Origin: Ceratodon purpureus
Taxonomy: Eukaryota > Streptophyta > Bryopsida > Pseudoditrichales > Ditrichaceae
Direction: 5' to 3'
DNA: 64,000 nt
NCBI GenBank assembly: GCA_014871385.1
Contig: CM026426.1
Coordinates: forward strand, 88,534,886-88,598,885
Numbering within the stretch: position 1 is the first letter of the stretch; every line of letters starts with the position of its first letter. The position numbers and the translations under genes were made by a program. The notes below the pieces were generated by a model. It did no database searches and had not been told where the DNA came from. It saw nothing but the letters and a program-made list of their open reading frames with translations. Below are positions 1 through 64,000 of this stretch, in pieces.

Positions 1-3000
1 GTCCTTGAGGGCACTGATCACCTCGGCATTTGAGGAGATGTTACTCTGGTCTCCCAGATTGCACCGTTCTTCTCCTGGTTGAAGCTTATGGAGCGCCTCC
101 CAGACATTCTTCATTTTATTGTGCTGCTTCTTGAACTCGATCCCGTTATTTCCATATTCCACGGCCGAGATATGGTTCAAAGTGTTGGCGGTGTTCACTA
201 GCTCGTGAAAGTCATATGCCCGTTCATGCCCGTTCATGCCTCCGATCTTCGAGAAGAACACCTCACATGAGTCACTGCGCGTCAGATGGAGTGGCACAGC
301 TAACTCTGGGTACCGGTCCCTGAAATGGCAAATTAAAAGGACCACAAAATGACACGATAACTGGACATCCAAGAAGCACTGCAGACTCACAAAATTTTTA
401 GCTTCCACTAGTTTCACCGAATTCCCTAACACTCCGTGATCGCCATTTTGCAGCCACAGTCTCCATATTCTGAAAAAAAATGAAACCTTATCGCACAACA
501 CAATCCTGGAACGAAGATCTAATCTAGATGAACAAAATATGTCAATATAATTTGCGCAAATCTCAAGGTAATACTCTGTCCCGAGAGTTCTTTCTTTGTG
601 AGGATTCTCTACGTCACGCATACGTGCCAAGCAGCTTCTAACCCGTGCCTGGCATAATCGCTGTGCGGCTCCCCAGTTTTGCCGGTCCTTCCTATCGACG
701 TCCTCTGTCTTCAACCCGTGTTCATCAACCAAAAACTGCTGGAACACCAGCTCGATGTGACTATGTAGACACAAGTCCCCGCCCAACTGAAGTACCCTTG
801 CTGCTGACAGCAAAGGGTTGATCAGCTTCTTCCCATTATGGAGGTAGTCTTGGTCGTGCAAGCCCTTAGCGTCCCCCCGATCATCTAAGGAGGCGGTAAA
901 CATCCACCCTTCCCACCCCACGTCAAGACGGTTCCCTTCGACACTCTTAAAATCTGCAAGCATCAACTGCCTCTTTCGGGAATCGCCATCGGATTCATGG
1001 CCAATTATTGGACCTACAGCGCCAAGGCAGTCTTTTTGCCACAGCCTATCAATCACGGCCCACTGATTTCTAACCCATCCCGACTTAAAGCAATTGCATG
1101 TGCAGCAAGCGACTAAGACAAGACGAGGCAGTCTAGGGTGCAGCGGATTCACAACCACCACTCTTGCGAAACTCCCCTTAGTGTTAGCAGTGAAGGAGTC
1201 CACCATTTTTCGCTAGCCCTCTTCACCTGATCCGACCACCGGTCTAAAACCTGAGACGCAAACATGGTTAGCTGATGGCCCATAGAATCCCGCTAGAGTA
1301 TCCCATGTCGGTTCCCAAGCTACTCTCCCTTTGACTTTAGTTTCGTCCTCTGCTAAAATGACCGGAACTGGACCACTAATGTTGTGCGCTGCTTTTGTAG
1401 CTCGGTAAATGTCTGCAGCTGCTGCGAAGATTTCGGCATGCTCTCCAGGTATGAATTGCACCCCCTTACGTAAATCTCTCTTTACTTGACTGTAGCTAGG
1501 TCCAACAAAATTCAAGGAGAAAATATCTATCATCCTACGCCCTCCATAGACCTTCATGACTTCGCCTAAACACTTCGTACTTTCACTGTACCGGTTCCCT
1601 CTAGCATCCCTGTTGAGATTCTGAGCAACATCACTAAGGAATTCGCACAATGCCGACTTACCTCCGAATGCACCTGATCTATGTGCGTTGATTATGCTAG
1701 TGCAGAACTTAGTGACAGTGTGCTCTGATGAGGCCTCTCTCGCTAGTTCACGCAGAGTTGGACGTCTTACCTTGAGCTGTACAATTCTGGCACGTGCAGC
1801 CATCAGCAAGAATTTGTCAGTTTTTAGTTTTCTACTTAACTCTCGACTATGCCTCGCAAGTTCAGAAATCTGTAAGTAACCAATCCTTCTACCTCCTCCA
1901 GTGCTCCGAGTTCCTCTCTTATCACAATTTTTGTCTTCACGTAGGACTCTTTTTTTGAAATCATTTTCTAATGGTATTGCAGAACACATAGAGCAAGCAA
2001 GATTAAGAAACCCAGACCCCGATGAATCCACCCTCAAACAAGACGTATGCCTAAAATTACCTTTGACATTGACAGATGAACCGTTAACATTCACATATGC
2101 TGTCAAGTGCGGTTCAGAATACCAAACCCCCCCAACATGTACATCATCCAACAACTCACGAATCGAGTACACAACTCGAGAATATGTATACGTGGGACCC
2201 CTGAAGCCCCAACACATCAAACGCAAGCAGTCATCACGGTTGAAGTTAGTTTCCTCACCTCCTTCCGTGTCGGTTGCACCAGATCCGGTCTTCCACCACC
2301 GCCCCAGATCAGGTTGGTTCGAGTGAACACTAACCCCAGATGATAGTGTGGGCCTGCCTCTCTTACCACTTAGAATCGCAGTGGAACGCTTTGAAGCAGC
2401 CACTGATTGTTCAACATTATGCAAATGCTTAGCAGATGCTAAATGATGCTGCAAATTCCATTCCAAGTTCTTCTTTGGAGGACATAGGCTTAGCAAAGTA
2501 GGGCAATAAAAGCACTTCACCTTCATCGAGAAGCTTTTCGGAGCAGACTCTCTGAAGTTACCAAGCACCGTGAAATGTTTGTGATCAGCATGTAAACTGC
2601 TGTTCACTTCTTCCATTATCGCAACCCCGTCGTCAATCAGCCTTTGGTGCATTTCCGGGGTCAATTGCACTGATTTTCCCTTAGGTGCGACAGATTGTGG
2701 GTGATCTGTATATTGCATGTCATTCTTCACACACCAATTCTTTACGTGGTTTGTACTTACGAGATGCTTCGCCTTGAAATTGTTAAATAGGTTCTGAATG
2801 GTAGTCTTGTCATGTTTTCCACTATCCCCGCCAATCTCATTCCTGCACTCCAGGCAGAATATCTTCACAACGCCATTGCCATTGAAGTTCGAAGCCTTCA
2901 GCACCCACCGGTTGTCTTCTTGAGAAGAGCACTTGAGGTCCCTCGTCATTCTCTCAGCCTGCTCAAGGTACCGCTCCCAAATGTCCTTCGGCAGGAGGTC

Positions 3001-3432
3001 GGACTAATTCTGGTGCTCCAAGGCGTCGGTAATTCCTGTGAAACCTGTAACCCTAGAGCTCCCAAGGGGCTCGACAGCTGTGTCCTCCATTTCTTCGTCA
3101 ATGAGCGGGAAATCAGCCTCCTGGACCGCATCTCGATCTGCTCTATGAGTAACATCCTCAAGACAACGCCGTTTAGGAGCCTCCCCCACATCTGATCGCA
3201 ATGGCAAAACGTAAACATCCCCAACCACGTCATTCAAGCCCTCCATCTTCTGCCAGATCCTACACCAGTCCTCGTTGTCCCAAAACTAAAATGGCCACTC
3301 CAGCGCAGCCTTCTCCTCCAACCGAACCCAAAGAGAGGCGTACGTCTCCTCCGGGAGAACTTTCACTTTGCTGAAATATTGCGGCACCGCGAACTCCTCT
3401 TCCAAGGTCCAAATCTTCACCTGCGAAGCCAT
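1..3432 (-). pseudogene. P/Kolobok-like DDE transposase gene, partial, three in-frame TAG codons
   Basis: One minus-strand frame runs from an ATG at 3432 (MASQVKIWTLEEEF) to the left edge, about 1,144 codons, interrupted only by TAG at 3286-3288, 3004-3006 and 1213-1215. The last piece, 1203 to 1, is an open stretch of about 400 codons leaving the window. The N-terminal half has two BED-like zinc-finger patterns (CLEC then H-x4-H; CFYC then H-x5-H) and a third CxxC. Three acidic motifs resemble the P/THAP9/Kolobok transposase triad: LAEDETKVKGRVAW (about 1350), HESDGDSRKRQ (D at 985-987) and RSDSCEVFFSKIGG (E at 262-264). I infer a cut-and-paste transposase. The superfamily is tentative, since I matched motif patterns only. 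Other than the three TAGs I see no frameshift, so decay looks recent. A family of domesticated zinc-finger proteins is the alternative. Confidence 0.6.
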
Positions 3433-3472
3433 AACCTTAAACCGAATGGAACCCAAATCTACTATATCCACC

Positions 3473-4220
3473 CTAAATCTAAACCCTCAACTCAAAACAA
3501 TAATCAAAGCAAAAAACAATTCCAAGACAGCAACCTTCGGAGACACAAAACCCAAGAGCCGCAGGAATAAGCACCCGAAACCCTAGTCGCTTGGATCCAC
3601 CGTGGGGAAGACGACTCCAACGACTTTCAACTTTTCATCCTTTCCCGCGCAAACAGAAGTACTAAATTCCATCCATTCCCGCCAATCTCAGGCCCATTAT
3701 CACAGCATACTCATAACACCCTTTAGGATCCTAGGCACTCAGCCCCTATTTTATTTTTAAAAAAAAATAATGGCCTGTGTTTAATGCCCTTCTAAATTAC
3801 TTATAATGGGATTGTCTACATTTAATGGCCCCTTCATTATTTGAAATTCCTTTATAATTTTTATGTCAAAAGTATTTAATCCTCCCTAAATTATCCCGCA
3901 CGTCGTTTCTAAAATACACCAAGTGATCTACCCGAGGCGTGATACCATGCTTGTCCACCCTGTCTGATTACCTTTTTTATTGTCAGACCATGGGATTCTC
4001 CAAAAGTCCAGTGTACTACTCCGAATATAGTTAACTTACATTCTTTCGCTGCCACATTCCTCCTTTCCTGATTGGAGGATTTAGATCCACCAATTTCCAC
4101 CGTCAATCTCAAATGCGTGGCCATAATTGAAACCCTGTCCCAATAGTGAGTACATGTGAGTACTTATGTGTAGTTTTAGTACTCCCCTATTTTGTCACAA
4201 GTATATAGGGTCTAGCATAC
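3473..4220. other. Leader and flank of the P-like gene, no gene seen
   Basis: This holds the presumed 5' leader and promoter side of the minus-strand transposase-like gene, then AT-rich sequence (3740-3900) with short recurring pieces such as ttaatggcc. No reading frame here looks coding. Terminal inverted repeats could lie here, but the other end of the element is outside the window, so they cannot be paired. Confidence 0.4.
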
Positions 4221-5128
4221 TTACACCCAAAAAGGAAATGTCTGCACATTGACTTTAAGAGGTTGCATCGCTAAAAATATGCCGTAGACATGAAACCCAT
4301 TTACTGTCTTGATGTGGTCCGCGACAACGATATCCTCGTTTGCCAGGGATGGCACATTATGAATAGAAGAACTGAAAAATCCAGGGCTTAAGTACTTCCA
4401 ATTGTAACGAGTTGTCTCAAAGTAGAGTTGTTTCAAAAACTACATCTCCATCTAGTGGCCAATCCACTTCTGCCATCCCTTCTTCTTCATCTTCCTCTGC
4501 AACATAGGGAAATAACAAGTTGAGCCGCGTGCAACCATGAACTGCAAGAACTTGAAGCACTTGGCGTACCCACACTTCTAAGACTCCTTTTGATTTGGCA
4601 CCTTCAGCGAGACACTCCTGGAGCCTTTCAATTGCATCAGAAGCCAACATCTAGAATATTGTCCCACATTGTCATGGATGCAATACTTTCAGCAAAGCGG
4701 ATGTCATACTATTCTAAGTTTGTGGTGGTGCACTCTTGCGATACTGATCCTAAATCCAAGGTCTCCTATCCATCTATAGATTTAAGATTGTTCCCAATAC
4801 CGCCGACCTCATCCTCAATAGCCATGTGGGATCCATCCCCTATGTAGTGTACAATGTCACGGTGTTTCTCTAAAGACTGAACGACTATGTGCACCTCCAC
4901 TCCATCCAGCAATTCAAGAGTGCCCCTTAAACCGTTGGCGTGATCCTCCAATGCCACGACGCCCTCATCCCGTACATCATCGTTATGGTCACAATACTCC
5001 TTCAGCCCCTCAGCCACACTAGTGGCCTCTTGATATCTGTAGTACTTTTCTTCCAAGGCCTCAGCAATGCTCATACCTGCCGCAATGACATACTCGTCCT
5101 CCACTATTTTTTGCAATTTCAAATGCAC
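4221..5128 (-). pseudogene. Decayed minus-strand coding remains, family unknown
   Basis: Three minus-strand open pieces lie in a row: 4766-5128 (acidic, e.g. VALEDHANGLRGTLELLDG), 4417-4650 (starts ASDAIERLQECLAEGAKSKG after its first codon, M-L) and 4221-4436. They are in different frames and none has a recognisable catalytic motif. The leucine- and acid-rich composition suggests they once encoded parts of one protein, probably from a mobile element, because the block is bordered by transposons on both sides. I cannot name the family. Chance open frames are a real alternative. Confidence 0.25.
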
Positions 5129-5331
5129 TTGAATGAGGTCACCATCCGAGCCCTGGATTGTGACCTTCGATCAAGACTTGTACTTCACGAAAGAGGCTAA
5201 TCCATCCTTAATTAGCTGTGGACTTGTTTCCGGCACATCTTCACTCGAATGCGCCATCTGTGGCCAAAGCTGGCTCTCCTTGCAGCTTCGTGTGACAGGA
5301 TCTCCGTAGGTAGGCAAGGGATCCTCCCATT

Positions 5332-5361
5332 ATATGCAAAATGGGGTCTCCAAAAGGGCCC
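5332..5361. repeat. Motif shared with 37.8 kb (inverted)
   Basis: The bases GCAAAATGGGGTCTCCAAAA followed by GGGCCC recur in inverse orientation near 37,825-37,850 with one base of difference in the final G/C run. In both places one frame reads CKMGSPKGPL, similar in style to the start of BED-type domains in plant transposases. Similarity does not extend far on either side. Confidence 0.45.
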
Positions 5362-5429
5362 CTAAGCCTGCCCAAGTTAGGTGAACCCCCTGCCCAAAAG
5401 CCCGTCTGTTGCTGGCAGCGGATGCCAGA

Positions 5430-5446
5430 ATTCACTACAAGGGAAA
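5430..5446 (+). repeat. Left terminal repeat and target duplication of CACTA element 1
   Basis: ATT (5430-5432) is the target duplication and CACTACAAGGGAAA (5433-5446) the terminal inverted repeat. It pairs with the right end at 21315-21328. Confidence 0.92.
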
Positions 5447-5466
5447 CCCCATTACAGCAAGAGAAA

Positions 5467-5555
5467 ATCAAGAGAAGCCTCTTCGTATCAAGAGGATGAG
5501 GCGATATGGGGTCACCCGGATGAACATCAAGAGATAGAGAAATTATATCAAGAGA
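5467..5555 (+). repeat. Subterminal ATCAAGAGA repeats
   Basis: Four copies of ATCAAGAGR lie at 5467-5475, 5487-5495, 5526-5534 and 5547-5555, all direct, just inside the left end. The right end holds one near-match in inverse orientation (TCTCTTGAA near 21,285). Short subterminal repeats bound by TNPA-type proteins are typical of CACTA ends. That these are the binding sites is inference. Confidence 0.55.
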
Positions 5556-5559
5556 AACA

Positions 5560-6440
5560 TCTTGCCGGTACAGGAGTTCCTTTATCCGTGGACTGCGAGG
5601 TGTCCGACGTGGCTAGCAGGCGTGACAGTGTCAGAGCAATGTTTTATTCGTAGATTCTAGGTTCCTAGATTTAGAAATTCTTTTCGAGGATCATCAGCAT
5701 ACATGTTCACGTGTTCGGGATGTTGAAGTATGTACATATCGCAAGCAATACAGTATCCTAAAAAATAGATCTGCTTCAGCAAGACCGAGGTAATACCCTG
5801 TTTTTTAGAATAGGGTTTCCGAAAGTGTGTTTCGGGAATTCTCAATTCACGTACTCCTAATGGAAGTCATTATTCTGTACAAACTGACGGAACCATCAAG
5901 AAAGAGCTATGGACGTAGTACGAAGAACCACATCCGTGGGCATTTCAGCACAAATGATACAAACAGTCAGGTACAATTAAGGTGCTGCCGGTATTCATAT
6001 GAATTACAGTAGGAAATTAGAAACATATTGTTAACGATATTCCATACCTCATTGCTCATCTGCAACGGTTTCGGAAATATTCAACATCCATAAAGAGACA
6101 AGTCCTCCATTCTAATGAACCAGTACCACTGGTCCACAAAAAGGATGTACTATATAGCACATCCCTTGTACTTAGCAGCCTACACATCCGGAAAAACCAC
6201 AAAAATCTATATTGTCCTCTGATAGCACACTGAACTCTCACAACTGCCGACAGTTCATGCGTGTGTAATACAGTCCCGTCTAGACTCACTCATTTCGGAG
6301 TTCTGCACACGAACACATGCACAACGGCCATCAGTGACAAAGATGAAGCTAATAGTCAAAGGTCAGTATAACGTGGACAATGACGAGGATTCCGTGCTAT
6401 GCTAAGCAAATAGCGTATGTAAGAAGAACGAACCTTGCTT
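5560..6440. other. CACTA interior, left arm, no clear gene
   Basis: Nothing here is firmly coding. A minus-strand piece at 6056-6289 could be a downstream exon of the F-box-like gene, because a plausible acceptor (gtgtgcag) lies on the minus strand near 6,300. Its frame is not supported by any motif. Confidence 0.3.
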
Positions 6441-6442
6441 AC

Positions 6443-6979
6443 GCGCGGGCAGACGGAGCAACCCAAATGTCGAAGCGTGGGGAGAGCTTTTGCCCCTCGA
6501 ACGTCGGGATTGGAGAGTTCCCAGATCCGGAGAGCCGGTCTCGGAGGTGACTCAACTCTGAGTTGGTGAGGGCGGACAGGGGCTCCTCACGAAACCTTCG
6601 GTCGGAGAAAGGAATCCCCATGTTCCAGGACGTGTTGAAAATGCTCCAACTCCAGTTAAAACGCTGAGTCTCGAATTCCTCCTTCGATACCCAATTCGCT
6701 CCCTCCAACTGCGAATAATCCCACCTCGCCAGGCGGATGGTCGCATACTCTGGGCTGGCATCCACAATTGCCTTCCAGGACTTGCAAACCGCCCGAGCGC
6801 GGTCAACGTCAGCGATTGTAACGAGGGGAGAAGTAGTCCAGGAGTGGGTTGAGAAAACAGCCTCCCATGGGTCCGCACCGTTCGCCAACTCGGAGAGCAG
6901 CCTCTGCAGAACGCCGTGAGTGGCGATGAGTTCGTAATCCATACTGATCAGATGATACGTCAACGTCGACGACCAGTCC
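6443..6979 (-). CDS. F-box-like protein exon carried inside the CACTA element
   Basis: An open minus-strand exon is bounded by a possible acceptor (ctcag before 6979) and a donor (GTAAGC, 6437-6442). The central motif DVDRARAVCKSWKAIVDASP followed by EYATIRLARWDY resembles the second half of an F-box (the R-x-VCKSW-x2-IV pattern). F-box proteins bind Skp1 and select substrates for SCF ubiquitin ligases. The first half of the box is not obvious, and downstream exons are not resolved. It is not part of the standard CACTA gene set, sits between TNP2 and the left terminus, and reads the same direction as TNP2. I infer captured host sequence or an element-specific accessory gene. The exon itself is well supported, the function only moderately. 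Confidence 0.45.
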
Positions 6980-7056
6980 CTGAGGTGAAGAAAGTGATGT
7001 GAAAAAATGCTAACAAGTGTTTCAGAAAGACCGTAAAGAGCAAGCAAACGTAGCAC

Positions 7057-8896
7057 ACAAGAGAAAACTGAGCCACCAGGAGATATATGTTGGGGTCTTG
7101 AACATAAGCTTAGCGCACTGACATTATGATAGTCGTACCTAAACTTTGCCTAGTTTCTAGCTACAGTACCATGCAATAGAGGACATGATTGCAATGATTA
7201 ATTTCTAACACTTAGAAGTCACTTACCTGCATGTGTGAGGTCTCTTCTTAGGATCAATAATTAGTGGGAAGATGTAATTCATGAATGAGCATCTCACTTC
7301 CTCATCATTCGGATTGAGTGAATGGATTAACCCACGTATATTGCCCTATGCCTGTGTCGATAGATCAGCCTCCATTAACCTATAGAACTGTTTCCGAGGT
7401 AGGCCAGTTCCGCAGAGAGAAATTAGTACCTCCTGCTCTGTTAATGCTAATTCAGCTTTAACAAACGGCAGTCCTCTGGGATGTTGCATAATTTCCCTAT
7501 GATATGTCGGGGTACTCGTCGGAAAAAGAAAATGTACACTTCAAGGCAGACGCATAGCATTGAAAAACAGGATTTCTTACATCCATCACCACGTGAAAAG
7601 GATTCCGATCAGTTCTCCTGTCTAAGACATGTACCAGTAATTTGATCTTGTTCCACAAAGGCCAAAGTCGTACAAATCTATGAAACTAAAAATAAAATTC
7701 ATCATTATAAACAAGATCTAAACATATGGTGCCCCATAAGGCCGGGCCCGTTCAATTTAGTACCACATGAAAGCAAATCTTACACAAGTGCGGGTGCATT
7801 TAATTTACGCAAGAAGAAGTACTTACTTCAATCATCTGTGTCCGTGGGAAGCCTGTCTTAATGGTTGATACCCTTGCTGTACCTAGTCCAAAACAATTTC
7901 CACTCCATTGCCGTATCAAATAAGTTGATTTCCTAAATTGCAATCGTACTCTGCATTCGGAAACAATTCAAGTTCTGATGGGAGTCCTCACTGCTACAAC
8001 AGAACGCAATTGCGCGACATCTGTTTAGATAATCTGTTAATTCAAACAGTTTAAATTATCAGCGGTCTTGCAGCCACATTTCATAAGATTACGAACATAC
8101 AGGATTTGCTGAATGACTGTCCACAGCCACTATACTGGAACGAGAAAACTATTGGAAACAATCGAAACTTAAAAATAAGAGAAACTTATCTTCGGTGTCA
8201 TCGATTTAAACATCCTTCTGTACCGTATCTGCAATACATGATTTGCTTTCGACAAGACATCTGCACTGATAGTACCGATCCGAATTACAATATATATAAT
8301 ACTTGTGAAATAAAAATGTTCTGATAGTTCATGTACAATGTAGGATTTCATCGTTAAAAAATATTAAACTCATGAATGACATTACAAATGCCGCCTCCTT
8401 TGACGATTTCTACTATCCACCGGACCGTTATAAGGGTGCCAATGTTCTTCCGAGTCGTAAGACCAAAAAATTAGTATACTGAAGATGACCAGTAAATGAA
8501 AACAATTTTAAAAAATTTAACTATTAAAAAGTATGAGTACATTTCACTATTCTAATACCCCGACTCAGAAAACTGATTTTAAATTCAGTAATCCTTATCC
8601 TTTTATACGCTACCACCTTCGTAAAATATGATCAACTGCCTGCTGCATTGGAAAAAGCAAGTACATATTAAAATACATTTAGTCCAGAAAGATAAAAGAG
8701 CAGTCACCGAATGGGAAATTAGAGAACAGACGACAAGAAATTGGTAATTGATGATCACTGTGTTCTACTGTCTCTAAAGTATAATGTATCCTAGGATGCA
8801 ACAAATAAGTTTACGATAACAGTTTTAACAATAGAGGATCTGCGGGAGAATGAGTTCATACCGATGGATTTTTACGCATGGCCGTCATTGTGTTCA
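7057..8896. other. CACTA interior without recognisable gene
   Basis: This is moderately AT-rich sequence between the F-box-like exon and the 3' end of TNP2. Short open frames occur on both strands but none has motifs, and splice-site pairs do not build a convincing gene. It presumably contains the TNP2 3' untranslated region and spacer. Confidence 0.4.
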
Positions 8897-11800
8897 TCAA
8901 TCAGACTCCGAAGACTCTCCAACAGCCGTGTCGAAGACCGTCTCGGGCTCTGCCTCCAGATTTTCAAAGAGGTTTTCCGCTCTTATCTCCCTACCTCCCT
9001 CTGCTTGGGTAGGAACATCTTCATTAATGTTATCGGGTATCCTTAGACCTTCATAATCTTCGTCCCTGCCTACTTGGAATAACAACCCCTCTTCCCTGTC
9101 GGCAACAGAAGCTTCAACTCTACGTCCTCTCGGTTCAGTGCGAATGACAACCCGCCATCCAGGAGCGTCAGAGCACTCGGAATAGAACACTTGTTGAACG
9201 TGTGAAGGTAAAGCAAATGAGTCCTCACCGAATTCAATCATTCTGTTAAAGTTCGCAATAGTAAATCCCCATTTGTCTTTTTTCACAGTAGCAGTCGTTC
9301 CCCGATAATTCGCTTTGACCCATGAGGCAACCAAGACAACCTGAGTGAAAACACCATAGTCCAACTCTATGATTTCATCGAGTGTACCAACGTATTCCAC
9401 TGGAGCCGTGACGATGTTTCTATCTCCTACACCAGACCTACATTCCCTGATGAATGTACCTGCAATGCCCGAGTCAGCTGTCTTCAAGCCCTCCTCTGCA
9501 CTTCGCACACGTAGATGGTAACCATATGAGTACATGCTGCGGTATTTATCTGCCACCAGTGAAGGAAATTTCGATGTGGCTTCCACCATTTCATCAATAT
9601 ATGTACCGGAATCAATTTGTGATTGGACTCTATCACGAAGCCACTCCGGAAATGGCTGCATTTCAGACAGATCAGATGGAAAGTTAGGAGCTCTCGACCC
9701 AGCACGAGCGAAATGTCTTGACCTCCATCGCTGCCTCGCCAGTGTCCTCTCCTTTACGGCGTCGGCATATTCTCTGGGAAAAAAATTAAAATAAAAAAAT
9801 TACTTCACAATACTCTTATCAGTCCACTTGCAATCCATTTGGACAACCACAAAGATTTGCAAACTCGTATCAGCAGGGAACCTAGCTTTTCAAATCAGTC
9901 ATAGGGTAGTACATGAGAAACTCTTTGAAGTAATGACTTTATACAGTGTTGTTCGACACAAACAAAGCGACGTACATCGGTTACAATTGACAAGGACAGC
10001 CAGCAGTTATTTGCTTACAGTCGGTACGGCTCAACAACGTCCGCATTCTCCAAAACAAATGAATGCATTTGTCGGCGCAGCAGGAGGTCAAGAACACGCC
10101 GTTTTGGGCGACCTTCTAAGACAACGTCGTTGAGGATTGGGTCTTCTTCAGAGTCCCAGACTCTTCTAAAGGACCCTGCATCTTCAGCAACAAACTCCCC
10201 CACGAAACCGCAAGCTTCCTCAACCTCGTACCCCTTCGCAATACATCCCTCAGGCTTCGCTTGGTTCCTTACAAATCCCTTCAGAGTCTTAAAGTACCTT
10301 TCATAGGGGTACATCCACCTCACGTGAACAGGGCCGCATAAGAAAAGCTCTTCAACTAAGTGTATTGTCAAGTGAACCATGACATCAAAAAAGGCCGGGT
10401 GGAACTCTTTCTCGAGTAAGCACAGTGTTTCTGCGCACTCTTCGAAGAGAACCTCACGTGTATCTACATCGACTGATTTTGAACAAAGTTTGCGAAATAT
10501 CCTACTCAAACGAACAACTGCTGCGGTTGTCCTAGGATCCCCTATATTCCTAAGACAGAGAGGAAGTATCTCTTGTAACAAAACATGATAGTCATGCGAT
10601 TTGAGGCCTGTCAACTTACCTTTACTGATTTTCGAGTACAAGGAGCTACAGTAATGGCGCGGCATTTTAAGAGACTTCAAAATCTTCAAGAACTGTTCTC
10701 GGTCAGCCTTTGACAAGACATATTTCGCATTAGGCATGTACGCTCTTGTACCATCATCCCCCAGACGCCTGAGCCACAGATGCGGTCTAATGTTTTTGGA
10801 TTGCAAGTCCATCCGGACCTTTGCAGTATCTTTCTCTCCGAACAGAGTTCTGAGAAGATTTTCCGCTATATTTTTTTCTGTGTGCATGACATCCACCGTA
10901 TGTCTCACTGGCAGATCCTGCAAAAGTAAATACACGAGAAAATGAAGTTAGTGAAACGAACACATTCACTCCGAACACAAGGATTCTAAAGTCCTAACAT
11001 GAATTATAAAGGAAAGTCTTGATGAATTTCGAAGAGTTCATATTATTAGGTAATAGATGTCATACTCACGGCAGAAGTCGCTTCCACTGTTCATAGTTTC
11101 ATTGAATGCGGTGTACTTTAAAATACAGTAAATGATATCCTGAAGTCAAATAATTTACATGCTGCATGTAACTACGCGCATGCACAATCCTTCAACTATG
11201 ACTCGACGTATCCAGCAGGATATATCCAGGACATTCCATGACAAAAAGACATGGATATAAACAACCAGTTCATGGATTCCAAGACTGACGCGAAGTGTTA
11301 CTCGTCCTCATCCACTTACTGTTACATACCACAATGGTCCGTAAAAAAACAGAAAAAAAGAAAAAGGTTCAATTACAACGTCACGTTCACAGATGGAAAC
11401 GACCTCGTCGACTTACAGATTTAACAGTGACAGACACTAGCTGTAGAGTAAGAAACATAATCACACACAACCGAAGGTCTAGAAATGAAATATATTCCAC
11501 TTAGTTCAGAATACATTACCAAAAAACGTCAACATTCCATATTGTGACTGCCATTATAAACAGGGTTAGTCATCGTCCAAGTTCGAGAAATATACCCCCT
11601 GAAATGACAGACCAAAAGATTCAAATTTTTTTGGGTTCCTTCAACAATACTAACAGTCCTTCTAATTAATCTATAACCAAGCCACATCTAATATCTATGT
11701 TAAAAATTCATTACCTAATACGGGCGTGTCAATTTCTCAAGCACAAACACTGACATATCTCATAATCATGTAACGAATCACAGGTTTTGACAGGTGGACA

Positions 11801-13560
11801 TACTACCTTCCAATATGGGAGGGCATACAGAATGCTTGCTCGTTTGACACCGTGCTGCCTCACTGGGTCGCCAACAGAGTCTTCAGTACCTCCGTTTCGA
11901 AGCCATTCAGATCTGCCTCGTCCCTCTGTTAAAATTTGTGATCCAGATCGGCGTTGTGGAGGGGGTCTGAGCTCCGTCTCTCCATTAAATAACGTCCTCG
12001 AACGACGGAACCTGTGATTGGGTGGAAGAAACCGTCGATGGCCCAGGTAAACCATCTTACACAGGTACCTTGAATGCTCAGCTTCTGTTTCTGCCCCACA
12101 TACGGGGCAAGCCAAATAGCCTTTCACGACTTGCCCGGACACCAGTCCTAACGCTGGGAAGTCACTAACAGTCCACATTAGCATGGCTTTTAAAATGAAA
12201 TTCCTTTCACCAATGGGTTTGGACATATTCATCGCCGGGACGCCCTGCCAAAGTCTAAGTAAATCTACCACTAACGGCCTCAAGTAGATGTCGAACGTTT
12301 CCGAAGTTGGTGCACGTGGACCAGGGATTAGCAAGGATAAATTCAGAAAAAACTTTTTGGTCGCCAGCCAACCAGGTAAGTTGTATACGGCGACTAAAAC
12401 GATCCAAGTGGAGTGTCTCGAATTCTGATGGCTATGGGGACATACACCGTCCGCTACCAAGGCAAGTCTCAAATGTGTTGAGAGGTTGGCAAATTCAGGG
12501 TACATTCGGGTGATTTCCCGCCACTGGTAACTGTGCGCAACGGAGGTCATGCTCTTCCCATCGAATACTGAACTCGCATGATACTCCAGAAGAGAAGCTA
12601 ACTTAGGGCATCTGTAAATGCGAATAAGCTTCGGTACTAATGGAAAGTACCTTGTAACTGCTGCAGGCACCGTTGTTGACCCCGAAATGTATCGCGAACG
12701 CTGACACGTTGGGCAGTTCTGTAATTCTCCGTTCTCTGGTCCTTCGTATAGCACATGTCCTTCTGGACAACTGTGAATCCGCTGATGTTGAAGCCCCATC
12801 TTTCGAATCAGGTTTTTCAATTCGTACGCTGTTCTAGGTAGTATGTTTGTCTTCGGTAACAAGCTTCCAGCCAAATAAGTGAGTAAGGCAGATATAAAAG
12901 CATCAGAAACGCCATACACTGATGCAAGGCTCATTAAAACGATTCCACATTGGATTCTATTTTCATGACACCCTGGGAAAACAGGATCTGTTGACTCTCG
13001 AATTAGATTTTCGTAGTCTGCTTCGTCTCCCTCTTCAACCACCATTTCATCCCACGCTTCGAAGTTATGAGCATCGCCCGCAGCTTCTCTATGTAGACTG
13101 TCTGCCCTACCAAAGGCATTATACATCATCTGTTGGTAATCGACTCCTTCGACTCTCGGCCAAGCATACCCAGGAGATTCACTTCTCCCTCGCTCCCTGT
13201 GATAGAATTCTTCACCGTCGTCGGTTTGGAGCACAGGTCCACGTAAATTGCGGCCATCTACAGTCTGCAGAAGATCAAGTCTGGCGCGTTAAATGAATAC
13301 TCATGAGGCAGTTCAGTTAAATAATGTATGGGTGAAAGATACAGTAAGTTTGGAATTAAAAGGGACTCAATGAAGTTTGGATTTGTTCAGCCCATGAGCA
13401 GCGACAATCATGAGATAAAGGTCATAGCAATGTACGAACCAGAATGGGGTGTGAAAGGTACGGGTCCCGCCCATACAATCTGTGATGCCTCCCAATTGTC
13501 ACTGGCTTCCTTATCCGACCTCCCCGACATCTCGCACATGCACATGGGTACTCTACCAAT
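8897..13560 (-). CDS. TNP2 transposase of CACTA element 1 (Transposase_21, DUF4218, DUF4216)
   Basis: TNP2 is the catalytic CACTA transposase. I read at least four minus-strand exons: about 13,440-13,560 (zinc motif EYPCACARC, as in the N-terminal transposase-associated domain); 13,264 to 11,807 (Transposase_21 core with HLRLALVADGV, LNLSLLIPGPRAP and YLACPVCGAE); 10,917 to 10,019 (DLPVRHTVDVMHTEKN, then a DUF4218-like region with VHVRWMYPYERY); 9,774 to 8,897 (DUF4216-like, IIELDYGVF and HVQQVFYSECSD), ending in TGA. Joining exons 2 and 3 gives ALPYWK-DLPVRHTVDVMH, which matches the expected order in plant TNP2. The three large exons contain no stops, so the gene could be functional. The true first exon and start codon are not resolved. 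Confidence 0.88.
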
Positions 13561-15034
13561 CCTAAACGGGTGGATATGGATCGCTCAATATGGTAAGCTG
13601 GTACCAACCGGCGTCTCCTCATTTCTGACTAGACTGTGCGCCTCCCGTAACTGATCACATTCACTTAAATCTCCCTGCACATAGATACAGTATTCGGAGA
13701 CATTAATGTGCATTGTCATTCATGCAGTATGGTTCAAACAGAACCGAATCACCCACCTCCTGTTGGCCATGCACAGGTCCGTCATCCTAATGTACATCAT
13801 GGGGCGGCATCGCATGCACTATACGTTCAGTTGAGTGTACTTCGCTAAATCATAATAAAGAAGACAAAGACAGTGGAGTTCTGAGTACATTTTTCTGTCA
13901 CGGACGTAGTCGTGTAGCACGAACTAATAGAAGTCGTTACAGGTTTAGGTAAGCATACCGAATCCAATAATTTCCTACGGCGCATCGCCTGGGATTCATA
14001 CGGTAAACATTGATTCCACCCCAATGTAGTGTATAAATTTCTGCAGAACTACCTTCTCTATTCTATAAATCTCAGGTAGAAGGTGGTTTCACTCTGCAGA
14101 ATTCATTTAACGACAATGTTATGAACTTGTAGTACATTTCAAATTCATGACACAATGTCCATGTAGTTGACCTAACCCCGAGGTTATACTAATACAGAAG
14201 TCCAAGAGACCGAGACAACCAAGAACAGCGTTTGCGAATGGATACTCCTACTATGCACACTCAACCGCAAACATCACACTCAAACATGATTTTCTGTAAT
14301 GAAAGAGATGGCTGTATGAAGACTGACCTAGCTTGTTCCAGCGGTGGTACCGGGGACATAGTTTACACTCCTCCTGAAGAGCGCCGTCGAAGTTCAAAAC
14401 TTAGACAATACACTTGTTTCACGAATTCCAACTATACTCCTGGAGGCCGTACATTATAAAGTAAATCTTCGCCTCCGAAATGATTTCAATATCTACGGAT
14501 TCATTAGGGAGTATTACTTTCCGTTATATGCGAAGGCAACTGTTAGTTCCACACACTGTATTCGGATAAGTTTACGGCCACTAGCCCATACAACTGTTTT
14601 CTACTTTTACCGGATTATCCTGATCAGCCGTTGATGTTCTAATCCGCAAAATTTGTATCACCTCTTACACGTGCAGGAACAGTATTGTTTCATCTCTCTA
14701 CCAGTACATCTGTTCGATAGAGGTAGAAAATAACGTACTAACGGGGTTTTTAATCTCAGGTACAGCCTATCTACTGCTTGACACCTGTAATCAATCTGCG
14801 AGCATGAACATACAGGTAAGATTTTGAAGCAATTCTCTCATGTTATTAATTAACACTTTGAAAGTACAGTGCTCGTTTTTATAGCTTCAGGATTTTGTTG
14901 AGACTTGTCCTGACCTGGTAAACGCCGATACTCTGCTACACGTATTTTAGCTGAACTCATTCTTCGGAGAATGAGGGAACAAGTGGATTGTCAAAGAAAG
15001 ACCAATATAGAATGTAACTAAAGTCGTACATTCT
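13561..15034. other. CACTA interior spacer
   Basis: No reading frame with recognisable motifs. It probably includes the TNP2 5' region, and the 3' side of the BRCT-like gene begins at 15,035. Confidence 0.4.
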
Positions 15035-16469
15035 TCACTGGATGGCCTGGTACCCCGCCGCAGGTAGAACCTTCTGTTGCTTCAGGCAGTCTTCCAGCCA
15101 TTCCTGGTAGACGACGTTGATTTTCACTCCCGCTGGGTTCAGCATTTCAGAGAACCTCAGCATATCCTCTTCGGCTTGACCTCCTAAGCTGAACGTTTGT
15201 CCACACTGTATATGTTAATCACTTCTCCTATAAGCTGGGAAAACATGATGTATTCGGGTTTTGCTTCGACAGAATGTAATGGTCTTTGGAATAGGAAGAG
15301 GTCTAACCTGCGGAGAATGTTTTTTGCGGGGATATGTTGTCCTTCTCGGTGAAATACAATCATGTGGGTGACGCGGTCGAAGATGTTCTGAGCCTGTGTC
15401 GCTCCTACTAACTCCGCGGAAAGGAGTAGCCTACGTAAAGTTAGAGTTGCGATGGTCTGAGAATCTGGATTACTGCAAGACAGAGAATGGTATAACCCTA
15501 ACGTCATAAAATCCGACATGGAGAAACAGAATTATACTGAAATATATCTAACAGCAACAACTACTCACGGAAAACGATGCAAAAGTTGAAATCAAAGAAA
15601 ACCCAACTCACATAGAATGAATTGGGCGGTTTAACAATATGCGGACACCAGTAAACCAATTGATACGCAGATGCTCTTCTTCCACGGCTTTCTCGAGTTC
15701 ATCCAGTTCTTCTAGCAATTCTAAACAACCCCTGTGGAGGCGCTCCCATCTGCTAGGACTAGAAATCTGTACTTTACGTCGCTTCCTCTTACGCCTCTCA
15801 GGTATAGCTGATTGAAAGGACTCGGTGACACATTCCTCTGCCTGACTGACCCTATCGCCCTCTATTTCTGCCATTCTCAATGTAAAAGTACTCTCCCTCT
15901 CCAATGGTGCTCAGAGACAGACTTCTGCGGAGACTGAAATATGAAGGAGTATTACATATGTAAGCCCGGGAAGTTCCGCTGATCTCACTTCACGTTTGTT
16001 CACAACGGTAAATGGCGGCCTATACGTAGCGAAAAGATCGTCATTCCCAGGAAAAGTAATGGCTACATGTAGTTCACAGTAATTTAATTCTTCAATCACT
16101 CCCCCTGAATGACACGAATGCAGCACTTACTAAGTTCTCGCATAGATCATGTGATGCATGTTGGCTAGGGTTCATGAGAATCCGTCATCGAGTGGACGAG
16201 CATTTAATAAGTGGGTCTTAACTGCAGTTCACCAACATTTCATGGCACAATTATCGCCTGTAGAGACGCGTCATGACGTTCGTCCTCATCCTCTCTATGC
16301 TTTCTGGTTGTGGAAGCAGGCAGTACCTTTCCTGGTTACTCTGTATGCAGCCGCCCAGGAGAAGTTCCTCTGACGGCGCAACATACGTAGGTAATGTATC
16401 GAAGTTCTCCCCTCTTTCGCTTGGTTCCGGCGTTGGCTCATTCTTTTTTGAGCTATTTGGCGTTGACAC
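15035..16469 (-). CDS. Predicted cargo gene with basic, coiled-coil and BRCT-like segments
   Basis: Minus-strand coding pieces line up as one candidate gene: 16,469-16,251 (MSTPNSSKKNEPTPEPSERG), 16,126-15,608 (FATYRPPFTVVNKREVRSAE; basic PERRKRKRRKVQI; then an acidic helix LELLEELDELEKAVEEEHLR), 15,519-15,240 (NIFDRVTHMIVFHREGQHIP) and a last piece to TGA at 15,035-15,037 (INVVYQEWLEDCLKQQKVLP). RVTHMIV followed by W-L-x-D-C-L-x3-K-x-LP is the pattern of a BRCT fold, including the conserved tryptophan. BRCT domains bind phosphoproteins in DNA repair; one resemblance is the C-terminus of DNA ligase IV. Splice junctions between pieces are uncertain, and one TGA at 15,911-15,913 sits in the second piece. 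It is not a standard CACTA gene. Confidence 0.4.
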
Positions 16470-17079
16470 AAGCCCTTGTTGGCAGTAACTAACTATCCCG
16501 CTGCTTGCAAGGGTTTCTGTAGTGTTTGAGGGGTACTCTAAGCATTCGACCCGGTATCACTGAATATGCTGAAGTCACTACCTGCTTATGTTACTAGGTT
16601 TATCTTCATGACCATGACGTAGTTGTTGAAGCACATGTATGTATTTTAGATCAGTTCGGCTATCTCTATTCCTGTGTATTACTATATCATCGACCAGGAG
16701 AGGCCTATGTTCTGTGTACCGTTGATGCGTTCTAATAGAGGGCGGTGACTAATTTGATATTTCCCTGCAGAGAATAGAGCGCGGAGAACCCAAGCATCTC
16801 TCAGCAGTTGGGTACAAGACTCGACAATCGCAAAGTATGACTACTCACCTTGTCTTAGGTTTCCATTTTTCCGTCAGGCTATTAATTTTTTACATCATTC
16901 TAAAGGTAGAACAGATTGTTTAATGGAGCATTAGGTTCTTAAGAGAAGCTGTATAGGACTTCACTCGCCATCTTCAGATTCTTCCACCGGACCATTTGCA
17001 TATTGTATGTGAATACAGTTTTCCGATCGTTCAATTGTTATCACAGGCCTCTGCAGGAATATCGGAGTAAAGGAGCACG
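16470..17079. other. Divergent promoter region between minus- and plus-strand CACTA genes
   Basis: This interval lies between the starts of the BRCT-like gene (minus) and the TNPA-like gene (plus). It holds no coding signal and is the likely location of both promoters. I saw no convincing TATA element to annotate. Confidence 0.3.
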
Positions 17080-20000
17080 ATGCCACCGCGTGCAACCACA
17101 AAGGTGAAGAGGGGACCGGAGTTGTGGAATCCAAAAAAAACAAATACAGTCCCCGACGATGTCTTCGAGGACGACGACTGGGTTATGAGAATTTCAGCCG
17201 GACCTCGACCCAAGTTTCCCCCGGGACCTGATGCTGCTAATGCCGTGGTAGAGGAGTTCTTCAACATTCCCCCAGCCAAGTTAGCGTCTACTTCAAGAGC
17301 CCCTTCGACACCAGTGGCTGGCTTATCTCAGACAAACCTGTCAGGCGGTCCATGTAAGATATCGTTGTTTTTAATTCAATATGTAACCAGTATTCACCTG
17401 TACGTGAACTGACGTTTCATTTCTGTTCTCCTAAACTCTTGGTTGGAATAATTAGTAGGTTTGCTTTAATTTTTCCTAATTCGCAGTAATGAAGAGTAAT
17501 TGTCATAAATTGCGGTGATTTTTCAGCTCCCGGAAGAAACGAAGAGACTCAACCATTTGTGGCGTCGGACACACCTGGAAATACACCTACTGATCACGAT
17601 CAGAATGGGGGAAACGATGAACAGCATATGAGAAATTTTTCTCACCCATCGGATTTGGAACCCGTAGTTCAGGATGTTGATAAGTGCAGGTTCCCGGAGA
17701 GGACGTATAATCAAGTGCGTTCGAGCAGCGATGCTGATGGCTACAGACGACATAATTATGACGGGAGAGACCGATCCCCAATGCATAACAGGTCTCGGCG
17801 TCGTAGGAGGTACACTTCGACAGACTCGGAGGAGGTAAGTATTACTAAAATTCGCTATATTTAGGGCCTTCCTCTTTTAACTCAGTAATACGAGTAGCCG
17901 CTGTAACTGGATTATGTATAGGTCATTTACGTGCACGTTTTGAGTGCCTAGAAATCTGGCGAAGAGTCGTTATGAGTTTGGGGTTAATCAAAATATAATT
18001 ACGAAGGGAACATCACGAGGGATTTAATTTCATTTTTAATCCTTACAGTGTTCATGGTTACTGGTAATTTCATACGTATGACAGAGCGAACGAAGAAGGA
18101 GGAGAAGTCATCGTAACAGAAGACATCGCCGTCAGAGGTCGTCTTCACGTTCGAATTCAAGATCTTCATCGGAATGGGACCGAGAGCGTAGAAACAGGAA
18201 GCACTATAAGGGAAATCGTGGCAGCGCTGATCCCGTGCGCAATACCGGAAGTGGACCGTCACGTCGGTCATCGGAATCTAATGGTCACAGTGAAGAAGAT
18301 ACATTCGATAGGCACAGATCGCCTGCATCTCACCAGAATCAAAGCCATCAGTTTTCCACACCTTCGAAACGGAACTTCGAATTGAGACTCCCCTCACTTA
18401 CGTCTCCCAATGATCAGCTCATATCTGAACAACGCCGAAACCAGCAGGAGAGGAGCGGTTTTGGTCCGGGGACATGTTCCCTTCACCCATTCAGTCTAAA
18501 AAAGGAAAGCATTGACAGAAAGATCAGACGCGAAAAACAGAGGATTCGAGACGACACAGGTACTCGGAGAGTGGAGGCAGGTAAGAAGCGATATTATGTA
18601 CACGTTAATCAAGAAGGTAGACCATACGGTTATGGCATAGGAGATTTCAATGAGATCCTCGGAAAGGTAGTACGAGGCCTCGATCCATCGTATATCGACA
18701 TACGCCACCAACCTTTCCATCTAATGGAGACTCTGATTCAGAGGCTGAACGACGACATAGATTTTTGAGACAATGTGAATTCCAGCTGGTTGCGTGCACG
18801 TATAGGATCAGCTCTCAGTTCATACCGGCATGAGCTGATCAAGGCAATCGAGGCACATGAAGACCGTCCGCAGTGGGTAAGTCAGGAGATTTGGTCAAGA
18901 CTAGTCACAATGTCTGGCACAGAAAAATTCAAAGCTAAATCCGAACAGATGCGTTACGCGAACGCTTGCAGGAAGACCAAGGGACGTACCGGCCCAATAG
19001 GTGTTGCAGGTGTAACAGAGAAACTTAGGGAGCGGCTTGGAAGAACGCCAGACCCTGAGGAGGTCCAGGAAGAGGTCACCCGAGACAAGAAGGCGGACAG
19101 GAGGTGTCGAGCACGTAGAGTGGGAACTGTACCTGATGCAGGTAAAGAAGGCCAGTCTCATACTTCCGAAGAGAGGCATTCCCAGAATCCATGTGGAGGT
19201 ACCGCTGCAGCCGACGAAAATTATGAGAGAGATACCTCTGAAGAGCAGACTACGATTCTCAGTGAACGCAGTCAATCGGGAAGCTTGAAGGAACCGTTTC
19301 ATCTGTCCACTGACGTCGACGTGATTTATGCCAGGAAACATCCACTCGGAAAAGTGTTATTGAAGCAGATCCAAGAACTCAGGGGTATTCAGGAGTGCGA
19401 CACTCCGGAGGTGAAGGTGATAGTCGAAGGTCTCATGCGACAGATAAGAAATATGCGCGAAAGCTCAGAGTCCGGTAGAGGTGTTCAGAAGGAAGTCTCA
19501 ATGGAAGTTCAAGAAAGTGGGCCTGTACACATCACCAAAGAAGACATACAGACGCTACCTGAATGTGAAGAGAACGTACTAGTATCTCATCACAATTCCC
19601 GGGTGAGCGAACTGACTAAAGAATTTCCGTTAATACCGTATTGCCGACCTCCGAATGGAATCGGAGTCCTCATGTGTTTTGAATTTCAGCCGCATACGTA
19701 GTGACCGTGTTGAAGGGGCATGTGAATCTCAATTTTAAGAGATTATGATGATAGAGTTTTTGTTTTGCTTTTTCAGATTTTAAAAGAGCCTTCTCTGTCC
19801 GAGCTTCCAACGTCGGAGCCACCGAATGAAGGCATTCAGACAGCATGTGCGCCCGTTATGACGACGAGGAAGAGTGGACGAATCTCAAGAAAAAAAAAAA
19901 ATGGTCAGTATCATCCGCTAGCCTCATAATTACCGCACTCTCTGAAAAAACAAAGTTAAGATTCATTTTCATAAACTCAGGATGTTATTGCATATTGCCT

Positions 20001-20394
20001 ATGTTTATACCCTGCTTAGGACAGTTGTCATGTCTTACACAATAAATTCAAAAGGTGAATGAGATTGAAACTGTTTCCGTCGCAGAATATGATGATCATG
20101 GATTCGCCTTTGTATTTTATATGTGTCGGTGCTATTAATTTTGAAGTTCCACATTTCGCATGTGGGCTGTTGTAGTATAAGTGTCATCGACATGAGGTCA
20201 GCATTACTAAGTTTAAACGTTGGAAACGTGATTACTTTTGTTGTGTTATTCCACAGACATTTGACAGTCGAGGAAGTCTTCACCAGAATAATTACGGGAA
20301 TGTCCAACAGAACTGTTTGTGCTGGATATTCACACACTTGCATGAGGGGTATTTCGGAGGAGACAAAGTTTCGAAGTCAAACAACAACAATTAG
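17080..20394 (+). CDS. TNPA-like (Transposase_24) gene of CACTA element 1, one in-frame TGA
   Basis: TNPA-type proteins bind CACTA subterminal repeats and help pair the ends. Exons read: 17,080-17,355 (MPPRATTKVKRGPELWNP), 17,527-17,834, 18,085 to about 19,680, 19,777 to about 19,901 (KSGRISRKKKKW) and possibly 20,257-20,394 (ending FGGDKVSKSNNNN, TAG). The second and third exons join in phase to give an Arg/Ser-rich stretch (SERRRRRSHRNRRHRRQRSS). The Transposase_24 core is IWSRLVTMSGTEKFKAKSEQ through GRTPDPEEVQEEVTRDK at about 18,880-19,090. A TGA at 18,766-18,768 interrupts the otherwise continuous third exon directly before the core; CGA to TGA would explain it, or an unrecognised intron removes it. 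The last exon assignments are the least certain. Confidence 0.75.
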
Positions 20395-21314
20395 AAGACC
20401 CTATGGTATAATCTGAGGTAAGATAGGTCGGACAGACCCAATGTCTGTGATCCCAGATACACGTCGTCCTTCATATTCAGCAAACCGGCAGTGGAGGAGG
20501 CTTAGCTTACTGACGCAGTGTGAAATTGAACGCTGAGTCTCGCATTCACGGCCATTTCATGAATAGAATAGTAATCGACCGGTAACTGTGGACCTTCTAA
20601 ATTTTAACAGCCACGTAGGGAATGAGGGACAGTATATGTTACTACAGCTGTAGTTATTGGACGAATATTGTACCCCCTGTATTTAATTAAAAAACTATTA
20701 TTCGTTACGGAATCTGCTGCAGTGTAGGGCATAGCCCCATCCGTGACGTCATGTCGGTATATTCCGAAAAATCATGAACAACCTACGTGATAATTACACG
20801 TGTACGGTCATCAATGAAAATTACTTTGGATTAACGACCAATAACGATATTTAAATTTCAGTGAATGTATTACGAAAATTCTGCCAAAATAAAATTCAGA
20901 CGTGACACATGGGAACACTTAATTCGACCAACGATTCGAGTATAATTGGCATAAGAAACCAACACGTGTATGGCGCTCAGTTGTCCAGTATCGAAGATTT
21001 GGCCGACAGAATTGAACACGGGGAAATGTATCAGTTCCGTAGATCCGAACTTCTGTGAAAATCACTTTATTCCTAGATCCAGGAACGACACATCTGCACA
21101 CGCTCGGTGCCACCTATTTGTCCCCGTCATCCTTCGACCAGCCATGAGGAGTCTTACGTGGCGTCCTAGTCAGCGGTAAAATCCGACGTGGAAACCCTCA
21201 ACTCCGAGAACAAGGCAGCAAGAGATAACTGTCCAGACTGTCCGGAATCAAGATGTCCGCACCAAGACCGACTAGTAACAGAATTCTCTTGAATTTCTCT
21301 ACATACACAGAGCA
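20395..21314. other. CACTA element 1 right arm
   Basis: Non-coding right subterminal region. Unlike CACTA element 2, it shows no dense GACT-AGTC palindromes, so the two elements must use different end-recognition motifs. Confidence 0.45.
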
Positions 21315-21331
21315 TTTTCCTTGTAGTGATT
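21315..21331 (-). repeat. Right terminal repeat and target duplication of CACTA element 1
   Basis: The inverse strand reads CACTACAAGGAAAA (21,328 to 21,315). ATT at 21,329-21,331 duplicates the 3 bases before the left end. Confidence 0.92.
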
Positions 21332-21942
21332 GCTGCCCGCAGAGTTAAGATGGCATCTTTATGGTATTGAGATGGGGTTGCGTGGCGGGGTCGGTGTGCC
21401 TAGTGGCGCCAAGGTGGCTCCGGTAGTTGGTGAACCACAACTCATTGCATTTACTGACCTTGAAGCTCGAGTCGTAGGAGAGATGACGGGAGATTGGTGC
21501 CAACGGTTTCAAGATTCGAAGTTTGGTGCCACAACGGGAAGAAGCCATGAAGCTTGGCCGCGACTAGGTTGGTCTCTCCACCTACAAATGGGGTGAAGCG
21601 AATTTGGGTGCGTAAAATTTGAGTGTTGCAGAACCAAAGACCCCATTCTAAGGTGAAATTCAAGGATTTCGAGGGAAGGAGTGACAACTAAAATTGTGAG
21701 AGGGCTTTTATAGATACGCGCAGGCAGCAATTTCAAATTTGAGCAGGAAGCATTAGAAGGGTTATCTTGTAACTCCTACTGCGATGGACTGAAATTATAT
21801 TGTGAGTGCCGTTTTCTCTATGATAAGTTCTGGTCGTAATCCACAGTACTAGGGTAGATGATATTCTTCATTTCATTTTGCAATTTCCTTGAGTGGCTAT
21901 GGTATAGGGTTTGGTTGTTGACGACTCTAGAGTTTTGGGTTC
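21332..21942. other. Flank of CACTA element 1, no gene seen
   Basis: Intermediate-GC sequence on the right of the insertion. Short overlapping open frames on both strands carry no motifs. It may be the promoter side of the decayed coding block that follows. Confidence 0.3.
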
Positions 21943-22605
21943 TTGGCAATCATAAGGTTGTTTTTCTACATACTTGCAGTCCGTTCCGAGCCATTAAGAT
22001 CTTCAACATCACTACAGATTTCTGGACTCTCGATGGCAGCAAGAGTGGCGGAGCAAACAAGCTACCGTTCCTCACTTTCGCTTGATGCACGCTATGCATC
22101 GCTTATTAGGCGAGGTTCATTGCGATGTGAGCAACCCTGTCCATCAACTTTTCTAGTACGGAGGGCAGCCAAGGATACAAACATTGACTTGTGGACCAAT
22201 TTTAGCATTTACCCAGTTGATCTAGGAACAAAGCAGCCACCTCTATTCAAAACTCTTAGGGATTGCCTAGAATTCATATGCCATGGAGAGCGAGGTTTGT
22301 ACGGATATGCATGCTGATTGGAGGTCGGTGATGGAGGAGGACCTACACGGCGTGAGTTGGAAATGCAATGCCCACATTTTGAAGAAGAACTGTGGAAGGT
22401 GAGAGACGACCTGGCTGGCAGTAGAGTGAGGCTTGACCAGAACAAGGACATTGAGGATACATGCATGCAGTTGCGGAATGAATTGGAGACTACTCGTGGC
22501 GAGATGAGCAGCATGGAGAGAAATCATGGCATGACGGTGCAGGGCCTAGAGACCGAGGTGCATCGCTAGCAGCTAAAAAAGTGAGCGCCTACAGGAGGGG
22601 GCCAA
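21943..22605 (+). pseudogene. Decayed coiled-coil coding block
   Basis: One plus-strand frame covers 21,943-22,569 with an internal TGA at 22,315-22,317 and a TAG at 22,567-22,569. The first part (MAARVAEQTSYRSSLSLDAR, then HGERGLYGY) is unrecognised. The second (FEEELWKVRDDLAGSRVRLD through LRNELETTRGEMSSMERNH) has the heptad spacing of a coiled coil. It may be the N-terminal region of the block that continues to 25.2 kb. No family recognised. Confidence 0.4.
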
Positions 22606-22618
22606 CCCTATTAAGGAC

Positions 22619-25168
22619 ACGCCTATGGGGATTCAAGGGCTTGCTCGCTCAGGGGGATTCATGAGTTGAATCCTGATATAGGGTGTGCAAAATGCAGACT
22701 GAAGCTCGTTAGGACGCATTTGCAAATGCATCTCGTGGATGCTGTCCACAACAACAACCGGGTCGACCATGAGAAGCAGCGACTTCATGGGGATAAAGCC
22801 TCCGAAATTGGAAGTGTTGTAGCGTTAGCAAAGATATTGTCTAGGCATGAAGGTCTAACCCTCGCAAGTCAACCATCTATGGAGCATGTTAAGACAAAGA
22901 TTGCGAGCAATGTCCTCATGGCAATTGGAAAAAATTAAAGAGCTGGGTAAAATCTTTGCGGCTTGCGACCAAGCAGGGATGTCCCATTAAGGCTATGGTG
23001 CTATTTAGCAAGTCGTGAAGGATCTAGTTCTTGCTTTGACCAAGGATATGAAAGCCAACATACTACGAAGCCCTTACCACGTGAAATTGCTTTGGCAGGT
23101 GCTGAATGCAAACTTACCACAGTTTATTGGCTGGTACTACCACGTTGAGGGAAGGATGGAGCTGCCAACAGTGTCAAAGAAAACCAAAAGGAGGTAGTCT
23201 TGGATGAAAAGAATTCACTATTCAGAGATCGTGAGGTGGTCCAGCAGAGCATGGTCATCTGTTATGGCATCACGGAATGAGGTATGCATCCTCTTTTGAT
23301 CTTGATAGTGACTAGGTGAATGTCCGTTTGGCGCAAGCAACCGCATTGAGCGTCCACAACAAAGGAAGCTAATTTGATTGCATCAGACAGTCATTCTCAC
23401 GTGAGGAGATTTTTGCAGAGTTGGAAGGGGCTCCGCTGATCTTTGTCCTCAAACTGGACAAGGCGGAGATCGTGAACGGGAAAAAATTTGAACATGTAAG
23501 CATCACGTTGATAAACAGGGCATTGGATGCCGACATTCAGATGGACCACGTGAGGTACTTCTTAGTACACTCTGAGCAAGAGATTTGGCCAGGTGCCATG
23601 TTCCAAGTTGAGAAGGAGTCCTACGATCTTCTGTCGTGGATATTTAAAAAATCAAACTTACCAGCTGTGATTTCACCACACTCAAATGGCCAGAGACTAC
23701 TAGTCCCCCGAGTTGGTGAATTCTATGTAGAGTGGCACCTTGTAGGAGACATGAAGGCAATTAAGTGCATGTATGGGCTTCAGTTTGGGCCTGCGTGTGT
23801 AATGAACTACATATACTGCGACCAAAAGAGGATGAAGCCCACAGTCGAGACAGCAAGTCAGGCAAATGCTGCCATCAAAAGCCGTGGTAAAGCAAAGTGG
23901 GTGGGAGGACTATCTTTAAGCAGCGTACCAGAAGAAACTTGTGGTATGACAGCATCTACTAGGTGGAGGCCTATCTTGCCAATTCCTTAGTCCAGAGTGC
24001 ACATTTGTACACTGCATGCTTAGGTTCAATTGACGGAGAAGATTGTGCACATGGATATCATGTATGTTTGGAACATATAGAATCAGAGACTTAGGGCTAC
24101 TGCAATTGAACAAATGAAGAAGTCGTTGTCCACGATTGGGGCTCATGGTGGAATCATGGAGGTTAAGAGGGACCCAAAGCTGAGTGGCAACATTAGAAAC
24201 GTGCCACAGAAACCATCTGTCTATGGTGTTGTTGCTAGCAAATTGTTGAGGCCAAGCGTTTAGTCTGGCAATGATAAGGCCTAGAAAGATATTTGTCAAG
24301 CTGAGAATAATAATGCCGGAAGTGGAGCTGACCGCATTGCAAAGGCTCACATGTGGCAAGCCTTTGAAGAGGTCCTACCATATTTGACCGAATTACTGTT
24401 GACAGCAGATCAAGGACTGCAGTTCAAACAAAAGATACACAAGTTTGGAAAGGCATAGTTAAAGGCCTTCGGAGAGGAACATGTTGCCCATTACATAGTA
24501 TGTTTTGCGATCTGTCTGTTGATGCTTTCAGTCTTTCTTCACCAACCGCCTACTTGACCTCAGCAAGCGCCTTTTAACTTCCTTCTTGTTGTTGACAACA
24601 TGTAATTGTGAAGCACTCTTCTTGGTTTGTGGATCACTATGGGAGCCTTGGAGTCTGGAATTGCCAAGGTATAGAGAAATCACACCATCAAGCGAAGGCG
24701 GCACATCAAGCACATACAGTCCATGGTAGTGGGAAAGCTGGCACTAGTGCGATTGTGCAACAATTTCCGCATTGATATTGAAACATACAACATCGATATA
24801 ACAAGAAATTGGAGATCGAAGGAGCTATACGTAACCCAGCTGACAAATCAAGGGCCATAGCGGCATCCAGGAGACGCGAGCGGTGGCATCAATCAAGTGC
24901 TGCCAACGCCTGCGAGGAGAGGAGTTCAAGGACGAGGCGTGTTGGGGAAGCGTATGTTATTGAAGAAGTTGTGGAGGGTATAGGAGATGGCTTTGTGGAA
25001 GAAGAGCCAGAATGGAGTGCTAATAGGGACATGGTTGGAAGTAGGGGCATGGAAGATGAACAGAGGGACGCTGCTGGCAACGATGTGGATATCAAGGATG
25101 ATGGCAACAATGCTGCCAGGGAGGATGTTACCACCGATGTCGACATTAAACATGCCGACAGCGACTAG
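22619..25168 (+). pseudogene. Decayed protein of an unclassified, transposase-like family
   Basis: Plus-strand fragments in several frames keep clear protein character: about 22,670-22,935 (CAKCRLKLVRTHLQMHLVDA), 23,010-23,195 (VVKDLVLALTKDMKANILRS; ANLPQFIGWYYHVEGRMELP), 23,421-23,990 (ITLINRALDADIQMDHVRYF; VGEFYVEWHLVGDMKAIKCM), about 24,340-24,500 (KAHMWQAFEEVLPYLTELLL; KAFGEEHVAHYI), about 24,640-24,720 (GSLGVWNCQGIEKSHHQAK) and an acidic C-terminus ending at 25,168. GEFYVEWH and the GSLGVW-QG-EKSHH motif look like catalytic or structural signatures of a large repeated gene family, probably carried by a DNA transposon. I do not know its accepted name. Multiple frame changes and stops show it is dead. 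Confidence 0.5.
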
Positions 25169-25189
25169 GGGGCTCAAAGCCTGAGGCAT

Positions 25190-26950
25190 AATTGATATGT
25201 TTTTTCTTGATATACAATGTTTTGTAGAAAGGTAATGTTATAGAGAAGAAATACCTTTCATTTCAAATGTATCCTTTAAATAGTATAGCAAAGCGAACAG
25301 TTTCATGGACGCTGAAATTGTCTTCAAATGTACACTTTATTTTTATTTTTTTAAATTTAAAAATAAAAAATAAAAAATAAAACATTAAAGCAATTCACTG
25401 TCAAATTTTATTGTCGGTTTGTTGTCATATAATTTTGGACCATATATTATTTTAATTAATTTTTTTCATCTAATATTTCTCAATGTATTCTACAGACCTT
25501 AGTGGCAAGTTTCATCATTTCTTAATTGATTTTTCTTATTTTTTATCTTTTATATTTATTTTTATATTTTTAAATTTTATGTCTCACAATGTATTCTAAA
25601 AGACCTTTAGAGAGAAGTAGGATAGATGAAATCTTTCTAATTTGATTTTGTTTATTTTGATTTGTATTAATAAATATAGTCTACAAGACCGGGACCAAGG
25701 AGACAAGCTTAAGAGTGATTATTTATTTTAAAATTTATTTTAGAGGTTTTTAATGGGTTTCTTATTTTTGATTTTCATTTGGTTTTTAATTATGTCTTCG
25801 TTCAATTTTCTTAAATGCTAATTCTAGATAGTTAACTTATCTTTCATTATTTTGGGTTTTGTTTTATTTTGGTTTTTATTATGTTGTAGTGTTCTTTTGT
25901 TTTTTAGATTTTATTTTTTATTTTATTTTATTTTTTATTTTATAATTTTTTTTTAAACGTTTCACCGTTTCCTTGAATTATTTTAAGAATTTATGAGTTT
26001 TTTTTTAGTAGAGCGTGTATTACAAAACTCCAATACATGTTTGTGTATGATATTTTCTGTTATTAAATATTGAAAAATATTAAAATAACTAAAAAAATTA
26101 AAAAATTAAAACAATTTGTAGGAAAAGTAAAAGAATTGTAAAAACTAAAAAAAGAAATGAATAATAGAATCATATACACTTTTTCGTTAAGATATTGTAG
26201 AATAAATTATAAGAATTTGATAAACTTATACAAATGATACAAGTCATATTTTTCAATTTGGCAAATATGAATAATAATTAATACACTCTTTACATTTCAA
26301 ATTTCTTTTTTTCCTCATTTCTTTAAAATAATGTTTTCTAAATTCCTTTGTGATTTTCAATTTCAAATATTGTAGTGTGAATTTCAGTCGTCGATTAGTA
26401 AGTTAATAATTTATAATTAATGATTTTGTTCTTGTTTAGGTTCTGATAAATGTATCAATTTTTTGATTTAGACATTTTTAAATTTCATTATTTTCTCAAT
26501 TTTTGATTTTTTTTCCTAATTTTTGATTATTTGTAAGTTACAGAATAGGTTTTCGATTCTTTTGGTTTCTATTATGTCTTTAATTCAATTCTTTTTGCTG
26601 GTAGCAAGAGTTAGTATTGATATCCATCAGTGTTGTAGATAGCTGATTTGTTTCGGTACATTGTGTTTTAGTTTTGTTTTTTTGAAAATACTTTTTCCAA
26701 TTTTCTTGAATTTCTTTCCGATTTTCTAATATTTAAAAAAATCAGGATGTGAAAGCATGACAGGCGATTCTCTTCAATTTCTTTTCAAATTTTGGTATGT
26801 TCTTAAAATAAGAGAAACTATAAAATAAAATAAAATAAATAAAATTAAAATTAAAATACTTCGTACGAAAAGTAAAAAATAAGGAATTTGTTTCTAAATA
26901 AAAATATTGTAGAATGAATTGTGCTTGTACATTACATAATTAATAATTAA
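25190..26950. other. AT-rich sequence, no gene seen
   Basis: Composition drops sharply to AT-rich from about 25.2 kb. Recurrent T-rich phrases such as TTTTGGTTTTTATTATG appear near 25,780, 25,870 and 26,560, and again near 34,215-34,290, suggesting old dispersed copies of one AT-rich repeat. Nothing coding. Confidence 0.4.
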
Positions 26951-27181
26951 CAAGACGTGTGGGACCTCAAGGTTTACCTACAGATACAAAAAGTGGAGAA
27001 AGTTGAAACTAAAGTATAGGGTTCAAGATAAAAGAATGAGCATTTAGAAGTAGAAAAGGAAATGCATCAAGCCTACAACTTATGGCTTTACATTTTTGGG
27101 GTTTCATGGTGCGAAAAATTTGTGACAATTTTGCAATTTGAATACAAGTTTCATCATCAATGTATGTTGTATGTTGTGATA
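26951..27181 (+). repeat. LTR-like direct repeat, copy A
   Basis: About 230 bp starting CAAGACGTGTGGGACCTCAA recurs at 29,183-29,405 with scattered differences and small gaps. The position and the TATA-like TATAAATA in copy B suggest terminal-repeat remnants of an old LTR element. Confidence 0.6.
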
Positions 27182-29182
27182 CCTTACCAATATAATTTGT
27201 TCACTTGTGAACTTATAGTAGTATGCATTTTAACAATTTTGTCCTAGTTACATAATTTTATTAATAAGTCATCAAATCGAGTTGAAGTCATTTGAGCGAA
27301 TTTATTTATTTTAACCATAAAATTGATCTCTTTCCGATTGAAGGTGAAGTAATATAATGAGTTTATGTTTACTAATTGTAATGAAATTTGGGGTCATTAC
27401 TATAGTTGATTAATTTTTTTAAATATAATTTATATGTTTCTTTAGTAGATTTTATGCTTGATTGCATAAAAAATAAAGTTCAATTTTTTCAAGAGTTGTG
27501 GGTAAAAAAAATAATCAATCTTTTCTCTTGGCCAACCAACAAATCCAATAAAAAATTTACCACATGTTTCTCAACGACAAATTGCCTAGGAGAAAAATTT
27601 TAATGCAAGGGAGACTGATGGGCAACAAAAAATTTAAATGTGTCACCAATTTTTGTTCCAATCCCTCGTCATTGAACAATGCTTATCTTTTACAATATCT
27701 CTGTATTTAGTCTTAAATTTGTTGGGCATCTTCTTTACTTGCATATTGTTCTATTCAAAAAAATTAACATTCCAACATTCATACTACAAGAAATTGCATC
27801 CCAAAGTTGTTACTTCCCATGTTGATTACTAGATTTTGCAATCTCTCACTTAATAAAAATTATAATATTTGTATATATTGATTTGGCATTTTTTAAATAT
27901 TAAAGGTTACTGTACAAGAGATTCTACAACAATTTCATAAGGTTTAAATTCAACAATCAAAACACATTTAAAATATTTCATGAGGTTTTAGTTTGGATGT
28001 CTATTCTACCTTGAAAACCAAGAGTATTAACTTAACCTTCTACTTAACCAAGAGTAGTGCCTTTGAATCTTGATGCCAATTTTGAATCCAATTATTTTTT
28101 ATTTTTTTTTCAATGAAGATACATCTGCCCAAGAGTTTAGTGGAGATGCAAAGAATATCAATCAATTTAATTTTTTTCTTTATTTGAATATCATCTCTAA
28201 GTAATTTATCCAATTGATTCAAAATTAAATAGTTAGATGATATAATCACACACTCATCAATAATTGCAATGAAATGACTATTATTTGTTGAAGGTTAAAA
28301 TGTTCATTGATGAATAATGATTTCTCATTCACCTAATAATATTTAGTTTATGTGTGCTCCACAATTAAAAAAAAAAAAACATTAATCTAGAAGATGAAAA
28401 TTCTCAATTGGATTGTTTTAATTCAATTGGGTTGATTAACCTCTAAAGTTCTTTGACTATGTTTCACCAAAAAAAACGCTTCAGAAGTGTCATTTCCAAA
28501 GTAAAAAACATGAATGACTAAAAATCAATATTTTCTAATTTTAGCCACAAGATCTTCAATTACTTTATTGGAGTAAATAGCTCAATAAATTTCATCATAA
28601 TCGACTATAGATATTAGAAGATCATAGCGATTGAAATTTGAAAACAAACTTTTTTGAGACGATTTTTGATTAGACCGACATACTCTAAGTTTTTTCCCTT
28701 AGGTTTTTTGCATTATGGATTTTGGGGCTTTTAATGCATGATAAAGAAGACTAAGTTAGCTAATTTTATAAACAAAATTACAAACTAAAAACAAGTGTAG
28801 CATATTGATAACAATATTTTTATTGAGTTGAATGCAAAAGAATGCTTATTCATATTTCTTTTCTAGAAATTCTATTATGTTGGTAAGTTCCAATCTAAAT
28901 GGTCAAAGGAAAGATTGATGTCCATACTTTAAGTTTAAAATAAAAATAACTTAAAATAACAAATTTTCTAACTTTTATGAAGGAAAGAAGAAGTCTTTTT
29001 AGTACACTACCCAAAACAGTGAGAAAACTTTGATATTTTGTGGAATGAACCTTTTGTACCTAAAGAAGTTTTTTTTTGTGAAATCTCAAAGATGACAACA
29101 TTAAGTATTTGTATAAAAAATCTGAGAGATAATAGATATATTTAGCATGGCTGCCTGAACTGCCCTCCAAGCACCAAATTTC
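27182..29182. mobile_element. AT-rich fossil between the direct repeats
   Basis: About 2 kb of AT-rich sequence separates the two LTR-like repeats. Faint minus-strand similarity in style to Ty1/copia polyprotein sequence is all that remains. It reads as a much decayed, probably old, LTR element with many breaks. Family assignment is a guess. Confidence 0.25.
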
Positions 29183-29405
29183 CAAGACGTGTGGGACCTC
29201 AAGGTTCACCTATAAATACAAAACTTGGAGCAAGTTGAAACTAAAGTATAGGGTTCAAGGTAGGAGTATGAACATATACAAGTAGAAAAAAAAGTGCATC
29301 AAGCTTAGTACTTACGGCCTTGAATTTCCGAGGTTTCATGGTCCCAAAATTTTGAGATAATTTTGAAATATGAATACAGATTTCACAATCAATGCATGTT
29401 GTGAT
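29183..29405 (+). repeat. LTR-like direct repeat, copy B
   Basis: Second copy of the repeat at 26,951. It contains CCTATAAATACAAAAC, a good TATA-box context, at about 29,208. The copies differ at enough positions to imply an old insertion. Confidence 0.6.
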
Positions 29406-29819
29406 AAGTTTGTAAAGATAGATAATCTAGCAATGTATTGATGACTCAAAGTTGCAGATACATTACTTTTGCTTCTTTTAGCTGTAGTTATGAAATTCAT
29501 GATATCCAAGATGAATTTGATGTTGAACTTCTTATCATATGAACTGCAATTTGTAATTATTTTGTATATTATTCTTGTGAAGATGTTCCAACTCCCACCT
29601 TTAAATCAAAATCAAAAGCTTGACCAATATCTACATCTTTTTCAAACAAAATCATTCATATACTTCACATTTTTTATCAAGCATTTACCTTAACTATTCT
29701 TTCATAACTTATACATATTTTATCAATAATTTGCATCAACCATTATAATAAATCACTATTTTTATGAACTAGAAAGTTATGTTATGTAATGAATAACAAC
29801 TTAGCTATTTATATACCCA

Positions 29820-31000
29820 GTTGGATTTCTCAAATGGTATATCTCATGTATCACTAGACTAAATGTTAAATGAAGACTTTCTCCGTATCTTTATATAGAT
29901 TTGGTATTTTCAATCACATATTTTACAACCTTGTACAAGATAATTGTATCAGAGCCTCCCAAAATGATAATGATTTGATGTGTCTTTGCACTTTTGGCTT
30001 CAAAATGGAGAGATCTCTCCACACTCCAAAATTAATATCTCTAAATCACATATCCGCGAAAAATAAAACAACCTATGATAGGTAGAATGATTGATGTGCC
30101 TTGTTGCCATTGTTGAATTTTTTCTAAAATTCCACATAAAGACAAATGTCAAAAATAGGGAGTGGAAATGAAATTTTATTTTTAAGACAAAGTATGAATT
30201 TGTTGTGAATCTCTGAAGTGGGTGCTGTCTAATTGACTCAAAAGAATCTCTACTCTATCCGCAAACAAAGAAAAAGTGCATCCATAAAGGCCATATAATT
30301 CACCTATAATGGTCACTGCATGTGACAAATTCCAACTTGTTTGAACTATATTAAAAAAATTGTTTTGACTAAATATGAGTAATTGCCCCAGTAATTTTCA
30401 GTGCAATGGAATGATACACAACGATTCTTACTTTTCTTGATCACTGCATACGCATACACACGGAGACATTGCGTTTACAAACACCGTGACAACAAGAGTA
30501 CTAGCAACATCAAAATGCTCACAATGCACATGTACAAGACTCTTCAATCACCTTGATTAAGCGATGACCGTGCTTTCCAAGGGTTTTAAAAGAAAGTTGA
30601 ATGTTTATGTTTCCATCACAAATTTATTCTAATCCCTATGGATTCTTAAAATAGATGTCAAAAGAATTTAATGTATGAAGTTTTTCCTTGTTTTGGATTC
30701 AATCTAAAATTTCTGGTGAACTATCAGCTTATCAAGCCTACCAATTTAAAATGGTGTACGTCTTAAAAGACGAAGAATAGAATGATTTATCTTTTGAGCA
30801 TGCCCAACTTCTTCTTAAAGAAATGGACGACTCAAACACCACATCATCAAACCAAGAAACTATACCAATTCCCGCTGCAACAAGTTCATCTTATTAACTG
30901 AAAGAACTTCAAAATTTTCAACCTCGTTCTAAAAGATCTAGACATTAGACTCAGACGAGTGACAAATGTTCCAAGAGTATGTTCTGATAAAACTTCATTG
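29820..31000 (+). mobile_element. Fossil Ty1/copia-type LTR element remains
   Basis: The sequence TTGTATCAGAGCC at 29,944-29,956 is a 12 of 13 match to the usual copia primer-binding site complementary to initiator tRNA-Met, so an LTR probably ends near 29,943. Coding-like remains near 30,820-30,900 (LLKEMDDSNTTSSNQETIPI) resemble the linker between integrase and reverse transcriptase of copia polyproteins. It is broken, old and incomplete. Confidence 0.45.
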
Positions 31001-33370
31001 ATCAATTTTGTAAAAAAATTTGTATTTGTGATTTGTGGTCTGTACTTTCTACCTTGTGATGTTCCACTTCTAATTCTTTAAACCCATATTTATTGCTTTG
31101 CTTCAATTGACCATGCTACATGATTTTGCTTCTATTTGATGTTGGCTTGATGCACTTCTTTCTCTACTTGTATGTGCTCATACTCCTGTCATGAACCCTT
31201 GTAATTCTCATAAATAGAAGTATTTCCCAAACTCATTTGCTTCTTTTCTTTATTTGATATTATGTGCATTCTTGAATTCTTGAAGGATTCGGAGTTACAC
31301 TGCTAAATTTGCTTTCCAACAGTAAAATACCAAAAGGTAATTGTTACGAGTAAATTCAAAAGATCCATGTTACAAAATTCACAATCCTTCTTGCAATAAC
31401 AAAGTTACCAATTAAAGTTGAATATACCAATCCTAAGTAAAGGTAGCTATATAAACAACATCTCTATCTAACACTCAACATGTTGATGCCTCAAAGCACA
31501 TCAAAATAATTGTGAGAGAAGAGTTCACAAGAATCCTGAGCGCAAAGTATACATGGCATTAGGACCTAATTCTGAAAAAAATAAAAAAAAAATAAAAAAT
31601 AAAAAATAAAATAAAATTCCTTTGAAGGTTTACATCGAGCTGCGTATTTAGCCTACAATCACTCCGTTCGTCACTAAAAACAGAGTCACAATAATAAAAT
31701 TCCCTTCAAACTAGACTAAATACTTAAAATACACCTTGTGCAAGAAATGAAACTTGTTCAAATGCTAGGATTATCGTGCAACAATCTCATCACGTTTGAC
31801 TCAATGCCAAAATGACTTACAATCTCTCTCTCAGATCCCACTATTTCACTATAACTCACCGCAGACACATACGTTTGAGTTCTTGTAAACCCCAGCAGAT
31901 AAACCTACATGTGAAATAGATTTTAATTTTTTTAAATACAAATAAATCATATAAATGCAAGATTGTAAATAAAGTAAATATGACAATAGAATTCTTACAC
32001 AAATAATCATACCAGGGTGTTGACATTTTAAACCCATTCCACTTGATCTTACAAATAAAATGTCCCTGCCTCCAAGTTGCAGCCCCCGACATTAACTTTT
32101 GACACCAAAATTAACTTCAGTTTTCATGTTTAAATTCGACACGCTTGAAAACAAAAAAACTGAAATGTAAGTTCTAACTCAAAATTCAATCTTGTAATTC
32201 CCCACCGGGGTTAGATTGTGAAAAAAGAAACAAAGACCTCAAGGGTCGGGAGCAAGCAACCAGCAACAGACGGAAAACCCACAGAAAGTCAATCCCCAGG
32301 ATTGAAAGAAAAGAAACGTAACCAGAAAGGATGAAAATCATCCGGCGCAGAGTCAAGCTCGGAGAGGTCACACTAAGTATTTAAACCCAGAGACACGAGG
32401 ATATAACAAAGCCTACATCCTCACAAAGCTAGAGTGCTAAACATCAAAAGCAGAGATGAGCATCAGTCTAAAACTTGGAAAAGAAATTTAGTCAAAAGGA
32501 AAACTTGGTCTAAAAATTATTACCAAGAAAACAGACGTATCAGTCGTAATGAAAAAGCTCCATTTCTTCACAAAATTCGGTCTACAGTAGAGTTCGGTCC
32601 CCCGACCTCCAAGCCCGCAGCCTATCACTTCTACCCGCTACTGGACATCTCGTGGGACACTTTAACCAACAAACATTTTTCTTGAGGACGTGTCATGTTA
32701 CTTGGGATCTCAGAGAGCGTCTGCGTTCCCAATGTTGCGAGCGTAGGCGCTTCCTGAAGGTCCCACAATAATTGTTGGTTTTTTAAGATAATCAAAAGTT
32801 AATAATTGTTAAGATTAAATTATTTCCCTTCTCCCAATTTTATTTCATTTTCCAATCATTATTTCAGACCTTTTTTTTTTTTGGTTTCTAATTTGTTTTT
32901 TTCTTTTTTTTCTTTTTTTTCTTTTTTTTCTTTTTAAAATATTGGGAAGATCTTATACCCGTATTTAATTTAGAATTTATTTTCTAAATAAGGTTTTTAT
33001 TACAATGATTCAGACAAAAGTTGCACTCTTCAGTTATGTAGGCTTGCAAAATAAATTTGCACATTACTTGTAAAACTTTGCAAGCAATTACATAGTCACT
33101 TTATTATGGCATGATATGCTGAATAAGGTGTAAATTAGTGAAACCCATCCACCTCCCTTACACATGGCTTACCGGTAGTTACTCCAAACTTGAAGCTTAC
33201 TTTACTTGGGGCTTACTTTACTTGGGGCTTACTACAAGCTTGAACTTTACTCTAGCAAGTCACTAATTTGTGACCATTTGATCTAAGTTAACCTTCATCT
33301 AAGGGTCAGAGATGATTGGACCAGCGAGGCTATTCCTGTCCATATAACAAACAAGTGAATTTCTAGAGAC
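31001..33370. other. AT-rich intergenic sequence
   Basis: No credible gene. It includes a T/C-rich low-complexity run (about 32,870-32,940) and a short tandem duplication of GCTTACTTTACTTGGG near 33,198-33,230. The piece 32,190-32,700 is less AT-rich but carries no recognisable motif. Confidence 0.4.
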
Positions 33371-33379
33371 TTCTTTGAG

Positions 33380-33560
33380 GGTATAAAAACTTGGGAGTTT
33401 CTTTGCCATATGCATCTGTTTACTTGTCTGCTTTGAAAGTAACTCTAGTTTGCTACATGTGTGTGAGAGATTTTTAGAGCTTGTGAAGTTTTGGTATATG
33501 GTGGTGTAGAGCTGAAGCAAAGTGCAACATGGCTGAGTCTGGTGGAACCACTAGTCAGGT
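33380..33560 (+). promoter_or_regulatory. Candidate promoter with TATA box and short first exon
   Basis: GGTATAAAAACTTGGG at about 33,380 is a good TATA context. About 150 bases downstream an ATG at 33,531 opens MAESGGTTSQ, followed directly by CAG-GTCCTC, a possible splice donor. A leader plus a short Ala/Ser/Thr-rich first exon is plausible, but I could not find the following exon, so this may be a relic or an LTR promoter. Confidence 0.3.
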
Positions 33561-34410
33561 CCTCTAATTTATGATTGCAATTAGACTCTTTCATCTCTCC
33601 CTTTGATTTATATGTTTGGTGTAGGGTTTGATTTTTCTTGTGACTGCAATAACAAGCTGTAAAGGGCTGTTGACACCTTGTCTACAAACATAATCCTAGC
33701 TGTGGTTTTGGTTGTGTTTATGGGGACAGGTGAGGTCCTTTACCTCTGGATTTTTCTTACTTTACTACACCAACATTCAAGTTGTGTTTGATGAGAAGAT
33801 TTCTGGAGGCTCAACCTATTTTGTGTTTGATCTTGTATTGTCAGTTTTAAGACAAACTTTTCTCTATTATTTGGATTGTTTTGTCATACACTACTATATT
33901 ATAAGTAGTGTGTTGATTGAGAATTCTTTGGTGAAAAGCACAATGTGTCTAAACTGGTAATTTGGAATCGCAAGAGAGTGTACAGATTTGATTAGGTTTG
34001 AATTGAGAATGGGCTGATTGAGAATGAAATTTGGTGAGGAAGGTGAGAAAAGTTGCTCTGTAAAGGGATGTCCCGCCCACCCACCCTTAGAGATAGGGAA
34101 GTTTTTTTTTTTCCCTTTTCATTTTTTAATTTAGTTAGTTTTCCAACTTCTCTTATTTTTTTCTCAAATTCAAGTATTTTTAAAATCGGTGAATAAGGTT
34201 TTATTTTCATTTGGTTTTTATTATGTTTTCATTTGATTTTATTTCCTTCCAATTTCTGATAATTCTCTTATTTTTCATTATTATTAATTTTTGGTTTTTA
34301 TCTTGTTTTTATTTTTATTTTACTTTTTCCATATTTTTTTTTCCTCTAATTTTTTATTTCTTTTCTTTTCAAGTATTTTTAATGTGATGGGACATTGTAG
34401 AAGGGACTGC
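33561..34410. other. AT-rich sequence, no gene seen
   Basis: Continuation of the AT-rich block with T-rich runs. Short open frames have no motifs. Confidence 0.35.
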
Positions 34411-34606
34411 ATTATAATGGGCGCTGGTCATCCCCTATGATCGAGGCGTCCATTTGCGCGCGTGGTAGAGCAGGCGGAGGAGCGCTGTCCTTCCCCCTCC
34501 TCTTCCCGCCGTTACTGCTAACAACGACTCCGCACCAACGGAAGGTGACCGCGAGCTCAGAGCTCAGCGACTGCAGGAGGGTGCTGAAGGCACGCGCAAG
34601 CTCAGC

Positions 34607-34778
34607 GCGAGAGCAAGGGTGCGGCGAAGGCGCAAGGATGCAGGGCAATGGCGCAGAGCGAGGACGCAGGGCGAGGGCGCAAGGCGAGGGCGCAAGGCGA
34701 GGGCGCAAGGCGAGAACGCAAGGCGAGAGACGCAAAGTCTAGGACGCAAGGCGAGGGCGCAGGGCGAGGGCGCAAGGG
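34607..34778 (+). repeat. GC-rich 13-bp minisatellite
   Basis: Tandem units of GCGAGGGCGCAAG (13 bp) with variants fill this stretch. Because 13 is not a multiple of three, open frames arise on both strands, including Arg-rich and Pro/Ala-rich ones. These are repeat artefacts, not genes. Confidence 0.8.
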
Positions 34779-35140
34779 TGCGACATTTGCACAGGGGGGC
34801 GCACTTTCAAGATTTCAGGTAAATTCAACTCGACCTTACCAAGGTTCTAAATCGAAGTTTGGATCAGAAGTTGAGCTGCCCAGTCCATCTCAGCTCAGTC
34901 TATGCAAACGAAAGTCCGTTCATAGCACGTGTGAGTCCAACTTTTTTAGATTTGTCTATTCTCAGATTGTCAAGAATTGTATGTAAGAAGCCATTGCTCA
35001 TTGCTTCACCTTAGTTATTGCTGTCCGCAAAGAGGGTAAGCATTTCCGCAGTCTATTCCCTACTTAATGTACTTAAGACTTAGTGAGTTTACTGTCATGA
35101 GTACATTGTGTCACTAACAACTCTATGTTGTGCCGTAGCC

Positions 35141-37036
35141 ATGGTTGCTGGTAGCAAGGAAGAGGCGGTTGATACGTCATGGGACCTCCCATTTGACCTG
35201 AAGTTGCTACTGGAGGATGTGGCGTCCAAGCTCGTGGTAATTGCATCCTTTCTTCTTAGAAGGAAGAGGGCAAACTACGACAGCCAGTTCTTCCATCGTA
35301 CACTTGGCCTCTTCAAGACTAGGATTCCTTTCGCCGAGCTTAGCAGTGACAAGCTATGCAAGAAATTCTTAATCATAAAGCGGTGGCCGGAGCGGTCATG
35401 TGGGCGTCACTACATTGCTAATTGCAGTGACGAGTAGGCTATTGACACTTACACAGAGATGCATGCAAAGATGTATGGAGGTGACCCTGACAACATCACA
35501 TTTGGTACCTCCTTTCTTCAAGCTTGTCATTTGAGCTTCGAGTTGGGCAAAGAAGTCAACCAGGCACAGAAGGCAAAGTCTTTGGAGAAGGCACGTGAGA
35601 AGCAGGCTGCTCGCAACCCTCTCAAGCTCTCACCCCCACCCTTGAGAGAGTAGACAATGCCATCATCGACGTGCTTGCTGCCACATTGATGACAAGCCGT
35701 CTACTGACAACACATCCTTGGCCATTGAGGGAGTCTGCACTCAACCTAGCCACGGCGTCCTTGTTACTAGGAGCAGCAGCAAGGGAGGGCCTGGAGTAGA
35801 GGGAGCTCGGGGTCGCACTCGAAGCGCGCTCAAGGCAAAGGCAGCCTTGGTACGTGAGGAGGAAAGGCTGCCCAAGTCTTCCCTTGCTAGCAGCAAAGAT
35901 GAAGACCGACCCACCTCGGATCCGAAGGCGAAGTAAGACCATGCCAGGACCAAGAAAGCAAGAGTTCAGGCCGACCTTGCAAAGAAGGAGGCTTAGAGGG
36001 AGGTGATTTTTGGAGATTTGAAGAACCATAAGACTTTCTTGAAGGAGAAGGAGGATGAGGAGAGCCGGTTCTATGACGATGTGGCTGCCCACCGTGCTGC
36101 CAACAAGATAGCCGGGGCCGCAATCAACGCAGTAGTGAAGAAGCGGTTGGATGCTTTGGCCCGTCTAGGTGGTGATGAGATGGCCAATGCGAGCAAGGCT
36201 GTCCTAGAAGCCCAGCTTCGCATCGACAGGAAGGAGAAGGAGCTGGCAGCATTGGTGGGGGATATAGCGAAGTCCTAGGCTGAGGTCAGGGTTCTTAGTG
36301 TGTAGATCATGTCCCTTGAGCTGGCAGCAACATTCATATGGCCAAAGAGTGTGCTCTTAGACCTGCCATCCAAGTTTTGAGCCCTCCCAATCCAGGTTTC
36401 AGACCCTTGCCCCTTCTGTGACCGGTACTTTGTTGACACCGCTTGTGTACTCTTGACATGCGGCTGCTTAGCACACCTACATTGCATGTTTGAGGTTGTC
36501 TTCTCTCTTGACGCCAAGTGTAGCCGTTGCTGCCGCTCCTTGAGTGGGGGGTGGCTTGGGCAATGGGGATTTCCACTGCATGAGTCAACTCAAGCGGAGC
36601 TCCACCACCTCCAGGAGGTTTTCAAGTCCGAGGTGTGTTTACCAGACTTCTAGAGCTCTTTGTAGGCCGCAAGAGGGCGGCTGAGCATACTTCTCTTCCT
36701 TCGGAGGAGGAAGACCAAGTCAGGAAGAAGGCCCGTGTTGAAGGGGGCTTCGGATCTGTTTGTCACACCAAGACCTCCACCTAGTCCGTGGTATCCGCGC
36801 CGTTGCTGCGAGCAGCCGTAGTTGATGCCGATGGTGTTGCCAACATCCAGAAGTCAAATGACTTGAGCTTTCTCCAGGTGACACAAGCCCCTCCAAGTGA
36901 GGAGGCTGAGGACACGGGCTCACATGGAGGTGAACGCAGCAGCAGTGCCACAGAGTCTGGGGGGACATCTTCAGGTGCGGCTGGAGCTGCCTTTGACAAG
37001 CTTGTTGATGCCATCGAGACCTCAGCAGTGCCATGA
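35141..37036 (+). pseudogene. Decayed coding region with coiled coil and RING-like zinc cluster
   Basis: Plus-strand remains begin with MVAGSKEEAVDTSWDLPFDL at 35,141, then helical, charged sequence (HLSFELGKEVNQAQKAKSLE; VVKKRLDALARLGGDEMANA; LRIDRKEKELAALVGDIAKS), then a cysteine/histidine cluster near 36,395-36,520 with C-x2-C, C-x-C, H-x2-C and C-x2-C spacing (CPFCDRYFVDTACVLLTCGC), followed by GGWLGQWGFPLHESTQAELH. The spacing suggests a RING-like fold. Interruptions are numerous and mostly TAG. Most likely it belongs to an unidentified repeated element; an old host gene is possible. Confidence 0.4.
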
Positions 37037-37099
37037 ATTTCTCACTGTTTTTTTGTGGATAGTGCCATAGTGGATTAGTATTAGTGGCATTTACGTTGT

Positions 37100-37412
37100 T
37101 CCACATTTTATTTTTATGTGTTGCCTTAATTTCCAACTCTATGTTCTCAACTGCGGTGGCACCGAGTAGTTGTTGGCAGCAGTGCGTAAGTAGTTCCGAT
37201 ACTGAGGGGTATTACTTTCTCGATACCGAACCTCCTTTTTTTAGAGACTTATGATGAATGTCATCCTATAGTATTTGCATTTTGTTCATGTGGCTGCCAC
37301 CTTGTTGTACTATTTTGTGAAAGTCGCAATTGTCCTCATCCCTAAACTTTGCTGGCAGCAAGAGGTTCTAGAAGTAGACTTGCATTCATCAAGAGAGAAG
37401 GTTACATACCGG
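37100..37412. other. Spacer between decayed blocks
   Basis: Nothing recognisable apart from GCTGGCAGCAAGAGG at 37,350, which resembles short phrases in nearby repeats. Confidence 0.3.
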
Positions 37413-38802
37413 TCAGGGGAGGATAAAACATATACTGAACCAAACATGATGTCGCAAGCACAATGTATTGTCTACTAATCGGCTGCTGGCTGCACCCAAT
37501 TTCCCTAACCGGTGGCAACAACGTCGGCGGAGATCAAGGAGCACACACGTCGTCGGTGGAGGAGGTAGGTGGACGTACTCATAATTTCCTCGTTCAAAGT
37601 GTTGGTAGAAAGTTTGCTGACACGAGCAGGCCGGCTCTGGATCCGGTCCCAGGTGGGCAAGATTGCTGTCAGCGTGCCACCGAGCAAGTCCCAACACACG
37701 CCCTTTGCAAAGGTCATTGGTTCGACTCTCCTCTCTAGCGTTGCTGGCACCACGGTAGCACCTTTGGTGCCCCGTCAAAAGTGCGGGGGCACCCTGTTTT
37801 TTTTCTCTCACGTGCCAATGCAAAGGGCCTTTTGGAGACCCCATTTTGCACCTAACGATCGCCGATTTCACATCAACAGCAGGTGGAACATCTGCTATCA
37901 TTTGTATGCCTACTTGTTTTTTCATTTTGTTGAAGGCTTGTCCTCCCTTCGCTCTGCACATGGTGCATTCAATTCTTCTTTACTGTTAGACAGACATTGT
38001 GCATGGTCAGTAGATCTCCCTCCCGCTGACCTCCCGTGAAATGCTTCATGGATGTTAGATTTAGCAGCCGATCCCCCTACGGAAGTAATGCGTTGCTGCA
38101 CAATTATTGTTGATGCCTTTGCCCTCACGAGGTCTTTTTCAACCATATCCGCATTGTCTTCATCCACGCGATCTTTGGAAGGAGTTATTCCGGCAGCAGC
38201 ATCTACCACTATGTTCCCTCCCTGTGAACTCTTCCCTCCTATCCTACACGGTGCAAGGACACAGAAGATATCCCTAAGGGAAGTGACAATCGGCAAGGTC
38301 CTAGTCTCAGAAGTCGCCATGGCCTTTGTTTTCTGCCTTTTCCTTACAGGTGCAGCATTTTAACATGTAGTCCATTCGGTGTCATGTTGTAATTCTTCAT
38401 CGCCCTGTCTACGCTCTCCACCATTGTCCTCTCCAATCTTTTGTTCTTCCGCCCTAGCCAGCAACTCCGCATCAACCCGGCCCATGTCTTCCACAATCTT
38501 CTCTTGTCTTGGAAGGAAGTCTGCGAGCAGAAATAGAAGGGCCCTACGCTCATCAGGATAGAGACCCTTGTCGCAACTCTTTTTGGACCGATGTTGATTA
38601 AGCTGAAGCTTATCGAGAAGTCATCCTTCCCGTAGTGGATGTAGACGAAGTATTGCCGTTTTGTTGGCCCAGGCTTCATCTTTCTTTTGCACTAGGTTGC
38701 AAACTCTAGCAACAGATCTACTACTCTCCGCTGACTAGGGTTCCCGATGTTGTGATGCTGATGGTATATGTTCACTGCCAGTGTCACAGGCTCAGACCCC
38801 AT
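37413..38802 (-). pseudogene. Decayed minus-strand coding block, unknown family
   Basis: From an ATG at 38,802 the minus strand reads MGSEPVTLAVNIYHQHHNIG, meets a TAG at about 38,695, and continues (GPTKRQYFVYIHYGKDDFSI) to 38,344. A second frame opens at 38,320 (MATSETRTLPIVTSLRDIFC). A third covers 37,961-37,413 and contains CKMGSPKGPL, the motif shared with 5.3 kb, as well as a string of Cys and His residues. The pieces may be exons or frameshifted remnants of one zinc-binding protein. No family recognised. Confidence 0.3.
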
Positions 38803-40480
38803 CTTATCCAATCTAGTAGAAGACGTCTCTGTATGGAAAAGGTTGCTAAGTGCTAGGGGGTGGCAGTGTAAGGTGATTGTAGAAAATAGAACATTTGGTA
38901 GTGCTGAAAGGGGTCCCTATAGAAATTTCACAGCATTAGGAGAGGTCTTTTAATTTGGATACATCTGAGAGATTGGGGTCTACAGCAATTGGAAGCAAAT
39001 TGGGACTTCTAGGTTCTAGAAAAGTCTAAGCATGCAAAGAGTACAGGGTTAGGTTGCAATAGAACTGAGACTCTAAACCCTAAACATCACTCACGATCTT
39101 GTTCCTTAACAAGTAGTCAAGAGAGGATAGCCGTCACAAACAAGCGTAGGAAAACTTAGCCTTCAATCAAATTATAGGAGAAAGTCGTATCTTGTTTGCT
39201 GCTCTTGAAATATGTTGCGAGACCAAAGTTGTTCCGTATGCGGCCCTAACTGGTAGCTAAAATTAGCAACTCCATATACACACAAGTTCCTCTTAGCCAC
39301 GGCTGAAGTTCAATCTTAACATAATGAACATGTAATGACAGAAATCTTGGAAGGCGTAAATTCTAATCGGGACATTTCAACAACATTTCAGTTTCTTTGT
39401 ATGAGTCACATATCCCATTGAAATCCTAAAAGTTCACCTTAACACGGAGTTAGATATACCCTAAACCTTTTAACCTCGGGAAATGCTAAAGAATTCTACG
39501 AGCAAAGTAATAAGATGAGTGCACGGGTAGGGGCAGGTTTAAGAGCTCACTAAGTACGTTGTCAAAGTAGGTATATGCTTCCGTTTGTGGCTGCAATCAA
39601 AGCTCCTCTCTCCAAAACGTCACATCAGACAAAATCTCTTTACGAGCTTTGAAGTCACCGTAGGTAGCAATGATGTTGTTTGAAGACATGGCCTCTAAAT
39701 TGCACAGAGCTCATGAACCCTTGCTCTCTCTACTTCGACGCCGCCCACTACGCAAATGCTACCTACCGAAAGTTTATTGGAGTTGAGCGCGTTGGTGGAA
39801 GAAGGGGACAACAATGTGGCGAGGCTTTGGTGCGGTCTAGGCAGAATAAACGCCACCGCCAAAACTCAAAACTCAAAACTAAGCCCTAACCTGTGTCATA
39901 GACCACCTGGCCCTAATTCGGTCACGAAGGCTGTGTCGTGGAGCAAGGGTGCGGGGGCTTTTGTGGCCATGGCTATGAACATGCTATATGTGCCATCATG
40001 GCCATGTCATGTCCAGTGTCTCAAGAGGGAGGGGGGAGAAGGGGGACACATGCGTGCCGGACATCCGCCAGTGATCCGACGAGCGGGCATTAAAGCGCGG
40101 AGTAAATTACCCCCACGGCGGGTGGCGGGAAAAATCGAAGTGACGGGGACGCATCAAGTGTCCGGTTCAACAAGCGGACCGGCCACGTGAGCTTCCACTA
40201 CGAGGGAAACAGCCATCTTTGAATTGGATGGCTGATTTGGTATTCCATACGTGTGGACGATTTCTACAGGTCATCAATTGTGATTGCCTAATATATTGTG
40301 CGGATTTGAATTGGATGGAGCCAGATATCACGTGACGGGAATTATGGAGGCATCTTCTAGTTGCTGAACGGTTTGCGAGCAGCTATAGACAGATGTTGCT
40401 CGGGCAGTGTCTATGCAAGTGAGGGCAACTGTCATTTTGCCGTGCATGCTTCTCGGGCAGTGACAGGCAAGGTTGAGCAG
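38803..40480. other. Intergenic, no gene seen
   Basis: Open frames up to 144 codons (39,756-40,190) show no motif or coding bias that I can support. The GC content rises toward 40.2 kb. Confidence 0.35.
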
Positions 40481-40487
40481 CGTTTGC

Positions 40488-40545
40488 TATAGGGTAAGCC
40501 CCTAGTCCAGAGGAGCTTTCGCGGTCGTAACACCCGTAATATACT
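40488..40545 (+). repeat. GC-rich repeat terminus, copy 1
   Basis: TATAGGGTAAGCCCC followed by a CGGTCGTAACACCCGT phrase matches the terminus-like sequence at 43,249 (TATAGGGTGAGCCCC, then CGACGTAACGCCCGT). See the hairpins at 43,255 and 43,801. Confidence 0.5.
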
Positions 40546-41048
40546 CAAAAGATTTTAAACACGGTGCCCAAAACATCAAAAAGTGTCCAAGCTAAGGTTG
40601 CTAGTTTGATTCCCTCTACCTTATCGCCAAGAATCGAACTCTCCGCTGCGATTAGCTCAGCTCTACCCGCTGCGAGAGCTCGAAAAGGATACCTCATGAT
40701 TAACACGGGTTGTTCTACCAAGATTTATTGTCTTGCTAGGCTTTAAGGCGAGGCAGGAATTCCACCTAGAAGCGCGGGAGGCCAACTGTATGGCACATTC
40801 TGCGACGGCAGGTGTTCTAAATTGTACAATACCCGGAAGAAAAGATATGTGATTCTTTGAATTGTTTTAGAAAAATGTACTGAAGAGCTAATTTGGTGAG
40901 CTCATGCGAGGTTGAAAATTCATGGAATTTAATGCAAAAAATTGCATTTGAAAGCCTTTAGACTCTATTTTAATAGTAGTATTTGTTTACATAGAAAAAA
41001 AAAAAAAAAAAATCAATACAAAATTTGTTTTCTCCTATATAGTATTAT

Positions 41049-42340
41049 TTAAAATCTAGTATTACCACCTTTTGCACTAAGTACTTCCTTCATACGTGTA
41101 GGCATGATATCAATAAGGGTTTCTAAGAGGTCTAAAGGTATTTCTTCCTATACTCTATAAAGTGGTTCCACCAATTCTTCGGCATTGTGTGGCCAGGATG
41201 TACTCTGAACTTGATCTTCAATAATCTTCCATAGGTTCTCAATTGGATTTAGATATGGAGAGTTGGCAGGCCACTTCAACTTCTTTATACCCATTTTTTC
41301 TCTCCACTTGTTTGGCATATTGCTGCGATAGAGTGAAGCGCCATCCTCCATAAGTAACATGTCTTCGTGAGGTTGATGGATAAAATAAAATGGAGTTAAA
41401 ATGCCATCGTAAATAAGATCCTTGAAATCACGTGCACTTTGTTTATCTGGAGGTATGATTACTAAAGGAGCCTTCTCAAAGCCACTAAAAGCACCCCAAA
41501 CCATCACCGATGTACAATGCACCATATTCGTTAAATTGAGACTTTTCATAATCTCAATTTAATGCTTGACTTTAGATTCTTCATTGATTTCTTGATTGAT
41601 TCTATATTTATGAAAAATGTTTATACTATATATGGGAAGATTATCCTCGATTCAAGGATAATCTATAATTAGAAAGTCAAAAAAAGTTCAAATTTTCTCA
41701 AAACATTTGCTGAAATTGTAGGCAAAAGACTGAAAGTTATGAAATTGTCTGAAAATAATGAATATGGTCATACACCCGGACTTGAAAGTTGGGATTAGAC
41801 ATTTATCTGAATATATTTCATTAGCCTTTCGCCACACTCTAATTTGTCTATTACTCCTTCTTATTTCAAAAGATGATTCATCAGTCCAAATAACCTTCTT
41901 CCAATCCTCCTCTGTCCAGTTTTTATACTCTTTAGCAAATGCTAACCTGTTGCCATGTGATTTTTACTAGAAAAATGTTTTTTTACTGCAATATAGCTTC
42001 TATGACCAAGGATATGCAAAGCCTTCCTTACAATACGAGTACTAACCTTTGCAACACGTGCCATCTCATTTGTAATTTCTGTGAGTGGTCTACGACGATC
42101 TTGATCAAGAAGACGTTCTAACTGTTTCATATTACGCTCTGTAAACTTTCGAGGCCTACCCAATGGCTTTGGTGACTTTACAATACTTCGTTTTTTGAAA
42201 CTATTTATAACACCATAAACAATGATAGAGGGCATACCTAATTCTCTTGCTATCTCCACACCTTTGCTTCCAGCTTTGTGCATTCCAACCACTTGCTCTT
42301 TATCACCATCTGTCAACGCTCTAGTCTTCATCTTTCTCAA
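41049..42340 (-). pseudogene. Tc1/mariner (DD34E) transposase, decayed
   Basis: The transposase starts at an ATG at 42,340 (MRKMKTRALTDGDKEQVVGM) with an N-terminal paired helix-turn-helix and a GRPR linker (LGRPRKFTERN). The catalytic residues are visible: WTDESSF (first D, about 41,897), LLMEDGASLYRS (second D) and SPYLNPIENLW (E), with 34 residues between the second D and the E, the Tc1 spacing. It ends SAKGGNTRF, TAA at 41,049-41,051. Damage: a frameshift at about 41,945 (after HMA), a 255-bp insertion at 41,517-41,771 and a TAG at 41,148-41,150. Terminal repeats could not be paired with confidence. Confidence 0.88.
41517..41771. mobile_element. 255-bp nonautonomous insert (MITE-like) in the Tc1 transposase
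   Basis: The ends are inverted repeats: ATGCACCATATTC at the left and GAATATGGTCAT at the right (12 of 13). It is flanked by direct ACA (41,514-41,516 and 41,772-41,774). Removing the insert and one ACA restores FKSG-C-TSVMVWGAF, the expected Tc1 sequence, in frame. It contains two internal hairpins: AGATTATCCT/AGGATAATCT near 41,640-41,665 and TTAAATTGAGA/TCTCAATTTAA near 41,531-41,562. A 3-bp target duplication suggests a CACTA- or Harbinger-type helper. Confidence 0.75.
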
Positions 42341-42591
42341 AAGATTTTGCCACCCAACCTACCCACAACACCATACAAACTTATTTCAACAAGAATAATA
42401 TACCACACACTAAACAAAGTCACGCTAATTCCTACAATCATCTCAAAAGTTAACCCCACAACTTACAATGCAATCACATTTCAATATCACATACATATTT
42501 TATTTTTAAACTGTGGCCCAAAACATTATTATACGATAAGGAGGCCTAATAATAATTAATGCATGAAAAAGGCGTGGACACACTTTAGATA

Positions 42592-43007
42592 CATTCAAAC
42601 CTCAATAAGTGTTACCTTGATAAGTGTTAAAACTCTATATGTGTTATCGAGATTTCCGCTCCCTTAAAATTAAGACTAGTAAGTGTTATGTGAATGTAAT
42701 GTTGTGCTCCCGACTTTGTTAATTTTACCTTGATAAGTGATAACTTTCTAAAAAAGGACTTTTGTAAGAACCATAGTTTGAAGGGAGCTAAGTTTGAGGT
42801 CAAGCAATAGTTTCTAGTTTCCATTTTAGAAACAAATTGATTGGTATATGTATTTTAAGATCATAAAGTAAAAGATCATATATTTTAAGTTCATAAAGTA
42901 AAAGATTATTCCATAAAAGTTCATAAAGTAAAAGATAAGTGTTACTATTCCCTAAGTGTTAACAAAAAGTATGCTCCCAACCGTTAACACTTATCAAGGT
43001 TTGACTG
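42592..43007. mobile_element. 416-bp Tc1/mariner (pogo-type) MITE
   Basis: Inverted ends (left CATTCAAACCTCAATAAGTG; right, inverse strand, CAGTCAAACCTTGATAAGTG) are flanked by TA on both sides (42,590-42,591 and 43,008-43,009). No coding capacity. The phrase AAGTGTTA recurs at least six times inside, in both orientations, and TCATAAAGTAAAAGAT occurs three times in tandem-like array (about 42,860-42,940). Confidence 0.85.
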
Positions 43008-43254
43008 TAGGGCAATGGAGAACTGATATTTTACATAGATTTTTCTATACTTAGACACAAACCATTTACTTTTCACAACCTTACTCCTAGTTCTAAAAAT
43101 AGGTGAAAACCCCAAGGCAATTGCTCACAAAGTGAATGTGTAGTGCTCACTTGAAGTTCACTGTCCATACTTTAGTTAACTTGGAGATAAGTAAAATTCA
43201 CGTATCTTTCTTTGAGTACTGTACAGGAAAATCTCAGCAAGGGGCTTGTATAGG

Positions 43255-43279
43255 GTGAGCCCCTTTTGGAGGGGCTCAC
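43255..43279. repeat. GC-rich hairpin, copy 2 of a repeat family
   Basis: GTGAGCCCC - TTTTGGA - GGGGCTCAC forms a 9-bp perfect stem with a 7-base loop. The flanking TATAGGGTGAGCC matches 40,488, and the stem resembles the larger hairpin at 43,801. Confidence 0.7.
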
Positions 43280-43370
43280 GCGATGGGAGGTCCCGTCGCA
43301 CTAGGGCAAGGGCGTGAGCTCAACCCGTGCGTAAGGGAACCTTCCATCGCGGGAGTTCCAAACGGGGGGG

Positions 43371-43371
<1 letters not shown>

Positions 43372-43405
<34 letters not shown>
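43372..43405 (+). repeat. Poly-G tract, 34 bases
   Basis: An uninterrupted run of 34 G, preceded by seven G and one C. It could form quadruplexes, and its length may be unreliable in the assembly. Confidence 0.9.
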
Positions 43406-43408
<3 letters not shown>

Positions 43409-43669
43409 GCGACGTAACGCCCGTGGCACACTGACCGTCACTAAGGAAATTTATTTACCCTCACTCCAACGTCATGATTGGTCGAGGATGACGTCGATCG
43501 TACTTTGCATTACCAACCAGCAGGTTTGAGGTTCAAAGGCAATTTTTGGAGGGCCTAAATATATCCGGGTACTGGCAGTGCATAACCTGCGAGCACCATG
43601 GGTCGAACCTGTGATAGTGCCGTTAATGTACAGTGCATCTCGCGGTTGCCCGATGCAAAATTTATAGCT

Positions 43670-44200
43670 TTTCTGGGCTTTTGCTCGGGGCGGGCTTCTG
43701 GGCAGGGATGGAATTCTGCTCAAAAGCGCGGAAGGAATCCCAACTAACAAATTCCGCTGCGGGAGGTCTATTGGGGAATTATAGGAAAATCACCCAAAGG
43801 GTGTTACGTAAAGGGTGAGCCTCCCGCAGGGGGGGCTCACCCTTTACGTAACACACGTTGAAATCATTTCGACCAGGGCAAGATTTCAAGTGTTCGTTCA
43901 GAATACCATGCATAGCCGGGTCTATTAAGCTGAACCGCGGTAATTCATGGTAACTCGCAGGAGGTCCTAGGATCGATCCACCGTGCCAACGCGCACTCAT
44001 GGGCTGCCCGAATGCTCCTGAAAAATTTCCAAAATGCTCCTAAAAGATTTCTCCCCTGCCCGGGTTTTTTGAGCCCTGCGGGCTTTTGGGCGTGGGGGGA
44101 TTATGGGCAAAAACCCGGCGCCCCAACCGCCACGGGCGATTCCGCTGCGGGAGGTGCATCGGGGAGAATAGAATTTTTTTCGAAAGTGGGTTACGCGATC
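43670..44200 (+). repeat. Two diverged direct copies of a GC-rich repeat
   Basis: The stretches 43,675-43,800 and 44,085-44,180 share GGGCTTTTG, a central G-rich part and ATTCCGCTGCGGGAGGT followed by GGGGAATT/GGGGAGAAT. They belong with the hairpin family between 40.5 and 44.3 kb. Confidence 0.5.
43801..43854. repeat. 21-bp perfect-stem hairpin
   Basis: GTGTTACGTAAAGGGTGAGC plus C (43,801-43,821) is the exact inverse complement of 43,834-43,854, around a 12-base C/G loop. The stem contains the GGGTGAGCC phrase common to this repeat family. Confidence 0.9.
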
Positions 44201-44239
44201 GTGAGGTTGTTGCTAGGCAGACTCGGGCAGCTCTGAACA

Positions 44240-45518
44240 GACCGGCAGCCTTGGGCTGTCGCTAGACTGCGGGTTGTTGCTGGAATTAGCGGGCAGACCT
44301 TGGCAGTTGCAAGGCAGTTGCTGGGCTAACTAGGATTGGATGGGAGAATTCGTGAAGTCTTCGATGGGAGGTACCTTCCGCACAGGCCGGGCTTCGACCC
44401 TGCCCTTTTGCGAGAACTCACCCTGTGCAGAAACGTTTCCACGACATTGAAAATCGTGCAAGTAAGTCCTCAAACATGGGTTCGAACATAAGATCTAGAA
44501 AACTCTCTGCACGAAATCAGTAGTCGCGGTATCGTCGGGTCTAGGAACGAGGCGCAATCGACGAAGTGGACAGAAGAGGGGGACGGATGGCCTAGTTCTA
44601 GAGCGTGGAACTGTTGACAGTTACGCCCGCCGTCTTCTCCGACGCTCTCGGTTGTGGCCTCGTCCACCAATTTTCTTGAATGTGTACCGCGCCATCACCA
44701 ATTCCTTTCCAAGTCCAGCCTACTTGCTCCACTACGACGCGTTCGTCTTGTTGACCTTCTCACAGGCAACACGCGACCAGACATACATCCTAAAAAGCAC
44801 TGTTACATACATCACCTGTCACATACATCACCAGTTTCCTACATCCGCACTGTTACAATTACGTAAGACATGTATGACCCTCGGTATGACCTACAGGTAA
44901 TTTACTTGAATGAGTGTAATGCCGAGGGCAAAGGTCGTTGGGATGTTGCACTATGTAAACAATGATGGAACTAGAACTGATGGCAAAGCCAAGGCGGCCT
45001 AAAAACAGAACTACAAAAGTTAAATAAATAGAGGAGATCGATTACTTTGATGGAGCTCAGCCCTAACACAGAAATGTGGAAGCCGCCTTTTAAGCAAACA
45101 AGTCCCCGTCCTTCGACATTCAGCCCCCGGAGAGCTGTAAGCCCTCCTTCGTCGTTCTGCCATGAAGATCCGCAGCTGGAGAGAAATTGCAACCGGCCCA
45201 TGGGTATGCTCTTTGTTGGTTGCATGCCTTCAGATGCTTATTTTTTTGGATAAAAAGAACATGACCTATTTTTATTTTTATTTTTTTGAAAGCTGGTGTT
45301 TAAAAAGAGTGTTCACGGGCTTAGGAGGCTTGTGTTGCTCTGTGCGGCAGTTGAGCGTGGCAGTCAGTGTTGTAATTAGTTGGGTGGTTTGATAGTTGTT
45401 GTGTGATTTGAAGGTAGGATCAGTTTTGAGATTGAATTTATGATATGCTGGACAGCATGCTGAGGTGCAGCAGCGGTTGCTTGTGTACACTCGTCATCTT
45501 GACGCTGATTAGCCTATA
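44240..45518. other. Upstream flank of the CEP131 gene
   Basis: No other gene is supported. Promoter elements of the CEP131 gene must lie here, but no clear TATA box stands out near the presumed leader. An additional non-coding first exon cannot be excluded. Confidence 0.35.
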
Positions 45519-48500
45519 ATGTCACTATCGTACGCAGCGCTGGAGAGATTGAGTCAGAAGAAGTTTTTCTCAAAGCCAGCTCCGCAACCGGCGACGATCT
45601 CCACTATCAACATCGGCGTCGAGGACTTCCTGTCGCCTCATTCATCGGAGGACGCCGGGCACTACAGCAGCTCGCAGCGCCCGCCGCGACGGACTGGCGG
45701 CTCCGTGCACTTCAACATGCCAGCGGCGTCTAAAGTATCCCCGCGTCACACAGTCCAAAACAACAAGACGATCCCTGCTTCGAAAGCTGGTAATGGGAAT
45801 GGACCAGCGCGTGACTCCAGTGCGGTTCTCTCCTCGATTGCGAGCAGGGGGAAGAAGTCTGGAATGGGAGGCGCTCTTCTTAAGCCTCTCCAGCGTGATA
45901 TCACCGCCTCTGAAGCCCAATCTCGACAGGTCTGTTGTTGCCCACTTTGAATCTTATTATTTTATTTATTTATTTATTTTACTTATTTTTGGAGCAAATG
46001 AACGAAACTTCATTGCAATTTGAATCCATATTCCTGTGCTTCGCAGTTTTGTCTTTTAAGTGGGTTCGTTCGTGCGAGTGTGCCCTTCTATGCACATACA
46101 ACCCAAGATGATCACATTACATGCTTTGTACCAGGCTGTCGTTGACATCGGTTTAATCTACCGAGGTTCTGCAATGTACCGAAATTTTACAATATGAAGA
46201 ATCCAGCTATGGAATGTGCAATTGCAGTCAGCTTGACTGTGGTTGGATAGTGTTAAAATGTTGATGTGCAGGCGACACCGATTCGTGGGAAGAAACAAAG
46301 GCCAAGCACAGCAGAGGCTAGTGGCGAGAAACCATCTGAGGGAATGGGAAACGTTTTCCAGCGGCATAGTTCCTGTGAACTTCGAGACCACGCTGAGGAA
46401 GACCTTCAATCTCCTCTGTCTCAGAAGATATCCTTTTCACGCAGTAGCCCAGACCCGCTGCAGATTCCGTCGCGGCAGGAGATAAACAATGAGTTTGGGA
46501 TGAGCATGCGGGATATGAGTGAGAGTCTGAGCAAGATAGAGGAGTTGATTTTCCCCTCTAAAGCAGGACAAGAAGTCGTCATGCGGGAGAACATGGCATT
46601 TGAGGCTTCTCCAATTCTATCTTCAGGGTTTCTCGAGCTGGAAGACGGTTCCATGAAGCCATTGTACGTGTCTCCATTTGCAAGGTCACAGTCTAGGAAC
46701 AGCGATGGCGATCTCGAGAGGGCGGAGGATGCTATTGTTAATGGCGTCCGGAAGCAGCGGCGGGCTCAAAGCGCTGTGAAGTGGAGGAGAAGAAATGATA
46801 GATCCATGCCATGCCATGAGAAGTCCCCGAGCTGCGACAACGAGACGACATTCCGGGAGAAGGTCAACCGGAGGTGGACATTGGTGCGGTCGAGCGCCGA
46901 GTTTTTGAGCAGCTCCCTGCCATTGTACGGTGATCGCAGCGACAGCGGAAGCGGTGCCTCCACCGAAGAGGAAGGTGACGTGTCATCCACTCGCAGGAGG
47001 TGGCCTAAGATCCCGCAATGTTTTTCATACTCTACTATTCGCGGTAACTCTGCATCCAAATCAGAATCATCGTTTTTCGGGACCGAAAGCCCCACGACCC
47101 AAGTGGAAACTGAACCAGATGCTGTCGCGGAGCACAGTGATACATCAGGTAGGCGTATATGCAGATCCATGATCGAAATGGGGAAATCACGGCGGTCGAG
47201 ACTGGAGGACAGTAACCTTGCATGTGACAGGACAACAACTGGCCATGAGTCGGTCGCAAACGCAGAATCGGGAGAAGAAAATAATTTGAAACACCACGAC
47301 GTGTTGAACGAGAAGCAGAATGAAGGATTTGAAGAAGAAAATGAAGTGCTTTGCAAAGATGGATACACAGGAATTGACGGTGGCAATGGAGGATGTATGG
47401 CTCATGAACCGGCAAAAAAGCGAGATGGAAGCTCCAGCGAGCATAGTACTCCAAGGAAGGACACTATGGTGATTGTTCTTCCCACATCAAGCGTCTCTAA
47501 CGGTCAAAGCACCAAGCAGACAATCACACAGGCGGAGCAAAGAGCAACGCAGCAACACAGCGAGTCGATGCAGGTGTTGTTCCCAACCAAGGAAGCGCAA
47601 GAGCAGCGAAAGGATCAACTCTCCAACTCGGTTCGCATTAGTGCAGACGCGTCACAACAAGAGATGAATCACCATGAGGAGGATCAAGATGGTGCTGAAG
47701 TGAGGAGCCTCTCTGACGTGGATGTTTCCAGATCCTCTCCGCATACGAAGAACCAGATCCATTGCCAAAGCTCGGAGGAAGTGTTGACACACAAGCACTT
47801 GTCGTTTTATTTTGAAGACTCGTCCACTATCTCTGAGAGCGCAGATGAGAAGCACGTCGACGTCGACTCGAGTGGCGCTCAGCATCAAGATGATTTGGAG
47901 TTGGAGCAGCCGGTGTCCCGGGACGTCTTTGATGTTCGATGCGAGAAGAACAGGTCTAGCTCTGGCTTTTTCAATGTGTGTGCGCAAAAGAGCACAGATG
48001 CGCAAGACAAGGCTCCCATTGCGACCATACAACAGTCTAACACTGAGGAGAAGTACATCCATGCTTCGTTGTCTACCGAGAAACTTTGTAGTATTTTATC
48101 ATATCTCGGTCAAGTAGAGCAGTCCAATTTGCAGGAGAACTTGGGTATACCGACAGAGAAAGGAACTCCACTAGGAGCATGTTTTTATAGTCTGAGTGGA
48201 AATGGATCGCCAAGGGCGGTCTTGGAGCATGCAGAGGATGCTGTTTCTCTCACGAGCTCCTCACAGACAGCACACTCTGGGACATTCCATCTGTCTGGAG
48301 ATGTTGGTGGAGATTCCAGAGTCGCCGACTGCAATCCACCTGCAATTGCTGCGACTACGGTCTTTGATGGTGTTCGCAAGAAGGTCCAGGAGCTGAAGCA
48401 AAAGATCGCTGAACAGGAGGCAAAAATCGCCCAACTGCAAGCAGAGAATAAGAAGTTGGTTCGAGAAAGGGAAGAGCATATGCTTTTGTAAGTTCTGTCG

Positions 48501-51500
48501 AACCCTGACTCTTACGAAAGTTGTCGTGGTGCAAATCTCAGGCTAGCAGTTTGTACTGGTCCTCTTCCGAACCAGACACCTCCATGATTCTGATGCAATA
48601 GGGTGTCGGTGTGTTAATGAACTCTGTTCTTGGTTGAGTAATTAAGCAGGGCGAGAGAGAAGTATCACAAGCAACTAGAGCATCAAGCGGCAGAATACAA
48701 AGTTATTATCCAGCACCACCTATCTGTGAACGAGAAGATGTTGCGGGATAAGGAGCAACTCTCTGAGAAGTGTTGTAATCTTGCTGGAATCCTCTCTGTT
48801 GCTGAGTCCAAGGTAGTCTTTCAGAAAATGAAGCCTGCTTTGGTTATTGATGGTTATGATGGTAGTGGTTTAATAGCGTTGTTTGCGTATATGAAGTTGC
48901 CAAGCAATGTGCATAGGTCAATATTCTAATGGCATACATCGGTGCCCTTGCAGTTTGATGAGAAGGTGAAACAACTCTCTGAGCAGTGGTCTCGTGAGAT
49001 GAAGAAGGTATGCCATGCCTTCATGGATTCACTCAATGAATTGATTATGATTTTACAAGGCGCTACTTGACTTATTAGCAGACGTCATAATAGAGTATGA
49101 GTGCATCCTAGAGTTTGGGGTTTGAAATATATTTCTTAGCATCAGATTTTAACTCTCCAGGCCAAAGATAAGGGTGCATGATTGTGAGTGCAAATATCCG
49201 GTCAATAGAGACGCATAACGGCTCAAACTCACAGTTATCCTCTTATTCAGGCGAAGGAGCTTTGGGCTGTTGGAGAAAAGCAAAGGATGAAAATATGGCA
49301 GGAGAAGAAAATAAAGGACCTGAAGGAGACGGCAATCCGGGGTCTCGAGCCTCACATCGATAATCTCAATGATGTAAGCCTGAAGCAGATATCTATTTCT
49401 GCTTAGCTTACCTGTCTTCTAATAGAATCCACGTCTACAAAATAGAAAAAACAGTGACCAATTACACTCTCATGATCTTACGTAACAGAAACACAGGCTA
49501 GAACTTGCTAAGATGGAAACACGACATGCAGAGAATTTGCAAAGTACACTAGATGCTCAGAACCTGGACTGTCGACGTCAAATATGCGAGTTGCGAGACC
49601 ATCTGCAGCAGGTTTCTCTCAAAGCTATCTTTAAAAATACTATATACCTGCCGTGGATTATGCTGTCACCTCGAAACTATTATTTAGTGACTGAAATGAC
49701 ATTTACAATGCGTTTAGATCGTGTCATTTCCTTTGTTTCATATTTGATCGCCCACATATCGACTCTTACTGGGATCATGTTTCACGACACCAGCTCATTT
49801 TCCACCTTGCTCTTGTTTCTGAACCGTGGGAGCAGGAGAGAGACAAGATGATGGACAACGAGCGCCTGGCTGCACATGCTCGAATGGCTGAAGTGGCTGA
49901 GAGGTACGTCATATCTAATGTCTGGCAAAGTCATAAATGCCAAACCAGAGCCGTGGTGTTAAATCACTCCATTTGAGTCCCTTGTATAATGTAGACGATT
50001 TTACAACGAACTGTTAGCATTTTCATTAGCTTAAAGAATCAGAATGAGTAAGCTTTGGAGGAGATGCAGGTTTGAGCAACAAGCCATTCAGCAACGCATG
50101 CGAGTAGCCACTGAAATTACAGCCCAGCTTGAACGGTCTGAGGCTGGTCGTCGCGAGGACAAAAAATACTCTCAAGAGCTTTTAGCTCGTCTTCAGAAGG
50201 AGGCTTCTAAAAGGTGTTTTCCCTATGCTGGTTATTAAATAACGAATTTCAGTTTTTCATCTGTTTCCGACTTAGTGCATTTTACCTGCCTTCTGCTTGA
50301 TTTTAGATGATGAGAGGAATTGTCGGAATTTGGATTTATATTTGATTGTAGATGCCGGGATTGCGCAGAGAAGAGACACTGAGAAAGCAGATGGAAAAGA
50401 GTGTAGAGGAAATGGCGATGAAGAAGGACCGTCAGATTCAGCATCTGCAGTCTCAAATGTTTGCTACAGCTCAACAATTTCAACAAAAAATCAACGATCG
50501 TGTCACTGAAGGAATGAGAAACAGGGAGAAAGAGCTGCGCGCAGAGTATGTGACACATACTCCATTTTTTTGTCTGACTTTGGGGTTTTCAGGCACTATG
50601 CCGTTACACGAAACAAGGATTCTAGTGTCCCGTTGTAAGAAGTAGATCTTCAGAAAATGTGATTGTGTAGGTGCAAAACAGAATGTGAGGAAGCTGTCGG
50701 ACTTGCACTGATGGTAGGAGTGCACTAATTAGGTTGACGAAAGAACGAGATGAGCAGATCGAGTTAGTGATTGAAAGACTGCAGTCCGAGAAGGAGGAGT
50801 TGGTGGCACAGAGCAAGAAGGAAATGGCAACCAAGGTGAACGAAATGGTTGCAGAGAAGCTTGGGGTTGAACTGGAGTTGAAGGAGTACAAATGCAAATT
50901 TTCCGACCTCGGCAATGCTGTTCGTTTGGTACACTCCTTTTTAACTCACAAATGTTTGTTGTCACTTGACCCAATACCCTGTCTCACGAGTAATTCATAT
51001 ATCATTAAACAGACTTCCAACACTCCACAGATAAACCATGGAAACAGCTCTCTTGACTGTTGTCGTAGATTCAGGACTTGGTATTTCAGATCTTGTGGTC
51101 CTTGAAAGGTATGGTTTGTTTCCATGGTAAAATCGAGGCATGTCACCAACCTGAAGTAACTCGATTTTACTCCATACCTTCTCATGACTACCACTAAGAC
51201 TTTTCATTATTTTATTGTTTTGAATCAAACTCTTCTTAGTTTAGAGAAACGTTCCTAGACTACTTCATGAACAGCTTGAATCCAATTAGTCTTGACCGCT
51301 GTTAAGTGCTGAGTAAAGTTGTGACAGGCTAACGTTGAATTAACATAGAATCACTTCATGTTGGTGGAACACTGAACTGGTTTCCTTCTATTACATTGAG
51401 AAGCCCACTCAGAACTGCACCTTCTATCTTCTCATTGAACGGGTATTGTCTTCGTCAAAAAACTACATAGCAATTTGTTATACAAGCGTATCAGTCATTT

Positions 51501-51676
51501 CCGATTTCATCCAGTGTCTCAAAACCATGATAATGATGCTAAGAAAAATCAGCGTATAACGGAGAAAGACTTGGAGCTCGAGGAAGCAGGGAAGAAAGTT
51601 ACAGCATCGCGTAAGGAAATACAGAATCAAGCTCGTATGATTGAAGAGCTTCGGAGCAAGGTAAGTTCGCCAGTTT

Positions 51677-51753
<77 letters not shown>

Positions 51754-52524
51754 CCACATTCCACTTGTTATCAATAGTAATAATCCGAGACAACGGCCGC
51801 GACTGTGAGTCAACACTACCTAATCTAAGCCTAAATGCGCACCATTTGAGATTGCAGTTATACGACAGGGAACACTGATCTTTCGGTGAATCCAACGAGA
51901 AAATGACCGTGCACATGGTTTCACAGGCTTCACAGCATGACGCCAAACTTAGAAATCAAGAGGAAGCTTTTGAAACTAGACTGAAGGAAGAGCAGATCAG
52001 ATTACAACAGATGGAGATGGACTTAAATGAAAGCAATTCCAAAGCGAGTGAAATGCGCAATCGCAAGGTTCTTCTTACCGCACGAAATATTGTGGTGTGG
52101 CACTCATCCTGGATACAATCATTATCATAATTGCTGTGACCATTAACCTTAGTAAAAGTGTATCAAAACGTTGATAACTTTCTCTCTCCAGAAAAGGCAC
52201 TGCAATCCGGCAGGTAGTGGTGTAAACAAATCAGAGTCGGAACATGAATTCAAGGCTTTGATGTATACGTTGATTAGTCAGTTACAAAACTTTCTCAAAG
52301 AGTAAAAACAATAAACCTGAATCCATTTCCAATCCTTTATTTTTGTTGCCGTGACGCAGATTGAAGAGCTTGCAGAAGTGGAAGCTCGAGTAAAACAGAC
52401 TATAGTGAAGAAAGACGTCGTAATTTCCAACTTGCGTGAGCAGCTTTTTTCAGCTAATCAACAGATCAAGACCACTGAGTATTTACTTCAGCAAGAACAC
52501 AATAGATTTATCTCAGAGTCCTGA
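45519..52524 (+). CDS. CEP131: CEP131/AZI1 homologue, centriole and basal-body coiled-coil protein
   Basis: CEP131 acts at centriolar satellites and the basal-body transition zone in building cilia and flagella. I read 13 exons: 45519-45929, 46272-48487, 48650-48812, 48954-49007, 49251-49373, 49489-49611, 49836-49903, 50070-50213, 50369-50545, 50733-50928, 51544-51660, 51927-52067, 52360-52524 (TGA). All introns are GT-AG and phases agree, giving about 1,365 residues against about 1,080 in human. Residues from about 850 on are one long coiled coil with CEP131 signatures: ETAIRGLEPHIDNLND (human VTVRGLEPEIQKL), KERDEQIELVIERLQSE (human DKEIELVIHRLE) and VEARVKQTIVKKDVVISNLR (human VHRRVKTALARKEEAVSSLR). 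The N-terminal half is Ser/Glu-rich and poorly conserved. The start MSLSYAALERLSQKKFF is the first ATG of an open exon. The acceptor of exon 11 is the least sure. Confidence 0.9.
51678..51753 (+). repeat. Poly-T tract of 76 bases in a CEP131 intron
   Basis: An unbroken run of 76 T begins 17 bases after the 5' splice site of the intron 51,661-51,926. Long Phe or Lys open frames over it are artefacts. On the minus strand it would be poly-A, but I see no flanking target duplication marking a retroposed copy. Confidence 0.85.
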
Positions 52525-53980
52525 AGAAGATAACTCCTAACATGTCCACAACTATCCTGTCCTAGACTGACAGTTGTAGAATAGATAAAACGTCGGGCCC
52601 CCCTGATCTTTCCACTGGTCACCCACATCTATATTCATCTGGAACCGTGTCAGAGAAATACTGACATATTGTAAGCAGGCTAAATTTTAGAAAAATAAGA
52701 TAGGATAATCTTCGGTGGCACCTTTATAAGGTTCAGTGTCTGAAACATTTTAAGAGATTAAGCAACAAATTTAGTTAATTACGCACGTACAAAACATGAG
52801 TTTGACAATGAGCAAGATAACTTTAATACCCCTGAATAGAAGCTCGATGATGTATGATAGATAGCCCTATTTCCAACGTCATTTGTGACTGGGGTGTGTT
52901 GGCAGCATAGTCAAGACTGGACAATCGCCAACTAATTTATCCGCCCATGGGTTGTGAAGAAGCCAAAGTCTTACATTCCATAGATAAAATGGATTGTGAC
53001 ATCATGGAGAGGGCTGGGAGACATTTTGTCATTAGAAAGCATTTGACTTCAAAATTCAATGGAGATGAATTTAAGACATGCTTTGTTGGAGGCAAGGATT
53101 GAAGTTGGTCTCCTTCATCCACCCAAGTGAAGAGTACCTTATTTTGAATAAAACAATCGTGATAAGTCAAAATCCCTCAAAAAGCAATGAGGATTTTCTT
53201 GGTAAGGGCCTTATTGGTTGCCGCATGTAACCTCAAGAAGACTGACTTTCTTCACTATAGTCTGTTTTACAACGTCTTTCTTTACTATAGTCTGTTTTAA
53301 AGGTACACTGACTGCCAAGTTGTGTCCTAGCGGTCAATGCATAGTCTTTTCAAAGTGTTGTAAATACATTACAAGTGTCAAAATATTTTTATAAAGTACT
53401 ATGTAATTGATGAAATTATTAAGGTGGAAAATTAGTAAAATGTTGAATTGTTGAATATGGCATACAATGGCCACTGCATCTTCAGTTGAAAGGACTGGTA
53501 AAAGTGCTTATTTATTTGACTTCCCATGTACTCGTCGCCATCAAAACCTCTCCATACTATCAACATTACCATTGTTAGAAAAATAATTTTAAATTTAAAG
53601 CTACAAATTGATTGATATTCTATACACTTATTGATTATTAGGTATTGTACGCATATTGTATATCTAACAAGGCAATTTGCATACATGTTGGTTTCACAAT
53701 CAAGTTGGAAATAGGTGGGTTCACCTTAGTTTGAATTGTTGGTTCCATACACGCGCAATTTAGCTTGGTCAAAAGAAATACTTATTCAGTCAGTGATCGA
53801 AATAAGAAGCATAAAAAATCCAATTTTTTTCAGAAATAGAATGGAGTGCGATAACTTTTTAGGGAATAGAGAGTACATCCATACATAAGTGAATGCCTCT
53901 GGGCGATCTCAAACAATCGATGATCTATGTTTACAAAAAACAATCTATACCAATCAATACTATGAAGAATAGAAGAGCAG
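52525..53980. other. 3' flank of CEP131, no gene seen
   Basis: AT-rich intergenic sequence. The only clear structure is a two-copy tandem (period 31) of CACTATAGTCTGTTTTA-type sequence at 53,246-53,299. Confidence 0.4.
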
Positions 53981-53999
53981 TAGTGGCTAATCAATGCAC

Positions 54000-56200
54000 C
54001 TCACAGCCAGCAACTTCCGAAAGATTCTTCAAACGTTTCTGCGATGTATTTCGAGCAAAATTGAAAATCTGCACAACATAGCCAGCTCGCTGCCTCCAAG
54101 ATCCTTCACCACCTGCATGATTTTCAAAAATAATGATTCGGTGCTTAAAACAGAAAATGGTCAAGGAAGGACAGGACCTAGTTGTACACAGAGTTCTCGA
54201 TCCTGCACAAGCCGAGACAATGATGAAAGAGATGCACGACGGCTGTGCAGGAGGTCATTTCTCCCAGGATATCATTTCCCGGAAGATCCTTGACGCTGGT
54301 TACTGGTGGCCGACGATGCACAAAGACGTTTCAGAGTATTGCAGAGCCCGCGACAAGTGCTAGTAGGTGGGTGGCCTTGCAAACACCAGACTTGCTCAAC
54401 TGGTCACCAGCTTACCTGCTTAGCCCTTTATGAAGTAGGGCCTCGACTTTGTTGGTCCAATGAAACCAATGGCAGCACACACTGGTAACAGATACATTCT
54501 AGTCGCCACCGACTATGCCACTAAGTGGGTGGAGGCCAAGGCCCTTCGCACCAATACGGCGGTTGTTACCACCAAGTTCCTTTACGAGCAGATTCTGACT
54601 CGTTATGGCTGCTCGCTCACCATCGTCAGTGACCAAGGGACTCATTTCATCAATGAGGCCATTGAGTATTTAGTGCAACACTTTTTGTTGCAACATCGGA
54701 CGTCGACAACGTACTATCCAAAGGGCAACGGTCAGGCAGAGTCGACTAACAAATTACTAGGTCGACTCTTGACAAAACTCGTAAGTGACAACAGAGCAGA
54801 CTGGAATCAGCATCTGCCCACAACTCTATTGTCCTACAAGACGGTTTTCAAAGTCAGCATAGGCCATACGCCATTTCAGCTTGTCTACGGGCTACATCCG
54901 TTGATATCGACAGAATACAGTATTCCCACATGCCGGACGGATGGCCCCGTCGACTTTACACCTACCAGAGTGTTACAGGCCCGCATAGCAGACCTGGAGC
55001 AGCTAGACAGTTGCCGACTCACAACAGAGGCAGAGGTAGGCAGAAGACAGTGGACCAGGTCATTATGGAGTTAGCTGCATTATCGTCAGAAAGATTTCTA
55101 GGTAGAAGATCATGTTCTATGGTACTCCAAGAGAGAGAAGGAGCATGCTGGAAAATGTAAATGTCGCTGGTTTGGGCCGTACAGAGTGTAATACAGGTTA
55201 CCCAACAACACTGCACTATTGGTATCTCAGGCACATTTTGAACCCCATCCCATTATTGTCAATATCAACAAATTAAAGCCCTATCCTCTCTACTCTGAGG
55301 ACCACTTAGTAACCATTGGTCCTAAATAAAACCCACGTAGTCTCACCACGGACAGCACAGAACAGGCCACTGCTACCATACCTGGAGGAGCGTCACTGTC
55401 TACAACCACACTTCCATTAGACCTCCCCTAGTTCGAGTGTGATTCATCACCAGCGACAGATATGGCAGCCTCGGCAGCCACCACACCTAACCCTGTTTTG
55501 AGTACACCTATTGTGGATTGCTACTCTGTGCAGCCCTGTTTCTCGACTTCGCCCTCACATCAGTTTCCCCCGAAGTGCGAGTTTTCCACAGTCACGACAC
55601 CCGTGCCTTACGTCGAGGACCCAACTCTTTCCTCTTAGGCCTCTCAGCCAGACGGGCCTCACGCAGTACCTCCACACCCACTGTCGTCTCTCCTCCCACC
55701 GAGCTCCGGCCATTAGGGTATTCACGGATTTCCCTTTCCTTTACCGACACAGTTTCTCCTCTCTTGCTCCTTGATTCCTGCTCTCCGGTGTTGTCAACGA
55801 CCATCTTCCAGTCTAGTAGTACAACCTCCAACTGCGCCACGCCGAGAGCATCGATTCCCGCTCATTGAGGTCTACCTCCTTTCACGCCATTGTTGCACCT
55901 TGCGACAGTGCCACAGGGTCGTCCTCACGAGGTTACTACACCCCTTCGGAGCGCCTTTCTTGGCTCTTCGGCGGTACAACTCGCTTTGACACACGCTGTT
56001 TTGCCAACGTTAGAGGAGCAGTGTCGCGCAGTCCTGCCTCCCTCTCGTTCAGTGTGAGGTTCCCTTTTTCCCCGCCCTCATACAAATGTTTCTCGTCTTG
56101 TTGGTCAATCAGCCAGGGAGCAGCAACTCCCTGCTCGTCTCTGTTCCTCATTAGGGTTTCCAGCAACCTCATTGTCCTCAATTTAGGTTGAGTCTGTTCA
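54000..56200 (+). mobile_element. Fossil Ty3/gypsy element, integrase region
   Basis: The clearest part is an integrase: a zinc-binding H2C2 segment near 54,220-54,360 (GGHFSQDIISRKILDAGYWW) and a catalytic core at about 54,480-55,000 ([55 protein letters not shown]). A tail near 55,255-55,320 (INKLKPYPLY) resembles the region after the core in gypsy polyproteins. Downstream, to about 56.2 kb, is Ser/Pro-rich sequence with no clear domain. Protease, reverse transcriptase and both LTRs are not recognisable, so this is a truncated, broken copy, though the core is well preserved. Confidence 0.85.
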
Positions 56201-56299
56201 ATTTTGCCTCGTCGTTTCCTCCAGTTCTTTCGCTATAGCTTGTCATGTTTCTGTCTTCTCTGGGTCATGCCCAATTCCGCACAGTACAGCCCGCACATT

Positions 56300-56780
56300 G
56301 TGGTCTAACTCCATCGTCCATCATCGTCGATGACGAACTAATTGAGGGATTGCAGTCGAGAGAAGGGAGCGGCGCGCGGGAGCTTAGACGGGAGCAAGGA
56401 AAGCCTCATTAGCAGGGAGTGGGAGCGTGGGCGGGACCGGGGACAACCACCGCAACATGGAGCAAGGGGGGGGAGGGAGAGTGGGGGTGGGATCGGGGAG
56501 CACCCGAGAATGGGTGGAGGGCCGTTGGGGATTTTGGGGTGAGGTCACTGGAGAGGATGGGTCGCGATGAGGGAGGAGACTTAGGGAATGGGATTGGGCG
56601 GGGTACATGGGAGGACACAAAGGGTGATGGGGTCGGGAATGAACTGGGAGGGTAGATATCAGGGAATGCAAATGTGGATGAGCCCAATGCTGAGGGGAGG
56701 GTGGAGAGAGAAAGTTATGGGATTTGGGACCTTCTGAGGGAGTTGAAAGTACTGATTTTGAGAATGTCTTTGTGGATAAT
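56300..56780. other. G-rich spacer
   Basis: A purine-rich, strongly G-biased stretch (GGGGGGGAGGGAGAGTGGGG near 56,464). Open frames here are compositional. No gene supported. Confidence 0.35.
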
Positions 56781-56834
56781 GAGGACAAATTATAAATAAA
56801 TAATCTCCTTGTACATCTCCATAGAAGTACAAGA

Positions 56835-57509
56835 TTGGCGGATGATGAAATTTTTATTCATAAGTGGCGAAGAAGGAGAGTGAATCATTTTGAGCCACCG
56901 ACACTTGAGATTGAAAGTGAAGACTCTAGTGAAGAGTATATTTATAGTGACAATGAAGAGGAAGATGTTACATTGGAAGATCACAAGAGTGTGAAGTTTT
57001 TGTATTGCGATGAGACATGGAGTAAGAATCATTTCACATATGATCCACCTCCTCAAGAATTTTAAGGAATATCACTATTGAGTATTTTTGAGAGGTCCTT
57101 TCCGACGATGTTGCAACTTTTTGATATGTTCAGGACACATTATATACTTCAGGACATTGTCAGAGAAACCAACAGGTATGCTACTAAAGTTGACAAAGTA
57201 GGATATATTGTGGGAGAAGAAGGTTGGAAGGATTTTACATTGGCAGAATTGAAGACTTTTATGGAAATTTGGTTATGTATAGGCATGAAGCGTCAACCGA
57301 ACATCAAGTCCTACTGAAATAAAAGGGATTCAATTTTCCATTGCTCCATTATCTCTAGGATTTTGACACGTTCTAGGTTCATGGAATTGATTAAATGTTT
57401 GCACATTACAATTCCATCTACATATGTCCGGCATAAGAAATTATCAGGTTATGATAAATTGGGGCAAGTTGATTGAGAGCATTAGGGAAAATTGTAAGAA
57501 CTCTTGGAA
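56835..57509 (+). pseudogene. piggyBac transposase fragment (5' part)
   Basis: From an ATG at 56,835 the plus strand reads MADDEIFIHKWRRRRVNHFE and an acidic N-terminus, then the piggyBac core: LFDMFRTHYILQDIVRETNR, WKDFTLAELKTFMEIWLCIG, a stop region near 57,315, ILTRSRFMELIKCLHI and KLIESIRENCKNSWNV. The order and motifs match the first half of PGBD-type transposases. The gene stops abruptly at about 57,509 before the first catalytic aspartate, where LTR-like sequence begins. In-frame stops at 57,063-57,065 and 57,315-57,317 and a frame change near 57,420 are also visible. Confidence 0.85.
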
Positions 57510-60500
57510 TGTTAACTGGACACCTAACAGATCTCTCCCTTTAGCCCCATCCAGTCCCCTCTCAATTTCATCCAGTAAGTTCCCTCACAGGCATCTAGTT
57601 CCTGTGGATGAACTCTGTCAGCCGACTTGGATGAACTCTGTTACAGCCGACTGGATGAACTCTGTCACAACGGAATGGATGAACTCTATCACAGCTAACT
57701 GGATAAATTCTGTTACAGCCGACTGGATGAATGGTGTTAGCTTTCAGAGGGTTTAAGAGGCAGGTTTAGGGTCTCTTGTAATCATTCTACACTAGAGCAG
57801 TTAGAGTCAGAGAGGTTTTTGAGCTGTTAGGAACTGCTATACCATGTTTTGAGGATGTTTTGACCCATTTTATGCAGTTTTGACCTCTTTTTGCACTTGT
57901 ATTATTCATTTTGAGCATTTTTTGAGGATTTGGAACACTTAGTTTAGTTGGGTTTTGTTGGGTTTTGATTAGATTGTGAAGGCTAAGGTTTGTTGGTAAA
58001 TCCTCCCTTTACCATTGTGCACCATGCTTTAGTTTGAGTCATGTGATCTCTTGCTTGTTGTAGACTATCCCACACACTAGAGAGGCTCTGAACTACTAAA
58101 ATTGTAATTTCAAGGTGCTGAAAAGCCACTGTCAAGGTTTAGGAGTCATTGTAGTGCTGAAACTGGTTTGCCAGTGTGTGTTGTCTCGTCATTGGCAGGG
58201 TCCTAGGGGTACTGAAGTGAGAAATTTTTTGCACTATAGAGGACACTGGAAGCAAAGCGTTTCAGGTGTTTTCCGAGGTGGAAACATTTGTGCAGCGATG
58301 GTGGAAGTCCAACATGTGTCTAGGGGGAGTAGCAGTAGGGTCGACTCTGTTGTCGGCTGTTGGGCATAGGTAATGTGAGGAGTTGAAGGGCTAGATTTGC
58401 CATGGAGTTGATCCCTGTGAAGTGAGGGCAGTTCAAGATTTGAAAAAGGGGATAGGTCGGCTACAGATCTGATCTGAACTTCCTCTTTAAAAATGCGTGA
58501 AAGGTAACTAACCTGGATTTTAAGATTTCAAATTTTAAATCTTAGATCCAAAAATTTAGGATCTTAGAAATTTGAAGTTTGAATTTCAAATATCAGATCC
58601 AAAAATTTAAGATTATAGAAATTTGAATTTGGAGACTTCGCTTTGAGACCTCGATCGGCTCTGCGGACTTCGATTTGGAGATCTCGGTCGGTTGTGGGAC
58701 GTCGTTTAAGGGACGTTGGTTGACATTTGGGACTTGGACCTGAAGTTGGCACATGTCAGAACTAATTGGTAATTTGGGTTGCTGTGTGCATTTGGGCAGA
58801 AGGGCAAATTCTGTTTTAAGTACTGTCAAAACTTTAACCAACTCTATAAGTCAGTAACCACTGGAATGGATTTTCTAAGGGTCAATACAATGTGAAAAAG
58901 GGAATAGGAACTAGTTAGGGGCACTTTTGCAGAATTGCCTTGATCTGTTTCTAATTTTTAGAAAAAAATGTCTGTGAGCACTAATTAGGCCACACAGCTG
59001 ATTGTTGGGTCGATGAGTGCTAAAGTGGCAGGGACTATAAAAACGCAAGGGAAGGAGCCAAGTATAGGTAGCTGACTGATTGGAGGAGAACAAGCAGAGC
59101 TGACCACAGCAGACAGGGAGTTACAGCGGCTAGGACTAGGAAGAACACACACCCGACTGATTACTACAACATCTTCAGTACCAGCTGTTCACACCCATGG
59201 AGAAAGGTGACTCGAACAATTTGCAAGCTGAGAGACACGCCATGGAGAGGTACAAACGCTGGCTGCAACATGAGGAGATGACAGCATAGCCAACGTCACC
59301 CAAGGTATGCAGCCGACTTAGCTCGCAGGGCACTGCACTTTGGCAAGAGGATGAACTTATTGACATGGAGGTTGAAAAAGATATTGCATCATCAGATGGG
59401 AGGACAAAGAAGAGCCGATTTGAAGAGGGAAGGCAGTTCAAAAAAAGAGATAGACTGAATAGTCATTCTAATCAAGGCAACATTCCCTGTAGATATCAAG
59501 ATGGGAGAAGGAATGCATCATTCAGAGGCAATTTCTCCACTGCAATGGATGGCTAGAGTACCTTTAATGAAGAAGGACACCAGACGCTGCAAACTTTTGT
59601 AAAGCCGACGGGGTGGTCAAGTCAAGCTACTGGCAGAGCTGACTCAAGAGCACAGCCGATGCAGTGGCCAAGTCCAGTTCTCGCGGAGCCAACTTTGAAG
59701 CGGAGCCGACCCAGTGGCCAAGTCGGGATATTGGCAGAGCCGACTTGGGAGCAGAGCAGCGATTGTTGTAGAGCCGACCGACATCACTAGTTTGCCTGCC
59801 TAAAACTCCACAGACTGTGCTAGCAACATTTCAGAACCTAAGGCAGAAGTTGGAGGAGACAAAGGGCCAATCAGTTCAGAAACAGGTTTTGAGTAACCAA
59901 CCTGAAGCCAACCCTAGCAAGAATGTTCACGTCCTGGATGATTTTAGACTTTAGGTTGAGTAGGCATAGGACAAGGAGGACCGGTTGGCAGTGGAGGCGT
60001 CCAAGGCCGACATGTTGGCTAAGCGAGAGCGGGCCAGATAGCAGCAGACTGCACCGTCAGGAGTAGAATCGTCACACCAGTGGCATTCAGAGCCGTAGTG
60101 GCCACTGGAGCTACACCCGACACTCCTAGAGACTGAGTTCAACCGTTGTGTTCAGGAGGCAGCACAATAGTTGGCAGTTCAGCAGTTGGCCGCACAGCAG
60201 TTGGCAGCTCAGCAATCGGCAGCGCAGCAGTTGGCTACATAGTTTAGGAAACAAGAACGAATTGAACGGGAGAAGCAAGAACTTGCACATCTGCAGGAGC
60301 TGTGGGAGGAACAAGAAAGAGGCAAGAGCAAGGGCAGACTAAAGGGATCACTGCAAGGCCCCCGTATTTACTCACTCTTGCACTAGGCGTGATGGTGGAC
60401 ATTAGCATATCTTGACCACTTCCTATGGCAACTTCCTCGACTGCACATGGGCTTCCAGGATACGTGGATCATGTTATAAGCAATGTGTACCAGTCTATCC

Positions 60501-60540
60501 AGCCAGCCCAGTCAGCTGGATATTCCGGGATACCAGCTAA
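57510..60540 (+). mobile_element. Fossil LTR retroelement 5' region, interrupted by CACTA element 2
   Basis: Sequence starting TGTTAACTGGACACC at 57,510 interrupts the piggyBac gene. It has LTR features: a TATA box (GACTATAAAAACGC) at about 59,035 and, after about 59,190, gag-like coding remains beginning MEKGDSNNLQAERHAMERYK, followed by charged, Gln-rich sequence (repeats of QQLAA type near 60,170-60,240) as in gypsy-type gag proteins. It is broken and its 3' part lies beyond the CACTA element that enters at 60,541. The family is probably gypsy-like; the exact LTR end and primer-binding site are not clear. Confidence 0.55.
57604..57732 (+). repeat. 24-bp minisatellite
   Basis: About five and a half units of TGGATGAACTCTGTTACAGC plus CGAC. 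In one frame it reads WMNSVTAD repeated. It sits in the LTR-like sequence, so the apparent peptide is probably not meaningful. Confidence 0.85.
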
Positions 60541-60579
60541 CACTACAACAAATCCAGCCCAATGTGACTGGGTTTTATG

Positions 60580-61830
60580 ACTGGAATAGGGCATAAACCA
60601 AAATGTGACTTATACTGTTTCCAGTCATTTTGAACCAGTCGCTCCGGACAATCTGACTAGCGGTCACATCGGCCTGTTTTTGTTCCCGATACAGCGTTGC
60701 CATGGTGTTTTGGGACCTCGACAAGGGACCTGCTCTGGGACTTGGGTAAATATGACTACGTAGAGTCATGGATAATTGACTCAGAATAGTCATTTTAAAG
60801 GTATCCATCACTCTTATGAATTAACAACGCCTGACTCTACGGAGTCACTAATATTAACTGAGGGTCTTCATTTGTATGACTAATTGCAGTGATTTCTTAG
60901 TCATCAACTGAATAGTTTAATTACTACATATAGTAGTAAGATGGTGACTTAGATGAGTCATATATTGAGTGGAAATATGAAGACCATTTACAGTCACGTG
61001 ATGTTGACTACACATAGTCATCTAAAAAGTATCCGTGACTATTTTGAATTACCAATACATGATTGCATGGAGTCACCAGTTAAGTGAGACTCTTCATTGG
61101 GTGACTAATTGTAGTAATTACTTAGTCAACAACTGAATAGTTTTATTACTACGCATAGTACTGAGATGGTGACTCACTGGAGTCATACTTCCAGTAGAGA
61201 AAATATGACTGATTATAGTCATCTAAATATAACTACCCATAGTCGCAAATATTGAAATAACGTCTAACTGATCTGACTATGCGTAGTCAGTCATTACTCA
61301 ATATATCAACGACTTTATCACTACACATAGTAATGCGCCGGTGACTATTGCTAGTCATATAATTCAGATAATATGACTAGGTAGAGCCATATGGTAGTCA
61401 CTATACGTAGTCTGGGATGCGGAAATTACGAAACGGGCATGACTGATTGTAGTGAGGTGTCAGTCATGTGACTAGTGGTTTTATCACTACGCATAGTGAG
61501 GTGATTGTGACTGGACTGCGTCATACACGGACTTCAGATAATGCGACTCTTCAGAGTCATATGTATTTTACTATATATAGTCGGTAATATATCTTCTGAT
61601 GACTAGGTGGAGTTCTCTTAGAGTTGATTCTTTCACTGCCGTTAGTCAACTTCCAATTTTCATTCCGTATTTCTGTCACTAGAACTTCACTACGCGTAGT
61701 CATAATTGAACGTACGCCAGTGACTGCAGTAAGTCAACGATTTGAAAACTACATTACGGTTATCACGCGACAGTACTGACTAATAGAAGTCAATAGTGCG
61801 GTTGAAAGTACTACGCCAGGTCATGCAAAA
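60580..61830. repeat. Subterminal palindromic repeat array of CACTA element 2
   Basis: About 25 copies of a semi-palindrome TGACT-N(4-7)-AGTCA are spaced roughly every 40-60 bases, for example ATGACTACGTAGAGTCAT (60,750), GTTGACTACACATAGTCATC (61,003), CTGACTATGCGTAGTCAG (61,273) and CTTCACTACGCGTAGTCAT (61,685). They are nested in longer units: a tandem repeat of about 228 bp (GTATCC landmarks at 60,801 and 61,029), and four copies of a 47-bp unit starting TTTATTACTAC-type at about 60,916, 61,141, 61,314 and 61,480. Such arrays are the known binding platform for TNPA-type proteins. Confidence 0.85.
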
Positions 61831-61903
61831 GATGGTCAAACTTTTCACTGGAAGAGAAAATTGTGAATGAAACAAAATGCACTGACACTGTACCTCGACC
61901 GAT

Positions 61904-64000
61904 CTAACCTGCCTGGGAGAAGGACAGGTCAATGTCCATGAAATCTGTGGGCCACAACACAAAATGCCCTACAGCCTGTCCTACCAAGGTCACCGGGGGG
62001 TCATCTAGATCCACGGGAGAAAACAAGCGGTAACTGTCATCTAGGCTTCTGATCAGTTCTACAGCCACGGCACCTGAAAATATTTCTTTCCCGTGTAGTG
62101 TAGCCCCAGCTAGATTGTGCACCTTCCCGACTGCCACAACTTTATCTTCCTCGCCGTCTTCTAGTCCCTTAAGTCTCACAGGGTCACCTGGCTTGAACTC
62201 CGAGTCCCAAGTTTCCTGTACAACCGGTAATAAAAGAACAGAGCAAGAATGATCAGTCAGTCATGCTCAATCTTCCTTATCGCGTATAGTGAAATCAGAT
62301 CACACATGTATGTATAAGAAAGAGGTCAAGCAGTGACATAGTAGGCACACGGAATTCGTCAAAAAGAAATGCATAACATTGCAAGAAGGGGCTAAGCAGG
62401 ACCTACACATGCGAATTCAGGGTTATGGCAAAGAGGACAGCTGGATGGAATCCGTGTGGCATGGCACTTACCGGTGCACTGGAGTTCACTTTCGACCACA
62501 CAAACTGACCCTCTGGGGACCCCGGGTCAGCTTCGGTTTCTTGCAAAGCCTTTCATGAAAAACAAAAATAAAAAAAAACATTAGTCCTGTTTGGAAGCCA
62601 ACCAAAATTTTGTTCATGCTTTCCACAGTGCCGCTACTTCATTACCATTCCCACTGACATATTCAAAGGGCACTGCCGCAAATACTGATAGATTATAACG
62701 TAATGAATGAATGAATCTATTTTGTGTAATTAATGCCGAGGGGGAGACTTACATGTTTACTTACCGGTTCTGGGGGGGAGTTCTTCTTCTTCTTCCCTTT
62801 CGCGTTTTGCTGGCTATCAGTGTTGCCGTCTTTCTCCTTCATTTCGGAAACCTTCTCAGTCTTCTCCTTGGATCTCCGGGATTCCCTGTGCTTCTTCTGG
62901 TTGTCATTGTGTTTCTTCAACTTCTCCACCTCTGTCATACGCATCTTTTTCTTAGCTCGGCTGTCCTCCTTCGCCAAACGCTTGGACGTCCTCAAAGCTC
63001 GTGTTGGATTGTTGGAAACTGCCGCTGTATGTGGGTCCTTAACATCACCGAATGCAGGACTCTCCTCTTCCTTCTCCGGGTCAGGGGGCTGCGATTCGCC
63101 ATCCTCTCCTTCCTGTAATGCCTGCTAAAATGAGGGGCAAGAAGTCAATGTGGACCGTATTAGTGAAGGTCTTTAGCAATGTACTCACGACTCCCGAATT
63201 TGTTCAATACTGGCGTACGTTCGCTACGATTCCATTCACTTATTCAAACTTAATTACTGTGAATAGTGATATATTCGTGGACGATGACTACGATGAGTCA
63301 AAGTACTACTAAGCCCTTTACTACTATCAGTCACGTATTCTATTTTCATGCTCAGCATTAGATAGCAAAGTGTGGTATCTTGGTCACATATCAATTACTA
63401 GAAAATGTCACAAAATAGTGAATCTGAAAGGTTTTAGAACAAATGCCCGAGAATCGAAGAAATGCGCCAGCAAGAGCTCTAAAGCAAGTTCAAAACAGAG
63501 GGACGTCTAGATGGTTCTCAAACCTGAACTGCGCTGGCACTTTCCTTCACCTGATCTCGTGTGGATGATGTGTCTGTGGCGCTGGTCTCTGAGCTGGAGC
63601 TACCCTTCGCACTTGCTGCCTTCATGGGGGTGGTACTTGGAATCTGCAGGTGCTGCAGGATGCGTTCAATGTTCTTCTCCATGGATCTCCGCCAGTCATT
63701 GTCGTGTTCTGGATGCGCATTCGAGACTCGGCTACTCGGGGAGGTCTCTTTCCCGGAGATGAGTTTCCTTGGGGCATTTTTAACCCGTGCCAGCTCTGTC
63801 TCTATTTCAACTCGTGTTGGACTTCTCTCCAGCTCGATTGCCTGCAGAGAGATTATTGCGGTGCATCTAAGGACATGACTCTGAATAAAGCCTCTGAAGG
63901 CACCAGCAAGCTTAAAATGAGAAAATAATGATGTGAAAGGCTGAAGACTCACCAAGCTCGCTCGAACGTACTCTTCATTGCGCCCAGCTGAAGACGGTCT
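61904..64000 (-). CDS. TNPA-like gene of CACTA element 2, 3' portion
   Basis: Minus-strand exons with GT-AG borders: 64,000-63,953 (partial, GRNEEYVRASL), 63,841-63,524 (AIELERSPTRVEIETELARV), 63,121-62,765 (lysine-rich, TEVEKLKKHNDNQKKHRESR), 62,549-62,472 and 62,215-61,904, ending SFSQAG with a stop. ERSPTRVEIETELARVK aligns with GRTPDPEEVQEEVTRDK in the element 1 protein, the tail of the Transposase_24 domain. The last exon (ETWDSEFKPGDPVRLKGLED; VGQAVGHFVLWPTDF) matches the C-terminal module of plant TNPA-like proteins (the GEAVG-x-W-P pattern). The exons are open, so the gene may be intact. It probably binds the GACT-AGTC array between it and the terminus. Confidence 0.75.

Follow-up and report, generated by a model that had tools for sequence, protein, structure and literature searches.

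A moss CACTA transposon clade with two conserved genes, F-box-like and BRCT-like, beside transposase and TNPA

The CACTA (En/Spm) element described here, found in a window of 64,000 nucleotides of Ceratodon purpureus DNA (contig CM026426.1, positions 88,534,886 to 88,598,885), represents a clade whose working set probably comprises four genes: TNPD, TNPA and two genes whose small products are F-box-like and BRCT-like. The usual description of a plant CACTA transposon has a transposase and a helper. The two extra genes are very probably residents of the clade, because they are under purifying selection, share a history of divergence and recur in other CACTA lineages. The first-pass annotation had considered them cargo from their position within the element; given the same three observations, the term cargo is not supported. 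That two further genes are kept under selection suggests that the spread of this clade needs more than transposase and helper. The host processes most likely to be involved would be DNA-end repair and either protein turnover or silencing.

Features of the CACTA element (copy A) and its target site. Positions are those of the window.
Feature	Position	Strand	Basis
Left copy of target-site duplication, ATT	5430..5432	.	Ends and related empty sites
Left terminal inverted repeat, CACTACAAGGGAAA	5433..5446	+	
Left sub-terminal region, four CAAGAGA motifs	5433..5560	.	
Extra gene 1, F-box-like, one exon; 167 aa and stop	6439..6942	-	Pfam likeness below cut-off, periodicity, dN/dS
Transposase gene (TNPD type), DUF4216 part with stop	8897..9775	-	Pfam, periodicity, dN/dS
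Transposase gene, DUF4218 part; exon ends approximate	10015..10920	-	Pfam, periodicity, dN/dS
Transposase gene, TNP2 (Transposase_21) part, open in copy A	11885..13285	-	Pfam, periodicity, dN/dS
Transposase gene, probable first exon; ends approximate	13425..13622	-	Frame kept in copies A, B, E
Extra gene 2, BRCT-like, three exons, 193 aa	15035..15874	-	
Third exon of extra gene 2, with W-x3-C of the BRCT-like domain, and stop	15035..15188	-	
Second exon of extra gene 2, BRCT-like domain with G and TH invariant	15308..15472	-	
First exon of extra gene 2, coding for a basic stretch, a helix-like stretch and the beginning of the BRCT-like domain	15612..15874	-	
Conserved non-coding stretch between divergent BRCT-like and TNPA-like genes	15933..16530	.	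74-80% identity, no codon periodicity
SR-rich TNPA-like gene of several exons with Transposase_24; ends approximate	17071..19701	+	Pfam, periodicity, dN/dS
Right end: sub-terminal region holding CAAGAGA twice, and terminal inverted repeat (21315-21328)	21219..21328	.	
Right copy of target-site duplication, ATT	21329..21331	.	

The element in the window (copy A) extends from 5433 to 21328 (15.9 kb) and has the ends CACTACAAGG/CCTTGTAGTG. The right terminal inverted repeat is the inverse of CACTACAAGGGAAA at 13 of 14 bases. Perfect 3-bp duplications were present at all eight copies with both ends read (ATT, TAG, CAT, AGG, TAC, TGG, ACT and TGC). When the flanks of copy A were joined with one ATT and used as a query, 38 of the 40 matches listed spanned the junction, the other two being the window's own flanks; the matching places are uninterrupted copies of a high-copy repeat. 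Since these related empty sites match the joined flanks, the ATT of copy A is a true target-site duplication, and an accidental 3-bp match at the ends was ruled out by the empty sites together with the eight duplications. The first-pass annotation had described a complete element with both termini and an ATT duplication, to be checked against an empty site, and the inverted repeats, the duplications and the empty sites all agree with that description.

The first 300 bases of copy A are 82-83% identical to those of copies B and E. The sub-terminal motif CAAGAGA, chosen by eye, was counted in three copies: 14 occurrences fall in their outer 600 bases (1800 bases in total) and 9 in their interiors, an enrichment of about 34-fold. 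It is also the top-ranked 7-base word at these ends. CACTA inverted termini, a 3-bp duplication, Transposase_21, a gene of TNPA/ORF2 type and a sub-terminal repeat were thus all found, as in CACTA (En/Spm) elements. Rfam gave no match anywhere in the window. The large size of the element, taken earlier as a sign of extra genes, was dropped as evidence because a 20.5-kb soybean CACTA is described with one large gene holding both core functions (PMC2613891).

The TNP2 and TNPA-like core genes recognized in the first-pass annotation were confirmed by Pfam matches above cut-off, Transposase_21 (E 3e-63) on the minus strand and Transposase_24 (E 6e-7) on the plus strand. DUF4218 (E 4e-34) and DUF4216 (E 5e-6, slightly under its cut-off) were matched on the minus strand, and no Pfam family was matched by the exon that probably opens the transposase gene. 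The TNPA-like gene of copy A contains an in-frame stop at 18766-18768 which is absent from copies B and E. The TNPA-like and BRCT-like genes point away from each other, and the conserved stretch separating them is perhaps a shared promoter region. Reading frames at 16251-16556 (-) and 9795-10306 (+), without a coding signal of their own, were treated as chance.

Copies were surveyed in the element's own genome assembly (362 Mb), which we take to be that of a male with the V chromosome. In all eight copies with both ends read the two extra genes were present at matching places, with damage to an extra gene in three (copies B, C and D). This examination of complete copies bears out the earlier claim of a non-standard gene content with at least two additional genes, and the matching places rule out nested insertion as their source. 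Two of these eight, copies F and G, are identical at 7880 of 7909 aligned bases (99.6%, in three pieces) and lie in unrelated flanks; the four-gene unit has therefore moved recently. Among the matches listed, the 27 loci ranking highest by transposase had the BRCT-like gene in 26 cases and the F-box-like gene in 22, and the next 64 loci in 8 and 0 cases, respectively. As the extra genes are mostly unseen in the more distant CACTA loci, CACTA elements in general can move without them. In other CACTA lineages both reappear with order and orientation unchanged. Their association is not strict: among the matches listed, no BRCT-like exon lay on the same strand within 40 kb for 18 of the closest 46 F-box-like loci, and no F-box-like gene within 40 kb for 42 of 70 BRCT-like loci (with copy H entering twice). 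Of 30 loci scanned, 16 showed a CACTA end about 1 kb past the F-box-like gene. In the remaining 14 the 1.5 kb read contained no such end; 12 of these belong to two sets of close copies, located on small contigs and towards the ends of some chromosomes.

Purifying selection acts on all four genes. When three copies were compared, windows with a strong three-base period in their substitutions lay exclusively in the core and extra genes. The dN/dS values were 0.065, 0.091 and 0.076 for the F-box-like gene and 0.082, 0.071 and 0.064 for TNP2, with similar dS for both (0.62-0.81); they were 0.117-0.262 for the BRCT-like exons, 0.149-0.357 for the TNPA pieces and 0.63-0.89 for a conserved non-coding control stretch. 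Divergence distances of the two extra genes agree (Mantel r 0.957), with none of 5000 permutations as high.

The F-box and BRCT names of the extra proteins are based on sub-threshold Pfam matches and denote a weak likeness; to this extent, with every match below cut-off, the resemblance noted in the first-pass annotation was borne out. For the BRCT-like region, BRCT families made up 18 of 19 member-family matches in Pfam (13 of 19 for full-length proteins). The best match (E 0.0017, 19 bits) lies below the cut-off of 27.3, and extra gene 2 had no BRCT domain above the curated value. BRCT domains are marked by a G after helix 1, a TH and a W-x3-C or S. In alignment A1 every row has the G and the TH, 8 of 9 have the W and 7 of 9 have W-x3-C/S; with five BRCT models matched, we call the protein BRCT-like on these hallmark positions and the several-model likeness. 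A hand-made consensus scored worse (BRCT_2, E 0.18). Judged by its sequence, the product of extra gene 2 is likely to adopt the BRCT fold. For the F-box-like alignment, F-box families accounted for 9 of 12 Pfam member-family matches. The scores were E 0.0012 and 19 bits against a cut-off of 24.3 for the long ORF, E 0.018 for the 167-aa protein and E 0.0082 at best in alignment A2, and no F-box domain above the curated cut-off was found in extra gene 1. Its hand-made consensus scored worse, with no F-box match, and single-sequence structure prediction gave a pLDDT of 40.5 and no usable model. The protein has no indels across 7 full-length rows (of 9), down to 59% identity to the first, and its VCK-W residues are conserved. 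The chances that this product would adopt an F-box fold appear evenly balanced. A search of NCBIfam returned no relevant match.

The two proteins could be element-specific DNA-binding or regulatory proteins with accidental likenesses to F-box and BRCT, as would fit the sub-threshold Pfam scores and a profile search of solved structures in which neither an F-box nor a BRCT chain was matched and only chance matches appeared. This is rather unlikely, since for many members the matches cluster on related Pfam models, those to BRCT falling at the C-terminal end of the model, while ten reversed control sequences (5 of 9 per alignment) yielded two unrelated single matches and no BRCT or F-box; the counter-case is stronger for BRCT than for F-box. 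It is still less probable that the two frames are distal parts of transposase or TNPA transcripts and no separate genes. The F-box-like gene does adjoin the transposase downstream on the same strand, and alternative mosaic transcripts are described as possible from CACTA genes (PMC2613891), but its ATG is conserved, in copy J a stop sits two codons upstream of this ATG, and the 1.9 kb between the gene and the DUF4216 exon are 54-76% identical without codon periodicity. The BRCT-like gene likewise has its own ATG and stop.

Gene capture by plant CACTA elements is known (PMC13317346, PMC8978399) and both extra proteins resemble host domain families, as expected if the genes were captured host fragments carried as passengers (Pack-CACTA or transduplication). 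Such an explanation of their present state is very improbable: both genes have their own starts and stops, are open in several copies and are under purifying selection, and they are common to other CACTA lineages. All three BRCT-like exons are open in 12 of 17 other loci, with introns at corresponding places even in distant ones. The origin of the genes, unlike their present state, may be an ancient capture. Soybean CACTA gene-fragment carriers reportedly hold captured fragments between CACTA ends. Copy A retains a transposase and extra genes with selection of their own, unlike a Pack-CACTA, which has no transposase and a host fragment without such selection. CACTA ends around additional sequence are common to both, whereas Pack-CACTA carries gene fragments and the moss element transposase genes with conserved extra genes (PMC13317346).

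With the extra genes as residents of the clade, TNPA and TNPD would bind the CAAGAGA repeats and the termini, then cut and paste the element. The BRCT-like protein, with its basic stretch, helix and one BRCT-like domain, would be nuclear and might, tentatively, link the transposition complex to host DNA-end repair or its checkpoint. A somewhat more doubtful proposal is that the F-box-like protein could act as an adaptor of the host SCF ubiquitin ligase, removing a host silencing factor or tuning an element protein. Mosses are easily edited by homologous recombination, so that deleting each gene from an active copy could reveal what it does.

Canonical CACTA elements (En/Spm, Tam1) are described with two genes, transposase and ORF2/TNPA (PMC4158355). 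The moss element resembles them in its ends, 3-bp duplication, TNP2 with DUF4218 and DUF4216, TNPA-like gene with Transposase_24 and sub-terminal repeats, and differs by two added conserved genes (PMC4158355). A domain gained beyond the two core functions is also described in several lineages, the CACTA-ULP of grapevine and rice and a Chenopodium CACTA with Peptidase_C48 (PMC2528002, PMC8978399). There the gain is a ULP1-type protease, whereas in the moss it is the F-box-like and BRCT-like genes, here tested for co-inheritance and selection. Peptidase_C48 (ULP1) was absent from 10 scanned reading frames, the spliced BRCT-like protein and two further TNPA frames. VANDAL MULEs, also DNA transposons with a further gene serving the element, carry the anti-silencing gene VANC (PMC10398659), which may serve as a model, by analogy and not by sequence relation, for the possible role of the F-box-like gene. 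In a limited literature collection no paper combined CACTA, BRCT and transposase; broader searches of it gave nothing on CACTA with F-box or BRCT genes among the matches listed, four papers naming CACTA, moss, F-box and transposon were off topic to judge from their entries, and neither domain appears in the main text of a 2026 gene-capture review (PMC13317346). The moss clade adds a variant to the CACTA elements with accessory genes.

A second group of the F-box-like gene, with 104 members at 41-48% identity, is present in the same genome. A speculative and rather improbable extension is that of a four-gene transposition system, in which the moss CACTA clade would bring its own ubiquitin-ligase adaptor and a BRCT contact to repair or checkpoint, the F-box-like gene also occurring in a second, unrelated repeat family as a shared transposon module comparable to ULP1 in CACTA and MULE. 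Assignment of the second group to a neighbouring transposase-like gene at C1:28.04 Mb was dropped, as only one pair lay within 10 kb when the 104 members were compared with 110 transposase-like loci among the matches listed. Downstream of 36 of these 104 members, at a distance of up to 6 kb, lies a different gene of about 500 aa.

The CACTA element of the window (copy A) begins with CACTACAAGG and ends with CCTTGTAGTG, and is flanked by ATT on either side. Genome searches with the two ends gave at least 10 and at least 40 matches. The 3-bp duplication is perfect in all eight copies in which both ends were read, A included, and the triplet differs in each. Copies F and G share 7880 of 7909 bases in the aligned sequence, which consists of three pieces, one at each end and one over the BRCT-like region; their flanks are unrelated and their duplications differ, and the F-box-like and TNP2 frames are stop-free in both. 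Thus, all four genes have recently moved together as one unit, including the two that the first-pass annotation had taken as cargo from their position.

Copy A lies on C6, where the window spans 88534886–88598885; at 110.5 Mb of a 362.5 Mb genome, C6 would fit the V sex chromosome of a male Ceratodon purpureus. Its host site is a high-copy repeat (flanks at window 5241–5432 and 21332–21479). When these flanks were fused at one ATT, the match spanned the junction at 38 of 40 places among the matches listed (1001 first-look candidates). The empty site is therefore visible in uninterrupted copies of the repeat. The U and V chromosomes of C. purpureus are described as exceeding 100 Mb each in a 360 Mb genome (PMC8000587).

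Element A, its related copies and the coding regions mapped in A.
Feature	Position	Observation
Copy A	window 5433–21328	both ends, perfect 3-bp duplication
Copy B	C6:105.69–105.71 Mb	both ends, perfect 3-bp duplication
Copy C	C6:78.15 Mb	both ends, perfect 3-bp duplication
Copy D	C6:32.61 Mb	both ends, perfect 3-bp duplication
Copy E	C2:5.75 Mb	both ends, perfect 3-bp duplication
Copy F	C7:9.38 Mb	both ends, perfect 3-bp duplication
Copy G	C2:22.37 Mb	both ends, perfect 3-bp duplication
Copy H	C6:105.98 Mb	right end only
Copy I	C6:89.67 Mb	both ends, perfect 3-bp duplication
Copy J	C1:20.42 Mb	both ends match; outside the eight-copy duplication count
F-box-like gene	window 6439–6942	codon-position substitution signal
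DUF4216, DUF4218 and TNP2 parts of transposase		codon-position substitution signal
Probable first transposase exon, short	window near 13425–13622	codon-position substitution signal
TNPA-like exons		codon-position substitution signal
BRCT-like gene, 193 aa	window 15874–15612, 15472–15308, 15188–15035	codon-position substitution signal

Pfam searches on element A gave Transposase_21, DUF4218 and Transposase_24 above cut-off and DUF4216 just below it. Coding exons were mapped on an A/B/E alignment, tiled from fetched loci, by counting substitutions per codon position without any gene model. Identity among these copies reaches up to 90% across genes and falls to about 50% in intergenic parts. The main length difference is about 0.7 kb at window 14133–14733, present in A, absent from E and partly so from B. 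The non-coding segment 15933–16530 is conserved among copies at 74–80% (87% in 16083–16233), and non-coding 7083–7233, directly upstream of the F-box-like gene, at about 86%. The BRCT-like exons were matched at 17 other loci; all three are open, with introns in corresponding places, at 12. They are all present and damaged in copy C and at C6:86.0, the gene ends within exon 2 at C6:27.99 and C6:27.57, and copy H has no exon 3 nearby, about 9 kb separating it from exon 2. Copy A has open TNP2, F-box-like and BRCT-like genes. Its TNPA-like gene carries an in-frame stop absent from B and E, and A may thus be reliant on other copies.

Values of dN/dS were obtained by the Nei-Gojobori method (own script) for the pairs A-B, A-E and B-E. 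They were, respectively, 0.065, 0.091 and 0.076 for F-box-like, 0.082, 0.071 and 0.064 for TNP2, 0.046, 0.051 and 0.038 for DUF4218, and 0.097, 0.120 and 0.080 for DUF4216. The same pairs gave 0.117–0.262 for the BRCT-like exons and 0.149–0.357 for the TNPA pieces; conserved non-coding 15933–16530, treated as coding, gave 0.63–0.89. The dS of F-box-like (0.62–0.75) is near that of TNP2 (0.68–0.81), as would be expected if the two had travelled together.

Matches to the window's TNP2 were ranked at 91 loci (92 rows, one dropped as the second piece of one locus) from 2251 candidates. Of the top 27, all at 65% identity or more, 26 have a BRCT-like gene no more than 15 kb upstream and 22 an F-box-like gene no more than 20 kb downstream, among the matches listed. 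The next 64 (52–69%, and one short 76% match) have BRCT-like in 8 and F-box-like in none, among the matches listed; this absence may partly reflect divergence. TNP2-type transposases are abundant in the genome (1940 PF02992 candidates; of the 150 listed, most have no internal stop in the matched part).

A single F-box-like query gave 888 candidates; the 150 scored and listed form two groups, one of 46 at 48–100% identity and one of 104 at 41–48%. Among the matches listed, same-strand BRCT-like exons occur within 40 kb upstream at 28 of the 46, in 24 cases 7.8–11.6 kb away, and at none of the other 18 nor, by the same test, of the 104. Conversely, 42 of 70 BRCT-like exon clusters (copy H entering as two) lack an F-box-like gene within 40 kb among the matches listed. 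Of 30 loci scanned for a CACTA end, 16 have one at about 1 kb past the F-box-like gene; the 14 end-less loci include 12 that belong to two sets of closely similar copies, located on small contigs and in the outer regions of some chromosomes. The F-box-like frame is well conserved at C3:386666, C7:18897157, C7:18714996, C6:84224 and on small contigs (fetched loci L040–L050 and L052), several towards chromosome ends; these copies lack a BRCT-like gene within 40 kb among the matches listed, and the 1.5 kb read at them contains no CACTA end. Over eight copies, the distances of one extra protein correlate with those of the other (Mantel r 0.957; none of 5000 permutations reached this value). In the simplest history, the BRCT-like gene would have joined before the F-box-like gene, and both would have been kept, with losses.

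The names of the extra genes reflect sub-threshold Pfam likeness. For the BRCT-like region, 18 of 19 member-family matches in Pfam were to BRCT, with five BRCT models (best E 0.0017, below cut-offs); for full-length proteins, 13 of 19. The F-box-like alignment gave F-box models in 9 of 12 matches (best E 0.0082), and the longer window frame E 0.0012. Ten reversed control sequences gave two single matches, both unrelated. Against this, consensus sequences scored more poorly, PDB profile searches with the extra proteins found nothing, and folding F-box-like from one sequence gave no usable model. On balance, BRCT identity is likely and F-box identity plausible. Elsewhere in the window, an open frame of 744 aa (46257–48491, +) has weak Pfam matches, of coiled-coil type only.

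All tests made place the element in CACTA, for which the standard account describes two open reading frames (PMC4158355). An extra conserved domain, ULP1/Peptidase_C48, is described in CACTA elements of grapevine, rice and Chenopodium (PMC2528002, PMC8978399). The present element differs from these, as described there, in the genes gained, F-box-like and BRCT-like, no report of which in CACTA elements was found in the literature searched. TNPA and TNPD would act as described for En/Spm (PMC2613891). Most simply, the BRCT-like protein, which has a basic stretch and a helix, would be nuclear and would connect the transposition complex with host proteins of end repair or the checkpoint. The F-box-like protein could recruit a host ubiquitin ligase, directed at a silencing factor or at an element protein to be tuned. 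That anti-silencing genes occur in DNA transposons of plants is shown by VANC of VANDAL elements (PMC10398659).

The second F-box-like group comprises C1:28045605 (fetched locus L087, 4022–4609) and 103 further loci among the matches listed, at 41–48% identity to the query, with no BRCT-like or TNP2 gene nearby among the matches listed. The F-box-like family thus seems to be resident in two different repeat families. At 36 of the 104 loci, a same-strand gene of about 500 aa with a cysteine-rich end, from a family of 912 candidates, follows within 6 kb. An open frame at L087:186–1301 (−), zinc-finger-like and transposase-like in look, has no Pfam match; its family is very large, with 2348 candidates, and many of those listed are about 95% identical.
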